The notes below the pieces were generated by a model that was given only the letters and a program-made list of their open reading frames with translations, had not been told where the DNA came from and did no database searches. This document shows positions 1-64,000 of a stretch of 64,000 nt of DNA, in pieces. This DNA is from Flavobacteriales bacterium. Lineage in GTDB: Bacteria; Bacteroidota; Bacteroidia; Flavobacteriales; Flavobacteriaceae. The first letter of the stretch is position 1. Each line of letters starts with the position of its first letter. The translations under genes and the position numbers were made by a program. Location of the stretch: the NCBI GenBank assembly GCA_024643405.1, contig JAHENA010000002.1:1-64000 (forward strand), written 5' to 3'.

Positions 1-517
1 CTGTTCCACCATAAAAAATATCTACCAATTCTGATCTGGCATTCATTCCATTATTGGTTGGAGCTTTACCGCAAATTATTATACCACCCCAATCACCTGG
101 TTGAGGATTTGCTTCACCAGAAGTAATTACAATAGGATCAGTTTCATTTCCCCAAGTATAAATTTTACCTCCCTGTGCAATAGCAATATAGGCGTTTTTG
201 TTTTTTTGTGCTTTAATTACTGTGCCAGCAAGAATTTCTAATATGGCGCCATCTCTTACTAATAAAGGACCAGTTAATATGTATTCTATATTTGGAATGA
301 GTACCAATCTAGTAATTATTACGCCTTCTAAAGCATTTTCAGGAAGGCAAGAATTATAACAACTGCCACCGCAATCTATTCCGGTTTCATCTCCGTTCTG
401 AATCCCGTCATCACATGTAGATATCATTAGTACATCTCTAGTATCTTCTTTTGAGCAAGATATTAGATTGATTAAAATGAAAAATAATAAACTTAAATTA
501 AAGATAGACTTAAGCAT
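1..517 (-). CDS. Surface lipoprotein, 3' part outside window
   Basis: The reading frame starts with ATG at 517 and runs off the left edge after 172 codons, so only the N-terminal part is present. It opens with a lipoprotein signal peptide ending in the lipobox LISC (Cys about residue 21), which predicts lipid anchoring after export. A Cys/Gly/Asp-rich stretch follows (CDDGIQNGDETGIDCGGSC, residues about 36-54), a short motif common in secreted and surface proteins of Bacteroidota. The rest (GTVIKAQ..., GDWGGIIICG) resembles the start of a parallel beta-helix type surface protein. No enzymatic function can be assigned. It is separated from the next gene by a strong terminator. Confidence 0.8.
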   Translation of the reverse strand, partial: MLKSIFNLSLLFFILINLISCSKEDTRDVLMISTCDDGIQNGDETGIDCGGSCYNSCLPENALEGVIITRLVLIPNIEYILTGPLLVRDGAILEILAGTVIKAQKNKNAYIAIAQGGKIYTWGNETDPIVITSGEANPQPGDWGGIIICGKAPTNNGMNARSELVDIFYGGT

Positions 518-610
518 TAGTCCTATGTAATAATTGTTTAAGAATATAAAGTAACAAATTTAATGTTTAGTACCGTGAAATTATTCTCTAATTTAAGTAT
601 ATAAATTTTA

Positions 611-651
611 AAAAAAATAAAGCTGAAGTTTAACTTCAGCTTTATTTTTTT
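611..651. terminator. Bidirectional intrinsic terminator
   Basis: A perfect 20-bp inverted repeat (611-630 with 632-651) has A-rich and T-rich outer ends, so on either strand the hairpin is closed by a T run. It lies just downstream of the head-GIN gene on the minus strand and would end that transcript. Confidence 0.85.
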
Positions 652-669
652 GATTATAAAAAGGGTTGA

Positions 670-1395
670 TTATTGTTTGGTAATACTTCCTGAATGTGAA
701 TCTGTTTTATTAACCTTATCAGGGTTTCCATAATACTTGATGTCTCCACCACTATTAGCATCAGCTGTTAATTCTTTTGCGGTGTTAATAGTTATGTCTG
801 CACCACTGGTGGCTTTAACCTTACTGGAAATAGCAATTAATTCTGAGGCTTTTATATCGCTTCCACTTGAAGCATCTGCTTCTAATTTTTCTGTATTGCC
901 AGATAGTTTTAAATCACTACCACTACTGGAATTACAATGGAGTGTAGATGTATTTACAGTCAGTCTCATATCACTACCACTTGAACTGTTTAACTCTAAA
1001 TAATCCGTATTAATGGTGTTGGTTGAAATCACATCGCTACCACTTGTTGAGGTAATTTTAGAAACATCTTTAAAGGTTACCATTATTTTTTTTGATGTGG
1101 CATAGCCAATATTTTTTTCTGCATAAATAAGTAATTCATTATCTTTTACTTCAGTTTTAATGAGTTCGAGCAGATTTTCATCAGCCTCAATGACAATGCT
1201 TTCTTCATTGCCTTGCGTTATGTAGACTTCTAAGCCTTGACTGGCTTTAATGGCATTAAATGATTGGTTTAATGTGCGATTTTCTAATTGTACATCGCCA
1301 TTTCCATGAACGCCACCAAAATTCATATCAAAATTACAAGAGAACAGAGATAAGCTTAATAAAGAGGTTACGAGAATTTTAATTAATGTTGTCAT
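670..1395 (-). CDS. Head GIN domain (DUF2807) lipoprotein
   Basis: This is a putative cell-surface protein of the DUF2807/head-GIN family, which forms right-handed beta-helix-like repeats. From the ATG at 1395 there is a lipoprotein signal with lipobox SLFSC, then about 220 residues. The second half carries repeated Ser-Gly-Ser-Asp units (SGSDV, SGSDM, SGSDL, SGSDI, SGADI, SGGDI), about 20 residues apart. The frame can be extended to a TTG at 1428, but ATG 1395 gives a normal signal peptide and is preferred. It lies about 100 bp downstream of the PspC gene on the same strand, so it is probably part of that envelope-related group. Biochemical function is unknown. Confidence 0.8.
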   Translation of the reverse strand: MTTLIKILVTSLLSLSLFSCNFDMNFGGVHGNGDVQLENRTLNQSFNAIKASQGLEVYITQGNEESIVIEADENLLELIKTEVKDNELLIYAEKNIGYATSKKIMVTFKDVSKITSTSGSDVISTNTINTDYLELNSSSGSDMRLTVNTSTLHCNSSSGSDLKLSGNTEKLEADASSGSDIKASELIAISSKVKATSGADITINTAKELTADANSGGDIKYYGNPDKVNKTDSHSGSITKQ

Positions 1396-1500
1396 GATTG
1401 TTAGTTTTTTGATTAATATCTTGTTCAAAGATCTATGCTTTTAATAATAATAAGAAACATAAATATCTGAGTTGTTGATTTTAGTTGATGAATTGTTTAA

Positions 1501-3318
1501 TTAATTTTCGTCTGATTTTATTTGAATGCCATTATTATCAATATTAACTTTAACAGCAGGACTATTAGCTTTTAATCCGTTTTTATTTATTTTCAAACTA
1601 CTGCTATCTACTTTAATATCGATGCCCTCTTTGTTAATGATGATACCGTCATCTTCATGATGTATATCAATATCAAATTCTACAGGACAATCCAAACAAT
1701 CCACTTCATCAGTCTTGATTTTTAGAAAATGATTAACATGGTTGGAGGATACAATATTATCATCATATGAACGATCGTTTAAAAAGTTTCGAGTGTTATT
1801 ATTAAAATTGGCAATTATGCCTTCTGGCAGATATAAAATGATATCAATTTCTTGATCACTGAATTTATGTTTTGCTTCAGTCATTAAATAACTATCTAAT
1901 AAAATGTCGTTTCCTTTAATAGTATAACCATAACTTATGTTTTTAGCGCGTTCTGTTGCTTTGTCATAATCTCTTCCATCAGCAGATTTTTCAATACTTA
2001 TAGAAGCAAGTGAATCTGTAGTCGATTTTACAATAATGTCAATGTCCGATGAATAAATGATTTTCTCTCCATTTTCGTTAGTCGCTAATTTAAAGGATTG
2101 ATGGTTTCTGTAAATGCTCCCGTATTTATCATTGTTACCCATTTTAATTTTTAGAGTATCATTAGGTGCAATGTAGAATTCTTGTCTTTCCGTTACTCTT
2201 TCATTAAAAGCATGCTCACTTGCTTGTCTAATACCAATTATAATCAGTCCTATAATGGACAAAATCCATATTCCTAATAAGGTAAACTTAGCAATATTAC
2301 CAATTGATTTTAGATTGTTAACCAATATTTTTAGTCCTAAATAGAAAAGGAAAAAGAATGGAATTCCTACTAAAAAAAATACTAATAAGGATACTAACCA
2401 AATAGGTGTATTACCTGCGTTAGCCATTTCCACAAAGTCCATTCCAGGAATATGCAATATGTTAGTAACTCCTAATGAGAATAATCCAATTATCAGAGCA
2501 ATTAAAGCAGTGGCCCCGGTAATCATAAGAATGATTCCAATAAATTTGGCAAACACAGTGAAAAAGAACATAATAATGTCTCCAAGTGTATCAAAAAAAG
2601 ATTTAGAATTTGACTTTATGTTATTGCTTTGTTTTTTTAAATCTACTTTTTTTGCAGCATCAGACACATTTTTGGCCGCACCAGAAACAGATTCAGACAC
2701 ATTTTTAGCGACATCACTTACGGTTTCAGAAACACTTTCAAACCCGTCTTTAATTTTTTTTTCTATGTTGCTTATATTGACGGGCTCACCAGTCATGGTA
2801 AGTTTATCCGCAGTCGTTCTAGCTTCAGGAACTAAAACCCAAAACAATATATATATTAATATAAAGGTTCCGCCAGAACCAATAGCTAGTAATAGCCAGA
2901 TTAAACGAAGCCAAACGGCATCAATACCTAAATAATGACCTAAACCAGAAGCTACGCCGCCAATATAGGAGTTATCTGTGTCTCTAAATAGTTTTTTAGA
3001 AGGTGCTGATTTTGTATTATAGGTGGTTTTTGGTTCATCTTCAAATATTTCATCATCAACCAAATAGTCTTCTGGTTGGCCCATAATTGAAATAACCTCT
3101 TCTACCTCTTTATTTCCAATAACTTGTTTATCGTGTTTAATGCGCTCACTAAAAAGTTCCGAAATACGAGCTTCAATGTCTGAAATAATTTCAGAGCGAC
3201 CTTGAGAGTCTGTAAATGAACGTTTTATAGCCTCAAGATAGCGCTGTAATTTTACGTATGCATCTTCATCAATATGAAAAAATATACCTGCTAAATTTAT
3301 GTTGACTGTTTTATTCAT
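1501..3318 (-). CDS. PspC domain-containing membrane protein
   Basis: This 605-residue inner-membrane protein has a PspC domain at residues 108-166 (GGVASGLGHYLGID, then a hydrophobic segment ending in WVLVPEA). Before it is an N-terminal region typical of Bacteroidota PspC proteins (VNINLAGIFFHIDEDAY), and after it a Ser/Ala/Val-rich low-complexity linker (about 195-235). Three or four further membrane helices lie between about 250 and 370, followed by a C-terminal extracytoplasmic domain. PspC proteins belong to phage-shock type envelope-stress responses. The start overlaps the PadR gene by 8 bp, which indicates translational coupling and makes PadR the likely regulator. The C-terminal domain resembles DUF2807-like beta repeats only weakly. 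Confidence 0.9.
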   Translation of the reverse strand: MNKTVNINLAGIFFHIDEDAYVKLQRYLEAIKRSFTDSQGRSEIISDIEARISELFSERIKHDKQVIGNKEVEEVISIMGQPEDYLVDDEIFEDEPKTTYNTKSAPSKKLFRDTDNSYIGGVASGLGHYLGIDAVWLRLIWLLLAIGSGGTFILIYILFWVLVPEARTTADKLTMTGEPVNISNIEKKIKDGFESVSETVSDVAKNVSESVSGAAKNVSDAAKKVDLKKQSNNIKSNSKSFFDTLGDIIMFFFTVFAKFIGIILMITGATALIALIIGLFSLGVTNILHIPGMDFVEMANAGNTPIWLVSLLVFFLVGIPFFFLFYLGLKILVNNLKSIGNIAKFTLLGIWILSIIGLIIIGIRQASEHAFNERVTERQEFYIAPNDTLKIKMGNNDKYGSIYRNHQSFKLATNENGEKIIYSSDIDIIVKSTTDSLASISIEKSADGRDYDKATERAKNISYGYTIKGNDILLDSYLMTEAKHKFSDQEIDIILYLPEGIIANFNNNTRNFLNDRSYDDNIVSSNHVNHFLKIKTDEVDCLDCPVEFDIDIHHEDDGIIINKEGIDIKVDSSSLKINKNGLKANSPAVKVNIDNNGIQIKSDEN

Positions 3319-3655
3319 TTTTTGTTGTTTTTTTTCTGGTTACTAGGTTAACGGCGTTTTGTAATTCGCTCCATGTGGTATTTAATTCTTTTAGAAAAAG
3401 TTTCCCGGTTTCTGTTAAACCGTAATATTTTCTTGGTGGTCCTGAGGTGGATTCTTCCCATCTGTAATTAAGTAGACCTGCATTTTTAAGTCTTGTTAGT
3501 AGCGGATAAATGGTGCCTTCTACCACAAGCAGTTTGGCGTCTTTAAGAGTATCTAAAATTTCTGCTACGTACGCATCTTCATCTTTTAAGACCGAGAGTA
3601 TACAGTATTCTAATACACCTTTACGCATTTGTGCTTTTGTGTTTTCTATCTTCAT
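3311..3655 (-). CDS. PadR family transcriptional regulator
   Basis: This 114-residue winged-helix regulator of the PadR family is a typical length for the small PadR-s2 class without an extended dimerisation arm. The DNA-binding core is at residues 10-85 (LEYCILSVLKDEDAYVAEIL, VEGTIYPLLTRLKNAGLL, then the wing RKYYGLTETGK). Such proteins usually repress their own operon and respond to envelope or small-molecule signals. The gene sits between a DUF4870 gene (57 bp upstream) and pspC (8-bp overlap) on the same strand. This arrangement is common in Bacteroidota and implies local control of the pspC group. Confidence 0.92.
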   Translation of the reverse strand: MKIENTKAQMRKGVLEYCILSVLKDEDAYVAEILDTLKDAKLLVVEGTIYPLLTRLKNAGLLNYRWEESTSGPPRKYYGLTETGKLFLKELNTTWSELQNAVNLVTRKKTTKNE

Positions 3656-3712
3656 GTTCTAAAGCGTTTAAATATTATAAAACTGTTCATTTTTTGATTG
3701 ATTTATGATTGA

Positions 3713-4159
3713 TTATTTGATGAAATTAATTGTAAAAGGATATTGGTATAATTCACCGTCTCTGGCTTTTAAACTTGCTTTAATAATAAAGACCAGTTCT
3801 AAAATAAAGCCTAAAATGGCAATGCCTCCTAAAGCACCTCCTATATAAAGTAGAGGAGATGGTTTCCCAATGTTAAGATGAAAATCATGTAACCCATGAA
3901 AATCAATAAAGTCAAAACCATTAAATATATTAAATATGAAAAACGGAATGCTAATGGTACCTAAAATAATAGCATATAATAAAATGCTAATTTGAAAATT
4001 TATAGCTTGTTTGCCATGGGCATCTACAAATTCAGATTTATCTTTATTACTTACCCACAAAATAATAGGACCAATAAAATTTCCTAAAGGAATAATAAAC
4101 CTACTAAAGGTAGATAAGTGTACGAAGGTTGCGATGTTTTTTTGATGATTGTCTAACAT
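3713..4159 (-). CDS. DUF4870 domain-containing membrane protein
   Basis: This 148-residue protein has about three membrane segments (residues about 20-35, 55-75 and 102-125). The DUF4870 hallmark is the stretch around residues 22-55: a polar turn (SNKDKSEFVDAHGKQAINFQ) placed between hydrophobic segments. The family is Tic20-like in topology and has no established activity. It is the first gene of the minus-strand DUF4870-padR-pspC-DUF2807 series and has an exact Bacteroidota -7 element about 30 bp upstream, so it probably heads the transcript. Confidence 0.85.
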   Translation of the reverse strand: MLDNHQKNIATFVHLSTFSRFIIPLGNFIGPIILWVSNKDKSEFVDAHGKQAINFQISILLYAIILGTISIPFFIFNIFNGFDFIDFHGLHDFHLNIGKPSPLLYIGGALGGIAILGFILELVFIIKASLKARDGELYQYPFTINFIK

Positions 4160-4188
4160 GATTTCAAAGTATATAATAATATCCTATA

Positions 4189-4196
4189 CAAATATA
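4189..4196 (-). promoter_or_regulatory. -7 promoter element TATATTTG for DUF4870-padR-pspC
   Basis: On the minus strand this reads TATATTTG, an exact match to the Bacteroidota -7 consensus TAnnTTTG. It lies 30 bp upstream of the DUF4870 start codon. No convincing -33 element was fixed by eye. Confidence 0.5.
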
Positions 4197-4306
4197 TATC
4201 TAAAAGCAGGTATTATGTAACACATAGTACCATAATTTAACATAAATTTAACAAATTGTCATATCGATTATTTTCAATAAATTAGTGCAAAATTCAAAAA
4301 TATATA

Positions 4307-4762
4307 ATGAATATAACACCCAGAAAGCTAAATGCTTACACCATATTTAAATTGCCTTCTGCTTATTTATGCGGGGTGAGAACTAAGTTTATTGATAATG
4401 ACAAGAGTATAGTAACGGTAAGACATCGATGGATTAATCAAAATCCTTTTAAGTCTATGTTTTGGGCAGTGCAAGGTATGGCAGCGGAGTTTTCTACTGG
4501 CGCTTTAATTATTGGAAAAATACAAGAATCTGGTAAGCGTATTTCAATGTTAGTCACTTCAAATAATGCTTCATTTACTAAAAAGGCGACGGGTAAAATT
4601 ACCTTTACCTGTAAAGATGGACGACTCATTGATGACGCTATTAAAAAAACAATAACAACTGGTGAAGGTCAAACCTTTTGGATGCAATCTGTGGGTCTAA
4701 ATGAAGATGGTATTGCCGTTTCTACCTTCAATTTTGAATGGAGTATTAAGGTTAAAAGTTAA
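4307..4762 (+). CDS. DUF4442 domain protein (hotdog fold, thioesterase-like)
   Basis: This 151-residue protein matches the DUF4442 family, which has the hotdog fold of acyl-CoA thioesterases. Visible family features are the N-terminal LPSAYLCGVRTKFID, a middle helix AVQGMAAEFSTGALI that corresponds to the central hotdog helix, and the C-terminal strand region FNFEWSIK. No catalytic residue has been established for DUF4442, so substrate and activity are unknown. It is divergent from the DUF4870 operon and is followed after 71 bp by the AIM24 gene, with which it may be co-transcribed. Confidence 0.8.
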   Translation: MNITPRKLNAYTIFKLPSAYLCGVRTKFIDNDKSIVTVRHRWINQNPFKSMFWAVQGMAAEFSTGALIIGKIQESGKRISMLVTSNNASFTKKATGKITFTCKDGRLIDDAIKKTITTGEGQTFWMQSVGLNEDGIAVSTFNFEWSIKVKS

Positions 4763-4833
4763 ACTACATTTTTTATGTAACGAAAACATAATGACCTCTA
4801 CAAATAAAAAGAATAACAAATAAACTTTAAATA

Positions 4834-5634
4834 ATGAACGCACATGAAATAGATTATCATCTATATGGTGAAGAAATGCAATATGTTGAAATTGAACTTG
4901 ATCCTCAAGAAGGCGTGGTTGCTGAAGCTGGAAGTTTTATGATGATGGATGATGGTATTAAAATGGAAACTATCTTTGGAGATGGATCAACTAAAAATGA
5001 AGGTTTTTTAGGGTCTATTTTAGGAGCCGGAAAACGAATTCTTACTGGAGAAAGCTTATTTATGACTGCGTTTTATAACAATGTGGTTGGAAAACGAAAA
5101 GTATCCTTTGCTTCTCCTTATCCTGGTAAAATTATTCCAATTAATTTAAAGGAGTTTGGCGGTAAATTTATTTGTCAAAAGGACGCTTTTCTATGTGCAG
5201 CAAAAGGTGTTAGCATTGGAATAGAATTTAGCAAACGTTTAGGTAGAGGCCTTTTTGGTGGTGAAGGATTTATTATGGAAAAGTTAGAAGGCGATGGTAT
5301 GGCGTTTGTGCATGCAGGGGGCACTATGGCAAAAAAAGTGTTACAAGCGGGCGAAATTTTACGCGTGGATACTGGATGTATTGTAGGGTTTACCCAACAT
5401 GTTGATTATGATATTGAATTTATTGGAGGTATAAAAAACACCATTTTTGGAGGTGAAGGTCTGTTTTTCGCTAAATTACAAGGACCCGGAACAGTGTACA
5501 TTCAGTCTTTACCATTTAGCAGATTGGCTGGTCGTGTTTTGGCTTCAGCACCTCAAGGTGGCGGTAAACAAAAAGGAGAAGGCAGTATACTTGGAGGTCT
5601 TGGAAATTTAATTGATGGGGATAATAGATTTTAA
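4834..5634 (+). CDS. AIM24/TIGR00266 family protein
   Basis: This 266-residue protein of the AIM24 (TIGR00266) family is a widespread beta-sandwich fold related to mitochondrial Aim24 and often annotated as TRAP-like. Recognisable parts are the N-terminal [19 protein letters not shown], the Gly-rich segment with [19 protein letters not shown], and the repeated GGEG motifs (about residues 145 and 205) with [15 protein letters not shown]. The C-terminus is a Gly-rich tail. Function in bacteria is not established. The length is normal for the family and nothing looks damaged. Confidence 0.88.
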
Positions 5635-5764
5635 CAGTTAATATTTTGTTTAAACTTAGATTAGTAACAATATTTTCCTTAAATTCGAGTTATAAATTTA
5701 ATTAATCCGCCTAAAAAATATTTATACTTTAGTAATTTTTCAACCAAAAACCTATAGTAAAATT

Positions 5765-5962
5765 ATGGCAAGAGCAATGTTAGAGTACACCAAAACAATA
5801 CTGCATAAAGTTAGTTTTGATGTAAGTTTGTTCTGTAAAGAAGTACAAAAGGCAGTTCAAAGATTATTGCCTTATGAGATTGAAGAATTAAAATTGTTTA
5901 TTCTTTCTCTCGTGCAACAGAACCCTGAATTAAATCAATCTTTGGTTTATTTAAATGCATAA
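5765..5962 (+). CDS. Conserved small protein, 65 aa, function unknown
   Basis: The ORF encodes a 65-residue, largely helical, mildly amphipathic protein (ARAMLEYTKTILHKVSFD at the start, LFILSLVQQNPELNQSL near the end) with no membrane segment or signal peptide. The architecture looks cytosolic. It starts with ATG after an AT-rich leader and ends two bases before a strong terminator, which supports it as a real, separately transcribed gene. I believe similar small proteins occur across Flavobacteriaceae, but no function is known to me. Confidence 0.7.
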   Translation: MARAMLEYTKTILHKVSFDVSLFCKEVQKAVQRLLPYEIEELKLFILSLVQQNPELNQSLVYLNA

Positions 5963-5963
5963 A

Positions 5964-5992
5964 GAAAAGAGCGACGAACAGTCGCTCTTTTC
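5964..5992. terminator. Bidirectional intrinsic terminator
   Basis: A perfect 12-bp stem (5964-5975 with 5981-5992) with a 5-base loop, GC-rich at the tip and A/T-rich at the base. It separates the convergent small gene (plus) from oxyR (minus), whose stop codon begins at 5992. Confidence 0.9.
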
Positions 5993-6930
5993 TATTTTGC
6001 TAATGGACTAATGATTTCTACATTTTGAAATGCGATGGCGCCTCTTATGATGCCTGATATAACGCTTTGTAAAGCCTCAATAATTTGCATTTTTAATTCA
6101 CTTTTATGATAAATGATACTGACTTCCCTAGCTGGAGTTGGATCTTTGAAATAATGTAAGTTTTGTTTTTCATTTTCTTTGATATCAAGGGTGTGTAAAT
6201 AAGGTAAAAGGGTCATGCCTAAACCTTCGTTTGAAAGTTTAATAAGAGTTTCAATACTACCACTTTCTATTTGGAATTTATCTTCAGTATTCTTTTTAAA
6301 AGCATTACACAGGTTAATCACGCCATCTCTAAAGCAGTGACCATCTTCCAAAAGTAACATATCATTAAGATCTAGGTCAGATACCTCAATTTTTTTATTT
6401 TGGTGTAACCTGTGAGTGCTTGGTATATAGCTCACAAAGGGCTCATAAAATAATACGCGTTCTTTAATAGTTTCAAGTTCTAAAGGAGTAGAAACAATAG
6501 CGGCATCTAAATGACCATCATTGATTCTTGAGATTATTTCATCAGTGGTTAATTCTTCTATTTTAAGTTTTACTTTTGGATGTTTTTTTATAAAAGATTT
6601 TAAAAACATAGGCAAAAGGGTAGGCATAATAGTAGGTATAATCCCTAATTTAAATTCACCTCCTATAAATCCTTTTTGTTGATCTACAATATCTTGTATT
6701 CTATAAGATTCATTTACAATGTTTCTGGCTTGTGTTACAATTTTTCGCCCAACATCTGTAAGCTCTATAGGTTTTTTAGATCTGTCAAAAATTAAAACAT
6801 CCAACTGGTCTTCAAGTTTTTGAATTTGCATGCTTAAAGTAGGTTGTGTAACAAAACACTTTTCTGCTGCTTTTGTAAAATTTTGGTGTTCCGCAACTGC
6901 TAATACGTATGATAACTGTGTTATAGTCAT
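5992..6930 (-). CDS. oxyR: OxyR-type LysR family peroxide-sensing regulator
   Basis: This LysR-type transcriptional regulator has 312 residues from the ATG at 6930. The winged HTH occupies residues 1-60 (TITQLSYVLAVAEHQNFTKA, TQPTLSMQIQKLE) and the effector domain the rest. The segment LEDGHCFRDGVINLC places Cys199 and Cys208 nine residues apart, the same numbers as the redox disulfide pair of Escherichia coli OxyR. This strongly supports both peroxide sensing and the chosen start, because the longer frame to a TTG at 6969 would shift the numbering by 13. No catalase or dps gene is adjacent. The divergent neighbour is a TRIC channel gene. Confidence 0.92.
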   Translation of the reverse strand: MTITQLSYVLAVAEHQNFTKAAEKCFVTQPTLSMQIQKLEDQLDVLIFDRSKKPIELTDVGRKIVTQARNIVNESYRIQDIVDQQKGFIGGEFKLGIIPTIMPTLLPMFLKSFIKKHPKVKLKIEELTTDEIISRINDGHLDAAIVSTPLELETIKERVLFYEPFVSYIPSTHRLHQNKKIEVSDLDLNDMLLLEDGHCFRDGVINLCNAFKKNTEDKFQIESGSIETLIKLSNEGLGMTLLPYLHTLDIKENEKQNLHYFKDPTPAREVSIIYHKSELKMQIIEALQSVISGIIRGAIAFQNVEIISPLAK

Positions 6931-7024
6931 GAGCAAGAATTTAGACTTTAAAAATACAAAAACTATCAATAAAATTGATGATAAGTGGTGTTAATAATAG
7001 ATTAAATATTTGCAGAAACATTGA

Positions 7025-7040
7025 TTACTTACATAAGTAA
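7025..7040. promoter_or_regulatory. Dyad TTACTTA-CA-TAAGTAA between oxyR and TRIC gene
   Basis: Perfect 7-bp arms around a 2-base centre, about 95 bp upstream of oxyR and 72 bp upstream of the TRIC gene. It may be an operator, but nothing links it to a specific protein. Confidence 0.3.
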
Positions 7041-7099
7041 CGTTAATATGTTGCATCAAATATTTTTTATTTAATCGCTTTGACTCAAAAATATTCCTT

Positions 7100-7107
7100 T
7101 AATTTTG
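7100..7107 (+). promoter_or_regulatory. -7 promoter element TAATTTTG for TRIC gene
   Basis: Exact TAnnTTTG match, with a TTG at 7080-7082 as possible -33 element (17-base gap). It ends only 4 bases before the ATG at 7112, so transcription would begin at or very near the start codon and give a leaderless mRNA. Confidence 0.6.
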
Positions 7108-7111
7108 GAGC

Positions 7112-7714
7112 ATGTTTTATACTATTGATATTTTAGGAACCATCGCTTTTGCCATTTCTGGTGTCTTGGTAGCTATTAATAAAAAAATGGATTTATTTGG
7201 TATTCTTATCATTGGTTTTGTGACGGCCGTTGGTGGTGGGACTCTTAGAGATATTTTAATAGGTCAAACTCCAGTAAGTTGGATGCTAGATATTACCTAC
7301 ACTTATTTTATTTTAGGATCTGCAATTTTTGCAATTCTATTTAGAAGTTATATTAATTACTTAAGAACATCACTATTTCTTTTTGATACCATTGGGATAG
7401 GATTATACACCGTTGTCGGTATTGAAAAGGGCATTCATGCAGGACTTCATCCAATTATTTGTATTGCCTTGGGTACTATTACGGCCTCTTTTGGAGGTGT
7501 TATTCGTGATATTTTAAGTAATGAAATACCGGTAATTTTTAGAAAGGAAATTTATGCAACCGCATGTATTATTGGAGGAATCACCTACTTTTTGGTAAGA
7601 AAGTTTCCATTGGATGACAATTTTGTTTTTTTACTTTCAGCTGGAATTGTGATTCTTATAAGAATTTTGGCCGTTAAATTCAAAATTGGATTACCAACTG
7701 TTTATAAAGATTAA
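7112..7714 (+). CDS. Trimeric intracellular cation channel (TRIC/UPF0126) protein
   Basis: This 200-residue integral membrane protein has about seven hydrophobic helices and the internal repeat of the UPF0126/TRIC family. The hallmark GGG(T/V)xRDIL appears twice, as AVGGGTLRDILIG (about residues 40-52) and SFGGVIRDILSNE (about 128-140). Prokaryotic TRIC proteins form trimeric K+-permeable channels; the bacterial role is poorly defined. It is divergent from oxyR and overlaps the 3' end of the convergent cyclophilin gene by 4 bp. The start MFYTIDILGTIAF is the usual family N-terminus. Confidence 0.9.
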   Translation: MFYTIDILGTIAFAISGVLVAINKKMDLFGILIIGFVTAVGGGTLRDILIGQTPVSWMLDITYTYFILGSAIFAILFRSYINYLRTSLFLFDTIGIGLYTVVGIEKGIHAGLHPIICIALGTITASFGGVIRDILSNEIPVIFRKEIYATACIIGGITYFLVRKFPLDDNFVFLLSAGIVILIRILAVKFKIGLPTVYKD

Positions 7715-8418
7715 TGGATTATTTCAGCTTTTCTAATAAATACATTACGTAGTGGCCAATCGGCTTCATCTGTTTTAACGGCAGCAATTTTATCAACCAC
7801 ATCCATGCCTGCAATTACTTTTCCAAAAACAGTATAATCACCATCCAGAAAATGAGAACCGCCTTGTTGTTGAATAATAAAAAATTCAAAAGGAGAAGCT
7901 AATTTGTAAGGATTATCAATTTCGCCACTTGGCATAGAAATGACCCCTCTTTCATGTGTAAACCCTCTATTGGTATCTGTCGGTAACAGGTATCTTCCAA
8001 TTTCGGCCCTTTTGTTAGCTGTTTTTTTATCGTCGCTATTGCCTCCTTGAATGATAAAGTTATTGATTACTCTGTAAAATTGTGTATTGTTAAAATAGCC
8101 TCTTTTAGTAAGATATATAAAATTAGATCTATGAAATTTAGTTTCGTTAAACAATAAAATATCAATAGAGCCAAAATCTGTAGTCAACCGCACCTTATTT
8201 TCTTTATGCTTCTTGTCATATTCTAAAAAGAATTCCATGGCATTTTGCAAACCATCTAAGACTGGATAAGGTTTAGAATCGTCTTCTTCAGTTTCATTTT
8301 CAGCCTGATTATTTTCTACTCCCGTTTCAGTATTCTCATACTTAATTTTCTTTTTAGTTTGTTTATCTTCACAATTTAAAAGTAAAAGGAATACAACTAA
8401 TAGCCACACAATTCTCAT
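7711..8418 (-). CDS. Cyclophilin-type peptidyl-prolyl cis-trans isomerase, lipoprotein
   Basis: A 235-residue secreted peptidyl-prolyl isomerase. A lipoprotein signal (lipobox LLLNC, Cys about 16) is followed by a charged linker rich in Lys and Glu (residues about 17-50). The cyclophilin-like domain covers about residues 77-235: TDFGSIDILLFNETKFHR, FYRVINNFIIQGG, HERGVISMPSG, FFIIQQQGGSHFLDGDYTVFGKVIAGMDVV. The Arg of FYRVI and the Q-G-G and FGK features match active cyclophilins. It probably assists folding of envelope proteins from the periplasmic face of a membrane. Its start codon lies 3 bp from that of the divergent NUDIX gene. Confidence 0.9.
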   Translation of the reverse strand: MRIVWLLVVFLLLLNCEDKQTKKKIKYENTETGVENNQAENETEEDDSKPYPVLDGLQNAMEFFLEYDKKHKENKVRLTTDFGSIDILLFNETKFHRSNFIYLTKRGYFNNTQFYRVINNFIIQGGNSDDKKTANKRAEIGRYLLPTDTNRGFTHERGVISMPSGEIDNPYKLASPFEFFIIQQQGGSHFLDGDYTVFGKVIAGMDVVDKIAAVKTDEADWPLRNVFIRKAEIIH

Positions 8419-8421
8419 AGA

Positions 8422-9063
8422 ATGAATTTTGATGAATTTTTAATTAGAATTTCAAAAGTAAAAAATATACCGCTACCTGCCCAAGTATCTCAGTTTAAAA
8501 TGGCTCCACCTTTTAGAATGGAGCTTTTAGAAGCGAATAAAGAGGCTATTAAATTTGCGAAAAAAGCGGGTGTTTTAGCGCTTTTTTATCCTGATTTATT
8601 TCAACAAACAAATTTGGTTCTGATTCTCAGAAAAAGCTACGAAGGCGTGCATTCTGCTCAAGTAGGATTCCCTGGTGGCAAATTGGAACCTAACGATGAT
8701 TCATTAGCGCATGCTGCTATAAGAGAAACGTTTGAAGAAATAGGTGTACCCGTTCATGATATTGAAATTTTATCGGCATTGACAGAAGTTTATATTCCTC
8801 CAAGTAATTTTTATGTACAGCCTTATTTAGGTTTTTTGCAAAAAACACCAAGATTTATAAAAGATAAAAACGAAGTTGAAGCTATTATTGAGATTCCTTT
8901 GAGTCATTTTATTGATGATAATATGGTCATTTCGAAAAGAGTGTCAACTTCCTATAAAGTTGAGGTTGAAGTGCCTGCATTTTCATTAAATGGACATATA
9001 GTTTGGGGAGCCACTGCTATGATTTTAAGTGAAATTAAAGACTTATTAAAACAAGTGTTGTAA
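8422..9063 (+). CDS. NUDIX hydrolase, probable CoA pyrophosphatase
   Basis: This 213-residue NUDIX protein has the box GGKLEPNDDSLAHAAIRETF followed by EEIGV at about residues 87-111, giving the G-x5-E-x7-REUxEExGU pattern. Just before it is the segment LVLILRKSYEGVHSAQVGFP, which matches the UPF0035 signature of coenzyme A pyrophosphatases (NudL/Pcd1 group). The expected reaction is cleavage of CoA or its oxidised or acyl forms to phosphopantetheine and 3',5'-ADP. The N-terminus, with KNIPLPAQVSQFKM, is typical of the flavobacterial group. It is transcribed away from the cyclophilin gene with only 3 bp between start codons. Confidence 0.9.
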   Translation: MNFDEFLIRISKVKNIPLPAQVSQFKMAPPFRMELLEANKEAIKFAKKAGVLALFYPDLFQQTNLVLILRKSYEGVHSAQVGFPGGKLEPNDDSLAHAAIRETFEEIGVPVHDIEILSALTEVYIPPSNFYVQPYLGFLQKTPRFIKDKNEVEAIIEIPLSHFIDDNMVISKRVSTSYKVEVEVPAFSLNGHIVWGATAMILSEIKDLLKQVL

Positions 9064-9076
9064 ATTATAGTTTTAT

Positions 9077-9084
9077 TACATTTG
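9077..9084 (+). promoter_or_regulatory. -7 promoter element TACATTTG for acyltransferase gene
   Basis: Exact TAnnTTTG match 28 bp before the ATG at 9113. A TTG overlaps the end of the NUDIX gene (9058-9060), 16 bases upstream. Confidence 0.5.
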
Positions 9085-9112
9085 TAAAAACTAACTAATT
9101 GAAGCGTGATTT

Positions 9113-9919
9113 ATGGCGTTGCTTAAACGAAATCCATTTGGACATATTCTTATTTTAAAAAAATGGCTCATCAGAATCTTAGGTGTACTTACACATAGAC
9201 GTTTTCGGGGTTTTAACGAAATGCATATTGAAGGGTCTGAAATAATAAAAAACTTACCTGATACTAATGTGTTGTTTATCTCTAATCATCAAACTTATTT
9301 TGCTGATGTGGTATCTATGTTTCATGTATTTAATGCTAGTCTTAGTGGGCGTGTAGATTCGATTAAAAATGTTGGTTATTTGTGGAATCCGAAACTTAAT
9401 ATTTATTATGTCGCAGCCAAAGAAACTATGAGAGCGGGTATGTTACCAAAAATTTTAGCATACGTTGGCTCCATAAGTATTGAGCGTACGTGGAGAGCTG
9501 AAGGTAAGGATGTAAACAGGCAGGTAAAAATGAGTGATATTTCCAATATTGGAAAAGCCTTAGATGATGGTTGGGTTATAACGTTTCCTCAAGGAACTAC
9601 TACGCCATTTAAGCCAATTAGAAAAGGTACGGCTCACATTATTAAACGTTATAAGCCTATTGTAATCCCAATTGTTATTGATGGATTCAGACGTTCTTTT
9701 GATAAAAAAGGACTCCGAATTAAGAAGAAAAACATTTTGCAATCTATGGAGATTAAAGCGCCGTTAGAAATTGATTATGACAATGAGACTACTGAAGAAA
9801 TTGTAAAAAAAATAGAGTTTGCTATTGAACAACATCCTTCTTTTTTAAAAGTTGTTCCTCAGGAAGAGCTGGAAGCTATAGAAGCTCTTAATAAAATGCG
9901 AGAGTGGAAAAAAAGATAG
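9113..9919 (+). CDS. 1-acyl-sn-glycerol-3-phosphate acyltransferase-like protein
   Basis: A 268-residue member of the PlsC/LPLAT acyltransferase superfamily. Motif I is SNHQTYFADV (HX4D variant, about residues 57-66) and motif III is FPQGTTTPFK (in place of the usual FPEGT, about 159-168). A following segment (KPIVIPIVIDGFRR) fits the fourth block. The family transfers acyl chains to lysophosphatidate or related lipids at the inner membrane. The Glu to Gln change in motif III is also seen in some LPLAT relatives, so the exact acceptor is uncertain. It is followed after 145 bp by topB. Confidence 0.85.
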   Translation: MALLKRNPFGHILILKKWLIRILGVLTHRRFRGFNEMHIEGSEIIKNLPDTNVLFISNHQTYFADVVSMFHVFNASLSGRVDSIKNVGYLWNPKLNIYYVAAKETMRAGMLPKILAYVGSISIERTWRAEGKDVNRQVKMSDISNIGKALDDGWVITFPQGTTTPFKPIRKGTAHIIKRYKPIVIPIVIDGFRRSFDKKGLRIKKKNILQSMEIKAPLEIDYDNETTEEIVKKIEFAIEQHPSFLKVVPQEELEAIEALNKMREWKKR

Positions 9920-10064
9920 TATTTTTTTAATGCTATTTTGTTTTTTTTCTCATAAAGAGTATTTTCTTATATCCCATTAATAATCGTTAATAACTCCTAA
10001 CAATTCCCTAATTAAAATCAGCTCTAAATTCCTATTTTGCGTTTCGTAAATTAAAAGAGAATAA

Positions 10065-12356
10065 GTGAAAGTTTGTATTGCCGAAAAGCCTAGTGTTGCT
10101 AGGGAAATAGCGTCTGTTCTGGGTGCTAATACTAAACATGATGGGTATTATGAGGGGAATGGATACGCAGTTACTTACACTTTTGGGCATTTGTGCACTC
10201 TCTTGGAACCTAATGATTATAGACCTCATTGGAAAAGTTGGGATTTAAATAACTTACCCATGCTACCGGAAAAATTTGAAACCAAAGTGGTTGCCAATTC
10301 GGGCATTCAAAAACAATTTAAAATTGTAAAAAGTTTGTTTGATAAAGCGGAGTTAGTCATTAACTGTGGAGATGCCGGACAGGAAGGAGAGTTAATTCAG
10401 CGTTGGGTGATGCATCAAGCCAATTATAAAGGTGAAGTAAAGCGTTTATGGATTTCATCTTTAACTACAGAAGCGATTAAGGAAGGATTTGAAAATCTAA
10501 AACCTTCAAAAAAATATGATAATTTATACCATGCCGGGTTTTCAAGAGCTATTGGGGATTGGTTATTAGGCATGAATGCTACACGATTATATACTGTTAA
10601 ACATGGTGGATATAAACAGGTTTTATCGGTAGGTCGTGTGCAAACACCAACCTTAGCTATGGTGGTTAACAGGTTTAAAGAAGTTGAGAATTTTAAACCG
10701 CAACCCTATTGGGAATTGCAAACTTTATATCGAGAGACATTGTTTAGTTATGAAGAAGGCCGTTTCTTAAAGAAGGAAGATGGAGAAATTTTGGCAGACA
10801 AGGTGAAGAAAAGTGATTTTCAAATAGATTCCATTGAGAAAAAGAAAGGTAATGAATATGCTCCAAAATTATTTGATTTAACCGGACTTCAGGTATATTG
10901 TAATACCAGATTTGGGTTTTCTGCAGATGAAACACTTAAAATTGTTCAGATTTTATATGAGCAAAAAGTGGTAACCTATCCTAGAGTTGACACCACCTTT
11001 TTACCAAATGATGTTTATCCTAAAGTATCCGAAATTCTACAAAAGTTAACAAATTATTCAAATTTAACACAACTTCTTTTAGGCAAAAAAATAAAAAAAT
11101 CATCAAAAGTCTTTAATGATAAAAAAGTAACGGATCATCATGCCATTATTCCTACAGGTTTACAGTCAAGATTACAATATAATCAACAGCAAGTATATGA
11201 TATTATTGTAAAGCGGTTTATAGCGGTATTTTATGATGATTGTTTAGTATCAAATACTACAGTAATGGGAAGTGCAGCGGAAGTGGTGTTTAAAACAACT
11301 GGAAAGGAAATTTTAAAAAAAGGATGGCGTATTGTTTTTGAAAGTTCTGAGAATAAAGAAAAGGAGCCAGATATATTACCAGCTTTTGCGAAAGGTGAAA
11401 AAGGGCCTCATGAACCTTCATTTCTAGAAAAGGAAACTAAACCGCCTAATCAGTTTACAGAAGCGTCTTTATTGCGAGCCATGGAAACTGCAGGAAAGCA
11501 GGTTGATGATGAAGAGTTACGGGAACTCATGAAAGAGAATGGTATTGGTCGCCCATCTACACGAGCAAATATTATTGAAACACTTTTTAAGCGTAAATAT
11601 ATTTTTAGAAATAAAAAGCAAGTGTTGCCAACATCTGCAGGGATACAATTAATTGATACCATTCAAAATGAGTTGTTAAAATCGGCTGAATTAACAGGTA
11701 CTTGGGAAAAGCAGTTAAAGGATATTGAAAAGGGAGATTTTAGCGTTAATGCGTTTATATCAAATATGAAACACATGGTTGAAGACTTGGTATATGAAGT
11801 TAGAAGCGAAACTAAAGGTGCCAATATTTCTTATGTACAATCAACAAAAAATAAAGAAGTTAAAAAACCAGATAAAAAAGTAGCGGGTATTTTAAATGAA
11901 AGATGTCCGAAATGTAAACAAGGACAACTTATCAAGGGAAAACTAGCTTACGGCTGCAGTGCTTATAAAACAGGTTGTGACTTTGTGCTGCCTTTTAGCT
12001 TTCACAATAAAAAAATTTCTGAGAAGCAATATATAAGATTGCTTCAAAAAGGGTCTACACTTAATTTCAAGGATTTTAATATAGATTCGAGAAAGGTAGA
12101 AGGATTGATTCGTTTTGACAATCACTATAAGCTTAAATTAGAGACTAAAAAGGAAGTTATAAAATCTATACCGGATGAATTAAATTGCCCAAAATGTAAA
12201 ACAGGAATAGTTATTAAAGGCCATGCCGCTTACGGATGTAGTAATTATAAAGAGGGTTGTGATTTTAGGATGTATTTTGATGATGTTAGAAAGAAAATGA
12301 ACGGACAGAAAGCAACTAAAGAACTTGTTTATAATATCTTAAATGGAAAAAGTTAA
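10065..12356 (+). CDS. topB: Type IA DNA topoisomerase III
   Basis: This 763-residue type IA topoisomerase starts at GTG 10065. The TOPRIM region is at residues 1-140 (CIAEKPSVAREIASVLG, CGDAGQEGELIQRW, where the usual ADREGE is replaced by DAGQEGE). The central domain has the SVGRVQTPTLAMV motif, and the catalytic tyrosine is Tyr305 in VVTYPRVDTTF. The C-terminus carries two four-Cys zinc-ribbon-like repeats (CPKCKQGQ and CPKCKTGI, each followed by YGCS and GCDF). Topo III relaxes and decatenates negatively supercoiled or single-stranded DNA. The 3' end overlaps the next gene by 14 bp. Confidence 0.95.
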   Translation: MKVCIAEKPSVAREIASVLGANTKHDGYYEGNGYAVTYTFGHLCTLLEPNDYRPHWKSWDLNNLPMLPEKFETKVVANSGIQKQFKIVKSLFDKAELVINCGDAGQEGELIQRWVMHQANYKGEVKRLWISSLTTEAIKEGFENLKPSKKYDNLYHAGFSRAIGDWLLGMNATRLYTVKHGGYKQVLSVGRVQTPTLAMVVNRFKEVENFKPQPYWELQTLYRETLFSYEEGRFLKKEDGEILADKVKKSDFQIDSIEKKKGNEYAPKLFDLTGLQVYCNTRFGFSADETLKIVQILYEQKVVTYPRVDTTFLPNDVYPKVSEILQKLTNYSNLTQLLLGKKIKKSSKVFNDKKVTDHHAIIPTGLQSRLQYNQQQVYDIIVKRFIAVFYDDCLVSNTTVMGSAAEVVFKTTGKEILKKGWRIVFESSENKEKEPDILPAFAKGEKGPHEPSFLEKETKPPNQFTEASLLRAMETAGKQVDDEELRELMKENGIGRPSTRANIIETLFKRKYIFRNKKQVLPTSAGIQLIDTIQNELLKSAELTGTWEKQLKDIEKGDFSVNAFISNMKHMVEDLVYEVRSETKGANISYVQSTKNKEVKKPDKKVAGILNERCPKCKQGQLIKGKLAYGCSAYKTGCDFVLPFSFHNKKISEKQYIRLLQKGSTLNFKDFNIDSRKVEGLIRFDNHYKLKLETKKEVIKSIPDELNCPKCKTGIVIKGHAAYGCSNYKEGCDFRMYFDDVRKKMNGQKATKELVYNILNGKS

Positions 12357-12939
12357 TTCTCCACATAGACATTTTATCATCTACAAACCTTATGGGTATT
12401 TGAGTCAGTTTTATACCAATGCAAAAAAGGAACAAAAGAAAAAGTTTTTAGGTGATTTGTATGATTTTCCTGAAAATGCCATGGCAATAGGCAGATTAGA
12501 TGAAAAATCTGAAGGATTATTACTCATTACAACTGATGGAAAAATGAGTGATATTATAAATGGTCAAAAAGTAGATAAAGAATATTATGCTCAGGTTAAT
12601 GGAGATATTACCATAGAAGCTGTTGACGCCTTAAAGAGAGGCGTTGAAATAGGATTTAAAGGAATAAAATATATTACCCAATCCTGCAAAGCATTTAAAT
12701 TAAATATAGATCCTGACTTTCCAACACGTTTAAAAAAAATTAGGGATGACAGGCATGGGCCAACATCATGGGTATCTCTTATTTTAAATGAAGGAAAGTA
12801 TAGACAGGTGCGCAAAATGACCTCTGCCGTAGGTTACCCAACATTGCGTTTAGTTAGAGTAAGAGTAGGGAATATTCATTTAAATAAAATGAATATTGGA
12901 GATGTTATTGAAGTGGAAACCTTCGGTTTAAACTTCTAG
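12343..12939 (+). CDS. RluE-type rRNA large-subunit pseudouridine synthase
   Basis: This 198-residue pseudouridine synthase belongs to the RsuA/RluB/RluE group. The catalytic motif GRLDEKSEGLLLIT holds the active Asp (about residue 53), and KVDKEYYAQVNG and EGKYRQVRKMTSAVGYPTLRLVRVRVG are family blocks. There is no N-terminal S4 domain and the length suits RluE, which in Escherichia coli modifies U2457 of 23S rRNA. The target here is inferred from family only. It overlaps the end of topB by 14 bp, so the two genes are likely co-expressed, and it is convergent with the sigma-factor operon, overlapping its end by 12 bp. Confidence 0.9.
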   Translation: MEKVNSPHRHFIIYKPYGYLSQFYTNAKKEQKKKFLGDLYDFPENAMAIGRLDEKSEGLLLITTDGKMSDIINGQKVDKEYYAQVNGDITIEAVDALKRGVEIGFKGIKYITQSCKAFKLNIDPDFPTRLKKIRDDRHGPTSWVSLILNEGKYRQVRKMTSAVGYPTLRLVRVRVGNIHLNKMNIGDVIEVETFGLNF

Positions 12940-13563
12940 TTTTTTTAATTCTTTATAATTTCTGTTAAGTCGCCTTAACAACAGGCCATACAAAAGTTTA
13001 TAAAAAATCCATATAATGAAAACAAAGGCCGCCGTTACACCAATCAGTATGGCATAAGTTACAAGCATTTGTTTTTGGTTAAAATGAGAGATGGTCTCGG
13101 TTAATTTTGGATCATGAATAATAGCGAAGTACATTCCAACTACCATTGAAATAAATGCCATAATTAAATTATATAATACATAATATTTAATAACTCTGCG
13201 AGTTTTTAATATGCTTTCCATTAATTTCTTGGCATTATCTGTCGCAGAGATGGCTTTATGTGATTTGAATAATAAATAGATAAAAAGAAGAATTACCCCG
13301 TAACTTATAATGGTTAATCCTGCAAAAACATACTCATTACTGTAAACGGCATCCAGACGCTCTCTATAACTGTCTGATGAAAAATGGGGGATGGTATTTA
13401 TTAAAATCCAGAATATTAATTCACCAATACTGATATGAAATAAGGTCTTCGCTATAGAAGAGGACTTCTTTTGCAAAATGGGGTAAATCTCATCAGCAGA
13501 AAGTTTCTTGTAAGTCGTGTCTTGCTTCCCCCAATCTTTTTTTAATAATTCTAATTCATCCAT
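12928..13563 (-). CDS. Four-helix membrane protein next to ECF sigma factor
   Basis: This 211-residue protein has a short cytosolic N-terminus (ELELLKKDWGKQDTTYKKLS) and about four membrane helices (residues about 38-60, 78-98, 122-145 and 160-185), ending in a basic Arg/Lys tail. The gene starts 4 bp after the stop of the ECF sigma gene, so it is almost certainly co-transcribed and translationally linked. Similar flavobacterial proteins are sometimes labelled beta-carotene monooxygenase; nothing in this sequence supports that enzyme. By position it may act as a membrane anti-sigma partner, but no known anti-sigma domain (zinc-binding HxxxCxxC) is visible. Confidence 0.75.
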   Translation of the reverse strand: MDELELLKKDWGKQDTTYKKLSADEIYPILQKKSSSIAKTLFHISIGELIFWILINTIPHFSSDSYRERLDAVYSNEYVFAGLTIISYGVILLFIYLLFKSHKAISATDNAKKLMESILKTRRVIKYYVLYNLIMAFISMVVGMYFAIIHDPKLTETISHFNQKQMLVTYAILIGVTAAFVFIIWIFYKLLYGLLLRRLNRNYKELKKLEV

Positions 13564-13567
13564 AGGT

Positions 13568-14062
13568 TTACGGATTAAGTATGGTTTTCAATTTAGTTTT
13601 AATTCTATTCATCTTCACTCGTGCATTAACTTCACTAATACCCATTGTTTCACTTATTTCTCTATAATCTTTATCTTCTAAGTAAAGAAAGATAAGAGCC
13701 TTTTCAATGTCATTTAATTCATGTACAGCTTTGTACAATGTTTTTAATTGTTCTTCTTCTGTATTGTCATAATCCTCAGCTTTCATCCTAAATTCGATAC
13801 CGTCAAAATCTTGAGTAATTATGGAACGTTTTGACTTTCTATACAAGGTTATGGCGGTATTTAAACCAACTCGGTACATCCATGTGCTGAATTTAGAATC
13901 ACCACGGAATTTAGGATATGCCTTCCATAATTGAATGGTTATTTCTTGAAATAAATCGTTATGAGCATCATAATTATTGGTGTATAATCTACACACCTTA
14001 TGAATAATATTTTGATGCTTTTCAAGCAATTCAACAAAACTATGTTCTAGTTCTTTATTCAA
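13568..14062 (-). CDS. ECF-type RNA polymerase sigma factor
   Basis: A 164-residue sigma-70 family factor of the extracytoplasmic-function class. Sigma region 2 is at residues about 10-80 (HNDLFQEITIQLW, FRGDSKFSTWMYRVGLN) and region 4 at about 108-160 (LNDIEKALIFLYLEDKDYREISETMG, then NARVKMNRIKTKL). It directs core polymerase to alternative promoters. The only plausible start is TTG at 14062, because no ATG occurs before region 2 and an in-frame stop lies 15 bp upstream. It forms a two-gene unit with the downstream membrane protein. Confidence 0.9.
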   Translation of the reverse strand: MNKELEHSFVELLEKHQNIIHKVCRLYTNNYDAHNDLFQEITIQLWKAYPKFRGDSKFSTWMYRVGLNTAITLYRKSKRSIITQDFDGIEFRMKAEDYDNTEEEQLKTLYKAVHELNDIEKALIFLYLEDKDYREISETMGISEVNARVKMNRIKTKLKTILNP

Positions 14063-14191
14063 TTTGATTAGTTAGTTAATATGTAAGTAGCAGAATAAAT
14101 TAAAACGTTACAACTTAGTAAAAATAATATTTTATAAACAGTATTTAAACTTGCAGCATTATATCTTTGTTCCTTGTTTTTTTAATAAATT

Positions 14192-14392
14192 ATGAATATT
14201 CCCCAAGTTAGTGTTCCAATAGTTGAAATAATTGGTGGTTTTTGTATATAGTTTGTCTGGATGTTTGTTCTTTTAATGGTCTTGGAAGGATTTCGAAACA
14301 GAGTCATCGTTTTCTTTAATTGGTGTTATAATTATATTAATTTTGATAAGGCCGCGAGACTTATTATACGTCCGTTTCATAAGTTAAAGTAA
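14192..14392 (+). pseudogene. ndh: Remnant of type II NADH dehydrogenase (C-terminal tail)
   Basis: In the 395-bp gap between the sigma gene and the lysoplasmalogenase gene, frame 14192-14392 reads through one internal TAG (14249-14251). It then gives FVWMFVLLMVLEGFRNRV followed by IVFFNWCYNYINFDKAAR and LIIRPFHKLK. From memory this matches the C-terminal membrane-anchoring tail of flavobacterial type II NADH:quinone oxidoreductases (pattern FVWMFVH, GFRNR, NW-x-YNY, ARLIIRPF). The FAD- and NAD-binding parts, some 350 residues, are absent and an in-frame TAA stands just upstream. It is therefore a decayed 3' fragment, not a working gene. The rest of the gap shows no other recognisable feature. 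Confidence 0.75.
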
Positions 14393-14457
14393 TAATTCTT
14401 TACGGGTAATTTAAGGTCCTGATTATTAATTTAATATTAAATGGACATAGATTTTGT

Positions 14458-15135
14458 CTATTGTTGTTTTTTAAGTCCTAAAACAATAAAGAATTGTGCT
14501 AAAGCATACGTTGTCATGATCCAGATTCCTGAAAAGGGTAATGGATTGTAAAATTTATTTAGAGCTAATAAACTATCCGAAGTAATAAAAAAAACAGCTC
14601 CTAAAAAAACTAAATTATAACTGTTTTTTGGAACAGTTCCTTCACGTAAAAACGCGGTTGTAACCATCATTAAAATAACAAGCATATAAATTATAACGGG
14701 AATAAATAGATGGCCCAAACCGTCTTTTAAAAAATAAAATATACCAATGGCATAAACCAATAAAAGCATTATAAAAGGTAGCGCGTTTTTCGCATGGTTT
14801 CTCTTTTTTAAGAAGACCAAAATATACATAACATGGGCTGTTAAAAAAGCAAGTAAACCTCCTATAAAAAAGAGACTATTCATTTCTGTAAACATTAGAA
14901 GAATGTCTCCTAACAAAGAAAATAATAAGGCTGATAAAACTAATAGTTTTGATTTATTATCCTGGAGAGGATTTTGTTTGAAAAAAAATATAATAAGAGA
15001 GGAAACCAACAACGGTTTAGTGAGGTAATGAAAAGGTTTTAAATTTATAATGTTATCAAAAATCAATTCAAAGATTAAGATAATGATGTAAATTATTAAA
15101 AAAAATATAACCGGTTTGTTATGTGATTTGCTCAT
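14458..15135 (-). CDS. Lysoplasmalogenase (YhhN/TMEM86 family)
   Basis: A 225-residue membrane protein with about eight hydrophobic helices and the YhhN family features: a central KLLVLSALLFSLLGDILLMF segment with a conserved Asp, and a C-terminal FFITSDSLLALNKF with the second conserved Asp. The family includes enzymes that hydrolyse the vinyl-ether bond of lysoplasmalogens; bacterial substrates are less clear. The ATG at 15135 is preferred over a TTG at 15153 because an exact -7 promoter element lies at 15141-15148, immediately upstream of the ATG. It is divergent from the TonB-dependent receptor gene. Confidence 0.85.
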   Translation of the reverse strand: MSKSHNKPVIFFLIIYIIILIFELIFDNIINLKPFHYLTKPLLVSSLIIFFFKQNPLQDNKSKLLVLSALLFSLLGDILLMFTEMNSLFFIGGLLAFLTAHVMYILVFLKKRNHAKNALPFIMLLLVYAIGIFYFLKDGLGHLFIPVIIYMLVILMMVTTAFLREGTVPKNSYNLVFLGAVFFITSDSLLALNKFYNPLPFSGIWIMTTYALAQFFIVLGLKKQQ

Positions 15136-15140
15136 ACTGT

Positions 15141-15148
15141 CAAATATA
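15141..15148 (-). promoter_or_regulatory. -7 promoter element TATATTTG for lysoplasmalogenase gene
   Basis: Minus-strand exact match to TAnnTTTG, ending 5 bases before the ATG at 15135. It decides the start codon, since the alternative TTG at 15153 lies upstream of the promoter element, and it implies a nearly leaderless mRNA. Confidence 0.55.
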
Positions 15149-15246
15149 TTCAATTCATCATTAAAATTTTACAGTTCGGTTATTATTAGTTTATCATGTT
15201 ACAGTTTTTTTAAAATTTTGTTGCATCAATCAAAACAAACAAATCA

Positions 15247-17412
15247 ATGAGTTACAATTTGAAAGCACTATTATTAGTTAGTTTAATCATATCAAGCCAA
15301 ATAATAGCACAATCATCAATAATTAGTGGAAAAGTTGTTGATACCAAAGGCGTTTCAGTTGCGGGAGCCAATGTGTATTTGCAAGGTACTTATGATGGAA
15401 GCACCACTGATGAAATTGGTAATTTCTCATTTAAAACAAGTGAGACCGGAACTCAAACATTATTGGTTTCTTATATTTCTTATGAAACATTTACTATGGT
15501 TGGTGATATAAAATTTATGAAAGACTTAATAGTTAAACTGAGAGAAGATGTCAATACGTTGGATGCGGTCGTGCTTTCTGCCGGTACTTTTCAAGCGGGT
15601 GATAATAGTAAAGTAAATGTACTAAAGCCTTTGGATGTTGTTACAACGGCAAGTGCATTAGGTGATTTTGTAGGTGCTTTGCAAACGCTTCCTGGAACAA
15701 CTACGGTTGCTGAAGATGGTAGATTGTTTGTACGTGGTGGTGAAGCAGATGAGACTCAAATCTTTATAGACGGTATCCGTGTATTTACACCTTATACACC
15801 AACAACTAATAATTCACCTACTAGAGGAAGGTATTCTCCATTTTTATTTGATGGTATTACTTTTTCAACCGGAGGTTATTCTGCCGAATATGGTCAGGCT
15901 TTATCAAGTGTATTATTGTTAAACACTATTGATGAACCAGATCAAGACAAAACAGATATTGGCATCATGAGTCTTGGAGCAACTCTTGGAAATACTCAAA
16001 GATGGAATAATAGTAGCTTAAGTGTAAATGGTTCGTATATTAATTTGGCCCCTTATAATGAGGTATTTCCAAGCAGAAACAATTGGATTAAACCTTTTGA
16101 AGTGTTTTCAGGCGAAGCAGTGTATCGTAAAAAATATGATTCTGGTTTGTTAAAACTCTATACTGCATATGATAATACAAATTTTGAATTAATTCAGGAA
16201 GATATCAATCAACCTGAAGGTATTCGCTTTAAATTAAAGAATAACAATTTGTATTTTAATGGATCATATCAGGGTGCTTTAAATGAAACTTGGAACGTGT
16301 TTGGAGGATTAAGTTACACTTTAGGAAATAATGACTTAAAAATCACCGATATGGTTATTAATGATAATGAAACAGGGATTCATGCCAAGCTTAAATTTAA
16401 AAAGCGATTTAGTAATCGATTCAAACTAAATTTTGGTACTGAATATTTAGCGTCTCATTTTGAAGAGAACTTTTCAGATACAAATCCAAATCAAGAAATT
16501 TATGGATATAATAATAATATTGCCGCTGCATTCGTTGAAGCAGATATATTCTTATCAAAAGAAATAGCGTTTAAAATAGGTTTAAGAACAGATTATAGCG
16601 AGTTGTTTCAGTCATTTAACGTGGCACCTAGACTTTCACTGGCCTATAAAACTTCAAAAAGTAGCCAATTATCTTTGGCTTATGGTAATTTTTTCCAAAA
16701 TCCTTCAAGTGATATTTTAAAGTTTAATCAAGATTTGAGGGCTCAAAATACTTCACATTATATCTTAAATTATCAATACAATGCTGAACGCAAAATATTT
16801 AGAGCAGAAGCTTATTACAAAGATTATAAACATTTAGTGAAATATGATACAGAATATGCTCAATTTGATAGTAACTATAATAGTAGTGGTTACGGCTTTG
16901 CGCAAGGTATTGATCTGTTTTGGAGAGATAGTAAAAGCATAAAAAATGTTGATTATTGGGTGAGTTATTCTTTGTTAGATACCAAGCGTGATTATAGAAA
17001 TTATCCATTGGAGGCGCAGCCTAATTTTGCCAATACACATAATTTATCCATTGTAGGGAAATATTGGATAAATGAATGGAGAAGTCAAGTAGGATTTAGT
17101 TATGCTTTTGCCTCAGGAAGAACCTATACTAATCCTAACATAGAGGGCTTTTTGAATGAAAAAACCAAAGCTTATAATAGTTTAAGTGTAAACTGGGCTT
17201 ATTTAATTAGCCCTCAAAAAATATTATACGCTTCTGTTAACAATGTATTAGGTTTTAAAAATATTAATGGATATCAATATGCTAATACAGCTAATCCTGG
17301 CGGTATTTTTGAAAGGCGTGCTTTACAACCGGCAGCAGATCAGTTCTTTTTTGTAGGTTTCTTCTGGACTATTAGTGAAGATAAAAAGAGTAACCAATTG
17401 GATAAATTGTAA
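15247..17412 (+). CDS. TonB-dependent outer-membrane receptor
   Basis: A 721-residue TonB-dependent receptor. A Sec signal peptide (about 1-21, ending AQS) precedes a carboxypeptidase-like regulatory domain (about 25-105: SGKVVDTKGVSVAGANVYLQ). Next is the plug (about 125-230: DGRLFVRGGEADETQIFIDG, GGYSAEYGQALSS), then a beta-barrel ending in a C-terminal segment with FFVGFFWT. It imports a substrate across the outer membrane using TonB energy. No SusD partner is adjacent, so it is not a typical polysaccharide-utilisation pair; metal complexes, cofactors or peptides are possible. The tonB gene follows 148 bp downstream. Confidence 0.92.
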   Translation: MSYNLKALLLVSLIISSQIIAQSSIISGKVVDTKGVSVAGANVYLQGTYDGSTTDEIGNFSFKTSETGTQTLLVSYISYETFTMVGDIKFMKDLIVKLREDVNTLDAVVLSAGTFQAGDNSKVNVLKPLDVVTTASALGDFVGALQTLPGTTTVAEDGRLFVRGGEADETQIFIDGIRVFTPYTPTTNNSPTRGRYSPFLFDGITFSTGGYSAEYGQALSSVLLLNTIDEPDQDKTDIGIMSLGATLGNTQRWNNSSLSVNGSYINLAPYNEVFPSRNNWIKPFEVFSGEAVYRKKYDSGLLKLYTAYDNTNFELIQEDINQPEGIRFKLKNNNLYFNGSYQGALNETWNVFGGLSYTLGNNDLKITDMVINDNETGIHAKLKFKKRFSNRFKLNFGTEYLASHFEENFSDTNPNQEIYGYNNNIAAAFVEADIFLSKEIAFKIGLRTDYSELFQSFNVAPRLSLAYKTSKSSQLSLAYGNFFQNPSSDILKFNQDLRAQNTSHYILNYQYNAERKIFRAEAYYKDYKHLVKYDTEYAQFDSNYNSSGYGFAQGIDLFWRDSKSIKNVDYWVSYSLLDTKRDYRNYPLEAQPNFANTHNLSIVGKYWINEWRSQVGFSYAFASGRTYTNPNIEGFLNEKTKAYNSLSVNWAYLISPQKILYASVNNVLGFKNINGYQYANTANPGGIFERRALQPAADQFFFVGFFWTISEDKKSNQLDKL

Positions 17413-17492
17413 TTTTCATTTCAAATTAAAATGTCTTTGCTACAAGGTCTAGTTTATTTATAGATTACAGGGGGCATTAGTCCTATTTAGAT

Positions 17493-17536
17493 ATGACAAA
17501 AATCATATTTTTTTACATCTGTTTTTGTTAAATTTA
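17493..17536 (+). promoter_or_regulatory. CRP/FNR-type box plus -7 element upstream of tonB
   Basis: The box ATGACAAAAATCAT lies at 17493-17506 (ATGAY-N4-RTCAT). After exactly 22 bases the octamer TAAATTTA (17529-17536) matches TAnnTTTG in 7 of 8 positions. The ATG of tonB is 25 bp further on. Same layout as at hemN, ccoS, ccoI, the Crp/Fnr gene and ppdK. Confidence 0.65.
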
Positions 17537-17560
17537 TATATAAACTTAACCCTTAGAGTC

Positions 17561-18286
17561 ATGGAATCTAAGAAAAATTTACAAGTTGAAATTGGCAGAA
17601 ACAGCAGTCTTTATTTTGCTATCGGGCTCAACATCATGCTGTTTACTTCTTGGCAGTTATTAGAATATAAAACTTACGATAAAAAGGAAGTTGCAATTGA
17701 TATTTTAAATGTTGATGAGGTGTTTGAAGAAGAAATACCTATTATTAATGTGAATACACCACCCCCGCCTCCGCCCCCGATTGCCATTCAAGAATCAATC
17801 AAAGTTGTTGAAGACGTTGCTGAAATTGAGGAAACAATTATTGAAAGTTCGGAGTCCAATCAAAATGATAAAATTGCACCGGCTGTTGCGGTTTCAGATG
17901 TTGCCGTAGAAGAAGTTGATGAAGAAGTTGAAGTCCCTTTCTCAATAATTGAAGATGTCCCTGTGTTTCCGGGGTGTGAAAAAGGCTCCAAAATTGAAAA
18001 AAGAAATTGCTTTCAGTTAAAAATGGAAGAGCATGTAGCTAAAAATTTTAGATATCCTGAACAAGCTCTAGATCTTGGTATTCAAGGAAAGGTCTTTGTG
18101 ATTTTTGTAATTGATAAAGACGGTGTGGTGTCTAGTATACGCTCAAGAGGCCCAGATAAAATATTAGAAAAGGAAGCTGAACGTATTATCGGGTTGTTAC
18201 CAAAAATGATTCCCGGCAAACAAAGAGGTAAACCTGTAAAAGTACCTTATAGCGTACCTATAGTTTTTAAGTACATGTCAAGTTAA
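17561..18286 (+). CDS. tonB: Energy transducer TonB
   Basis: This 241-residue TonB protein has an N-terminal membrane anchor (about residues 18-37, FAIGLNIMLFTSWQLLEY), a short Pro-rich periplasmic stretch (NTPPPPPPPIAI, about 66-77), an acidic Glu/Val-rich linker, and a C-terminal TonB domain (about 155-241: NFRYPEQALDLGIQGKVFV, VVSSIRSRGPD, VKVPYSVPIVFKY). It carries proton-motive energy from ExbB/ExbD to outer-membrane receptors. ATG 17561 is chosen over an upstream TTG at 17525, which would place the start inside the promoter. The FNR-type box upstream predicts control by oxygen or energy state. Confidence 0.92.
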   Translation: MESKKNLQVEIGRNSSLYFAIGLNIMLFTSWQLLEYKTYDKKEVAIDILNVDEVFEEEIPIINVNTPPPPPPPIAIQESIKVVEDVAEIEETIIESSESNQNDKIAPAVAVSDVAVEEVDEEVEVPFSIIEDVPVFPGCEKGSKIEKRNCFQLKMEEHVAKNFRYPEQALDLGIQGKVFVIFVIDKDGVVSSIRSRGPDKILEKEAERIIGLLPKMIPGKQRGKPVKVPYSVPIVFKYMSS

Positions 18287-18346
18287 ATTCTATTGGTAAT
18301 TGTAAGGATAAGAAATGTAGATTAGTTATCTAATTAAAACCGCGTT

Positions 18347-18997
18347 ATGAAAATACTGATTAAAATGGGTTTTTTGATTTTAATGATAATCTATTCGGGA
18401 TGTGCTGTTGGTAGAAAAATGAATTATACCATTAAAGAAGTTAAACCAGATTATACCGTATCCAAAAATATTCTTACCCTATTTCAAGATAAAAGACCTG
18501 AAGTGCTGGATGGAACTGAAAAACCGAGTTGGTGCGGACATACTTACTCTACTTTACAGATATCCTATAATATTCAGACTAAAAGCGGGAAACCACTTGC
18601 TGAAGAATTTACAGCATCAATGGAAAATTCTTTTATTAAGCAGGGTATAAAAGTAATAGGATTGCCGGTTAATATGAATACATCACTTGATTCCATTCAA
18701 CAGGTATTTGGTTCTAGTAAGATGGACAGGCTTGTTTTGTTCACCTTAAATAAGTGGGAATCGAGTGCAATCCCGCGTTTCAGTGATATTCATTATGAAT
18801 TGGATTTTAACATTGATCTTGAGGTTTATGACCAAGCTGGGATAATTATGGCTAAAACGAATGTACATGATAATGTAAGTAAAAATCAGGATATAGCTGT
18901 TAGCTTAAAAAGATTACAAGAAATGGCGGATGAGGTTTTTATTATTCAGGTAAGAAATTTACTGAATGATGATGCGGTAAAATCAAGTTTGAAATAA
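18347..18997 (+). CDS. Lipoprotein of unknown function
   Basis: This 216-residue protein has a lipoprotein signal (lipobox YSGC, Cys about 19) and a mature part of mixed alpha/beta character. I do not recognise a defined family. The overall pattern (a conserved early DKRPE turn, a Trp-Cys-Gly pair WCGHTY, a helix LAEEFTASMENSFIKQGI, and a later beta region DRLVLFTLNKWES) is vaguely like small outer-membrane lipoproteins of the YajG type, but this is weak. It lies 60 bp after tonB in the same direction and precedes a strong terminator, so it may be the last gene of a tonB transcript. Confidence 0.75.
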   Translation: MKILIKMGFLILMIIYSGCAVGRKMNYTIKEVKPDYTVSKNILTLFQDKRPEVLDGTEKPSWCGHTYSTLQISYNIQTKSGKPLAEEFTASMENSFIKQGIKVIGLPVNMNTSLDSIQQVFGSSKMDRLVLFTLNKWESSAIPRFSDIHYELDFNIDLEVYDQAGIIMAKTNVHDNVSKNQDIAVSLKRLQEMADEVFIIQVRNLLNDDAVKSSLK

Positions 18998-19091
18998 TTT
19001 AAGACCAACATTTATTGGTTTTAAAGTTAAAATACCTGACTAGATTATTTTTTTAATAGATATTAGAGTTAATAAATTACTCGCTTTTATT

Positions 19092-19135
19092 AAGTCGCCT
19101 CAAAATCAAATATTGATTTGAGTCGGCTTTTTATT
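19092..19135 (+). terminator. Intrinsic terminator after lipoprotein gene
   Basis: A long imperfect hairpin (19092-19109 with 19113-19129; one mismatch, one G-T pair and one bulged A) is followed by TTTTTATTTT. It lies 95 bp after the lipoprotein stop codon. The remaining part of this 247-bp gap holds only the presumed promoter of the next gene. Confidence 0.75.
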
Positions 19136-19244
19136 TTCAGTAAAAATTCACATCTCGTCCTTTAAAAATGACAATTCAGTGATTCTCTTTTTAAATTATC
19201 AGTATACTAATTGATATTTGCCATATAATTTAAAAACAACCATT

Positions 19245-19868
19245 ATGCAAAAATTAGTTATCATTTTAGTCGCATTCGTAATGAGCTCAATCAGCGCTCA
19301 ATCTAATTATGAAAAAGGTATGCAAAAAGCCTTTGAACTTTGGGGAAGTAATGACCCAGCAGAAGCCTCCAATATGTTTGAACGTATTGCGAATGCTGAA
19401 CCAGACAATTGGCTGCCTGCTTATTATGCTGCTCAAGTAAACATTGTGAATAGTTTTGGGTTAAAAGATGAAGAAAAGTTAACGGCTCAATTAAAAAAAG
19501 CACAAGATTTAATTAATGATGCTACGGCTATTTCAAAAAACAATCCTGAAATTTTAGTGCTTCAGGCCTTGCTATATACCGCTTGGGTAGCTTCTGACGG
19601 CGCGACATATGGAATGACGATGTCACCTAAAGTAGAGGCAATTTATGCACAAGCGGAACAAATAGCTCCTGAGAATCCACGTGTTGTATATTGTAAAGCA
19701 GAATGGGGAATAGGTGGAGCTAAATATTTTGGTCAAGATACTAAGCCGTTTTGTAAAGATCTGGAAAGAGCTTTAGATCTTTTTGCTAACTTTAAACCAG
19801 AATCACCATTTCATCCAAATTGGGGTAAAGAGCGAGTTGAAATGCTTTTAGAGTCTTGCAAGGAATAA
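19245..19868 (+). CDS. Secreted TPR-like protein
   Basis: A 207-residue protein from ATG 19245, with a Sec signal peptide (MQKLVIILVAFVMSSISAQS, cleavage after Ala18 or nearby). The mature part consists of helical hairpins of TPR type (NYEKGMQKAFELWGSNDPA, ANAEPDNWLPAYYAAQVNI, ISKNNPEILVLQALLYTAW, QIAPENPRVVYCKAEWG). It probably acts as a periplasmic scaffold or sensor. The longer frame from TTG 19218 would spoil the signal peptide. It is followed after 23 bp by the histidine kinase gene and so may form an operon with it and supply a periplasmic input, which is inference from position. Confidence 0.8.
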   Translation: MQKLVIILVAFVMSSISAQSNYEKGMQKAFELWGSNDPAEASNMFERIANAEPDNWLPAYYAAQVNIVNSFGLKDEEKLTAQLKKAQDLINDATAISKNNPEILVLQALLYTAWVASDGATYGMTMSPKVEAIYAQAEQIAPENPRVVYCKAEWGIGGAKYFGQDTKPFCKDLERALDLFANFKPESPFHPNWGKERVEMLLESCKE

Positions 19869-19891
19869 TTAATTTGTATTAGAATAATATA

Positions 19892-21232
19892 ATGACAAAA
19901 TCTTTTAAAAATATCATTATCACATTTATTATTGGATGTTCGGTCTTTGTAATAGGTAATTTATTATCTGGAGGATTCGACTATCATAATGTCAATGATT
20001 TTTTAATAGATTTTGTCTTCTATCAATTGTATTCATTCGTTTTAGGATATTCAAATATGTATTTTTTTGATTATTTAGAACAACGTAAATGGAAAAAAGA
20101 AGATAGAGCAAAAAGAATCATTATAGGAATTTTAGGTTCAACCATCATTACTTTAGTTGGGTTATTTTTTCTTAGGCTTTTAACCGCAATATTGGCTAAT
20201 GGCTTGACTTTCGTTCAGTTTATAAGTAATGAACATATAAAATATTATCAGTTTGGATTGTGGATTACCTTAACTATAGTAGCCATTTTTCACTTTATAT
20301 ATTTTTATAATAAATATCAGCAAAATAAAATAAAGGAACAGAAAGTCATTGCTGGCACCGCAAGTGCTAAATTTGATGCTTTAAAAAATCAATTAGACCC
20401 TCATTTTTTATTTAATAGTTTAAATGTTCTTACCAGTTTAATTGAGGAAAATCCAGAGAATGCACAAAAATTTACAACCTCATTATCTAAAGTGTACAGG
20501 TATGTTCTCGAACAAAAAAGCAAAGAATTAGTTACAGTTGATGAGGAGTTAGAATTTGCTAAAACGTATATGTCTCTGCTTAAAATGAGGTTTGAAGACA
20601 GTATTGTATTTGAAATTCCAGATCATGCTACCAATCCAGAGAGCAAGGTTGTACCATTGTCACTGCAACTCTTATTGGAAAATGCCGTAAAGCATAATAT
20701 GGTAACTACAAGTAAACCATTACATATAAAAATTTATGAACAAGATGGCAATTTAGTGGTTGAAAATAATTTACAACCTAAACAAATAGTTAAAAAGAGT
20801 AGTGGTGTAGGTTTAGAAAACATTAAACAACGGTATAATTTATTATCAAATAAAAGAGTAAACATCAATCAACAAGCAAACAGTTTTGCTGTAGCAATAC
20901 CTATGCTTACCAAACAAATATCAATTATGAGAACAGATTCAATTACAAAAATAGATGACAGTTATTTAAGAGCACGTAAGTATATAGATTCTCTTAAAGA
21001 ATTCTATTATAGCATCATCTCTTATTTTTTAATAATTCCATTTTTAATTTATATTAATTATAAAACCTATTGGGGTTTCCAATGGTTTTGGTTTCCAATG
21101 ATTGGCATGGGCATAGGCATCACAATAGCTGCTTTTAAATTATTTGTCAGTGATGGTATTTTTGGTCGTAATTGGGAAGAGCGTAAATTAAAACAGTATA
21201 TGGGTGAAGATAACGACACTCGATGGAAATAA
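19892..21232 (+). CDS. LytS-type sensor histidine kinase fused to 2TM domain
   Basis: This 446-residue membrane histidine kinase has four N-terminal membrane helices (residues about 8-27, 40-60, 77-103 and 120-140). A His_kinase/LytS domain follows, with the phosphoacceptor His171 in LDPHFLFNSLN and the ATP-binding N-box LLLENAVKHN (about 260-269). After the kinase, at about residue 346, comes a complete 2TM domain (SYLRARKYIDSLKEFYYSII, WGFQWFWFP, GRNWEERKLKQYM). Met346 (ATG at 20927) lies exactly where the stand-alone 2TM protein downstream begins. It overlaps or abuts that gene and pairs with the LytTR regulator at 22051. Confidence 0.88.
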   Translation: MTKSFKNIIITFIIGCSVFVIGNLLSGGFDYHNVNDFLIDFVFYQLYSFVLGYSNMYFFDYLEQRKWKKEDRAKRIIIGILGSTIITLVGLFFLRLLTAILANGLTFVQFISNEHIKYYQFGLWITLTIVAIFHFIYFYNKYQQNKIKEQKVIAGTASAKFDALKNQLDPHFLFNSLNVLTSLIEENPENAQKFTTSLSKVYRYVLEQKSKELVTVDEELEFAKTYMSLLKMRFEDSIVFEIPDHATNPESKVVPLSLQLLLENAVKHNMVTTSKPLHIKIYEQDGNLVVENNLQPKQIVKKSSGVGLENIKQRYNLLSNKRVNINQQANSFAVAIPMLTKQISIMRTDSITKIDDSYLRARKYIDSLKEFYYSIISYFLIIPFLIYINYKTYWGFQWFWFPMIGMGIGITIAAFKLFVSDGIFGRNWEERKLKQYMGEDNDTRWK

Positions 21233-21243
21233 AATTTAACATT

Positions 21244-21552
21244 ATGAGAACACAATCAAACAACAACATAGATGATAACTACATAAAAGCCCGTAAGCAG
21301 GTTGATGAATTAAAAGGTTTTTATTATAACTTAATAAGCTATATTCTGGTTATTCCTTTTCTAATTTTCATTAATTATCAAACCAGTTGGGGATTTCATT
21401 GGTTTTGGTTTCCTCTGTTAGGTTGGGGAATGGGTTTGTCATTCCATGCCTATCATGTGTTTGTGAACAACGGTTTTTTAGGAAAGAATTGGGAAGATCG
21501 CAAAATAGAACAATTTATGCGTGAGGAAGAAGAACAAAAACGTTGGCAATAA
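21244..21552 (+). CDS. 2TM domain protein
   Basis: A 102-residue protein consisting essentially of one 2TM domain: NYIKARKQVDELKGFYYNL, two membrane helices separated by a Trp/Phe-rich turn (WGFHWFWFPLLGWG), and the C-terminal NWEDRKIEQFM box. ATG 21244 is preferred over ATG 21223 because it aligns with the homologous MRTDS start inside the preceding kinase (here MRTQS). Function is unknown; position suggests interaction with the kinase through the shared domain. Confidence 0.85.
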   Translation: MRTQSNNNIDDNYIKARKQVDELKGFYYNLISYILVIPFLIFINYQTSWGFHWFWFPLLGWGMGLSFHAYHVFVNNGFLGKNWEDRKIEQFMREEEEQKRWQ

Positions 21553-21583
21553 ACTAAATTTTTAACATTTAATATTTAACATC

Positions 21584-21937
21584 ATGACCAATTACTCAAG
21601 TGATTATCAGGATAGAAGCAAACAAGAAAACAACGCTCAAAATGATTTTTATCGTCAAGAAGCCTACTTAAGAGCTAAAAAGAAAGTTAAAAAAATTGTT
21701 GGTTTCTATTGGCATTTAGCTTCTTATATCATTGTAAATATATTTCTGATTTTAATGATTGGAAGGACGGACGGAAATTTTTGGAGTTTTGCAACTTTTT
21801 CAACTGCCATTTTCTGGGGTATCGGGCTGTTTTTCCATTTTCTTGGTACGTTTGGTCCAGATTTTATGTTCGGTAAAAACTGGGAACAACGGAAAATTCA
21901 AGAATATATGGATAAAGATAAAAAGCGCTGGCAATAA
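21584..21937 (+). CDS. 2TM domain protein
   Basis: A 117-residue paralogue of the preceding protein, with a longer polar N-terminus (SSDYQDRSKQENNAQNDFYR) followed by AYLRAKKKVKKIVGFYWHL, two membrane helices and the closing NWEQRKIQEYM box. It is the third 2TM domain in a row in this locus. It starts 31 bp after the previous stop and is probably in the same transcript as the kinase and response regulator. Function is unknown. Confidence 0.85.
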   Translation: MTNYSSDYQDRSKQENNAQNDFYRQEAYLRAKKKVKKIVGFYWHLASYIIVNIFLILMIGRTDGNFWSFATFSTAIFWGIGLFFHFLGTFGPDFMFGKNWEQRKIQEYMDKDKKRWQ

Positions 21938-22050
21938 TATTTTTGTATACTCTTGAGCCACCTTTTTCTAAAGGTTTTTATTCTACAAAAAGGAGTTCAA
22001 ACGGCATTCAAAGAAACAAAAGGGAGGCATTAAAAAATTAAATAAAAGAA

Positions 22051-22806
22051 ATGAATATCATCATTATAGAAGACGAAAAACCATCGGCGAGACGCTTACA
22101 ACGTATGTTAAGCACTATGAATTTAGAAACAGAAATAATGCTACATTCAGTTGAAGAAAGCATTCAATGGTTTAATAATAATGAACATCCAGATTTAATT
22201 TTTTTAGATATTCAATTAAGTGATGGTTTATCTTTTGAAATATTTGAAGCCATAGATATTAAAAGTGCCGTCATTTTTACCACGGCTTATGATGAGTATG
22301 CACTACAAGCTTTCAAACTTAATAGCATTGACTATTTATTAAAGCCTATTGATGAGCTAGAATTGTCAAAAGCAGTCAAGAAATATGAAGATAGATTACC
22401 GCAAAAACAAGCGGTTACTTTAGACTTTAATGATATTAAAAAATTATTGGTAAACCCCATAGATCGCGAATACAAAAAACGATTTTCGGTAAAAGTTGGG
22501 CAACATATAAAACTTATTAATATTGAAGAAATAGAATGTTTTTATAGCGAAAACAAAGGTACTTATTTATATACTTCTGAGGGTAGAAATTATCTATTAG
22601 ACACCACTTTAGAACTTTTGGAACAAGAACTAGAGCCACATACTTTTTTTCGGATTAGTCGTAAATACTTTGTAAACATTAATGCCATTAAAGATATGGT
22701 GAGTTATACCAATTCACGTTTACAAATAAAACTAAATACTTATAATCAGGATGAGGTGATTGTAGCACGAGAACGTGTTAAAGATTTTAAAGAGTGGTTG
22801 GAATAA
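22051..22806 (+). CDS. LytTR family response regulator
   Basis: This 251-residue LytR/AlgR-type response regulator has a receiver domain at residues 1-115 with acidic pocket IEDE, phosphoacceptor Asp53 in LIFLDIQLSDG, Thr77/Thr78 and Lys98 in LLKPID. The LytTR DNA-binding domain is at about 150-251 (RFSVKVGQHIKLINIEEIEC, FFRISRKYFVNINAI). It is the natural partner of the LytS-type kinase at 19892, from which it is separated by the two 2TM genes. Targets are unknown; LytTR domains usually bind direct repeats upstream of membrane or surface genes. Confidence 0.92.
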   Translation: MNIIIIEDEKPSARRLQRMLSTMNLETEIMLHSVEESIQWFNNNEHPDLIFLDIQLSDGLSFEIFEAIDIKSAVIFTTAYDEYALQAFKLNSIDYLLKPIDELELSKAVKKYEDRLPQKQAVTLDFNDIKKLLVNPIDREYKKRFSVKVGQHIKLINIEEIECFYSENKGTYLYTSEGRNYLLDTTLELLEQELEPHTFFRISRKYFVNINAIKDMVSYTNSRLQIKLNTYNQDEVIVARERVKDFKEWLE

Positions 22807-22870
22807 TTATGTCTCCAAACCCATAGTCAAAAATAATCTGCTATTAAACTTTATATACTATACTGATGTA

Positions 22871-23200
22871 TTACTTAGTCTTTTTGTTTTGATACCAGCG
22901 CACAAACAGAAACCATCCAATCAATATGAGTAAAAGTACTGGCCAGCCATAGAACAGAATAGTTCCAACTATATATATTATACCAAAAATAGCTATAGCT
23001 GCTCCAGCATCTGATCCATTAAGTGAACTTAAAAATAAAGCACCAATAATCAAAATTACAGCAAGAGGAAATAAGCATCCCCAAATTATAATTTTTTTAT
23101 TTTTACCTTTCCTGATTTCCTCTTCTATTTTAGGATTTTCACAGGTATGCTTTGGAGTATTACCTAATTCGAGCAGATCATCAATATTATCTTCTTCCAT
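22871..23200 (-). CDS. Small membrane protein, paralogue of the 23308 gene
   Basis: A 109-residue protein. An acidic, probably cytosolic N-terminus (MEEDNIDDLLELGNTP, then a Lys-rich KGKNKK) is followed by a first membrane helix (about 33-55) and a second hydrophobic region (about 62-98) ending in a basic tail. The first 16 residues are almost identical to those of the neighbouring 69-residue protein, and the two genes share an 89-bp DNA repeat. No family is recognised. It is the last of three small same-strand genes (59, 69 and 109 aa), likely one transcript. Confidence 0.7.
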   Translation of the reverse strand: MEEDNIDDLLELGNTPKHTCENPKIEEEIRKGKNKKIIIWGCLFPLAVILIIGALFLSSLNGSDAGAAIAIFGIIYIVGTILFYGWPVLLLILIGWFLFVRWYQNKKTK

Positions 23201-23214
23201 AATTATTTTTGTTT
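23126..23214 (-). repeat. Direct repeat copy A (89 bp)
   Basis: Matches 23443-23531 over 89 bp with 7 mismatches counted by eye. It covers the first 25 codons of the 109-aa gene plus 14 bp of its leader. The leader includes the base pattern of the last codons and stop of the 59-aa gene. Confidence 0.85.
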
Positions 23215-23307
23215 AAATGTTTAATGTAAAAAGATTAACCAAATGGTATAAATTTGTTATTGTTCGTATATTTTATAGTTAAGAATTCTATAGATTTGTA
23301 TTTTGTA

Positions 23308-23517
23308 TCAATTAGGGCTCCAATTACTTATCCAGTATAAGAATAGGAAAAATATTATAATCAAGAAGGCTATAATAGCTATAATTCCTGAACACCCCCA
23401 AATCATAATTTCTTTAACTATACCTTTCCCTTGTTCCCCTAGTATTTTAGGATTTTCATCGGTTTGATTTGGAGTATTTTCTAATTCGAGCAGGTCATCA
23501 ATATTATCTTCTTCCAT
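23308..23517 (-). CDS. Small membrane protein, 69 aa
   Basis: This 69-residue protein starts with MEEDNIDDLLELENTP like its paralogue, has a short linker and one membrane segment (about residues 37-62, rich in Ile, Leu and Phe), then ends in NWSPN. It is shorter than the 109-aa copy by one membrane helix. The ATG is 2 bp after the stop of the 59-aa gene, so translation is probably coupled. Function is unknown; it belongs to a recent tandem duplication. Confidence 0.65.
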   Translation of the reverse strand: MEEDNIDDLLELENTPNQTDENPKILGEQGKGIVKEIMIWGCSGIIAIIAFLIIIFFLFLYWISNWSPN

Positions 23518-23531
23518 AATTATTTTTGTTT
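23443..23531 (-). repeat. Direct repeat copy B (89 bp)
   Basis: Partner of 23126-23214. It covers the start of the 69-aa gene and the last codons and stop of the 59-aa gene. The leader part is identical to copy A, so this is most likely the source copy. Confidence 0.85.
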
Positions 23532-23699
23532 TTTATAAAGTATTATAAAAAATGGAAGCAATAGAGTTGTCCCTAAAATATTAAGGAAACGGAAAATCTC
23601 ATAATACTCTCTAAAAGAATAAAAAAATTCATTTAAGCTAAGAAACAATTGGAGAATCACTCCAATAATAGCTAATTGTGTTGCTTGTTTTAATTTCAT
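23520..23699 (-). CDS. Small membrane protein, 59 aa
   Basis: A short ORF (ATG 23699, stop 23520-23522) gives 59 residues: MKLKQATQLAIIGVILQLFL, then a Phe/Tyr-rich loop (NEFFYSFREYYEI), a second membrane helix and a basic end YKKQK. Two membrane helices with a positive N-terminus and C-terminus are a credible small integral membrane protein. Its stop codon is 2 bp from the start of the 69-aa gene, consistent with one operon. No family or function is recognised. Confidence 0.6.
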   Translation of the reverse strand: MKLKQATQLAIIGVILQLFLSLNEFFYSFREYYEIFRFLNILGTTLLLPFFIILYKKQK

Positions 23700-23818
23700 T
23701 TCATTTTGTTTTAGGTAATTGATTTGTTATCTCTTATGCGTCATCTTAATTAAGCAAATGAACTATTAATCTTTATTGTAGTATGTTATAATGTGTTAAA
23801 ATTTTAAAGATAGTAGTT

Positions 23819-25312
23819 TTAATAAACTGAAATGGTCAGCAAAGCCATGGTTGTTATCAACAATATTAAAACGAGGGGCACTATAAATTTTAACCATTTA
23901 TTGAACCCGATTCTAACAATAGCCAACGCGGCTAAAATTAAACCAGTAGGATTTATTAAATAAAACAGACCCATGCCATAATTATAGGTATCTACTATAG
24001 TTTCTCTTCCAATATTTACAGTATCGGCTAAAGGAGACATAATAGGCATTGTTAATACGGCCATTCCTGAAGAAGATGGCATGAAGAAAGACAAACCACC
24101 ATAGATAAAAAGCATAAAATTTGTGAACACCCCTTTGTTCAAACCTTCTGTTATAGTACTGGCATGATATAAAATAGTATCACTAATAAGTCCGTCTTCC
24201 ATAAGGATGGTTACACCTCGTGCAATACCAACAATAAAAGCGACACTTAGTAATTCGGCAGCACCTTTTGCAAACGTTTCAACAAAAACACTTTCGTTAA
24301 TTTTGGCAATAAAGCCAATTATAATGGCACCAACAAGAAAAGTTGCAGTCATTTCTACAAACCACCAATCCAAAAAAGATACACCAATAATCATGACTAC
24401 AAAGCACAATGAAAAAACAACAGTAATAAGTATTAGTCTATGTGTAAATGTTGTTGATGTATTCATAGCATGTACACCAAAAAGCACTTCTAATTCTTCT
24501 TTTTGATCATAAATTAGAGATTTTGATGGATCTGCTTTTACACGTTTAGCATATTGAAGGATGTAGATAATGGTAATAACCAGACAAACGGTTAACATGA
24601 TTATGCGGTTGTTGAGACCTGTGGTCCAATTAATACCGGCTGCATCTGAAGCAATAATTGTGGAAAATGGATTTGTAGTGGAACACATAGACCCAACTCC
24701 TGAACCTAAAAAAATGCAGGAAAGTCCAACCATTGCATCATATTTAGCCGCTAAAAAAACAGGAATTAAAATAGGGTAGAACGCCATAGTTTCTTCAGCT
24801 AAACCAAAGGTTGTTCCACCAGCGGCAATAAGTGTTGTCACCAAAATAATGAGAATATATTCTCTGCCTTTAAGCAGTTTTGCCATCCATGAAATGCCGG
24901 CATCAAAAGCACCAGTAAGATTCATGATGCCAATTAATCCTCCAATAATGAGAATTAAAAAAATGATATCAGAAGCTGCAATGATTCCTTTTACAGGAGC
25001 TTGAACTAATTCTGATAGGCCTTGAGGCTTTGATTCCAGTTTTTTGTAGGTATTAGGAATACCAATGGGCTTGTATATATCGCCATTAGTAAATTTATTA
25101 AGAGGAATTTTTATGTTGAGGTTCTCTAATGTTTCTTGTGTTGCCGGTAATTCAACAGTTTCTTCTAAGCTAGTCTTGATGAACGTTTTGCTTTTGGGAT
25201 TATATGATAAACTATCGAATTTTCCCGCAGGAATTAACCATGTTAAGAGCGCAACAATTATGGCAATTATTATTAAAATGGTTTGTGCGGTTGGGAACTT
25301 TAGTTTTCTCAT
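23819..25312 (-). CDS. YfcC/DcuC-like transporter
   Basis: A 497-residue integral membrane protein of the YfcC family (C4-dicarboxylate anaerobic carrier superfamily, DcuC/ArcD-like). It has about 12 helices, an N-terminus TAQTILIIIAIIVALLTWLI with the PAGKFD turn, and conserved loops such as LAEETMAFYPILIPVF and FFMPSSSGMAVLTMPIMSPL. YfcC relatives carry carboxylates or basic amino-acid exchange substrates, and one acts in cross-feeding or acetate metabolism. The substrate cannot be read here. It stands alone, with gaps of about 120 bp on both sides and no clear operon partner. Confidence 0.85.
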   Translation of the reverse strand: MRKLKFPTAQTILIIIAIIVALLTWLIPAGKFDSLSYNPKSKTFIKTSLEETVELPATQETLENLNIKIPLNKFTNGDIYKPIGIPNTYKKLESKPQGLSELVQAPVKGIIAASDIIFLILIIGGLIGIMNLTGAFDAGISWMAKLLKGREYILIILVTTLIAAGGTTFGLAEETMAFYPILIPVFLAAKYDAMVGLSCIFLGSGVGSMCSTTNPFSTIIASDAAGINWTTGLNNRIIMLTVCLVITIIYILQYAKRVKADPSKSLIYDQKEELEVLFGVHAMNTSTTFTHRLILITVVFSLCFVVMIIGVSFLDWWFVEMTATFLVGAIIIGFIAKINESVFVETFAKGAAELLSVAFIVGIARGVTILMEDGLISDTILYHASTITEGLNKGVFTNFMLFIYGGLSFFMPSSSGMAVLTMPIMSPLADTVNIGRETIVDTYNYGMGLFYLINPTGLILAALAIVRIGFNKWLKFIVPLVLILLITTMALLTISVY

Positions 25313-25429
25313 TTACAATTTCAATCTTAATTTTAAGTCACTTCTAACACGGTTTAATGTTAAGTTTGGGTGTTTAACTGATATTATAAAGTTATAAAGA
25401 AGTTAGAAAAAATCATACAACATAATAAG

Positions 25430-26425
25430 TTATTGGTTTTTCATGAATCGACGCATGGCCACCCATTGTTTTAGCATGTCTCTGGCATCTTGTGCCGGAT
25501 AACCTAATACTGTTTTTCCAGCTTCTACGTCTCCCACAACACCTGAACCTGCTCCAACCGTAGCACCTGAATGTATGGTCGTGTGGTCTTTAATGGAAGC
25601 ACTACCTCCAATAATAACGCCATCTCCTAATGTTACAGATCCTGCTAATCCACTATGCCCCGCCATGATGCATGAACGTCCCATCACACTATTATGTGCT
25701 ATTTGTACTAAGTTGTCAATTTTACAGCCATCTCCAATAATGGTGGAACTAAATTTAGCTCTATCAACACAAGAGTTGGCACCAATCTCTACATAATGAC
25801 CTATAATAACATTTCCTATCTGAGGTATTTTTACTAGTCCACGGCCATCATCACTAGGTCTATATCCAAAACCGTCCGCACCAATACTAACGTTCGTGTG
25901 AAAGATACAGTGGTTGCCAATAATACAACGTTCACGTACCACAGTTCCAGACCATACTACCGTATGCTCCCCAATAATCGTTTCATCAAAAACACATACA
26001 TTGGGGTATAAAATAACGCCTCGCCCTAATTCTACATCTTTACCAACATAACAGTTGGCACCAATTTTACAATCTTTTGCAATTTTGGCGGTTTCATGAA
26101 TGACTGCAGTAGGATGAATATTGGTGTCAAATACCGGCGTTGGTGGACAGAATAAATCTAAAATTTTTGCCATAGCTAAATCGGCATTTTTAACTTTTAT
26201 CAAAGCTCTGTTTTCTCCTGGTTCAACATTGAAGTTATCATTTACAATGGCTACAGACGCTTTTGAATCGGCCCAAAGCTTCACGTATTTTTGACTACCT
26301 ATAAATGTGATATGATTGATTTGGGCTTTTTCCAGCTGTTCTGGTCCTTCAATAAATTGCTTGGTACTGCCTATTAATTCACCTTCTAAAATAGTATTGA
26401 TTTCTTGTACTGAATATGACTTCAT
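25430..26425 (-). CDS. lpxD: UDP-3-O-acylglucosamine N-acyltransferase (LpxD)
   Basis: This 331-residue LpxD has an N-terminal uridine-binding domain (about 1-100: ITFIGSQKYVKLWADSKASV), a left-handed beta-helix of hexapeptide repeats (about 105-300: CKIGANCYVGKDVELGRGVI) and a C-terminal helix. The catalytic His is in NLVQIAHNSVMG, equivalent to His239 of Escherichia coli. It adds the N-linked 3-hydroxyacyl chain in lipid A synthesis at the inner membrane. It is not next to lpxC-fabZ or lpxA, so it is either a second LpxD or a displaced single copy. The long N-terminus and low repeat drift suggest a working enzyme. Confidence 0.92.
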   Translation of the reverse strand: MKSYSVQEINTILEGELIGSTKQFIEGPEQLEKAQINHITFIGSQKYVKLWADSKASVAIVNDNFNVEPGENRALIKVKNADLAMAKILDLFCPPTPVFDTNIHPTAVIHETAKIAKDCKIGANCYVGKDVELGRGVILYPNVCVFDETIIGEHTVVWSGTVVRERCIIGNHCIFHTNVSIGADGFGYRPSDDGRGLVKIPQIGNVIIGHYVEIGANSCVDRAKFSSTIIGDGCKIDNLVQIAHNSVMGRSCIMAGHSGLAGSVTLGDGVIIGGSASIKDHTTIHSGATVGAGSGVVGDVEAGKTVLGYPAQDARDMLKQWVAMRRFMKNQ

Positions 26426-26503
26426 TTTAAAATTGCTTAATTAGTTGTTTCGTTTTAGTAAAACTAAAAGAAAAAAAGCAGTTAAGGATATTTTGAAGAC
26501 TTT

Positions 26504-27676
26504 TTATTCCTCTATTCTGTTTTCATCAAAAGCAGATGGTAACATTTTGGGAATAAATTTTATGAATAATGGCAATAATATGGCGCCACCTGGTAAAATA
26601 AAAATAGCCAAACTTGGTATAGATTTCATTATATCTAATAATTGATCTTGCACTTTTTTCTGTTCTTCTTCACTTAAAGTTCTGGTCGTAGATTTAGTAA
26701 GTAATACCATAAGTTCTTTACTTTCTTTAAGCTCATTCAATAAACGCTTGCTATTTCGCTTAATAAGTTTTACAACCATTTTGCTAGAGTTATCATAGAA
26801 ACTCTGAAACATGTTTTTGGAACTAAGTAGTGCTATTTTCTTTTTATGTAAACGATAAAATATATTGATATCAGCAATAGAATTAATAACGACTTCCTGA
26901 TTAATATTTAAGTCATTACCAAGTTTTATTAATAAATTTTGTTCTTCAATATCAATAATTTTATCGCTCCAATAGGCCATACATGCCATATCGATGATGT
27001 AATGTTTTCCTAAAGTTGTCTCAATATTTTTTACAACATCATCATAACTGAGCGTGTCTTTACTCTGATATCTTAAGGAAGATTCAAACAGTTTAATTAA
27101 ACTTTCATCATATTTTGATTTTTCTTTTTTTCCTTCAAAAGCAATCAATACAATGGTTTCAATAGAAGCTTCCAGTTGTTTTAAGTAATTTTCGCCAATG
27201 GTATTGGATTTTAAATATTCTTGAAAGCCTAAGACATCAATAAATAATAAGGCATTGGTGATAAAGAAATTAAAGTTTTTGGTAATAAGGTTGTCATCAA
27301 TGTGGACACGCTTATTGATCATGTCTTCAAGTAAACCAACTGATTTTTTTTCACCCAATAGGCCTTCAAAAAATGATAATTTATAATCATCAATAGATTT
27401 ATAATAACTAAGAATACTTGATATAAGATCTTCGGGTTTATTGGCCTGCTGATGAATAAAATAGAAAGCTAAAAATAAGTTGATTTTTGACAATTCTTCT
27501 TCTGTAAAGTCTTTATTGTCAATACAGTTGTAAATGACAGAAATGTTACTTCCATAGATAAAACCACTGGACTTTAGAGCATTGTAAAAGTCAGTTTCAG
27601 AAGGTCTCAAGTCTTTTTGTTTACTTGAAATTTCTTTTAAAAGTTTCTTAATCCAGCCATTTGCTGATGGATTCAT
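26504..27676 (-). CDS. LETM1-related biofilm-associated protein
   Basis: A 390-residue, mostly helical protein. The N-terminus (NPSANGWIKKLLKE, ETDFYNALKSSGFIYG) and the central TerB-like segment match proteins named LETM1-related biofilm-associated protein in Flavobacteriaceae. The C-terminal 40 residues (KSIPSLAIFILPGGAILLPL, then a K/M-rich end) form the LETM1-type hydrophobic segment. The name comes from a distant similarity to the mitochondrial LETM1 ion exchanger and does not prove transport. Its activity is unknown. It lies 78 bp from the lpxD start, same strand, and after the SOD gene terminator. Confidence 0.8.
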   Translation of the reverse strand: MNPSANGWIKKLLKEISSKQKDLRPSETDFYNALKSSGFIYGSNISVIYNCIDNKDFTEEELSKINLFLAFYFIHQQANKPEDLISSILSYYKSIDDYKLSFFEGLLGEKKSVGLLEDMINKRVHIDDNLITKNFNFFITNALLFIDVLGFQEYLKSNTIGENYLKQLEASIETIVLIAFEGKKEKSKYDESLIKLFESSLRYQSKDTLSYDDVVKNIETTLGKHYIIDMACMAYWSDKIIDIEEQNLLIKLGNDLNINQEVVINSIADINIFYRLHKKKIALLSSKNMFQSFYDNSSKMVVKLIKRNSKRLLNELKESKELMVLLTKSTTRTLSEEEQKKVQDQLLDIMKSIPSLAIFILPGGAILLPLFIKFIPKMLPSAFDENRIEE

Positions 27677-27718
27677 GGTTCTAAATTTAACAAGGCAAAG
27701 ATACTTCTAAAAATTAAA

Positions 27719-27742
27719 AAAGCTACTTATTACAGTAGCTTT
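27719..27742 (-). terminator. Intrinsic terminator after Cu/Zn SOD gene
   Basis: A 9-bp stem (27719-27727 with 27734-27742) with a 6-base loop is followed on the minus strand by TTTT and a T-rich run. It lies between the SOD stop and the LETM1-related start, so it ends SOD transcription. Confidence 0.8.
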
Positions 27743-27765
27743 GAAATAATTTTATATAATTTCTC

Positions 27766-28347
27766 TTATTGAATAATTCCCGCACAGCTTACTCTGCCTC
27801 CCGCATCGCCTGTAGGTTGGGTGATATAGTCATCTGTTCCTGCATGCACAATGACAGCTTTCCCGAGTATATCTTTTGTTTCATCTCCACATCCAATACA
27901 CCATTGATCTGTGGTAAAAGTGATAGAGCCTTTTCCATTGGCATCAGCGGTAAAATTTCCTATATCCCCTTTGTGATAGCCTTCAACGGCGCCCCATTGT
28001 CCATGTGGCTGTGCTGTCGGATTCCAGTGACCACCAGTAGATTTGCCATCAGGTGAAGAACAATCTGCTTTTTCGTGAATATGTATGGCATGTATACCTT
28101 CAGTTAAGCCTTCCATTTCAGCAACCATAGTTACTAAACCATTTTCTTCTGTAAATATTACGGTTCCAGAAACATTACTATCACTTTTTGGTTCTAGTGT
28201 AAATTTAATAACTTTGACGTTAGAGGTAATTTCCTCTTTATTAGTAGCGGGTTCTTCAGTTTTTTGTTCAGTTTCTTTTTGTGTATTTTTACAAGCTATG
28301 GTCAAAACCATTATGAATGCTAATGTGAAAATGGATGTTTTTTTCAT
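27766..28347 (-). CDS. Cu/Zn superoxide dismutase family lipoprotein
   Basis: A 193-residue lipoprotein (signal to lipobox TIAC, Cys about 19) with a Cu/Zn-SOD domain in residues about 45-193. Metal-ligand motifs are visible: HAIHIHEKADC (two Cu His), GGHWNPTAQPHGQWG (bridging and Zn His), the later Asp/His region HKGDIGN, and VIVHAGTDDYITQPTGDAGG with the final Cu His and the catalytic-loop end. The Cys pair in DQWCIGCGDE and GGRVSCAGI is suited to the structural disulfide. It dismutates superoxide in the periplasm or at the membrane surface. It is monocistronic, with its own terminator. Confidence 0.93.
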   Translation of the reverse strand: MKKTSIFTLAFIMVLTIACKNTQKETEQKTEEPATNKEEITSNVKVIKFTLEPKSDSNVSGTVIFTEENGLVTMVAEMEGLTEGIHAIHIHEKADCSSPDGKSTGGHWNPTAQPHGQWGAVEGYHKGDIGNFTADANGKGSITFTTDQWCIGCGDETKDILGKAVIVHAGTDDYITQPTGDAGGRVSCAGIIQ

Positions 28348-28410
28348 GATTTTTTAAAATTTAATTTTGATGAAAGTTAAGCTTATTTTAATCCTTTTGC
28401 AAATATCATT

Positions 28411-28454
28411 ATGACCAATATCATGTTATTAAATTTTCTATTCAATTAATTTTG
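28411..28454 (+). promoter_or_regulatory. CRP/FNR-type box plus -7 element upstream of hemN
   Basis: The box ATGACCAATATCAT (28411-28424) is followed after 22 bases by TAATTTTG (28447-28454), an exact TAnnTTTG match. The hemN ATG lies 17 bp further. Reading the box in the opposite direction gives no -7 element at the same distance, so control is directed at hemN and not at the divergent SOD gene. Confidence 0.75.
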
Positions 28455-28470
28455 CCCTAAGTTTGAAGGT

Positions 28471-29835
28471 ATGAACAAATCATTAGTAAATAAATATAAT
28501 ATTGCTGGTCCTCGTTATACCAGTTATCCAACCGTTCCGTATTGGAATGACAATACGTTTTCTGTTGAAAAATATAAGCAATCTTTAATTACATCATTTA
28601 ATGAAAGTAATGTTAAAGAAGGTATAAGTTTATATATACATATGCCTTTTTGTGAAAGTTTATGTACGTTTTGTGGGTGTAATAAAAGGATAACGAAACA
28701 GCATGATGTAGAAACACCTTATATAGAGTCTGTCTTAAAAGAATGGAATTTATATCTGGAATTGTTTGATGAAAAACCTATCATCAAGGAATTGCATCTT
28801 GGTGGCGGTACGCCAACATTTTTTAACCCAGAAAATTTACAAAAATTAATAAAAGGTATTTTGAAAGACTCAATTCTTGCAAAGGGCCATGAATTTAGTT
28901 TTGAAGGACATCCTAATAACACCACTCAAGCGCACTTACAAGCTTTATATGATGTTGGATTTAATCGTGTAAGCTTTGGGGTTCAAGATTATAATATTAC
29001 TGTGCAAAAGGCTATTCACAGAATTCAACCATTTGAAAATGTAAAGCGAGCAACAGAAATGGCAAGAGAAATTGGCTATTTATCTGTGGGACATGATATT
29101 ATTTTTGGATTGCCGTTTCAAACTTTAGAACATGTAGAACAAACTATCTTAAAAACAAAAGAACTAGCTCCAGACAGACTGGCTTTCTATAGTTATGCCC
29201 ATGTGCCATGGATTAAGGGAAATGGACAACGTGGTTTTAAGGATTCTGATTTACCAAAGGCTGAATTGAAGCGTCAGCAGTATGAATTGGGCAAGCAATT
29301 GCTAACGGAAGTGGGTTATCATGAAATAGGTATGGATCATTTTGCATTGCCTTCAGATTCCCTATATAAATCTATGCAAAAAAAGAGTTTACATAGAAAC
29401 TTCATGGGGTATACCGCTTCAAAAACACAAACGATGATTGGTCTAGGAGTTTCTTCGATTGGGGATAGCTGGTACGGATTTGGTCAAAATGTAAAAGTCA
29501 TAGAAGAGTATTATGATTTGTTAGAAAGAAATCAATTGCCAGTTTATCGAGGGCATATTTTAAATGAAGAAGATTTAGTAATAAGAAGACATATACTTAA
29601 TTTGATGTGTAGTTTTGAAACCTCCTGGGAATATGAACATATGTATTTTCCTGAAATTCCAGAGGTATTAATCAAGCTTAAGGAAATGGAACATGATGAG
29701 TTATTAGAGATTCATTCCAAATCAATTAATATTTTACCAAAAGGACAACCTTTTGTTAGAAATATATGTATGGCATTTGACTTGTTATTACAACGTAAAA
29801 CACCAGATGTACAGCTGTTTTCAATGACAGTTTAA
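28471..29835 (+). CDS. hemN: Oxygen-independent coproporphyrinogen III oxidase
   Basis: This 454-residue radical-SAM enzyme converts coproporphyrinogen III to protoporphyrinogen IX without oxygen. The 4Fe-4S cluster motif is C61-x3-C65-x2-C68 with Cys70 next (PFCESLCTFCGCNKR), typical of true HemN. SAM-binding segments include LHLGGGTPTFF and the RVSFGVQDYN region, with the HemN-specific second half (HVPWIKGNGQRGFK, IGMDHFALP). Length is normal for the family. It stands alone, with an FNR-type promoter, divergent from the SOD gene, next to the cbb3 oxidase block that needs heme at low oxygen. Confidence 0.95.
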   Translation: MNKSLVNKYNIAGPRYTSYPTVPYWNDNTFSVEKYKQSLITSFNESNVKEGISLYIHMPFCESLCTFCGCNKRITKQHDVETPYIESVLKEWNLYLELFDEKPIIKELHLGGGTPTFFNPENLQKLIKGILKDSILAKGHEFSFEGHPNNTTQAHLQALYDVGFNRVSFGVQDYNITVQKAIHRIQPFENVKRATEMAREIGYLSVGHDIIFGLPFQTLEHVEQTILKTKELAPDRLAFYSYAHVPWIKGNGQRGFKDSDLPKAELKRQQYELGKQLLTEVGYHEIGMDHFALPSDSLYKSMQKKSLHRNFMGYTASKTQTMIGLGVSSIGDSWYGFGQNVKVIEEYYDLLERNQLPVYRGHILNEEDLVIRRHILNLMCSFETSWEYEHMYFPEIPEVLIKLKEMEHDELLEIHSKSINILPKGQPFVRNICMAFDLLLQRKTPDVQLFSMTV

Positions 29836-29860
29836 AGCACGGTTTCTTCTTAAAAATTTT

Positions 29861-29890
29861 GAGAACAGCTAATTACTGTTCTCTTTTTTT
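29861..29890 (+). terminator. Intrinsic terminator after hemN
   Basis: An 8-bp stem (29861-29868 with 29876-29883) with a 7-base loop is followed by a run of T on the plus strand. It lies between the convergent hemN and safE genes. Confidence 0.8.
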
Positions 29891-30591
29891 TAATGACAGT
29901 TCATAGAACCAGTAACCATTTCAGAAACTGGTGCAGGTGAGACGTATGGAATGCCTAAACCAAGACCTCTTAGAATAAAAAGGATACCAATTATAACTAC
30001 AAAGACTGGAATTGCTTTTTGGATTTTTTGTCTTAATGCACCTTTTAAAAAGTTGCTAAAGTAAATAGCTGTGGTCATTAACGGAATGGTGCCTAATCCA
30101 AAAAATATCATATAAAGACTTCCTTCAGCAGCGTTACCGCCAGCAATTGCCCCAAAAATAGCCATGTAAACCAACCCGCAAGGTAAAAAGCCGTTCAAAA
30201 AACCAATAGTTAAAAAAGTATCAGATGTTTTTTTCTTTAAAGCAGAACCTAAAGCAGATTTAACTTTTGAAATGACTTGAAATACCGGTTTTGAAAGATT
30301 GTATTTACTAAATTTTTTATAAGGAATTAGTATTACAACAATCATTATAACTCCAATGATAATAGAAAGTTGTTGCTGGAAACCAAATAAATTAAGACCC
30401 TTGCCAATGAGTCCAAACACTAATCCCATGATACTGTAAGATAAAAGTCTTCCAATATGATATAAGGAAATCTGAATTACTTTTTTGTAGTTGTTATTTC
30501 GGTCAACAGGAAGCATAAAAGCAATGGGACCACACATGCCAACACAATGAAAACTTCCTAATAGTCCTAGTATAAAGGCCGAAATAAGCAT
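29890..30591 (-). CDS. SafE/TauE-type membrane protein of cbb3 assembly
   Basis: A 233-residue membrane protein of the sulfite exporter TauE/SafE superfamily, subgroup found with cytochrome cbb3 genes (CcoS/SafE/UreH-like). About six helices are visible. The first carries the conserved GLLGSFHCVGMCGPIAF, whose Cys and Met residues are potential copper ligands, and a later NGFLPCGLVYMAIFGAIAGG repeats the pattern. By context it probably helps copper or metal supply to the oxidase rather than sulfite export. It is the last gene of the ccoG-ccoH-safE series, 3 bp after ccoH. Confidence 0.85.
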   Translation of the reverse strand: MLISAFILGLLGSFHCVGMCGPIAFMLPVDRNNNYKKVIQISLYHIGRLLSYSIMGLVFGLIGKGLNLFGFQQQLSIIIGVIMIVVILIPYKKFSKYNLSKPVFQVISKVKSALGSALKKKTSDTFLTIGFLNGFLPCGLVYMAIFGAIAGGNAAEGSLYMIFFGLGTIPLMTTAIYFSNFLKGALRQKIQKAIPVFVVIIGILFILRGLGLGIPYVSPAPVSEMVTGSMNCH

Positions 30592-30594
30592 AGT

Positions 30595-31041
30595 TTAATA
30601 TACAATAGATTTTTTAAACAGATAAGACGTTCCTTTATACTGCCAATCTATGGTAATGTTCCAGCGACCATCTAATAAACGTTTGTCAGGTACGAGCAAA
30701 TAAGAATCAGACATTGAAATTGGAGTTTCAAAATCTAGATGTTTGTTAGATGGTCTATATAGGAACACTTTACCGGTTATATCTCTAGGATCAAAATTTT
30801 CAGGAAATTTAAAAACTAATCCTTCACTTGTTTTTTCATACGAAATGTCTTCTTCAAGAGTTTGTGCATTGTTTTGCTTATTAATATCTTCTTGATAGCC
30901 AAGTTCTGCTTTATAATAGTCTTCTGTCACTAAATCATGATCATATTTCTGATTAAAATTCATTGAAATAACAAAATACATGATAAAGGAAATGAAGCCA
31001 ACAAAAGCTAAAACAATTCCAGTTCCCCAATTAAATTTCAT
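30595..31041 (-). CDS. ccoH: FixH/CcoH family assembly protein
   Basis: A 148-residue FixH-family protein with one N-terminal membrane helix (about residues 9-27, TGIVLAFVGFISFIMYFVI) and the conserved segment YDHDLVTEDYYKAELGYQ, which in this family lies just after the helix. A periplasmic beta domain follows (GRWNITIDWQYKGTSYLF). CcoH/FixH is required for stable assembly of cbb3 oxidase. The gene lies 12 bp downstream of ccoG and 3 bp upstream of the SafE-like gene, in one transcript. Confidence 0.9.
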   Translation of the reverse strand: MKFNWGTGIVLAFVGFISFIMYFVISMNFNQKYDHDLVTEDYYKAELGYQEDINKQNNAQTLEEDISYEKTSEGLVFKFPENFDPRDITGKVFLYRPSNKHLDFETPISMSDSYLLVPDKRLLDGRWNITIDWQYKGTSYLFKKSIVY

Positions 31042-31053
31042 AATATCTTTATT

Positions 31054-32478
31054 TTAGTTAAAACTTCTTGGCCCTAAAAAGTTAACGGTAGTTGTTTCAA
31101 TCAGTTTTTCATGGCTATAAACCTCAATCATCAATTTGTTTTTATCACCTTCTAAGTCACTTTTATTTATCTCAATAAATAAGGTGCCTTCAGCGATTCC
31201 TTGAGCGGGCACTGTAAAATTGTCCTTAGTTGAAACAAGTTTGATAGTCCCTTTATATTTTCTTAATTTGAAAACAACATCATCAATTTCTTTATTAGTC
31301 TTATTTACTAATTTATAGGTAAACACATTACTGATAATATTATTTTCTTTATGCTCAAACAATTGTCCTGGCAATCTTAATACTCTGGCTTCTACATCAT
31401 TTCTTAAAAATAACATCCCGGTTAAAACCCCTGTAAGAATAATTAGTACGGCAATATATCCTTTCAATCTTGCCGTTAATTGAAATGGTTCTTTATTATC
31501 TATTTCAGCTTCACTAGCATACCTGATTAGACCTTTTTCAAGGCCAACTTTTTCCATGATGGTATCACATTCATCAATACAAGCAGTACAATTTACACAT
31601 TCCAGTTGAGTTCCATTTCTTATATCAATATTTGTAGGGCATACATGAACACATTGCATACAATCTATACAATCTCCATGGCCTAGAGCTTTTCTATCTT
31701 CATCATTACGCCATTTTTTCCTTCCTTTTTCAGCTTCACCACGTTTATAGTCATAAGCTACCACAATTGATTTATTGTCTAATAAGACACCTTGTAATCT
31801 ACCATACGGGCAGGCAATGATACACACTTGTTCTCTAAACCAAGCGAATACAAAATAGAATACAGCTGTAAAAATTCCCAAAGGTAATAAGGTTGACAAA
31901 TGTTCTGATGGTCCTTCTACAACATATTGAATCACTTTATCACTCCCTATTAAATAAGCTAAAAAAACATTAGAAATAAGAAATGAAATAACTAAAAAGA
32001 TACTCCATTTTAACAGGCGTTTTCTTATTTTTTCAGCATTCCATGGTTGTTTTTCTAGTTTAATTTGTTTGCCCCTGTCGCCATCTATCCAAAATTCAAT
32101 ACGTCTGAATACCATTTCCATAAATATGGTTTGTGGACAAATCCATCCACAGAAAATTCGACCAAAAGCTACTGTAAATAAGGTAATAAAGATGACTCCA
32201 ATTAACATTGATATCACAAACAAATGAAAATCCTGTGGCCAAAAGGGGAAACTAAAAATATTGAAGCGACGTTCTAAAATGTTGAACATCAGAAATTGGT
32301 TCCCATTAATTTTAATAAATGGCGATAAAACTAAAAATGTTAACAGAAAATAACTGACTAGTTTCCTAGATTGATAAAGTCTGCCACTTGGCTTTTTAGG
32401 AAAAACCCAAGCACGCTTACCTTCTTCGTTTATGGTGCCAATTGAATCTCTAAAATTTTCGTTTTCAGGGGTTTCCAT
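31054..32478 (-). CDS. ccoG: Cytochrome c oxidase accessory protein CcoG
   Basis: A 474-residue CcoG/FixG ferredoxin-type membrane protein. Membrane helices lie between about residues 38 and 200, including the conserved FGRIFCGWICPQTIF. Two 4Fe-4S ferredoxin clusters follow (CIDCMQCVHVCP and CVNCTACIDEC, about 265-305), then another helix (about 340-360) and a C-terminal Ig-like periplasmic domain (about 370-474, ending LGPRSFN). CcoG is thought to reduce Cu(II) for insertion into the cbb3 oxidase. It starts 77 bp after ccoP, across a hairpin that may weaken or stabilise the upstream message. Confidence 0.94.
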   Translation of the reverse strand: METPENENFRDSIGTINEEGKRAWVFPKKPSGRLYQSRKLVSYFLLTFLVLSPFIKINGNQFLMFNILERRFNIFSFPFWPQDFHLFVISMLIGVIFITLFTVAFGRIFCGWICPQTIFMEMVFRRIEFWIDGDRGKQIKLEKQPWNAEKIRKRLLKWSIFLVISFLISNVFLAYLIGSDKVIQYVVEGPSEHLSTLLPLGIFTAVFYFVFAWFREQVCIIACPYGRLQGVLLDNKSIVVAYDYKRGEAEKGRKKWRNDEDRKALGHGDCIDCMQCVHVCPTNIDIRNGTQLECVNCTACIDECDTIMEKVGLEKGLIRYASEAEIDNKEPFQLTARLKGYIAVLIILTGVLTGMLFLRNDVEARVLRLPGQLFEHKENNIISNVFTYKLVNKTNKEIDDVVFKLRKYKGTIKLVSTKDNFTVPAQGIAEGTLFIEINKSDLEGDKNKLMIEVYSHEKLIETTTVNFLGPRSFN

Positions 32479-32501
32479 TTTGATGGAGTCATATTATTAA
32501 A

Positions 32502-32540
32502 GAAGCAATAAAACAATCATTTGGTTTGTTTTATTGCTTC
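32502..32540 (-). terminator. Intercistronic hairpin between ccoP and ccoG
   Basis: A perfect 15-bp stem (32502-32516 with 32526-32540) with a 9-base loop, AU-rich. On the minus strand the following bases are TTTAATAATAT, a weak T tract, so it may act as a partial terminator or as a 3' stabiliser of the ccoSNQP message. Confidence 0.6.
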
Positions 32541-32555
32541 ATACTGTTGATAAAT

Positions 32556-33500
32556 TTATTGAGCAGGTGCAGCAGACAAGGAATCTACTTGAGTGCTTGT
32601 TGATTCTGGAGCAGGAGTATTTGCGCTTTCATCAACCCACACATCACCTTCTGGTGCTTTAGGGTTTGCAGGTATTGTGCCTTGTAAAGACAATACATAA
32701 CTCGCTACTTGAGCTATCTCAGATGGTTTAAAGTTTTGTTTCCAGGATATCATTCCTTTTCCATTACGTCCACCTTCTGTAATAGTATTAAATACATTTT
32801 TAATACCTCCACCCAAAATCCAGTGATTATCAGTTAAGTTTGGACCAATGCCACCGCCACCATCAACCATGTGACATGGTATACAGTTCTGTTCAAAAAT
32901 AGCTTTTCCACTATTCAAATCTGCCGGTTCTGTCAATAGGGTTACTGTATTAATATCTACTAGGTCTTTAGCCGTCTTTTTATATTCTGCAATACTGATT
33001 TCTGCTTGTTTATATTCTTCAGCATATTCGTCAAATTGGCTATTGTTTCCAAATATGTGGAAATTCACTAAATAAATAGCAGCAAAAATTATGGATGCAT
33101 AAAAAGAATATAACCACCAAGGAGGTAAAGAATTATCTAATTCTTTAATACCATCATAATTGTGATCTAAAATCAATTCACCTTCTTCTTCAATTGGTTT
33201 TGTTCCAACTAATTTTTTATAGGTGTTTTTAATCCAAGTAAACTCTGGTGCTTTATTTTTTGAAGCGAGAAAACGTTCTTTTTCTTTGGCACTTAAACCT
33301 TGGAACATAACATTTTCTAGAGCACCTACAATGGCTTCAATTGCAATCAGAATTATTAATACCAAAATTAAAAACAATAATACTATTGGGAATTTTATAA
33401 ATGCTGGTTGTGTACCAGAATCGACAAAGTATTCTACGAGCCCGAAAATCACAAAGAATATGACGGGTACTCTGACGTAAGATGGAATTAGGTTTCTCAT
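32556..33500 (-). CDS. ccoP: Cytochrome cbb3 oxidase subunit III (single-heme CcoP)
   Basis: This 314-residue CcoP-type subunit has two N-terminal membrane helices (about 8-25 and 33-60), a cytosolic linker, then the cbb3-type CcoP N-terminal domain signature LDHNYDGIKELDNSLPPWWL (about 118-138) leading to the next helix (YSFYASIIFAAIYLVNFHIF). The periplasmic part carries a single cytochrome c site, Cys206-Cys209-His210 in CIPCH, and an Ala/Pro/Thr/Ser tail. Proteobacterial CcoP usually has two c-type hemes; here only one CxxCH is present, as in other Bacteroidota. It overlaps ccoQ by 4 bp (ATGA). Confidence 0.93.
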   Translation of the reverse strand: MRNLIPSYVRVPVIFFVIFGLVEYFVDSGTQPAFIKFPIVLLFLILVLIILIAIEAIVGALENVMFQGLSAKEKERFLASKNKAPEFTWIKNTYKKLVGTKPIEEEGELILDHNYDGIKELDNSLPPWWLYSFYASIIFAAIYLVNFHIFGNNSQFDEYAEEYKQAEISIAEYKKTAKDLVDINTVTLLTEPADLNSGKAIFEQNCIPCHMVDGGGGIGPNLTDNHWILGGGIKNVFNTITEGGRNGKGMISWKQNFKPSEIAQVASYVLSLQGTIPANPKAPEGDVWVDESANTPAPESTSTQVDSLSAAPAQ

Positions 33501-33688
33501 AACAAAATATCGTTTTGGTTATTATTATCTAATGGAAGTTGACTCACTTTATTGATATATTCTTTTTTTGCAGTAAATACCCACCAAAAAAGAATGACAA
33601 AAAAGGTGAAAAATATTAGTAAAGATATGATTGGATAAATTTCAATTCCTGAAATAGTCTCCATATAATTTTTGACAAATTTTAACAT
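33497..33688 (-). CDS. ccoQ: CcoQ/FixQ-like small subunit of cbb3 oxidase
   Basis: A 63-residue protein with a single membrane helix (about residues 17-40, IYPIISLLIFFTFFVILFWW) and a polar C-terminal tail (VFTAKKEYINKVSQLPLDNN). It fits the FixQ/CcoQ subunit in size, membrane topology and position between ccoNO and ccoP. It stabilises the complex in other bacteria. The 3' end overlaps the ccoP start by the sequence ATGA, which indicates translational coupling. Confidence 0.85.
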   Translation of the reverse strand: MLKFVKNYMETISGIEIYPIISLLIFFTFFVILFWWVFTAKKEYINKVSQLPLDNNNQNDILL

Positions 33689-33709
33689 GTTCTTATTTTA
33701 ATGAATTTA

Positions 33710-35893
33710 TTATTCCTGAATATCTTTTACTTTAATATCTGTTCCTAATCGCTGCAAGTATGCTATCATGGCTACTATTTCACGGTTTTTCATTTCAACA
33801 AATGGTCTTCCATTTTGTGCTGCATTGTTTTTATCGGCTTCATAACTTGCAACAAAGTCAGGATCATTATAAAGGTTGCTTTCTATTTGAGTACCTTGAT
33901 CCAACATTTGTTGTTGCGCATTTGCAATTTCTTCGTCAGAGTATGGAACCCCAAGTGAAACCATTGTTTTCATTTTAGCTTCTGTTTGAGATTTGTCTAA
34001 TTCAGAGGTTACCAACCATTTATAATTTGGCATAATTGAACCACTTGAAGTACTTCTTGGGTCATACATGTGATTTAAATGCCAGTTATCTGAGTATTTC
34101 CCTCCTATACGGTGTAAATCTGGTCCGGTACGTTTGCTTCCCCATAAGAATGGATGGTCATAAACATATTCGCCGGCTTTAGAGTATTCTCCATAGCGTT
34201 CAACTTCACTTCTAAAAGGTCTAATCATTTGAGAGTGACAACCCACACAACCTTCACGTATATACAAATCGCGACCTTCAAGTTCAAGAGGTGTATAAGG
34301 TTTCACACTGGCTATAGTTGGAATATTAGATTTTACTAATATGGTTGGAACTATTTGAACTATACCGCCGATTAGAATCGCAATAGTCGCGAAAATGGTT
34401 AATTTAACAGGTTTGCGTTCTAACCAAGAATGCCATGCTTCACCTGCTAATCTATGTTTAGAAACACGCTCTAATGCAGGTGCTTCAGCAAGTTCATCAG
34501 TGACGGCGCTTCCAGATCTAATAGTTGCAATGATATTGTAAACTAAAATTAGCATACCAGTTAAATATAAAGTTCCGCCAATAGCACGCATCCAATACAT
34601 AGGAATAATTTCCGATACTGTTTCTAGGAAGTTACCATAGACTAAAGTACCATCAGGATTAAATTGTTTCCACATACTGGCTTGTGTAAACCCAGCAACG
34701 TACATTGGCAAGGCATACATTATGATACCTAAGGTACCTAGCCAGAAATGTAAATTAGCCAATCCTATCGAGAATAATTTAGTTTTAAATAATCTTGGCA
34801 CTAAATAATATATGATACCAAATGCCATAAAACCATTCCAGGCAAGTGCACCAACGTGCACGTGTGCAATAATCCAATCAGTAAAATGTGCAATAGCATT
34901 GACATTTTTTAATGATAAAGTAGGTCCTTCAAACGTGGCCATACCATAACCCGTAATGGCGACTACTAAAAATTTCAAAACAGGGTCAGTTCTTACTTTG
35001 TCCCATGCACCTCTAAGCGTTAATAATCCGTTTATCATACCACCCCAAGAAGGCATCAATAACATAACAGAAAAAGCGACACCTAAGTTTTGCGCCCATT
35101 CAGGAAGTGCGGTGTATAAAAGGTGATGAGGTCCTGCCCAGATATAGATAAAGATTAATGACCAGAAGTGAACAATAGAAAGTCTGTAGGAATATACAGG
35201 TCTATTGGCTGCTTTTGGAACAAAATAATACATTAAACCTAAGAAAGGCGTTGTTAAAAAGAAGGCTACGGCATTGTGGCCATACCACCATTGCACCAGC
35301 GCATCTTGAACCCCAGCATAAACGGAGTAAGATTTAAGAGCATTAACAGGAAGTTCTAAACTATTAAAAATATGGAGTACAGCTACTGTTACAAAAGTGG
35401 CTATATAAAACCAAATGGCAACATACAAATGGCGTTGTCTTCTCTTTAGAATGGTCCAAATCATATTAACACCAAAAACAACCCAAATTAATGCAATAGC
35501 AATATCAATAGGCCATTCTAATTCAGCATATTCTTTAGACGTTGAGTATCCTAACGGAAGCGAAATAGCAGCAGCAACAATTATAAGTTGCCAACCCCAA
35601 AAGTTAATATTACTTAAAAGGTCACTTGCCATACGCGTTTTTAATAAACGCTGTAATGAATAGTAAATACCGGCAAACATGGCATTTCCTACAAATGCAA
35701 AAATAACGGCATTGGTATGTAGAGGTCTTAAACGACCAAAACTTAGCCAAGATATGCCATCAGTCATGTTAGGGAATAAAAACATAAATGCGAGTATTAA
35801 ACCTACGAGCATTCCCACAACACCAAAAACTATTGTGGCATAAATGAATTTTGTAACGATTTTATTATCGTAATGAAATTGTTGCATTTCCAT
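33710..35893 (-). CDS. ccoNO: Fused cytochrome cbb3 oxidase subunits I and II (CcoNO)
   Basis: A 727-residue fusion. Residues 1-470 are CcoN, a 12-helix heme-copper oxidase core with heme and CuB ligand motifs RPLHTNAVIFAF, WWYGHNAVAFFLT, GPHHLLYTALPEW and AHVHVGALAW. A linker joins CcoO, with a membrane helix at about 500-520 and one c-type heme site, Cys549-Cys552-His553 (CVGCHSQMIRPFRSE). This fusion of subunits I and II is usual in Bacteroidota. The complex reduces O2 to water with high affinity and pumps protons. It follows ccoS by 11 bp and precedes ccoQ by 21 bp. Confidence 0.97.
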   Translation of the reverse strand: MEMQQFHYDNKIVTKFIYATIVFGVVGMLVGLILAFMFLFPNMTDGISWLSFGRLRPLHTNAVIFAFVGNAMFAGIYYSLQRLLKTRMASDLLSNINFWGWQLIIVAAAISLPLGYSTSKEYAELEWPIDIAIALIWVVFGVNMIWTILKRRQRHLYVAIWFYIATFVTVAVLHIFNSLELPVNALKSYSVYAGVQDALVQWWYGHNAVAFFLTTPFLGLMYYFVPKAANRPVYSYRLSIVHFWSLIFIYIWAGPHHLLYTALPEWAQNLGVAFSVMLLMPSWGGMINGLLTLRGAWDKVRTDPVLKFLVVAITGYGMATFEGPTLSLKNVNAIAHFTDWIIAHVHVGALAWNGFMAFGIIYYLVPRLFKTKLFSIGLANLHFWLGTLGIIMYALPMYVAGFTQASMWKQFNPDGTLVYGNFLETVSEIIPMYWMRAIGGTLYLTGMLILVYNIIATIRSGSAVTDELAEAPALERVSKHRLAGEAWHSWLERKPVKLTIFATIAILIGGIVQIVPTILVKSNIPTIASVKPYTPLELEGRDLYIREGCVGCHSQMIRPFRSEVERYGEYSKAGEYVYDHPFLWGSKRTGPDLHRIGGKYSDNWHLNHMYDPRSTSSGSIMPNYKWLVTSELDKSQTEAKMKTMVSLGVPYSDEEIANAQQQMLDQGTQIESNLYNDPDFVASYEADKNNAAQNGRPFVEMKNREIVAMIAYLQRLGTDIKVKDIQE

Positions 35894-35904
35894 AATTATA
35901 AAAA

Positions 35905-36090
35905 TTAATCTTTTTTGGTTAGTATTGATTTATTGGATTTTTCTTTGACAAGTTCGTCTTCAAACAACATGCGAACGGAAGGAGTATAGCTGTCATCAAA
36001 CTGCCCGTTTTTTACAGCAATAATAAAGGCTATAAAAAAAATAATAGCAACAATAATGCTTACTGTCAGCATTATATAAATGACACTCAT
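35905..36090 (-). CDS. ccoS: Cbb3 oxidase assembly protein CcoS
   Basis: A 61-residue protein with one N-terminal membrane helix (SVIYIMLTVSIIVAIIFFIA) followed by the CcoS signature VKNGQFDDSYTPSVRMLFEDE. CcoS is required for cofactor insertion into cbb3 oxidase. Here it is the first gene of the oxidase operon (ccoS-ccoNO-ccoQ-ccoP), and its promoter carries the best palindromic CRP/FNR-type box of the window. Confidence 0.92.
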   Translation of the reverse strand: MSVIYIMLTVSIIVAIIFFIAFIIAVKNGQFDDSYTPSVRMLFEDELVKEKSNKSILTKKD

Positions 36091-36110
36091 ACCTTGTTAT
36101 ATTTAAGTGT

Positions 36111-36154
36111 TAAAAATACTTTCATGGTTTATCTAATAAAATGATATATATCAT
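36111..36154 (-). promoter_or_regulatory. CRP/FNR-type box plus -7 element for ccoS-ccoNO operon
   Basis: The perfect palindrome ATGATATATATCAT (36141-36154) contains TGAT-N4-ATCA, the FNR core. On the minus strand, 22 bases later, TATTTTTA (36118 down to 36111) matches TAnnTTTG in 7 of 8 positions, 20 bp from the ccoS ATG. It lies in the 67-bp gap after ccoI. Confidence 0.75.
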
Positions 36155-36157
36155 GTT

Positions 36158-38533
36158 TTACTTTAATTTTCTTCCTGCTATGTTTGTTGAAAGTGTTGTA
36201 AATATAACGACGCTTATTGAGCTTAAAGGCATTAAAATAGCAGCAAAAACTGGTGACAATTGCCCTGTAATAGCAAAATAAAGACCAATAATATTATAAA
36301 TAAATGACATTAAAAAGCTCCATTTGATGATTTTTATTGCAGTTTTTGAAATATTTATGTAACGGTCTAATTGATTGAATTTTGAAGCGTCCAAGATGGC
36401 ATCGCAAGCAGGAGAAAATACATTGACGTTTTCTGAAATAGCAATGCCTACATTACTTTGGGCCAAGGCTCCTGCGTCATTTAATCCATCACCCATCATC
36501 AAAACATGTGCACCTTCACTTTGATGGTATTTTATATATTCCAATTTATCTTCAGGTTTTTGGTTAAATAATAGTTTTGTTTTGGCTGGTAATAATTTGG
36601 TTAAATTGCCTTTTTCACCTTCATTATCTCCAGAAAGAATTACTAGATCAAATTCTTTTTTTAGTTTATTAAATAAATTTGATAATCCTTTCCTGTAAGC
36701 ATTATAAAAAGTGAATTTCCCTTTATAGGTATTATTAGTGCTTAAATGAACTATTGTGTTTAAGGTAGCGTCCGCATTTGTGTAACCCACAAAAGGAGCA
36801 GACCCTATTTTTATTTGGGTTTCTTTGTATTGCCCTTCAATACCTTCACCAATATATTCCTGATAATTATCTAAAGAAATAATGTTATTATCATTCAGAA
36901 GCTCATATAAAGCGCGGCTTAATGGGTGGTTTGATCCTCTTAAAGTGCTTTTTAAAATTAATTCTTCTTCATTTGAGAGACTGGAACCTTCATAATTTAT
37001 TTTTGAGTTTTTATTTGATGTAATGGTCCCAGTTTTATCAAATATGATAGTGTCAATTTTAGCTAATTGTTCAATAACACTGGCATTTTTTAGATAGAAT
37101 TTTTTAGTTCCTAAAATGCGTAAAATGTTTCCAAATGTAAAAGGGGCCGAAAGTGCTAATGCACAAGGGCAGGCAATAATTAAGATGGCTGTAAATACAT
37201 TTAAAGCTTTACTGGAATCAGCAAAAAGCCAAAAGCTGGTAGAAATGATAGCAATAGATAAAATGGCTATTGTAAAATATTTACTGATACTATTTGTGAT
37301 GGTTGTGAAGGATTTCTCTTTATCTGTCTTAAAAACGTCATTACTCCATAATTGTGTTAAATAACTTTGTTCTACAGATTTTAAAACATCAACTTCAATA
37401 ATACCATCCAGTTGTTTACCACCAGCAAAAAGTTTATCGCCCGAGTTTTTTGAGACTGCTTTAGCTTCTCCTGTTACAAAACTATAATCTATACGTGCTT
37501 TTCCTTTTATTAAAATACAATCAGTAGGAATTAATTCTTCATTTCTTATTAAAAGTCTGTCCCCTTTTTCAATCTCATAAACTTGTATAGATTCTTCTAT
37601 TCCATTAGGTAATATTTTAGTAATTCCTATAGGGAAATAGGATTTATAATCGCGCTCAAAAGACAGGAATGAATATGTCTTTTGCTGAAAAAATCTTCCT
37701 AGTAACAGAAAGAAAACAAGTCCTGTAAGGCTATCAAAAAAGCCCGGACCAATATCATATATTATTTCTATAGAACTTCTAATAAACAAAACAAAGATTC
37801 CTAATGCTATTGGTACATCGATGTTTAATATTTTAGACCGTAAGCCTTTGTAAGCTGAAATAAAATATTCTTGTGCTGAATAAAAAACGACAGGAATAGA
37901 ATAAGAAAACATGAGCCACCTAAATAGCGATTTATATTGTTCAAGCCAAAACTCATTCACTTCAAAATACTCAGGAAAGGATAAAAACATCACATTTCCA
38001 AAAGCAAATCCTGCAAATCCAAGTTTATATATTAAGGAGCGGTCAATATTTTTCTTACTAGGACTATAATCGTCTAAACTAATAAACGGTTCATAGCCTA
38101 TACTATTTAATAGGATAACTAAATTTTTTAATGAAAGTGATTCAGAATTAAATGATATCCTCACGTTCTTTTTTCCAAAGTTTACAATGGATGTACTAAC
38201 TGCAGAATGAATTTTATTTAAATTTTCTAACACCCAAATGCAAGAGCTGCAATGGATATGGGGAATGTACAGGGTAATTATCTGTGTTTTACCATCATTA
38301 AATTCAAGTAATTTTTCAACAATCTTATCATTATCCAAAAAATTATATTTGCCTTCAATTTCTTTGGGAGTAGAACCTGGAGATTGCTGAAAATCATAAT
38401 AACAGGTTAAATCATTGGTCGAAAAAATTTCATACACAGTTTTGCAGCCATTGCAGCAAAAAAACTTATCATCAAATATGATTTCAGATTTTTTTGTGTC
38501 TAAACCACAGTGGAAACAAGTATGGTGTTCCAT
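36158..38533 (-). CDS. ccoI: Copper-translocating P1B-ATPase CcoI
   Basis: A 791-residue heavy-metal P-type ATPase from ATG 38533. The N-terminus carries a Cys-rich zinc-binding segment (CFHCGLDTKK, FFCCNGCKTVY), then a heavy-metal-associated domain with HIHCSSCIWVLENL. Membrane helices follow, with the ion site CPC in IIACPCALALS, the phosphorylation motif DKTGT (IIFDKTGTITS), and the MMGDGLNDAGAL hinge. CcoI exports copper for the cbb3 active site. A longer frame to 38584 would run into the promoter region, so the start at 38533 is preferred. It is transcribed alone from the bidirectional FNR-type promoter. Confidence 0.94.
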   Translation of the reverse strand: MEHHTCFHCGLDTKKSEIIFDDKFFCCNGCKTVYEIFSTNDLTCYYDFQQSPGSTPKEIEGKYNFLDNDKIVEKLLEFNDGKTQIITLYIPHIHCSSCIWVLENLNKIHSAVSTSIVNFGKKNVRISFNSESLSLKNLVILLNSIGYEPFISLDDYSPSKKNIDRSLIYKLGFAGFAFGNVMFLSFPEYFEVNEFWLEQYKSLFRWLMFSYSIPVVFYSAQEYFISAYKGLRSKILNIDVPIALGIFVLFIRSSIEIIYDIGPGFFDSLTGLVFFLLLGRFFQQKTYSFLSFERDYKSYFPIGITKILPNGIEESIQVYEIEKGDRLLIRNEELIPTDCILIKGKARIDYSFVTGEAKAVSKNSGDKLFAGGKQLDGIIEVDVLKSVEQSYLTQLWSNDVFKTDKEKSFTTITNSISKYFTIAILSIAIISTSFWLFADSSKALNVFTAILIIACPCALALSAPFTFGNILRILGTKKFYLKNASVIEQLAKIDTIIFDKTGTITSNKNSKINYEGSSLSNEEELILKSTLRGSNHPLSRALYELLNDNNIISLDNYQEYIGEGIEGQYKETQIKIGSAPFVGYTNADATLNTIVHLSTNNTYKGKFTFYNAYRKGLSNLFNKLKKEFDLVILSGDNEGEKGNLTKLLPAKTKLLFNQKPEDKLEYIKYHQSEGAHVLMMGDGLNDAGALAQSNVGIAISENVNVFSPACDAILDASKFNQLDRYINISKTAIKIIKWSFLMSFIYNIIGLYFAITGQLSPVFAAILMPLSSISVVIFTTLSTNIAGRKLK

Positions 38534-38562
38534 AAATTTATTTACTCCTTTTGTACCTTTTG

Positions 38563-38636
38563 CAAATATTTCAAAGATAACCAAATTGAAATATGATATA
38601 TGTCATGTTTATAAAATATGATAATTGTTAGGTTTT
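38563..38636. promoter_or_regulatory. Bidirectional CRP/FNR-type promoter: ccoI and crp/fnr gene
   Basis: One box, ATGATATATGTCAT (38593-38606), serves both directions. On the plus strand, 22 bases later, TAGGTTTT (38629-38636) faces the Crp/Fnr gene. On the minus strand, 22 bases later, AATATTTG (38570 down to 38563) faces ccoI. Each octamer matches TAnnTTTG in 7 of 8 positions, so the regulator gene is probably autoregulated together with ccoI. Confidence 0.7.
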
Positions 38637-38666
38637 AATTAATTTTACAGTCCTTTAAATTATACT

Positions 38667-39344
38667 ATGGGTAAGTGTGAACAATGTATTATCAAACAAT
38701 TTAATTCTCTTAAGACTTTGACAAACGAAGAATTAGTGAGAATCTCTAATTGTAAAACCTCCAGAATAGTTAAAAAAGGGGAGGTCATTTTTGAAGAAGG
38801 TGAGACATTAAAAGGTGTTTATTGTGTAAGAGACGGCATATGTAAACTCACTAAATTAAGTTCAAACGGAAAAGATCAGATAATAAAATTAGTGGTTAAA
38901 GGAGAGTTACTCGGTCAGCGTTCATTAGTAAGCGATGAAAGCGTGAATCTTAGTGCCATTGCCTTAAATGATATGGAATTGTGTTTTATTCCAAAAACTG
39001 AAATTATGATTGATCTTCAAAAAAACACCAATTTTACTTATGATTTATTAAAGGAGATGGCCATAGATTTAAAAGAAGCGGATGATATTATTGTAAATAT
39101 GGCTCAAAAATCGGTGAGACAGCGTTTAGCTGAAACCTTAATTTATATTAATGATAGTTTCGGGACCAAATCTGACGGTACTTTAAGCGTCTTGTTGTCA
39201 AGAGAAGATTTTGCAAATATTATTGGGACCGCAACCGAATCAACGATTAGAGTGATTTCTCAATTTAAAAAAGAAAGACTAATTACTACTATAGGCAAGC
39301 AAATTAAAATAATTGATATAGAAGGTTTAAAACGTGTAGAATAA
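38667..39344 (+). CDS. Crp/Fnr family transcriptional regulator (FNR-like)
   Basis: A 225-residue regulator with a cyclic-nucleotide-like beta-roll (about 30-135) and a winged HTH (about 150-215, with LLSREDFANIIGTATESTIR). In the recognition helix Glu191 and Arg195 match the two conserved DNA-contact positions of CRP/FNR. Cys4 and Cys7 in KCEQC, Cys29, and Cys106 in MELCFIPK could bind a 4Fe-4S cluster, though the spacing differs from Escherichia coli FNR (C20-x2-C23-x5-C29, C122). It is divergent from ccoI and shares an FNR-type box with it, so it is the prime candidate regulator of the cbb3-hemN-ppdK-tonB set. Confidence 0.88.
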   Translation: MGKCEQCIIKQFNSLKTLTNEELVRISNCKTSRIVKKGEVIFEEGETLKGVYCVRDGICKLTKLSSNGKDQIIKLVVKGELLGQRSLVSDESVNLSAIALNDMELCFIPKTEIMIDLQKNTNFTYDLLKEMAIDLKEADDIIVNMAQKSVRQRLAETLIYINDSFGTKSDGTLSVLLSREDFANIIGTATESTIRVISQFKKERLITTIGKQIKIIDIEGLKRVE

Positions 39345-39361
39345 TCTTAATATGATTTAAT

Positions 39362-39393
39362 AAAAAAAGCTCTGAATTTTCAGAGCTTTTTTT
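39362..39393. terminator. Bidirectional intrinsic terminator
   Basis: A 13-bp stem (39362-39374 with 39381-39393), A-rich on one outer side and T-rich on the other, with a 6-base loop. It serves the convergent Crp/Fnr gene and BNR-repeat gene. Confidence 0.9.
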
Positions 39394-39396
39394 GTT

Positions 39397-42300
39397 TTAA
39401 TCTATTTTAAAGGATTTTATTTCTTTAAATGGATTAATTTGTAATTGCTCCATTTTTACCTGATAAGGGTTCCATATTTCTGTAAAAAATTTATTGGTTT
39501 TATCTAAAGCATTATTTAATGCATCTTTAGCATTTGTTATTAATGTAATTTCTGTTGAAGTTAATCCATTTTGTCTGGAACTCACGTAACTTTTAGCAAG
39601 TCCTATTCGCTGATTTACGGTTATTTCAGGATCGCGCGTGATGCCCTGACGTTTATCTTCTTTCCCTAAATAAATATTAATAATTTCATCAATTTGTTTA
39701 ATAATGTCTTTGGAAGATTTTATCTCAATTTCGTATTGGTCTTTATCAAGTTTCTTCAAGTCGGTTTGAAATTTTTCTGCAATTTGTTTGCTTTCAATCA
39801 ATTGTTTAACGGCATCATAAACAGACTGCTGCATAGTTTCTATATTTTTAGAAGCAGTATAAACTTCATCAATATTATTTAGTGATACATCAAGTCTTGG
39901 GTCAGTCTTGACTAAAATCATTTTTTCTGAAATCTGGTCGCCATAAGAAATGGTTACTTTATAGTTTCCAGGTTTTACGGTTACACCGCCTGGTTCTCTA
40001 TTTCTTTTATTTTCCTTTCTGGAAGGTCTTTCTACTCCTGCTTCATCAAGAGACCAAGTTATTCTATTAATGCCAGTGGAATCAGGCGCTTTTTCTTTAA
40101 GAGTTCTAATTAAACGATTACCATCATAAACCATCAATTTAATAGAATCCCACTTCACTTGACCCTCTTCTTTTTCTTTGGTTTCAACATCGTCATCTTC
40201 GTCTTCATTTCCATCTTCAACTTTCTTTTTATCCGTATCCTCTGTTTTCTTTTCATCAATAGTAATATAATAAGATAATTGAGCGCCCGCTTTTCGGTTT
40301 TCACCATTAAACATATCATCAGCACCAAATCGACTTCCCGTCGGTTGCTGATAAGCCGCTAAATAGGCTGTTGGAGGTGTGAACAGTTCTAACTTTTGCT
40401 TAAGAATTTCTTTATTTTTTGCTAGTGCTCGTAAAGGCTTAATATCATCAAGTACCCAAGCAGCTCTGCCAAAAGTCCCTATTACTAAATCATTTTCTCT
40501 TGGATGAATTATTAGGTCTTTCACTGAAACCGTAGGAAAGCCGGCCGTCCATTTAGTCCATTTATTTCCTGCGTCTAATGAAATATAAAGACCGTCATCG
40601 GATCCTAAAAACATCAAATTGGGTTCTTCAGAATCTTCAAGGATACAGAGGGCATAACTCTTCACATCATTTTCATCAACAATTCGTTCCCAATTTTTAC
40701 CATAATCTTTGGTTCTGAAAGCATAGGGTGTATAATTAAAACGTCTGTAGTCATTAGCTATTAATAAGGCTTCACCTTTATTTCTATTAGATGCTTTTAT
40801 TTGTGGAATCCAACTTCCTTGAGGCAATCCTTTAATATTCTTAGAGACGTCCGTCCAGCTAGCACCGCCATTTTTGGTGATTTGTACCTTGCCATCATCT
40901 GTTCCTACCCAAATCATATCTTTTTCAATTGGCGAAGGTTCAATTACAATTATGGTTGTATAGTTTTCTGCACCGGTAGCATCCATGGTAAGACCACCAC
41001 TTTGATCTTGTTTTTGTTTTTCAGGATCATTAGTAGTTAAATCTGGAGATATAATTGACCAGGTCTCTCCTTTATCAATCGATTTATGAACAAACTGACT
41101 TCCAAAATAAATGGTACTAGTATTAAAAGGATCCATATTAATAGCTGCATTCCAATTGAATCTTAATTCAATATTTGGATCAGGGTGTGTGGGCCTTACA
41201 ATATAATTGTTTCCAGTTTGCCAGTCATATCTGCTAACATAACCTTGTTGGCTCATAGACCAGCCAAATCTGGAGTTCTCTTTATCCGGAACCACATCAA
41301 AACCATCACCAAAGCTTATTTCTTGCCAATAAGAGTTTCTTATTCCCTGTGCTTTCCATACATAAGCAGGACCTCTCCATGAGCCATTATCTTGCATACC
41401 GCCATATACGTTATAAGGATATTCATTATCAATGGCAATATGATAGAACTGTCCAACGGGAAGATTTCCAATAAAACGCCATGACTTACCGCCGTCTTTA
41501 GTAATATTCATGCCGCCATCATTACCATCAATCATAAAGTTTCCGTTTGTTGGATGTATCCAGAAGGCATGATGGTCAGGATGAACTCCATTATCAGCAC
41601 CATAAGAAGGCATTAACTGAGTGAATTTTTTTCCACCATCTTCACTTACATTGATATAGGTAAAAACTGAGTAAACTCTGTTCTCATTTTGTGGATCTAC
41701 ATGTAATTCAGAATAATAAAAAGGTCTGTCGCCAATATCGTCATTCTCATTTATTTTTTCCCATTTAAAACCACCATCCACACTTTTATACAAGGCATTT
41801 TTTTTAGCTTCTACTAAAGCATAAATGATATTGGGTTTATTTCTTGCGATGGCAACCCCAATACGTCCCAGGTTTCCTTTTGGAAAACCATCATTGTCAT
41901 CTATTTTATGCCATGATTTTCCACCATCATGAGTTAGAAACAAGCCTGAGCCTTCTCCACCAGAATTAAAAAACCAGGGATCTCTTTTATGTTCCCACAT
42001 AGCGGCGATTAATTTATTTGGATTGGTTGGATCCATAATTAAATCAGCTGCTCCAGATTTATTATTGGTAAATAATATTTTATTCCAAGTTTGTCCGCCA
42101 TCTATTGTTTTAAATATGCCTCTTTCAGGATGTTCACCCCAAGGGGAACCAATGGCAGCAACATAAATAATAGCTGGATTATTAGGGTCAATGACTATTC
42201 TATGAATATGACGTGTTTTTTCTAAACCCATTGAAATCCAATTTTTTCCTCCATCTAATGATTTGTATATACCATACCCGCCATTCAAACTGTTTCTTGG

Positions 42301-42624
42301 GTTTCCTTCACCAGTGCCAACCCAAATCACACTTGGATTAGATTGCTGAATAGCCACAGCACCAATAGAAGCAGTCACTTGGTGATCAAAGACCGGATTC
42401 CATTTGATACCACCAGAAGTTGATTTCCATAAGCCACCAGAGGCTGTTCCAACATACATGATATCAGGATTACTATGAACTACATCTATCGAGGTGACTC
42501 TTCCAGACATACCACCAGGCCCTATATTCCTTGGTTTCATATTTTTAACTAAATCCATTGAAAAATCTTGAGAAAAAAACGACTGGGAGATGAGAAGAAT
42601 GAATATTAAAAGGCTATTTTTCAT
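39397..42624 (-). CDS. Secreted BNR/VPS10-like beta-propeller protein
   Basis: A 1075-residue secreted protein. A signal peptide (about 1-18, ending FSQ) is followed by many BNR/Asp-box repeats of the type S-x-D-G-G-x-x-W (KSTSGGIKW, KSLDGGKNW, KTIDGGQTW, LTHDGGKSW, KSVDGGFKW, ITKDGGKSW), which build sortilin/VPS10-type beta-propellers over about residues 45-740. A charged Glu/Lys/Asp-rich insert lies at about 790-825. The C-terminal part has a Pro/Gly-rich beta domain (about 860-900) and a helical region. Such proteins are called glycosyl hydrolase or WD40/YVTN/BNR-like, but no catalytic residues are visible. Role unknown, possibly protein binding. Confidence 0.85.
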   Translation of the reverse strand: MKNSLLIFILLISQSFFSQDFSMDLVKNMKPRNIGPGGMSGRVTSIDVVHSNPDIMYVGTASGGLWKSTSGGIKWNPVFDHQVTASIGAVAIQQSNPSVIWVGTGEGNPRNSLNGGYGIYKSLDGGKNWISMGLEKTRHIHRIVIDPNNPAIIYVAAIGSPWGEHPERGIFKTIDGGQTWNKILFTNNKSGAADLIMDPTNPNKLIAAMWEHKRDPWFFNSGGEGSGLFLTHDGGKSWHKIDDNDGFPKGNLGRIGVAIARNKPNIIYALVEAKKNALYKSVDGGFKWEKINENDDIGDRPFYYSELHVDPQNENRVYSVFTYINVSEDGGKKFTQLMPSYGADNGVHPDHHAFWIHPTNGNFMIDGNDGGMNITKDGGKSWRFIGNLPVGQFYHIAIDNEYPYNVYGGMQDNGSWRGPAYVWKAQGIRNSYWQEISFGDGFDVVPDKENSRFGWSMSQQGYVSRYDWQTGNNYIVRPTHPDPNIELRFNWNAAINMDPFNTSTIYFGSQFVHKSIDKGETWSIISPDLTTNDPEKQKQDQSGGLTMDATGAENYTTIIVIEPSPIEKDMIWVGTDDGKVQITKNGGASWTDVSKNIKGLPQGSWIPQIKASNRNKGEALLIANDYRRFNYTPYAFRTKDYGKNWERIVDENDVKSYALCILEDSEEPNLMFLGSDDGLYISLDAGNKWTKWTAGFPTVSVKDLIIHPRENDLVIGTFGRAAWVLDDIKPLRALAKNKEILKQKLELFTPPTAYLAAYQQPTGSRFGADDMFNGENRKAGAQLSYYITIDEKKTEDTDKKKVEDGNEDEDDDVETKEKEEGQVKWDSIKLMVYDGNRLIRTLKEKAPDSTGINRITWSLDEAGVERPSRKENKRNREPGGVTVKPGNYKVTISYGDQISEKMILVKTDPRLDVSLNNIDEVYTASKNIETMQQSVYDAVKQLIESKQIAEKFQTDLKKLDKDQYEIEIKSSKDIIKQIDEIINIYLGKEDKRQGITRDPEITVNQRIGLAKSYVSSRQNGLTSTEITLITNAKDALNNALDKTNKFFTEIWNPYQVKMEQLQINPFKEIKSFKID

Positions 42625-42732
42625 AAAGTAAAATTTTGATTCCTCTAAAATAGCGAAAACTTATTATTGAATTCATAAAATTGATGTTGTTCCTTCTAAA
42701 GGATGCATAAAAAGTAGTAATTTTATAGGGCT

Positions 42733-43860
42733 ATGACAAAAAATATATCTCACAAAAAGGGCTTTGTTTTTAAATCCTATGAAGCTCCTGATTTATCACC
42801 TTTTGAAAAACTCTTTGATATTTTCAAAGAGTTGATTACACATACTTCGGGAGATTTTGATGAAGCCATTGATTGGTTGAGAGAATTAGATAAAGAATAT
42901 AAACTAACTACGTCAGAATACACTATTGATGATTTTATAGAAGATCTTAAAAAGAAAGGTTATATAAGAGAAGAAATTGACCCTGATGGAAATGGTGCCA
43001 TAGCCATCACTTCAAAAACGGAACGTGCTATTAGGCAGCAGGCATTGGATCAGATTTTCGGAAAAATTAAAAGAAGCGGTCAAGGGAATCATAAAAGTAA
43101 GAGTCCCGGAATAGGGGATGAGCACACGGGTGATTTCAGGAACTACCAATTTGGTGATGCCTTAGATAAAGTTTCAATAACAGAAAGTTTAAAGAATGCA
43201 CAAATCAATCATGGCATTAGTGATTTTAGTATTTCAGAAGAAGACTTAGTTGTTGAGGAAACCTTACATAAATCTCAAATGAGCACGGTGTTAATGATTG
43301 ATATTAGTCATAGCATGATTTTGTATGGAGAAGACAGAATTACCCCAGCAAAAAAAGTGGCGATGGCGTTGGCTGAATTAATTACTACAAGATATCCAAA
43401 AGACACCTTGGACATCTTGGTGTTTGGAAACGATGCGTGGCAAATAGAAATAAAGGACTTGCCTTATTTAAAAGTAGGGCCTTATCATACTAATACCGTT
43501 GCAGGATTACAGTTAGCCATGGATTTGCTTCGTAGGAAGCGTAATACCAATAAACAAATATTTATGATTACGGATGGGAAACCGAGCTGTTTAAGGTTGC
43601 CTGACGGTGAATATTATAAAAACAGTAATGGTTTAGATAAACATATTGTTAATAAATGTTATGCCACCGCACAGCAAGCTAGGCGTTTACACATTCCAAT
43701 TACCACTTTTATGATTGCACAAGACCCCTATTTAATGCAATTTGTTAGAGAGTTCACCTATGCAAATCAAGGAAAAGCTTTTTATACTGGATTAAAAGGT
43801 TTAGGAGAGATGATTTTTGAAGATTATGAAACCAATAGAAAAAAAAGAATTAGAGGATAA
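42733..43860 (+). CDS. vWA domain protein paired with AAA+ ATPase
   Basis: This 375-residue protein has a von Willebrand factor A domain at about 180-355. The MIDAS metal site reads Asp190-x-Ser192-x-Ser194 (MIDISHSM) with the later Asp in MITDGKPSC. The N-terminal half is helical and charged. The gene is 7 bp upstream of the AAA+ ATPase gene. Such vWA/AAA+ pairs resemble MoxR-vWA chaperones and the ChlD/ChlI parts of magnesium chelatase, where the vWA partner connects the ATPase to its client. Nothing here points to chlorophyll or cobalamin metal insertion. The function is unknown. Confidence 0.88.
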   Translation: MTKNISHKKGFVFKSYEAPDLSPFEKLFDIFKELITHTSGDFDEAIDWLRELDKEYKLTTSEYTIDDFIEDLKKKGYIREEIDPDGNGAIAITSKTERAIRQQALDQIFGKIKRSGQGNHKSKSPGIGDEHTGDFRNYQFGDALDKVSITESLKNAQINHGISDFSISEEDLVVEETLHKSQMSTVLMIDISHSMILYGEDRITPAKKVAMALAELITTRYPKDTLDILVFGNDAWQIEIKDLPYLKVGPYHTNTVAGLQLAMDLLRRKRNTNKQIFMITDGKPSCLRLPDGEYYKNSNGLDKHIVNKCYATAQQARRLHIPITTFMIAQDPYLMQFVREFTYANQGKAFYTGLKGLGEMIFEDYETNRKKRIRG

Positions 43861-43867
43861 AAATTAT

Positions 43868-45334
43868 ATGAAAATTGAAACAATAAAAACTTTAGGAGCC
43901 TTAAAAAAAGAAGGGTATAAAAGTAAATCTATAAAAGATGAATTGAGAGATAATTTGATTCAGAAAATAAAGAATAAAGAAACCACCTTTGAAGGCGTTC
44001 ATGGTTATGAAAGTACTGTAATACCAGAGCTTGAGCGTGCCATTTTATCTCGTCATAATATTAATTTGTTAGGTTTGCGTGGACAAGCAAAAACGCGTTT
44101 AGCAAGATTAATGATCAATTTATTGGATGAATATATCCCCTATGTTGAAGGATCTGAAGTGAATGATGATCCATTAAATCCTATTTCAAGGTTCGCAATT
44201 GAATTAATTAAAGAAAAAGGACAAGACACACCAATTGCCTGGTTGCATAGAAGTGAGCGCTTTGCAGAAAAGTTAGCAACACCAGATGTAACGGTAGCTG
44301 ATATTATTGGGGATGTTGACCCCATAAAAGCGGCTAATTTAAAATTAAGTTATGCAGATGACAGAGTGATTCATTATGGTATGATTCCCCGTGCTAACCG
44401 TTGTATTTTTGTTATTAATGAGTTGCCAGATTTGCAAGCAAGAATTCAGGTCGCTTTATTTAATATTTTACAAGAAGGTGATATTCAAATACGTGGGTTT
44501 AAAGTAAGACTGCCTTTAGATATTCAGTTTTTATTTACAGCAAACCCGGAAGATTATACCAATAGAGGAAGTATTGTAACACCTTTAAAAGATAGAATAG
44601 GTTCTCAGATTTTAACGCATTATCCTGTTGATATTGAAACGGCAAGATTAATTACAGAACAAGAAGCTAAATTAGTACAAAGTCAAAAAGATATGGTAAC
44701 TGTTCCTGATTTAGCGAGGGACTTATTAGAACAAATTGTTTTTGAGGCTCGTGAAAGCGACTTTATTGATGCGAAAAGTGGTGTAAGTGCAAGATTGAGC
44801 ATTACAGCCTTAGAAAATTTATTAAGTACTGCTGAACGCAGAGCCTTGAAAGCAGGTGACGCAAAAACAATGGTGCGATTAAGTGATTTTATTGGAATTA
44901 TTCCATCCATTACAGGGAAGGTGGAACTGGTTTATGAAGGCGAACAAGAAGGTGCTGCTGTAGTAGCCTATAATTTAATAGGTGAGGCTGTGAAAAGTTT
45001 GTTTGAGGAGTTTTTCCCAAAGATTGAAAAGTTAAAAGCTCAAGATGAAGAATCACCGTATGATGATATAGTTTCTTGGTTTTTCAATCAAAAAGAAGGG
45101 TTTGAATTATTAGATGATGCCAGAGAGAAAGCATATAAAAATCTATTGGATGCTATTTCGCCATTAGATGATTTATTAGGAAAACACCAGCCTAATTTAG
45201 CAAAAGAAGACAGCTATTTTGTGAAGGAATTTGTGCTTTGGGCGTTAGTGGAGTTTAAGCAATTAAGTAAATATCGATTTACAGAAGGCACTCAGTTTAA
45301 AGACCCCTATGGCAGTTTTATAAGTGGGATTTAA
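43868..45334 (+). CDS. AAA+ ATPase, magnesium chelatase/MoxR-like
   Basis: A 488-residue AAA+ ATPase from ATG 43868. Walker A is GLRGQAKT (residues 69-76). The Walker B-type segment is RCIFVINELPDL, with Asn where the first acidic residue usually stands, a feature of this BchI-like subgroup. Sensor regions include FLFTANPEDYTNRGSIVTPL with an arginine-finger-like DRIGS. The C-terminal helical part (about 300-480) contains SFIGIIPSITGKVEL. It most likely remodels a client with its vWA partner. The upstream in-frame ATG (43817) would overlap the vWA gene by 44 bp and is less likely. Confidence 0.88.
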   Translation: MKIETIKTLGALKKEGYKSKSIKDELRDNLIQKIKNKETTFEGVHGYESTVIPELERAILSRHNINLLGLRGQAKTRLARLMINLLDEYIPYVEGSEVNDDPLNPISRFAIELIKEKGQDTPIAWLHRSERFAEKLATPDVTVADIIGDVDPIKAANLKLSYADDRVIHYGMIPRANRCIFVINELPDLQARIQVALFNILQEGDIQIRGFKVRLPLDIQFLFTANPEDYTNRGSIVTPLKDRIGSQILTHYPVDIETARLITEQEAKLVQSQKDMVTVPDLARDLLEQIVFEARESDFIDAKSGVSARLSITALENLLSTAERRALKAGDAKTMVRLSDFIGIIPSITGKVELVYEGEQEGAAVVAYNLIGEAVKSLFEEFFPKIEKLKAQDEESPYDDIVSWFFNQKEGFELLDDAREKAYKNLLDAISPLDDLLGKHQPNLAKEDSYFVKEFVLWALVEFKQLSKYRFTEGTQFKDPYGSFISGI

Positions 45335-45913
45335 TTACCAATCACCTCTACTTTTAATATTATTAGCGCATAATTGAATGATTTCTGTTATGCGCTTTAG
45401 TCTAGTTGCTTCTCGTTTTGCTTGATTGAGCCAGTATAAATAGCTTTTTCGGTATGAGGGTGCAAAGTTTTGGTAATTTTTAAAGGCAAGTTCGTTTTTA
45501 TCAAATTCAGATTGTAAATCTTCAGGTATAATACCTTTTTCAACATCATCTAAAACTGACCAACTACCGTTTTGTTTTGCTATTTCAATTTTTTCTAATC
45601 CAGCATCATGTATTAAGCCACAATCCAACAGGTCTTTAATATAGCGTTTATTTAAAGCACTCCAGACACTTTTATTATTTCTTGGGGTAAAATATTGTCG
45701 GCGTTTTCCATTACCCAAACTTTTTACTGTTGAATCTATCCAGCCATAACACAAAGCTACTTTTACAGCTTCTTCCCAACGCATACTATCCTTTTCATGG
45801 TCAACTTTAAAAAATATTAAATGGATTCCTGTTGAAGAAGAATGATTTTCATGCAGCCATTTTCTCCAATCATCATCATTTTTAAAATATAATTCTGAGA
45901 TATTTTCGGTCAC
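45335..45913 (-). CDS. YdeI/OmpD-associated family protein
   Basis: A 192-residue protein of the YdeI (bacteriocin-protection, YdeI/OmpD-associated) family, recognised by WRKWLHENHSSSTGIHLIFF, MRWEEAVKVALCYGWIDSTV and RRQYFTPRNNKSVWSALNKR. Start is GTG 45913, directly after the stop codon of the M1 peptidase gene, so it is translationally coupled and the third gene of the M28-M1-ydeI series. The DUF1905-like YdeI proteins have been linked to resistance to cationic peptides, but the biochemical role is not established. Confidence 0.88.
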   Translation of the reverse strand: MTENISELYFKNDDDWRKWLHENHSSSTGIHLIFFKVDHEKDSMRWEEAVKVALCYGWIDSTVKSLGNGKRRQYFTPRNNKSVWSALNKRYIKDLLDCGLIHDAGLEKIEIAKQNGSWSVLDDVEKGIIPEDLQSEFDKNELAFKNYQNFAPSYRKSYLYWLNQAKREATRLKRITEIIQLCANNIKSRGDW

Positions 45914-47560
45914 TTATATTTTGTTTACATAAACATAAAAGTTTCTATCAATTTTTAAAATAGTTTTATTCGAATCTAAGGGCATTGTTTTCCATTCAAC
46001 TGTTGGATAAATCCATTGTTCCTTATCATTTATTGTCACTTTAACAGGCATATCAAATTCATCCACAATATGTATCCATCTGTATTTTAATTCTCTATTT
46101 TCAATTTTATATTCTAACGTTGGAATATCAATGGTTCTCAAATACTGATTAAAAAAAGCTGATAATTCAATACCAGTTTCTTTGCTTAAATAATCTTCAA
46201 TTTGTTGTGTAGTGACTGTTTGATGATAAAAAGTTCTATTTATACCTCTAAGTATTTGACGCCATTTTTCATCATTTTCAAGTAGCTGTCGTAAAGTGTG
46301 CAACATATTAGCACCTTTAGGATACATATCTCCTGAGCCTTCTTTATTAACATTGTAATAGCCAATAATCGGTCGGTCATTTCGTATGTTTTGTCTTGTG
46401 CCGATAACATAATCAGCAGATGCCTCTTTTCCATAATAATAGTCCACAAATAAATTTTCAGAATAAGCCGTAAATCCTTCGTGAATCCACATATCGGCAA
46501 TGTCTTTATAAGTAATGTTATTCGCAAACCATTCATGTCCAGATTCATGAATAATAATGAAGTCAAATTTCAAACCCCAACCCGTACTTGATAAATCGCG
46601 TCCTAAATACCCTTTCATATATTTGTTTCCATAGGTCACAGAGCTTTGGTGCTCCATCCCTAAATAAGGTACTTCAACTAACTTAAATCCATCCTTATAA
46701 AAAGGATATGGGCCAAACCAATATTCAAACGCTTTCATCATTTTTGGTGCATCTAAAAAATGTTCTTGGGCTTTAGCCAGATTGTCCTTTAATACATAAT
46801 AATCCATATCTAAGTGGCCGTTTTCTCCATCATAAACTTCTGAGAAATGAGTATAGTCTCCAATATTGACATTAACACCATAATTGTTTATTGGATTATC
46901 TACAAACCAGCTGAATGTCTTTGTGTCACCATATTGTTCAATACTTCTTAATCTGCCATTGGAAACATCCATTAAACCTTTAGGTGTGTTAACGCTAATG
47001 AGCATACTGTCAACTTCATCATACATATGATCTTTATTGGGCCACCAAACACTGGCACCTAATCCTTGACATGAAGTAGCTACAAAATCATTTCCATTCT
47101 CATCTTTTTTCCATGAAAAACCGCCATCCCAAGGTGCTCTAACAGCTTCTTTTGGGTTGCCTTCATAGACTACTTCAAGTGTTTGAATACTTCCAATAGG
47201 TTGCTTGGTTTTAAGTTTAATAAAATGAGCATTTCCGTCATCGTAAAACTCAAGTGCTGCTCCTTCTTGAATCACTTTAATAATTCTTAATGGTGGTTGT
47301 AAATCAATTTGTAATTCTTTTTGTGTGTCAATCACCTTATAGTGAATAGTATTACTTCCTGAAATGAATTTTAATTCAGGTTCTACTTTTATATTCAAAT
47401 GATAATAAGTTAAATCCCACCATGAACGTTCAGGGGTGATAGACCCTCTAAGGGTGTCTTGTTTTGTAAAATTTTCTTTTGCTTCTAAAAGGCCTTGTGC
47501 CTGAAGAAATGAGTTTCCTGTTAAAACAAGAATGACGATTAAAATGAGCTTTTTTATCAT
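45914..47560 (-). CDS. Secreted M1 family metallopeptidase
   Basis: A 548-residue zinc aminopeptidase-like protein with a signal peptide (about 1-20, ending LQAQG), a beta-rich N-terminal domain (about 45-240) and a thermolysin-like catalytic domain. The zinc site is His338-Glu339-x-x-His342 with Glu361, exactly HExxH-x18-E. The exopeptidase motif usually written GAMEN is GMEH at 301-304. M1 enzymes cut N-terminal residues from peptides. It is 10 bp downstream of the M28 gene, so two secreted peptidases are made from one transcript. Confidence 0.92.
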   Translation of the reverse strand: MIKKLILIVILVLTGNSFLQAQGLLEAKENFTKQDTLRGSITPERSWWDLTYYHLNIKVEPELKFISGSNTIHYKVIDTQKELQIDLQPPLRIIKVIQEGAALEFYDDGNAHFIKLKTKQPIGSIQTLEVVYEGNPKEAVRAPWDGGFSWKKDENGNDFVATSCQGLGASVWWPNKDHMYDEVDSMLISVNTPKGLMDVSNGRLRSIEQYGDTKTFSWFVDNPINNYGVNVNIGDYTHFSEVYDGENGHLDMDYYVLKDNLAKAQEHFLDAPKMMKAFEYWFGPYPFYKDGFKLVEVPYLGMEHQSSVTYGNKYMKGYLGRDLSSTGWGLKFDFIIIHESGHEWFANNITYKDIADMWIHEGFTAYSENLFVDYYYGKEASADYVIGTRQNIRNDRPIIGYYNVNKEGSGDMYPKGANMLHTLRQLLENDEKWRQILRGINRTFYHQTVTTQQIEDYLSKETGIELSAFFNQYLRTIDIPTLEYKIENRELKYRWIHIVDEFDMPVKVTINDKEQWIYPTVEWKTMPLDSNKTILKIDRNFYVYVNKI

Positions 47561-47570
47561 GTAATTGATA

Positions 47571-48905
47571 TTAGTTTCTAATCAATTTATTAGGAAATGC
47601 AACAGGGCTTTCAAAACCATTTTTTCCAACAGAAGCAATGCCAAAGAAATAATTATCAATAACAATTCCGTTAAGGATGAATTCTGAAACATCGCCTACA
47701 AAGCGACTATTATCCCAAGTTGGTGAGGTGGTATCGCGCCAATAAATTTTATAACCAACTGCGCCATCAACTTTATCCCACTCAAATTTTGCTGAGGCTT
47801 CAACAATGCCCCCAATGGCTACCTTTTTTGGAGCTGGTGGTGCCCAGGCTAAACTTGCCAAATTGATAGCATTAACAGCAGTTAGTTTTTTAGCATAGTC
47901 AAAATTGACGTGTTCAATCACATCGCCATACTTAATACCATTTTCTTCTCTGATGTCTTGATGCTGCTGGTTGTAATTTTCATGGGCTTCCATGATTCGA
48001 ATACCAGCAAAACCTAAATCGTTAAAGGGACGATGATGTCCACCACGGCCAAAACGATCTAATCTGTATATCATCATTGGGTTCATTTCTGGCATATATG
48101 TTTTTACTGTTTTATAAACGTATCTGGCTAACTGACGTGAGATGCCATCAACTTCTCCACCATAAAATCGTCTCATTTGTCGTTCACGTTCTGTTTCGGT
48201 TGGCGGTACTGGTTCTGAGAAAATTCTAAAGGTTCTATTATCGATAACCCCATCGACACCTTTAATGTTTCCAATCATATCATTGTTTAAAATCCCAATA
48301 ATTTCCCAACCTTGTTCCTGAGCATATTTAGCTAAACCCGCACCTCCAAAAAGACCCTGCTCTTCGCCTGAAAGCCCTACATAAATAATACTATTCTCAA
48401 AAGTGTACTTTGATAAAACTCTGGCCGCTTCCATAGTACCAGCCATTCCTGACGCATTATCATTGGCTCCTGGTGCATCTGTAATAAAGTCTGAACCATC
48501 ACTGGCTCGAGAATCTATATCTCCACTCATGATTATATATCTATTAGGGTATTTGGTTCCTTTTTGAATGGCAACCACATTAACCACCCAGGCATCATGG
48601 GGTACACGTGAATTTCCTTCTTTTGTAACAAAATCTTTTTGATAAAATACCTTTAAGCATTGGTCACAATCTTTTGAAATGGATTCAAATTCTGATTTTA
48701 TCCATCGTCTAGCAGCTCCAATACCATGTGTATTTGAAATGGTATCACTAAAAGTATTCCTTGTTCCAAAATCAACCAGAGTTTGGATGCTTTTCTCAAT
48801 TTTTTTGGGAGATATACTATCAATAATTTGATAGAGTTTTACCTGTGATTGCGCCATTATGATTTGGAATGAAAAGAATAGCGCAACAGTCAATATTTTA
48901 TTCAT
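47571..48905 (-). CDS. Secreted M28 family metallopeptidase
   Basis: A 444-residue secreted peptidase with a signal peptide (about 1-18), a catalytic domain (about 60-350) and a C-terminal fibronectin type III-like domain (about 355-440). Di-zinc centre features are present: Asp131, Asp149 in PGANDNASG, and Glu181-Glu182 in GEEQGLFG. The first metal ligand, usually His in GAHxDS, is Asp129 in SGDIDSRASD. The family has aminopeptidases and carboxypeptidases. Whether this variant retains two metals is unclear. First gene of the M28-M1-ydeI series; its start lies 27 bp after the fad-operon terminator. Confidence 0.88.
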   Translation of the reverse strand: MNKILTVALFFSFQIIMAQSQVKLYQIIDSISPKKIEKSIQTLVDFGTRNTFSDTISNTHGIGAARRWIKSEFESISKDCDQCLKVFYQKDFVTKEGNSRVPHDAWVVNVVAIQKGTKYPNRYIIMSGDIDSRASDGSDFITDAPGANDNASGMAGTMEAARVLSKYTFENSIIYVGLSGEEQGLFGGAGLAKYAQEQGWEIIGILNNDMIGNIKGVDGVIDNRTFRIFSEPVPPTETERERQMRRFYGGEVDGISRQLARYVYKTVKTYMPEMNPMMIYRLDRFGRGGHHRPFNDLGFAGIRIMEAHENYNQQHQDIREENGIKYGDVIEHVNFDYAKKLTAVNAINLASLAWAPPAPKKVAIGGIVEASAKFEWDKVDGAVGYKIYWRDTTSPTWDNSRFVGDVSEFILNGIVIDNYFFGIASVGKNGFESPVAFPNKLIRN

Positions 48906-48932
48906 GATTTATTTTTTACTAAAATAATAAAA

Positions 48933-48966
48933 AAAAGCGCCTCGAATAGGAATTCGAAGCGCTTTT
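48933..48966 (-). terminator. Intrinsic terminator of the fad operon
   Basis: A 14-position stem (48933-48946 with 48953-48966) with one mismatch, containing GCGC/GCGC, and a T-rich run on the minus-strand side. It lies between fadE and the M28 gene and should end marR-fadNAE transcription. Confidence 0.85.
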
Positions 48967-48986
48967 GAATTTGAATTAGTCTATTG

Positions 48987-50795
48987 TTAAAAACAATATT
49001 TGTTTTCTGCTTTTACTTTTTCTGCAATGTCTCTTCGCAAATCCACTATATCTGGATAATTGGTGTATTTTACAAAACGTTTAAGTCCCATTAGAAGCAT
49101 ACGCTGTTCATCTCCTTCCGCAAATGAAATAATGCTTTCTTTACCATTTTTCTCAACAATTGAGACTGCGTTGTACAAATATAATTTAGCCATGGCAATT
49201 TGCACTTTTTGAGCCTCTTCACCAAAACGTTTTACATTTTTCTCTGTTCTTAGTATAGTAGATTCTGCCATATATATTTCAATTAAAATATCTGAAGCAG
49301 CAATTAGTAACTGTTGATGGCTATCTAAATCAGGTCCAAATTTTTGAACTGCTGCGCCAGCAACCATTAAAAATATCTTTTTAAGTTTTGCTATCATGTC
49401 TTTTTCTTCAGAAAACAATTCAGAATAGTCTGGTGTTTCAAATGAAGGAATTCCCATAAGTTCGTTGGCTACCGCCGTAGCTGGACCTAATAAATCGACA
49501 TGGCCTTTCATGGCTTTTTTTACTAACATACCTACAGAAAGCATTCTGTTTATTTCATTGGTACCTTCATAAATTCTGGCGATTCTCGCATCTCTCCATG
49601 CAGCTTCCATAGGCGTGTCTTCTGAAAAGCCCATTCCTCCAAAAATTTGGATGCCTTCGTCAGCACAATTTTGTACATCTTCTGAAACTGCTACTTTTAA
49701 AATAGAACATTCTATAGCATATTCTTCAACGCCTTTAAGTTCAGCTTCCTGATGTGAATTTCCGGCAGCAACACGAATTGCAATGCGGTCTTCAATATCT
49801 TTGGCAGCTCTGTAACAGGCAGATTCTCCTGCATAAGCACTAGCAGTCATTTCAGCCAGTTTCGCTTTTATGGCGCCAAAATCAGCAATAGGCGTATTAA
49901 ATTGTTTTCTTTCGTTAGCGTATTGTACTGCGGTAGTAGTAATACGCCTTTGTGAATCCAGGCAAGCAGCCGCCAATTTTATGCGTCCAACATTTAAAGC
50001 ATTCATAGCAATTTTAAACCCGTTACCTCTTTCTGATAACATGTTTTCTACAGGAACAACTGTGTCAGTAAAGAATACTTGACGTGTTGATGAGGAACGA
50101 ATTCCTAATTTATGTTCTTCTTCACCTAAAGTAATTCCGTTTGGTTTGTCTTTATCAAATTCTACAATAAAACCAGTAATGTTTTTGTCATTTTCAATAC
50201 GGGCAAATACAATCATTAATTTACAAAAGCCTGCGTTGGAAATCCACATTTTTTGACCGTTAATCTTATAACTTTTTCCATCTTCAGATAAGGTCGCTGT
50301 CGTTTTGCCTGAATTGGCATCACTACCTGCTCCCGGCTCCGTTAAGCAATAAGAGCCAAACCATTCGCCACTTGCTAGTTTTGGTATATACTTTTGTTTT
50401 TGCTCTTCAGTTCCGTATAAAATAATTGGCAATGTGCCAATACCTGTATGAGCACCAAAGGCCGTACTAAAAGAGCCTGTACCGCTAGAAATGTAGTCAC
50501 AGGTTAATAACGTTGAAACAAAGCCCATTCCTAAACCACCATAGGCTTCAGGAACCGCCACACTTAAAAACCCAAGATCACCTGCTTTTTTCATGCATGA
50601 TTCTGTGAGCGCATAATCTTTCGCTTCAAATCTTGACTTATTTGGAATAATTTCACGGTCATTAAATTCCATGACTGCGTCTTTCATCATTTTTTGTTCC
50701 TCTGAGAAATCTTCAGGAGTAAACACATCTTCACATTTAGTTTCTTTTACTAGAAATTGACCACCTCTTAATAAGTCTTTGTCTTTTGTTTCCAT
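48987..50795 (-). CDS. fadE: Acyl-CoA dehydrogenase (FadE type)
   Basis: A 602-residue FAD-dependent acyl-CoA dehydrogenase that does the first step of beta-oxidation. Standard blocks are visible: YCLTEPGAGSDANS (FAD-contacting, about 150-165), KMWISNAGFC, and the signature region of the C-terminal helical domain with QIFGGMGFSEDTPMEAAWRD followed by YEGTNEINR. A C-terminal extension (about 420-602) makes it longer than the common 380-residue forms, as in the very-long-chain and FadE-like groups. It lies 18 bp after fadA and is the last gene of the operon. Confidence 0.94.
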   Translation of the reverse strand: METKDKDLLRGGQFLVKETKCEDVFTPEDFSEEQKMMKDAVMEFNDREIIPNKSRFEAKDYALTESCMKKAGDLGFLSVAVPEAYGGLGMGFVSTLLTCDYISSGTGSFSTAFGAHTGIGTLPIILYGTEEQKQKYIPKLASGEWFGSYCLTEPGAGSDANSGKTTATLSEDGKSYKINGQKMWISNAGFCKLMIVFARIENDKNITGFIVEFDKDKPNGITLGEEEHKLGIRSSSTRQVFFTDTVVPVENMLSERGNGFKIAMNALNVGRIKLAAACLDSQRRITTTAVQYANERKQFNTPIADFGAIKAKLAEMTASAYAGESACYRAAKDIEDRIAIRVAAGNSHQEAELKGVEEYAIECSILKVAVSEDVQNCADEGIQIFGGMGFSEDTPMEAAWRDARIARIYEGTNEINRMLSVGMLVKKAMKGHVDLLGPATAVANELMGIPSFETPDYSELFSEEKDMIAKLKKIFLMVAGAAVQKFGPDLDSHQQLLIAASDILIEIYMAESTILRTEKNVKRFGEEAQKVQIAMAKLYLYNAVSIVEKNGKESIISFAEGDEQRMLLMGLKRFVKYTNYPDIVDLRRDIAEKVKAENKYCF

Positions 50796-50813
50796 TATTT
50801 TAATACTGTTATT

Positions 50814-52004
50814 TTAATTTAAAAATTCAAATATGCCACAAGCACCTTGCCCAGTTCCTACACACATGGTCACTGCACCATATTTATTTTTCATGTTTTG
50901 TTTACGCATTTCATCAAATAGCTGTACGGATAACTTTGCTCCGGTGCAGCCTAGAGGATGACCTAATGCTATGGCACCTCCATTTACATTTATGATATCA
51001 GGGTTGAGGTTTAACTCTCTGATAACGGCTAATGATTGTGATGCAAAGGCTTCATTAAGTTCAATTAGAGCTAAATCATCTTGTTTTAATCCTGCCAGTT
51101 TTAATGCTTTTGGAATGGCTTTCACTGGACCAATACCCATGATTCTTGGTTCAACACCAGCCGCGGCGTAATTCACTAATCTAGCGATTGGTTCCAGATT
51201 TAATTCTTTAACCATGTCTTCACTCATTACTATCACAAAAGCAGCACCATCACTCATTTGCGAGGAGTTACCAGCCGTCACACTACCGTCGGCTGCAAAA
51301 ACAGGGCGTAATTTTCCCAATGCTTCTATACTTGTTCCTGCACGAGGACCTTCATCCTTCGTGACAGTATATGATTTAGTAGCACGTTTCCCGTTTTCGT
51401 CAATATAAGTCTGCTCAACATTAATAGGCGCAATTTGATCTTGAAAACGATTTTCAGCAAGGGCTTTTAGTGCTTTCATATGCGAATGATAGGCAAATTC
51501 ATCTTGATCTTCACGTGAAATTTTAAATTGATTGGCAACCGCTTCAGCCGTATTTCCCATGCCCCAATAATAATCTTCATGCCCAGATTTAATGGTGTCA
51601 TAATTTAATTCTGGTTTATAACCTGTCATCGGAACTGAACTCATGCTTTCTGCGCCACCGGCAATAATACAATCAGCCATTCCGGCTTGTATTTTAGCGG
51701 CTGCAATAGCAATGGTTTCAACTCCCGATGAGCAAAAACGATTGACAGTAACACCAGGTACATCAACACTATTTAATCCAATTAGAGATATAAATCGGGC
51801 CATATTAAGTCCTTGGGAACCTTCAGGCATGGCATTTCCAACAATTACGTCATCTATACGTTTTACATCTAAATTTGGTAATTCCTTCATCATGTATTGA
51901 ATGGTTTCTGCACCCAATTCATCTGCTCTTTTAAAGCGGAATACGCCTTTTGGAGCTTTTCCAACGGCAGTTCTATATGCTTTTACTATATATGCTTGTC
52001 TCAT
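50814..52004 (-). CDS. fadA: Acetyl-CoA C-acyltransferase (thiolase)
   Basis: A 396-residue thiolase that cleaves 3-ketoacyl-CoA with CoA. Active Cys91 lies in NRFCSSGVETI. The His-containing GHPLGCTGA (about 350) and the second Cys in CVGTGQGACG (about 382) complete the active site. The sequence is full length with no anomalies. It stands between fadN (4 bp gap) and fadE (18 bp gap), so the three steps of beta-oxidation are encoded together. Confidence 0.95.
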   Translation of the reverse strand: MRQAYIVKAYRTAVGKAPKGVFRFKRADELGAETIQYMMKELPNLDVKRIDDVIVGNAMPEGSQGLNMARFISLIGLNSVDVPGVTVNRFCSSGVETIAIAAAKIQAGMADCIIAGGAESMSSVPMTGYKPELNYDTIKSGHEDYYWGMGNTAEAVANQFKISREDQDEFAYHSHMKALKALAENRFQDQIAPINVEQTYIDENGKRATKSYTVTKDEGPRAGTSIEALGKLRPVFAADGSVTAGNSSQMSDGAAFVIVMSEDMVKELNLEPIARLVNYAAAGVEPRIMGIGPVKAIPKALKLAGLKQDDLALIELNEAFASQSLAVIRELNLNPDIINVNGGAIALGHPLGCTGAKLSVQLFDEMRKQNMKNKYGAVTMCVGTGQGACGIFEFLN

Positions 52005-52008
52005 TTTC

Positions 52009-54402
52009 TTAGTTTCTTAAAGGTTTTCCTGTTTTTAACATGTGTTGAATACGTTCTAAAGTCTTGCGTTCTGTACATAAACTTAAGAAAGCTTCTCGCT
52101 CTAAGTCCAATAAGTATTGTTCACTTACTAAGGTCGGTTCAGATAAATCACCTCCAGCCATTACATAGGCTAATTTGTTGGCAATTTTATGGTCATGTTC
52201 ACTAATATATTTACTGGCTTCCATGGCATCTGTTCCCACTAAAAACATGCCTAAAGCCTGCTTACCAAGAACCTTAACATCGGTACGTTTTACAGGTTGC
52301 GTATAGCCTTGTTCAGCCATTAATTTCGCATACGCTTTTGCCGTTGCAATTTGTCGGTCTCTATTTACCACAACCACGTCTTTTCCTTTTTGAAGAATGC
52401 CAAAATCAAAAGCTTCATAAGCTGAAGTAGCTACTTTTGCCATTCCGATAGTTAAGAAATATTCCTGAAGTACATTTAATTCTACATCATTTTTTCTGAA
52501 AGTATCAGAAGCTCTTAAAGCCATTTCTTTAGAACCGCCGCCACCAGGAATAACTCCAACTCCGAATTCAACTAATCCAATGTAAGTTTCAGCTGCTGCG
52601 ACTACTTTATCAGCGTGCATAGATAATTCACAACCACCACCAAGTGCCATACCATGAGGGGCAGCAACTGTTGGAATTGAAGAATAACGCATACGCATCA
52701 TCGTGTCTTGGAAATATTTTATCGCCATATTAAGCTCGTCATATTCCTGTTCAGCTGCCATCATGAAAATCATGCCAATATTGGCTCCTACTGAGAAATT
52801 AGCACCTTGGTTACCAATAACTAATCCCTGAAAGTTTTTTTCTGCTAAATCAACTGCTTTATTTAATCCAGCCAATACGTCTCCACCAATGGTATTCATT
52901 TTGGATTGGAACTCACAGTTAAGGATTCCGTCGCCTAAATCTTCAATAACGACTCCTGAATTTTTAAATACTTCTTTAGATTTTCTGATGTTATCTAAAA
53001 TGATAAAGGCATCCTGACCTGGAATTTTCTCTTGTGATTTCTTTGGAATATCATAATAAAAACTAGCCCCATCTTTTACTGAATAAAATGATTTGCTTCC
53101 AGAATTTAGCATGTCTTGAACCCATACTGCAGGCTGTTTACCTTCAGCTTTCATAAGTTGTATGCCCTTTTCAACACCAATAGCATCCCATATTTGGAAA
53201 GGACCATGTTCCCATCCAAAACCTGCTTTCATGGCATCATCTATTTTATATAATTCATTAGAAACCTCTGGGATTCTGTTTGATACATATTCAAACATCC
53301 CTGCAAAATTCTTTCTGTAGAAATCTCCAGCTTTATCTTTACCAGAAACTAAAACTTTAAAACGATCAATAACTTTATCAATAGTTTTGGTGAGTTCTAA
53401 AGTGGCAAAACTGGTTTTTTTGCTAGCGCGATATTCTAAAGTATTTAAATCAAGTACTTTGATTTCTTTACCTTCTTTTTTATAAAACCCCTGGCCAGTT
53501 TTACTACCCAACCATTTATTTTCCATCATGGTATTGATGAAATCAGGTAACTTAAATAATTCATGAGCTTCATCATCAGGGCAATTCTCATAAATGCCAT
53601 TCGCTACATGCACTAAAGTATCTAACCCAACAACATCAACGGTTCTAAAGGTTGCTGATTTTGGGCGACCTATAACCGGTCCGGTTAATTTATCTATTTC
53701 TTCAACAGACAAGCCTAATTCTTTTACCTGATGAAATAAACTCTGAATTCCAAAAATACCTATTCTATTTCCAATGAAAGCAGGGGTGTCTTTAGCGATT
53801 ACAGAAGTTTTCCCCAGGAATTGTTCTCCATAAACATTTAAAAATTCCAAAACTGAGGCATCTGTCTTTGGTCCAGGAATGATTTCAAATAATTTTAAAT
53901 AACGAGCAGGGTTAAAAAAATGGGTGCCGCAGAAATGCTTTTGGAAGTCTTCACTTCGGCCTTCACTCATAAAATGAATGGGGATACCTGAAGTATTTGA
54001 GGTTATTAGTGTTCCGGGAGTTCTGTATTTTTCTAATTTTTCAAAGACTATTTTTTTAATATCTAGACGTTCTACAACGACTTCCATAATCCAATCAACA
54101 TCTTTCACTTTAGCAATATCATCTTCTAAATTGCCAGTAGTAATTCTGCTTGCAAAACTTTGATGATAAATAGGAGATGGTTTTGATTTTAAGGAGTTGG
54201 CAAGTGAATCATTAACTAAACGATTTCTTACCAGCTTGCTTTCAAGGGTTAAACCTTTTGCTTTTTCGGCGTCATTTAATTCTCTGGGAACAATGTCCAG
54301 TAAAAGTACATCAACACCAATATTGGCGAAATGACAAGCAATACCGCTTCCCATAATTCCAGAACCAATAACTGCTATTTTTTTAATTCTACGTTTATTC
54401 AT
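52009..54402 (-). CDS. fadN: 3-hydroxyacyl-CoA dehydrogenase/enoyl-CoA hydratase (FadN type)
   Basis: A 797-residue bifunctional enzyme with the dehydrogenase first and the hydratase last, the order of Bacillus FadN rather than of FadB/FadJ. The NAD-binding start is VIGSGIMGSGIACHFANIG. The middle includes TSGIPIHFMSEG and FFNPARYLKLFEIIPG, and the C-terminal crotonase part has ANFSVGANIG, ALGGGCELSMHAD and VGVIPGGGGSKEMALR. It hydrates enoyl-CoA and oxidises the 3-hydroxy product. It lies 15 bp downstream of marR and 4 bp upstream of fadA. Confidence 0.95.
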   Translation of the reverse strand: MNKRRIKKIAVIGSGIMGSGIACHFANIGVDVLLLDIVPRELNDAEKAKGLTLESKLVRNRLVNDSLANSLKSKPSPIYHQSFASRITTGNLEDDIAKVKDVDWIMEVVVERLDIKKIVFEKLEKYRTPGTLITSNTSGIPIHFMSEGRSEDFQKHFCGTHFFNPARYLKLFEIIPGPKTDASVLEFLNVYGEQFLGKTSVIAKDTPAFIGNRIGIFGIQSLFHQVKELGLSVEEIDKLTGPVIGRPKSATFRTVDVVGLDTLVHVANGIYENCPDDEAHELFKLPDFINTMMENKWLGSKTGQGFYKKEGKEIKVLDLNTLEYRASKKTSFATLELTKTIDKVIDRFKVLVSGKDKAGDFYRKNFAGMFEYVSNRIPEVSNELYKIDDAMKAGFGWEHGPFQIWDAIGVEKGIQLMKAEGKQPAVWVQDMLNSGSKSFYSVKDGASFYYDIPKKSQEKIPGQDAFIILDNIRKSKEVFKNSGVVIEDLGDGILNCEFQSKMNTIGGDVLAGLNKAVDLAEKNFQGLVIGNQGANFSVGANIGMIFMMAAEQEYDELNMAIKYFQDTMMRMRYSSIPTVAAPHGMALGGGCELSMHADKVVAAAETYIGLVEFGVGVIPGGGGSKEMALRASDTFRKNDVELNVLQEYFLTIGMAKVATSAYEAFDFGILQKGKDVVVVNRDRQIATAKAYAKLMAEQGYTQPVKRTDVKVLGKQALGMFLVGTDAMEASKYISEHDHKIANKLAYVMAGGDLSEPTLVSEQYLLDLEREAFLSLCTERKTLERIQHMLKTGKPLRN

Positions 54403-54417
54403 TATATAATAAGCTAA

Positions 54418-54861
54418 TTATTTAGATTGATTGTATATTTTCTTATTAGAGACCATATCATTAATTAATTCTGCTACTTCATAAAAGTGACGTAACTTTT
54501 CTTCAGAAACATTATTTTTAATGGCTTCATTAAATGTGAGCACCTTTTCTCTAGAATAAGCTCTTTTTTCCCTTCCAAAATCTGTAAGGTATATTAATAC
54601 ACTTCTTCCGTCTTCGGGGTTAGCACGTCTTTCAATTAAGCCTCTTTTTTCCATTGTTTTCAATATTCTTGATAAACTGGTTGCTTCCATACCCATTTTA
54701 GGACCTAAAGAGGTTGATGGCGTACCTTTTTCTTGATCAATACTTAATAAAGTTAATCCAGTGGCCATAGTACTGTCAAATTTAGCAGCTTCTTCGTTGT
54801 ACATTTTAGAAACAGATAACCATGTGGTTCTCAGTAAGTAATCAATGGTTTTGTCTTTCAT
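54418..54861 (-). CDS. MarR family transcriptional regulator
   Basis: This 147-residue MarR regulator has a winged-helix core (about 30-110) including LGPKMGMEATSLSRILKTME, LIERRANPEDGRSVLIYLTD and the dimerisation helices at both ends. ATG 54861 is chosen because the longer frame starts with TTG at 54882, between the -7 element and the ATG. The gene is the first of marR-fadN-fadA-fadE. The perfect palindrome at 54892-54917, adjacent to its own -7 element, is the expected operator, so it probably represses the operon and is released by an acyl-CoA or related ligand. Confidence 0.9.
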   Translation of the reverse strand: MKDKTIDYLLRTTWLSVSKMYNEEAAKFDSTMATGLTLLSIDQEKGTPSTSLGPKMGMEATSLSRILKTMEKRGLIERRANPEDGRSVLIYLTDFGREKRAYSREKVLTFNEAIKNNVSEEKLRHFYEVAELINDMVSNKKIYNQSK

Positions 54862-54879
54862 GGATAAGTTTTTCGAAAT

Positions 54880-54917
54880 CAAATATACAAAAATTTATTA
54901 TGCATGCATAATAAATT
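54880..54917 (-). promoter_or_regulatory. 26-bp palindromic operator and -7 element of marR-fad operon
   Basis: The palindrome has two perfect 13-bp arms (54892-54904 AATTTATTATGCA and its reverse complement 54905-54917). Four bases downstream on the minus strand is TATATTTG (54887 down to 54880), an exact -7 consensus. The site covers the spacer between the -33 and -7 positions, so bound protein would block polymerase. Confidence 0.75.
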
Positions 54918-54944
54918 AATTATTTTTGGGAAAGATTTATGAAT

Positions 54945-54977
54945 AAAAAAACACCTCAATTTATGAGGTGTTTTTTT
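54945..54977. terminator. Bidirectional intrinsic terminator
   Basis: A perfect 14-bp stem (54945-54958 with 54964-54977) with a 5-base loop, flanked by A and T runs. It ends transcription of the small membrane-protein gene to its right, on the minus strand. Confidence 0.88.
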
Positions 54978-54995
54978 ATTCAGTGTTATTATAAT

Positions 54996-55388
54996 TTATC
55001 CTAATTTTCCATTAACCAATGCAATAACGGCCCCAATAATAGCAGTCATAACAATGCCTATACCTACATCTAAAGCAGCCGTTTGAATATTGGCATCACT
55101 GGTCATGGCCAGATTGAAAAAATTCATCGATAGGCCTATGAAAAACCCTATAATAGCACCAGCTTTTGCTCCCGTTGCTAGCGTTGAAATTTGAGCCCAT
55201 TTTGTAAAAATATAGGCTAAAAATAATCCAAATGTGATGCAGCCTAAGAAAATCATCACCATTGAATTTGTGCCTTCCTCAGGTTGTGGAAATGAATCTT
55301 TAAATAGCATACCGTAAAAAATCCAGCCTAAAAAAAAATCCACAATACCGCCTGCAATGCCAGAAACTAAGAAATTTTTTGTTTTCAT
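54996..55388 (-). CDS. Small four-helix membrane protein
   Basis: A 130-residue integral membrane protein with about four helices (residues about 8-28, 42-62, 72-92 and 105-125). Gly-rich starts of two helices (GIAGGIVDFFLGWIFYGML and TGAKAGAIIGFFIGLSMNFF) may form packed pairs. It ends NGKLG. I do not recognise a family with known function. It is monocistronic between the marR-fad promoter and the acyl-CoA synthetase gene, with its own terminator. Confidence 0.75.
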   Translation of the reverse strand: MKTKNFLVSGIAGGIVDFFLGWIFYGMLFKDSFPQPEEGTNSMVMIFLGCITFGLFLAYIFTKWAQISTLATGAKAGAIIGFFIGLSMNFFNLAMTSDANIQTAALDVGIGIVMTAIIGAVIALVNGKLG

Positions 55389-55506
55389 GAGATATTAATT
55401 AATTGGTTAGTAGTAATAAATATAGCTAAAAAATAATTATTATATATTTTTTAAACCAAATAATTATTAATATCACAATATTTATGTTAAAACTTAATTA
55501 ATAAAA

Positions 55507-57279
55507 TTATGGACGATATATGTTTTCTATCAGGTCTTTATATATCTCTTTAATAATCTTTCGCTTCATTTTCATTGTTGGGGTTAAATGACCACCTTCT
55601 ATAGTCCACACATCTGGCGTCAATTCAAACTTTTTAACTTGTTCCCAATTACCAAAATTCTTATTGGTTTTATCAACTTCTTTTTGAATTCTGTCTTTAA
55701 TTATTTGTGAAGATATAATAGACTCATTATCTGGTTTAATATTTTTCCCTTTTTTTTCTATCCAATGTTTTATAAATTTAAAATCTGGTTGAATAAGTGC
55801 TGCAGGCATTTTTTCTCCTTCACCAATAACCATAACCTGTTCTATAAAATGAGATTGTTTTAATTCATTTTCAATTAGAGCTGGTGACACATATTTACCG
55901 CCCGAAGTTTTAAACATTTCTTTTTTTCTATCAGTAATTTTTAAAAATCCATCATTGCTTATTTCTCCAATATCACCCGTATGAAAATAGTCTCCAGTCA
56001 TTACTTCAGCTGTTTTTTCTGGATCTTTATAATAGCCAAGCATCACATTCGGTCCTTTTACCAATATTTCACCATCTTCAGCAATTTTTACTTCTACGTT
56101 ATCAATAATACGACCAACAGTACCCACTCTAAAACCGCCATGACGCATATCGTTTACAGAAATTACAGGAGAGGTTTCAGTTAATCCATACCCTTCCATG
56201 ATTGGCATTCCGGCCGCTGCAAACGTACGCGTTAATCTGGGTTGTAAGGCAGCACTGCCTGAGACCATCAAATCTAAATTACCACCAAGCCCATCTTTCC
56301 ATTTACTAAAAATTAATTTTCGAGCTAATTTTAATTGGAGTTCGTACCAGAATCCGTTTTGTCCATAAGGTTCAAATTTTAATCCTAAATCTATTGCCCA
56401 AAAGAATAAGGCCTTTTTTATACCAGAAAGTTCTGCTCCTTTTTCTAAAATTTTATCATAGACTTTTTCATAAAGCCTGGGAACAGCAGTCATGACATTA
56501 GGTTTGACTTCTTTTAAATTGTCAGTCATTTTATCAATAGATTCCGCAAAATATATTTCCACCCCACAGTATTGATACAGATATAATATCATACGCTCAA
56601 AAACATGGCATATAGGTAGGAAGCTTAAGGCTTTAGATTTGCCATATTCAAACGGCACACGCTTTTCACTATCTATTACATTAGAAATTAAATTGTCATG
56701 AGAAAGCATCACACCTTTAGGTTGCCCAGTGGTTCCGGACGTATAGATTATAGTAGCTAAATCTTTGGGTTTTACATTCTCCTTTCTCTCATCTACTATA
56801 TTTTGATTAGTTTCATCTTGACCTAATTTTAAGACTTCTTTCCAATGATGTTCTCCAGAAATTTCATCAAAAGTATAGACGCCTCTAAGTTTTGTTTTGC
56901 CTTTTATAGAATTTAATTTTTCTAAGACTTCAGTATCAGAAACAAAACAGTAAATAGATTCTGAATGGTTCATAATGTATTCATAATCCTCTTTAGATAT
57001 GGTAGGATAAATAGGGACATTTTGCGCTCCTATTTGTAAAACTCCTATATCTAAGACATTCCATTCAGTTCTATTTGTACTTGATATAACAGCAATTTTG
57101 TCATTTGGTTGTACACCTAATCTCAATAATCCCCTGCTAATAGCATTAATTTGATTAATATATTCTTGTGATGAAATTGAAATCCACTCATCGTTATATT
57201 TAGTGGTTAGGGCCTTTTTTAAATTGTATGTTTCATGCTGATATTGCGGAATATCAAACAATCGAGTTACTTGAGTCAT
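55507..57279 (-). CDS. Long-chain acyl-CoA synthetase (AMP-forming)
   Basis: A 590-residue AMP-dependent fatty acid-CoA ligase. Core motifs are YTSGTTGQPKGVMLSH (about 177-192, the ATP-binding P-loop-like signature), GYGLTETSPVI (about 355-365), GDYFHTGDIGEI (about 420-432) and DRKKEMFKTSGGKYVSP (about 440-458). The length and FxK-type C-terminus fit FadD-like enzymes that activate free fatty acids. It is about 120 bp upstream (on the minus strand) of the small membrane-protein gene and near marR-fadNAE, so it probably feeds that pathway. Its promoter region is shared with the divergent ppdK. Confidence 0.93.
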   Translation of the reverse strand: MTQVTRLFDIPQYQHETYNLKKALTTKYNDEWISISSQEYINQINAISRGLLRLGVQPNDKIAVISSTNRTEWNVLDIGVLQIGAQNVPIYPTISKEDYEYIMNHSESIYCFVSDTEVLEKLNSIKGKTKLRGVYTFDEISGEHHWKEVLKLGQDETNQNIVDERKENVKPKDLATIIYTSGTTGQPKGVMLSHDNLISNVIDSEKRVPFEYGKSKALSFLPICHVFERMILYLYQYCGVEIYFAESIDKMTDNLKEVKPNVMTAVPRLYEKVYDKILEKGAELSGIKKALFFWAIDLGLKFEPYGQNGFWYELQLKLARKLIFSKWKDGLGGNLDLMVSGSAALQPRLTRTFAAAGMPIMEGYGLTETSPVISVNDMRHGGFRVGTVGRIIDNVEVKIAEDGEILVKGPNVMLGYYKDPEKTAEVMTGDYFHTGDIGEISNDGFLKITDRKKEMFKTSGGKYVSPALIENELKQSHFIEQVMVIGEGEKMPAALIQPDFKFIKHWIEKKGKNIKPDNESIISSQIIKDRIQKEVDKTNKNFGNWEQVKKFELTPDVWTIEGGHLTPTMKMKRKIIKEIYKDLIENIYRP

Positions 57280-57428
57280 TATGTCTTAAATAGTTTTGTA
57301 TCATGCAAAATAGGAAATAAAAAAGGATTTACAAGTGGTAGTATTAAAAAAGCAATAGTAACAGTCCTAAACGGTTGTTTTATAGCATTTAGCTTCTATT
57401 GATGTCCACAAATAAAAACTTTCAATAT

Positions 57429-57472
57429 ATGATTTATGTCATTGAATGGGTGTTTTATACTATCTAATTTTG
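57429..57472 (+). promoter_or_regulatory. CRP/FNR-type box plus -7 element upstream of ppdK
   Basis: The box ATGATTTATGTCAT (57429-57442) is followed after 22 bases by TAATTTTG (57465-57472), an exact TAnnTTTG match. A TTG at 57442-57444 is placed as a -33 element (20-base gap). The reverse direction has no -7 element at the same distance, so control points to ppdK and not to the acyl-CoA synthetase gene. The other part of this 230-bp gap shows nothing recognisable. Confidence 0.75.
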
Positions 57473-57509
57473 TCAGCAATAAAATTATAAAGTCTAAAAA
57501 CATTATTAT

Positions 57510-60239
57510 ATGGAAACCTTAGAATCGGTAAAAACCAGAGTCTATAAATTCGGTAACAAAACTGCCGATGGAAATAGTAAAATGAAAAACCTCTTAGGAG
57601 GTAAAGGAGCAAATTTAGCTGAAATGAGTTTAATTGGAATACCTGTTCCACCCGGATTTACAATTACTACTGAAGTTTGTACAGAATATAATCTTCTAGG
57701 TCAAGATACGGTTGTTAAAATGATTCTTCCAGAAGTACAAGAATCTATAGAAAATATTGAAAAAATAATGGGCGCTCAATTTGGTGATAAAGTAAACCCT
57801 TTATTAGTATCGGTGCGTTCTGGAGCAAGAGTTTCTATGCCAGGAATGATGGATACTGTTTTAAATCTTGGTTTAAATGACGAAGTTGTTGTTGGTTTGG
57901 CTAAAAAAACCAATAATGAGCGTTTCGCTTGGGATTCTTATCGTCGTTTCATTCAAATGTATGGTGATGTGGTTTTAGGCATGAAACCTGAATCAAAAGA
58001 TGATATTGATCCTTTTGAAGAAATTATGGAAGCGCTTAAACATAAACGTAATATTAAATTAGATACTGAATTTACTATTCAGGATTTGAAAGATTTAGTT
58101 TATGATTTTAAAGAAGCTGTTAAAAAACGTACAGGACATGATTTTCCAACAAATCCTTGGGATCAGCTTTGGGGAGCAGTAGTGGCAGTATTTAATAGCT
58201 GGAATGGGGATAGAGCTGTTTATTACAGAAAAATGAATGGCTATCCATCCGACTGGGGAACGGCAGTGAATGTGCAGGCCATGGTTTATGGTAATATGGG
58301 TGATAATTCTGGTACAGGTGTATGTTTTACTCGTGATGCTGGAACAGGTGAAGACGTATTTAACGGTGAGTATTTAATTAATGCTCAAGGAGAAGATGTG
58401 GTTGCAGGTACTAGAACACCGCAGCAAATTACCAAATTAGGATCGCTTCGTTGGGCAGAATTAGCTAAAGTAGAAGAAGAAGATAGATTTAAAAATTATC
58501 CTTCACTTGAAGAACTCATGCCAAATATTTATAAAGAATTAAATGGCTATCAACAAAAATTAGAAGACCATTATAAAGATATGCAAGATATGGAGTTTAC
58601 TATGCAAGATGGTAAACTTTGGATTTTGCAAACTAGAAACGGTAAACGTACAGGAGCCGCAATGGTTAAAATTGCTATGGATATGTTGAAACAAGGCATG
58701 ATTGATGAAAAGCAAGCTTTGTTACGTATTGAACCGAACAAATTAGATGAGTTACTACATCCAGTATTTGATCCAAAATCGTTAAAAAAAGCTCATGTTA
58801 TTGCACAAGGATTGCCAGCATCACCAGGTGCTGCAACAGGTCAGCTTGTTTTCTTTGCTGATGAAGCCAATAAATATAAATACACCATTTTGACACGTAT
58901 TGAAACGTCTCCGGAAGATTTAGAAGGAATGAACATTGCACGAGGAATTTTAACCGCACGCGGTGGAATGACCTCTCATGCAGCAGTTGTAGCTCGTGGT
59001 ATGGGTAAATGTTGTATTTCTGGAGCAGGTGCTTTAAAAATCAATTATAAAACACGTACGTTAACTGTTGAAGGAAAAGAATATCATGAAGGTGATTGGA
59101 TTTCCTTAAATGGATCAACAGGGAATATTATAGAAGGAAAAGTATCTACAATTGAGCCGGAATTAAGTGGAGAATTTGCTGAAATCATGAAATTATCAGA
59201 CAAATATGCCACCATGAAGGTTAGAACTAATGCTGATACACCAAAAGATGCTAAAGCAGCCCGTAATTTTGGAGCACAAGGTATAGGATTAACAAGAACC
59301 GAGCACATGTTCTTTGAAGTGGACCGAATCAAAGCGATGCGTGAAATGATATTGGCTGATACTGTAAAAGGCAGAAAATATGCTCTAGACCAATTATTAC
59401 CTATGCAACGCGAAGATTTTGAAGGTATTTTTGAAGCCATGCAAGGATTGCCAGTTACGGTGAGGTTATTGGATCCACCATTACATGAGTTTGTGCCTCA
59501 TCAACTCACACAACAAAAAGAGTTAGCTGAAGAAATGCATATTTCATTAGAAGCGGTAAAAAGTAAAATTTCTGAATTAGAAGAGTTTAATCCTATGCTT
59601 GGACATAGAGGATGTAGATTAGGGAATACGTATCCTGAAATTACAGAAATGCAGGCTAGGGCTATTATTGAAGCAGCATTAAATTTAAAAGCAAAAGGAA
59701 TTAAAGCGCTGCCAGAAATTATGGTGCCGTTAATTGGAACTGTTGAAGAATTTGAAATGCAAGAAAAAATCATTAGAAATACAGCCCAACAAGTATTTGA
59801 AGAATACAATGATACTATTGAATTTTTAGTTGGAACCATGATTGAAATTCCAAGAGCAGCCCTAACGGCAGATTTAATTGCTAAAAAAGCAGAGTTTTTC
59901 TCTTTTGGAACTAATGATTTAACTCAAATGGCATTTGGTTATTCAAGAGATGACGCGAGTAAATTTTTGCCAATATATATAGAAAAAGGAATTCTTAAAG
60001 TTGATCCTTTTGAAGTACTTGATCAAGAAGGTGTTGGTCAATTAGTAAAAATGGGAACTGAAAAGGGTAGAAGTTCAAAACCAAATTTAAAAGTTGGTAT
60101 TTGTGGTGAACATGGTGGAGAACCAAGTTCTGTTGAATTCTGCTATAATGTAGGAATGAACTACGTAAGTTGTTCTCCTTTTAGAGTTCCAATTGCACGT
60201 ATTGCCTCTGCGCAAGCCGCTATTAAAAAGTCCATGTAA
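57510..60239 (+). CDS. ppdK: Pyruvate, phosphate dikinase
   Basis: A 909-residue enzyme that interconverts pyruvate, ATP and phosphate with PEP, AMP and pyrophosphate. The N-terminal ATP-binding domain includes KMKNLLGGKGANLAEMS and LVSVRSGARVSMPGMMDTVL. The phosphohistidine domain carries His490 in GGMTSHAAVVARG. The C-terminal TIM-barrel has GIGLTRTEHMFFE and VGICGEHGGEPSSVEF. Length is typical. It links glycolysis and gluconeogenesis in a reversible, ATP-sparing way, which suits its predicted regulation by the FNR-type box. It is monocistronic with a strong terminator. Confidence 0.97.
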   Translation: METLESVKTRVYKFGNKTADGNSKMKNLLGGKGANLAEMSLIGIPVPPGFTITTEVCTEYNLLGQDTVVKMILPEVQESIENIEKIMGAQFGDKVNPLLVSVRSGARVSMPGMMDTVLNLGLNDEVVVGLAKKTNNERFAWDSYRRFIQMYGDVVLGMKPESKDDIDPFEEIMEALKHKRNIKLDTEFTIQDLKDLVYDFKEAVKKRTGHDFPTNPWDQLWGAVVAVFNSWNGDRAVYYRKMNGYPSDWGTAVNVQAMVYGNMGDNSGTGVCFTRDAGTGEDVFNGEYLINAQGEDVVAGTRTPQQITKLGSLRWAELAKVEEEDRFKNYPSLEELMPNIYKELNGYQQKLEDHYKDMQDMEFTMQDGKLWILQTRNGKRTGAAMVKIAMDMLKQGMIDEKQALLRIEPNKLDELLHPVFDPKSLKKAHVIAQGLPASPGAATGQLVFFADEANKYKYTILTRIETSPEDLEGMNIARGILTARGGMTSHAAVVARGMGKCCISGAGALKINYKTRTLTVEGKEYHEGDWISLNGSTGNIIEGKVSTIEPELSGEFAEIMKLSDKYATMKVRTNADTPKDAKAARNFGAQGIGLTRTEHMFFEVDRIKAMREMILADTVKGRKYALDQLLPMQREDFEGIFEAMQGLPVTVRLLDPPLHEFVPHQLTQQKELAEEMHISLEAVKSKISELEEFNPMLGHRGCRLGNTYPEITEMQARAIIEAALNLKAKGIKALPEIMVPLIGTVEEFEMQEKIIRNTAQQVFEEYNDTIEFLVGTMIEIPRAALTADLIAKKAEFFSFGTNDLTQMAFGYSRDDASKFLPIYIEKGILKVDPFEVLDQEGVGQLVKMGTEKGRSSKPNLKVGICGEHGGEPSSVEFCYNVGMNYVSCSPFRVPIARIASAQAAIKKSM

Positions 60240-60257
60240 TTATTTGTTTTAAGTTTG

Positions 60258-60300
60258 AAAACCCCTAAGTAAAATATTTATTTTGCTTAGGGGTTTTTTT
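60258..60300. terminator. Bidirectional intrinsic terminator
   Basis: A stem with CCCCTAAG/CTTAGGGG at its centre (60262-60269 with 60286-60293), extended inward by four A-T pairs after a T-G mismatch and outward by A/T runs. It lies between the convergent ppdK and purL. Confidence 0.9.
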
Positions 60301-60321
60301 ATGCTTTAAAAAAAAAAGAGA

Positions 60322-63300
60322 CTATCTTTTTTCAATCCATTTTCTGGCATTGACAAAAGCCTCTAACCAAGGAGATACTTCATCTTTTCGCCCTTCAGGA
60401 TAATAGGCCCAGTTCCATTGGAAAGTGGATCGTTCAATATGAGGCATGGTTACTAAATGACGCCCTGTTTTATCACACATCATGGCCGTATTAAAATCGG
60501 AGCCATTTGGATTTGAAGGATATCCATTATAACCGTATTTGGCAACAATATGATATTGGTCTTCTGTGTAGGGTAAATTAAATTTTCCTTCGCCATGACT
60601 TATCCAAACCCCTAAAGTAGTTCCTTCAAGTGTCGAAAGCATTACAGAATTATTTTTTTGAATGGTCACGGATGTGAATGAACTTTCATGTTTATGAGAA
60701 TCATTATGAAGCATTTTTCCATGTACTTCATGTTCCGGGTTAATTTCTTCCAATTCCATAAATAATTGGCAGCCGTTGCAAATACCTACTGATAAAGTGT
60801 CTTCTCTATCAAAGAAATTCTTTAAAGCACTATTCGCTTTTTCATTATATAAAAATGCGCCTGCCCAGCCTTTTGCGGAACCCAAAACATCTGAATTCGA
60901 AAAACCTCCAACAGCACCAATAAATTGGATATCTTTTAAGCTTTCTCTTCCAGAAATTAAATCGGTCATATGCACATCTTTTACATCAAAACCGGCCAGA
61001 TACATAGCATTTGCCATTTCACGCTCACTATTACTTCCTTTTTCCCTAATAATAGCCGCTTTAGGTCTTGGATTATTGGAATTTATCTGAGGTAATTTAC
61101 CGGTAAAATGACTTGGAAATTTATAATGTAAAGGTTGATTTTTATAATTATTAAATCTTTCAGTGGCTAATCCATTTGATGTTTGCTTCTGATCGAGTAA
61201 GTATGAAGTTTTGTACCACATATCTCTTAAACGGGAAACGGTCATTGTAAAGACATCCGTTCCGTTAATAATACTTAATACATCACTATCTGTCACTGTT
61301 CCAATCTTAAAAAATTCAATATGGACGTCTTTTAATAGTCTTTCAATTGATTCATTTTTAGATTGAATGACAATACCTGCATTTTCAGAAAACAACATTT
61401 TCAGAGAATCTTTTTCTCCTAACCCAGTTAAATCTAATGCTGCTCCAACATTATTATTGGCAAAACACATTTCAAGAAGCGTCGTGATTAAACCACCAGA
61501 TGCGACATCATGTCCAGCCACAATTTGCTGTTGTTTTATCAGTTTTTGAATGGTATTAAAAACTGTTTTAACATAGGCTGCATCTTGTATATTAGGCGTT
61601 TCATTACCTATTTTATTAACAACTTGTGAAAAGGAACTTCCACCAAGCTTATAATTATCCTGAGAGATATTGATATAATAGATGTTCCCTGCATTTTTTT
61701 TAAATACAGGTTCAATAACATTAGTAATATCATTACAATTAGCAGCTGCGGATATGATAACGGTTCCCGGAGCAATCACTTCTTCGTTAGGATATTTTTG
61801 CTTCATAGAAAGCGAATCTTTTCCTGTTGGGACATTGATTCCTAAATCAGTCGCAAAATCTGAAATAGCTTTAACGGCTTCATATAAGCGTGCGTCTTCA
61901 CCTTCATTTTTACATGGCCACATCCAGTTAGCCGAAAGAGAAACACTTTTTAATTCGTCTTTTAGAGGTGCCCACATAATATTGGTTAATGCCTCCGTGA
62001 TACTATTTCGGCTACCCGCTACAGGGTTTATTAATCCTGAAATAGGTGAGTGCCCTATGGAAGTAGCAATACCCTCTTGACCTTTATAATCAAGGGCCAT
62101 GACTCCAAGATTGTTAAGAGGTAATTGTAAAGGCCCGGCACATTGTTGTTTAGCAACTTTACCTCCAACACATCTATCAACTTTATTGGTCAGCCAATCT
62201 TTACAGCCAACGGCTTCCAGTTGTAATAATTGATCTAGATAATCATAGAATTTGTCTTTGTCATAAACAATATCAGAATAATGCCTGTTTATTGTTTTAT
62301 CTGTCATGATGGTTTTTGGTGAACTACCAAACATGTCTTCCATATCTAAATCCATTGGTTTGTTACCTTTGGTTTTTGATTCAAAAGTAAACCTGTCATT
62401 TCCTGTAACATCTCCAACAGTATACATTGGAGAACGTTCACGTTCTGCAATGCGTTGTAACATGTCAATATGTTTTTCAGAAATCACTAATCCCATACGT
62501 TCTTGAGATTCGTTACCTATAATTTCTTTATCAGATAATGTTGGGTCGCCAACTGGTAATTTATCTAAATCAATTTTGCCACCTGTATCTTCAACCAATT
62601 CGCTTAAACAATTAAGATGGCCTCCAGCACCATGATCGTGAATAGAAACTATAAAATTCTCTTCACTTTCAACCATACCTCTTATAGCATTAGCGGCACG
62701 CTTTTGCATTTCGGGATTTGAACGTTGCACGGCATTCAATTCAATTCCTGAGGCAAATTCACCAGTATCTGAAGAAGAAACGGCAGCACCGCCCATACCA
62801 ATACGGTAATTTTCACCACCTAGAATTACGATTTTATCACCTGGTTTGGGTTTGTCTTTTAAAGCTTGGTCTGCTTTTCCATAACCAATCCCACCAGCCT
62901 GCATAATCACTTTATCGAATCCTAATTTTCTGGCGTCTTCCTCATGCTCAAAAGTTAATATAGAACCACAAATAAGTGGTTGCCCAAATTTGTTTCCAAA
63001 ATCAGACGCCCCATTTGATGCTTTTATTAAAATGTCCATTGGTGTTTGGTATAGCCATTTTCGTTCTTTCATGGCTTGTTCCCACAGTCTCTTTTCTTCC
63101 AATCTAGAATAAGAAGTCATATAAACTGCCGTTCCTGCTAATGGTAAAGATCCTTTTCCTCCAGCAAGCCTATCTCTAATTTCTCCACCAGACCCCGTGG
63201 CGGCACCATTAAATGGTTCTACAGTAGTTGGAAAATTATGAGTTTCTGCTTTTAATGAAATAACAGACTCAAAATCTTGAGTTTGATAATAGTCTGGCTT

Positions 63301-63984
63301 GTCAGCTGTTTGAGGTGCAAATTGTTCAATAACGGGACCTTTAATAAAAGCTACATTATCTTTATAGGCTGAAACAATATCATTTGGATTTGTTTCAGAG
63401 GTTTTTTTAATAAGTTTAAATAATGATGTTGGTTTTTCTTTGCCATCAATCACAAAAGTGCCATTGAAAATTTTATGACGACAATGTTCACTGTTTACTT
63501 GAGAAAAACCAAACACTTCAGAATCTGTTAATGGTCTTCCAATTTTTTTCGAAACGCCTTCTAGATATTCAACTTCTTCATCACTTAATGATAACCCCTC
63601 TTGTTTATTATATGTTGCAATATCTTTTATATCAAGAATAGGTTCGGGCGTTATATTTATTGTAAACGAGTCCTGATTTAAGCCATTGAACTTTTCAGAA
63701 ATCATAGGGTCAAAACCTTTAAAATCTTTAGAAACTGAATTGAATTCTTCAATTCTTATAATGTCCTCAACACCCATATTTTGGGTAATCTCAACCGCAT
63801 TAGTACTCCAAGGGGTAATCATAGCGGCCCGTGGACCAACAAAAAAAGCATCTAAAGATGCTTGTTCTATTTTTGGCTGGTTGCCAAATAACCACTCTAA
63901 TTTTGAGATGGTTTCAGTTGATAATTCTTTTGTTGTTTGAACAGCAAAGACTTTACTGTTTACGTTTCCAAAGAAATGAATCAT
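60322..63984 (-). CDS. purL: Phosphoribosylformylglycinamidine synthase
   Basis: A 1220-residue large-type FGAM synthase (step 4 of purine synthesis: FGAR + glutamine + ATP to FGAM). It contains the N-terminal linker and FGAR-ATP domains (SEVFGFSQVNSEHCRHKIF, KAETHNFPTTVEPFNGAATG, GSGGEIRDR, VSIHDHGAGGH) and the C-terminal glutamine amidotransferase with nucleophile Cys in VGICNGCQLFMELEEI and a later His-x-Glu in WISHGEGKF. It is complete, with the start ATG 16 bp from the right edge. Bacteroidota carry this single-chain form rather than the split PurLQS. Confidence 0.97.
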   Translation of the reverse strand: MIHFFGNVNSKVFAVQTTKELSTETISKLEWLFGNQPKIEQASLDAFFVGPRAAMITPWSTNAVEITQNMGVEDIIRIEEFNSVSKDFKGFDPMISEKFNGLNQDSFTINITPEPILDIKDIATYNKQEGLSLSDEEVEYLEGVSKKIGRPLTDSEVFGFSQVNSEHCRHKIFNGTFVIDGKEKPTSLFKLIKKTSETNPNDIVSAYKDNVAFIKGPVIEQFAPQTADKPDYYQTQDFESVISLKAETHNFPTTVEPFNGAATGSGGEIRDRLAGGKGSLPLAGTAVYMTSYSRLEEKRLWEQAMKERKWLYQTPMDILIKASNGASDFGNKFGQPLICGSILTFEHEEDARKLGFDKVIMQAGGIGYGKADQALKDKPKPGDKIVILGGENYRIGMGGAAVSSSDTGEFASGIELNAVQRSNPEMQKRAANAIRGMVESEENFIVSIHDHGAGGHLNCLSELVEDTGGKIDLDKLPVGDPTLSDKEIIGNESQERMGLVISEKHIDMLQRIAERERSPMYTVGDVTGNDRFTFESKTKGNKPMDLDMEDMFGSSPKTIMTDKTINRHYSDIVYDKDKFYDYLDQLLQLEAVGCKDWLTNKVDRCVGGKVAKQQCAGPLQLPLNNLGVMALDYKGQEGIATSIGHSPISGLINPVAGSRNSITEALTNIMWAPLKDELKSVSLSANWMWPCKNEGEDARLYEAVKAISDFATDLGINVPTGKDSLSMKQKYPNEEVIAPGTVIISAAANCNDITNVIEPVFKKNAGNIYYINISQDNYKLGGSSFSQVVNKIGNETPNIQDAAYVKTVFNTIQKLIKQQQIVAGHDVASGGLITTLLEMCFANNNVGAALDLTGLGEKDSLKMLFSENAGIVIQSKNESIERLLKDVHIEFFKIGTVTDSDVLSIINGTDVFTMTVSRLRDMWYKTSYLLDQKQTSNGLATERFNNYKNQPLHYKFPSHFTGKLPQINSNNPRPKAAIIREKGSNSEREMANAMYLAGFDVKDVHMTDLISGRESLKDIQFIGAVGGFSNSDVLGSAKGWAGAFLYNEKANSALKNFFDREDTLSVGICNGCQLFMELEEINPEHEVHGKMLHNDSHKHESSFTSVTIQKNNSVMLSTLEGTTLGVWISHGEGKFNLPYTEDQYHIVAKYGYNGYPSNPNGSDFNTAMMCDKTGRHLVTMPHIERSTFQWNWAYYPEGRKDEVSPWLEAFVNARKWIEKR

Positions 63985-64000
63985 TATATGTTTATTTGTG

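Follow-up and report, generated by a model that had tools for sequence, protein, structure and literature searches.

A putative asymmetric control region between divergent fnr and ccoI genes of a flavobacterium, with predicted activation of ccoI and repression of fnr

The fnr-ccoI locus, its regulator and the loci compared

The stretch of DNA analysed here (64,000 nucleotides; referred to below as the window) originates from a flavobacterium with a G+C content of 33%. It contains, as a divergent pair, a gene for an Fnr-type regulator (fnr) and a gene for a heavy-metal P-type ATPase, which is named ccoI because of its context, viz. next to fused ccoNO and ccoP, and which would serve in the assembly of a high-affinity respiratory oxidase. 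The predicted main operator, box 1, is located in the region between the two genes. The features of this region are listed in Table 1, along with two further boxes of the class II type present elsewhere in the window. A scan for promoters of the E. coli sigma-70 type gave no excess (3 versus 2.1 ± 1.8 in shuffles), and an Rfam scan of positions 35000-40000 gave no match.

Table 1. Genes, predicted operators, octamers and transcription starts in the window
Feature	Position	Strand	Remarks
fnr-type regulator gene	38667-39344	+	225 aa; cNMP_binding and HTH_Crp_2
ccoI, heavy-metal P-type ATPase gene	36158-38533	-	791 aa; ATG at 38533; adjoins cbb3 oxidase genes
Box 1, ATGATATATGTCAT, main Fnr-type operator (predicted)	38593-38606		ATGAY-N4-RTCAT; centre at -41.5 relative to the predicted start of ccoI
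Box 2, ATGATAATTGTTAG, degenerate second operator (predicted)	38618-38631		25 bp from box 1; ATGAT of the left half retained
ccoI -7 octamer, AATATTTG	38563-38570	-	5/6; 22 nt from box 1
Predicted ccoI transcription start	38558	-	Octamer at -12 to -5, after PMC9723704
fnr -7 octamer, TAATTTTA	38640-38647	+	8 nt after box 2
Predicted fnr transcription start	38652	+	Geometry taken as for ccoI
Originally proposed fnr octamer, TAGGTTTT	38629-38636	+	5/6; unsupported as a -7 element
Perfect palindromic box, ATGATATATATCAT	36141-36154		Upstream of a ccoS-like 61-aa ORF and ccoNO
Octamer TATTTTTA	36111-36118	-	5/6; 22 nt from the 36141 box
Box before hemN-like gene	28411-28424		ATG at 28471; hemN by inspection
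Octamer TAATTTTG	28447-28454	+	6/6; 22 nt from the 28411 box

The scores of the regulator for the cNMP_binding fold and for HTH_Crp_2 exceed the curated Pfam cut-offs. When its profile was compared with the PDB, the top match was the Crp/Fnr-family structure 2gau (4.3e-39), and the solved FNR 5cvr was matched at 2.7e-33; the top NCBIfam model is that of Fnr (PRK11161), with a score of 86 bits that is under the cut-off of 228 for this model. In E. coli FNR, the cysteines of the cluster are C20, C23, C29 and C122. This set of four is incomplete in the regulator, in which three of them have C4, C7 and C106 as their counterparts in the alignment and the position of C29 is not a cysteine; among 140 Fnr orthologues this position is N13 in 132 and S in the remaining 8. 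The residues C4, C7, C53 and C106 are invariant in all 140 orthologues. Possibly, these orthologues use a different set of cluster ligands, which includes C53. Two Crp-type paralogues in the same genome (L096, C123; L102, C49) have similar recognition helices, ATETLIR and ASETFVR, compared with ATESTIR in the regulator. Judging from this similarity, at least two paralogues may also use the boxes described here, including box 1.

The genus to which the window belongs is that of Yeosuana aromativorans, and in six other genomes of this genus Fnr is 88-94% identical to that of the window. The nearest named records are a Tobar MAG (Fnr 91%) and Y. aromativorans (Fnr 90%), and the upstream regions of both are identical to loci of the genus set.

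A match was obtained in 103 of 120 genomes from the family, and 69 loci (46-100% identity) were taken, in 65 of which ccoI is located beside fnr. From these 69 loci, an evenly drawn set of 58 was obtained by dropping those with no adjacent ccoI or in which no ccoI ATG was found, as well as those in which the box scored less than 9/10 or its distance from ccoI fell outside the range of 40 to 80 nt. A larger set was derived from 155 loci, which after the removal of 15 identical ones left 140 distinct loci; 7 of these (L026, L027, L030, L039, L177, L180 and L203) were dropped for want of an adjacent ccoI, leaving 133. As 80 of the 155 loci had been taken as best matches, the 133-locus set leans to close relatives.

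The operator motif and its fixed distance from the -7 octamer

With two mismatches or fewer allowed, the E. coli-like motif shows no enrichment in the window (300 matches versus 274 ± 23 in shuffles). The motif ATGAY-N4-RTCAT is enriched genome-wide, with 59 sites compared with 21 for the control with the reversed pattern. Box 1 (ATGATATATGTCAT), which on the minus strand is two mismatches off TTGAY-N4-ATCAA, is a 10/10 box in all seven congeneric genomes. Recognition of TTGAT-N4-ATCAA by this regulator does not appear to apply: the enriched site is ATGAY-N4-RTCAT, and the recognition helix has E..IR rather than E..SR.

According to the original prediction, box 1 is flanked 22 nt away on each side by a -7-like octamer, and this description of the sequence is borne out, each octamer being a 5/6 match to TAnnTTTG. 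In shuffles preserving composition, the chance that both fixed places carry octamers of at least 5/6 is about 0.0003, a value for places that were picked after looking, and a single fixed place attains 5/6 in about 2% of the shuffles. This last number leaves some room for the reading that the octamers and their spacings are chance occurrences in AT-rich DNA, and the distribution of the boxes elsewhere bears upon it.

For the boxes of the same genome, 50 of the 59 were listed, and the 31 of these located outside long open frames were counted as intergenic. Of the 62 sides of these 31 boxes, 28 have at exactly 22 nt an octamer that matches TAnnTTTG at 5/6 or better, of which 8 are perfect and two belong to the site under test; with this site excluded, the number becomes 26 of 60. 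The background of such octamers elsewhere is 0.014 per position, giving for 28/62 a binomial P of about 2e-35. For the other 19 listed boxes, which are inside open frames, a 22-nt octamer is found on 2 of 38 sides. Across 60 genomes of the family, a perfect octamer is located at 22 nt from a box 240 times, and once for the reversed pattern; at the control offsets in the same genomes, it is found 3 times at 28 nt and 6 times at 8 nt, with 4 of the latter 6 at the fnr locus (the numbers 240, 3 and 6 are sums of the forward and reverse columns). Since the fixed offsets recur over the genome and, as described below, over orthologous loci, chance is a scarcely credible explanation of this geometry overall; it is already refuted for the ccoI octamer, and it would stand for TAGGTTTT.

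The neighbours of the 22-nt boxes in this genome include genes of low-oxygen metabolism. By inspection, the genes beside such boxes include hemN, a ccoS-like ORF, keto-acid:ferredoxin oxidoreductases and hydrogenase hyaA/hypA, and further those for pyruvate phosphate dikinase, PEP carboxykinase and a UspA protein. In class II activation the operator is centred at -41.5. In Flavobacterium psychrophilum, according to PMC9723704, the -7 box spans positions -12 to -5, and a box 22 nt away from it would therefore have its centre at -41.5. The rule of 22 nt from ATGAY-N4-RTCAT to TAnnTTTG thus predicts activating boxes in Flavobacteriaceae, a family for which no described Fnr regulon was found in our search of open-access literature.

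In four of the 30 intergenic boxes besides the site under test (among the 50 of 59 boxes listed), the octamer is present at 22 nt on both sides, and in 22 of the 30 on at least one side. If the second side were due to chance, 0.3 such double cases would be expected (P about 2e-4). In all four cases the flanking ORFs read away from the box. By inspection, these boxes are located between genes for ferredoxin/keto-acid oxidoreductase (L009:2124), cytochrome c/Rrf2 regulator (L128:501), hypA/hyaA (L130:501) and CBS-domain/small protein (L138:501), and they are candidates for true two-way class II control sites. Further, two perfect boxes that are 43 bp apart (L009:1501 and L009:1544) are present upstream of a pyruvate:ferredoxin oxidoreductase-like gene, and neither of them has a 5/6 octamer at 22 nt.

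The ccoI side of the region

The octamer AATATTTG, originally proposed as the -7-like element of ccoI, has stood up well to comparison with other genomes. An octamer of 5/6 is located at exactly 22 nt from box 1 in all seven genomes of the genus, and at this distance the octamer is found in 51 of the 58 evenly drawn family loci. Of the 133 loci in the larger set, 122 have an octamer of at least 5/6 at exactly 22 nt, and 128 have one at 21-23 nt. A chance origin of the ccoI octamer is therefore rejected, as the same offset recurs over orthologous loci and over the genome. Its form is mostly AnnTTTG, and because T is found at the first position in only 3% of the 122 rows, the ccoI octamer departs from the full TAnnTTTG consensus; as the rows used for such base frequencies were preselected for an octamer at the given offset, these frequencies are no test of octamer conservation. 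Relative to the predicted start, the operator is centred near -41.5 of ccoI, viz. at the class II position, and a dimer bound to box 1 should on this ground activate ccoI.

The predicted start at 38558 is the A of a conserved AGGTA leader, and its placement on the A of this leader (AGGTATAAATGAGCAAA) fits a true start at that place. In relatives, the leader is conserved as GAGCAAA in 73 of 106 and as GGTA in 88 of 106, and the copy in the window (38558-38534, minus strand) has diverged. By eye, the conserved leader resembles the beginning of fnr in some relatives. The possibility that AGGTATAAATGAGCAAA is a general element was considered and rejected: a match with at most one mismatch was found in 18 of 80 genomes, and none in the genome of the window. 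Based on their coordinates, 11 of the 18 matches are beside fnr and 6 are elsewhere, and the remaining one (in G061) immediately precedes a ccoI gene separated from fnr.

The fnr side and the duplicated operator

In all seven genomes of the genus, two boxes are present 25 bp apart, and boxes 1 and 2 represent a diverged 25-bp duplication. In a tree of Fnr (quick search, midpoint root), the duplicated form is accounted for by one change (SH-aLRT 100). The right half of box 2 (ATGATAATTGTTAG) is degenerate in all seven, with the C of GTCAT lost in six, and due to this box 2 may not bind the regulator. The left half, ATGAT, together with the preceding AAAT, is invariant in all seven. One may suppose from the first of these facts that box 2 is a decayed copy, that fnr is essentially constitutive in this genus, and that the left half has been kept as a part of a -33 region. 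However, the invariant left half is most easily explained if a protein still binds there, and we regard outright decay as unlikely.

The octamer TAGGTTTT, which had been assigned to fnr, is made up of the final three bases of box 2 and the flanking sequence. Its position reaches at least 5/6 in only two of the seven congeneric genomes, viz. that of the window itself and L089. Starting 11 nt beyond it is a competing, conserved octamer, TAATTTTA, which is at least 5/6 in all seven and 6/6 in two of them; as TAATTT[TA][AG], it is located 8 nt after box 2 and 33 nt after box 1 in all seven genomes. Both box 2 and TAATTTTA had been overlooked in the original prediction. On account of its restriction to two genomes and of its being box 2 sequence, TAGGTTTT is rejected as the -7 element of fnr, and in the fnr-ccoI region of the window a conserved -7 octamer at activating distance is found on one side only.

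In the evenly drawn loci, the fnr octamer is located 8-10 nt from the box in 39 of 58 (33 loci have it at exactly 8 nt, 11 of them with a perfect match, and 6 others at 9 or 10 nt), and other offsets account for about one locus each. An octamer at 22 nt on this side is seen in 9 of 57 loci, six of them perfect and one being the window itself. In the larger set, the distance is 8-10 nt in 104 of the 133 loci and 22 nt alone in 7 (one of them doubtful); of the rest, 13 show neither geometry, 2 are without a clear box and 7 are those of the window's genus. The last G of the octamer is an A in 56% of 94 rows, which were preselected for the 8-nt octamer. The loci with a perfect TAnnTTTG at 22 nt on the fnr side are L051, L058, L062, L064, L065 and L071, one per genus; the seventh, L053, is the doubtful one, its octamer being 5/6 and its box 224 nt from ccoI. 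The 22-nt form on the fnr side corresponds to 4 changes in the Fnr tree, though it may have had a single origin.

In a few loci other genes are inserted between fnr and ccoI, viz. a PAS-histidine kinase, a response-regulator-Crp fusion and a UspA gene in L232 and L234, and a second Crp match in L233. In all three, the box stays beside ccoI, and in L232 and L234, but not in L233, it is the inserted genes that the 8-nt octamer now faces.

If box 1 were a symmetric class II site for both genes, fnr would be autoactivated, with a start near 38641 served by TAGGTTTT. The 5/6 octamers at 22 nt on both sides of box 1, the four other boxes of this genome with the same arrangement between divergent ORFs, and the perfect octamers at 22 nt in six other fnr loci speak in favour of such an arrangement, and show that one box with two divergent 22-nt octamers does occur. 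However, it is not upheld at this locus, where TAGGTTTT is made of box 2 sequence and lacks conservation, a conserved octamer competes with it, and the relatives mostly have the fnr octamer 8-10 nt from the box; we consider the symmetric interpretation improbable here. The original prediction that one bound dimer activates both genes thus retains its ccoI half, by the 22-nt rule, but loses its fnr half, as TAGGTTTT is unconserved and the kept octamer is 33 nt off. Its corollary, that the regulator activates its own synthesis, runs against the 8-10 nt distance, which predicts occlusion.

It can also be envisaged that box 1 activates fnr from -52.5 and that the weak box 2 represses it once the regulator is abundant, but E. 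coli CRP activates poorly from -52.5, and the distance from box 1 to TAATTTTA is 33 nt and not the 22 nt that is outstanding in this genome, so that box 1 does not occupy an activating position for fnr. This dual control is in keeping with the finding that an fnr-type gene is preceded here by two boxes that differ in quality, and it has a precedent in Rhizobium fnrN, which is activated from its distal anaerobox and repressed from its proximal one (PMC7888657); in the present case we think it rather doubtful. FnrN-like dual control and the outright decay of box 2 are the most serious rivals of the interpretation developed below.

Proposed mechanism and its significance

The interpretation that we favour, by a modest degree, is that of an asymmetric divergent region, in which box 1 activates ccoI and box 2 represses fnr, these two functions having been split by duplication of the operator. 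From the observed 22-nt geometry and its conservation, we infer that at low oxygen a dimer of the Fnr-type regulator on box 1, at -41.5, would activate ccoI, just as would occur at the remaining class II promoters in this genome, both the activation and the oxygen signal being parts of this inference. Transcription of fnr would begin from TAATTTTA. Box 2 would then be centred at -27.5 of fnr (-34 to -21), where a bound dimer would exclude RNA polymerase, a repression that is predicted from position alone, and the regulator would thereby restrain its own synthesis.

For most members of the family, a single box would serve both genes, its distance from the octamer being 22 nt on the ccoI side and about 8 nt on the fnr side. 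The 8-nt spacing places the box over about -34 to -21, so that a bound dimer should block polymerase; by this reckoning, the operator overlaps the predicted polymerase site of its own gene in most relatives, and box 2 does likewise in degenerate form. With the box of the relatives covering the fnr promoter, a negative effect of the regulator on its own gene is more likely than a positive one. In the genus of the window, the 25-bp duplication would have given each promoter its own copy, partly uncoupling the two promoters, and the fnr copy would later have decayed in its right half. Because this half is degenerate, autorepression of fnr in this genus is probably weak. In comparison with the original prediction, the predicted start of fnr is moved by 11 nt and the predicted sign of its autoregulation is reversed.

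A broader interpretation, for which the arguments on either side appear to us evenly balanced, is that the family operator is an antagonistic switch of fixed geometry, in which small moves have changed the sign of the feedback or the coupling. If this is true, the operator at -41.5 activates ccoI and at about -27.5 represses fnr, so that more regulator leads to more oxidase assembly and to less regulator; in six genera, autorepression has become autoactivation through an fnr octamer located 14 bp further off; and the 25-bp duplication in the genus of the window splits the two functions of the operator. The promoter regions of this family would then constitute natural variants, in which the sign of the feedback should differ with the 14-bp shift.

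Comparison with known systems

As in class II activation by E. coli FNR and CRP, the palindrome of box 1 is placed at -41.5, here by way of the 22 nt to the -7 octamer; the half-site is TTGAT in E. coli and ATGAY here, and the -7 element here is the TAnnTTTG of Bacteroidota. El-Robh and Busby (2002) reportedly found that E. coli CRP activates divergent promoters from one target. This arrangement, with one site and two promoters, corresponds to the symmetric model originally proposed, whereas here a conserved octamer at the activating distance is present only on the ccoI side. Control of divergent genes from one operator by CRP/FNR-family regulators is thus of a kind already known; for the family-wide fixed layout of 22 and 8 nt, and its changes in individual lineages, no description was found in open-access text.

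With F. psychrophilum, the TAnnTTTG -7 box is held in common, and its cbb3 oxidase is up-regulated under oxygen limitation (PMC9723704); in the main text of that paper "crp" gives 0 matches, and the literature search counted 0 occurrences of "fnr". In R. leguminosarum, two regulator boxes are likewise located upstream of fnrN, and the proximal one represses; in the accessible part of PMC7888657, fnrN is not described as divergent from ccoI, and its distal box activates fnrN. Unlike that distal anaerobox, box 1 is not at the activating distance of its own genome from the fnr octamer. The arrangement proposed here has its counterpart at cmr-rv1676 of M. tuberculosis, where, according to PMC5499769, a single site for the CRP/FNR-family regulator Cmr separates cmr from rv1676, and from this site rv1676 is activated and one promoter of cmr is repressed. 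Cmr differs in that it activates a second promoter of its own gene (PMC5499769), and it belongs to another phylum and responds to another signal; the likeness lies in a single intergenic site that turns the divergent gene up and the regulator's own promoter down.
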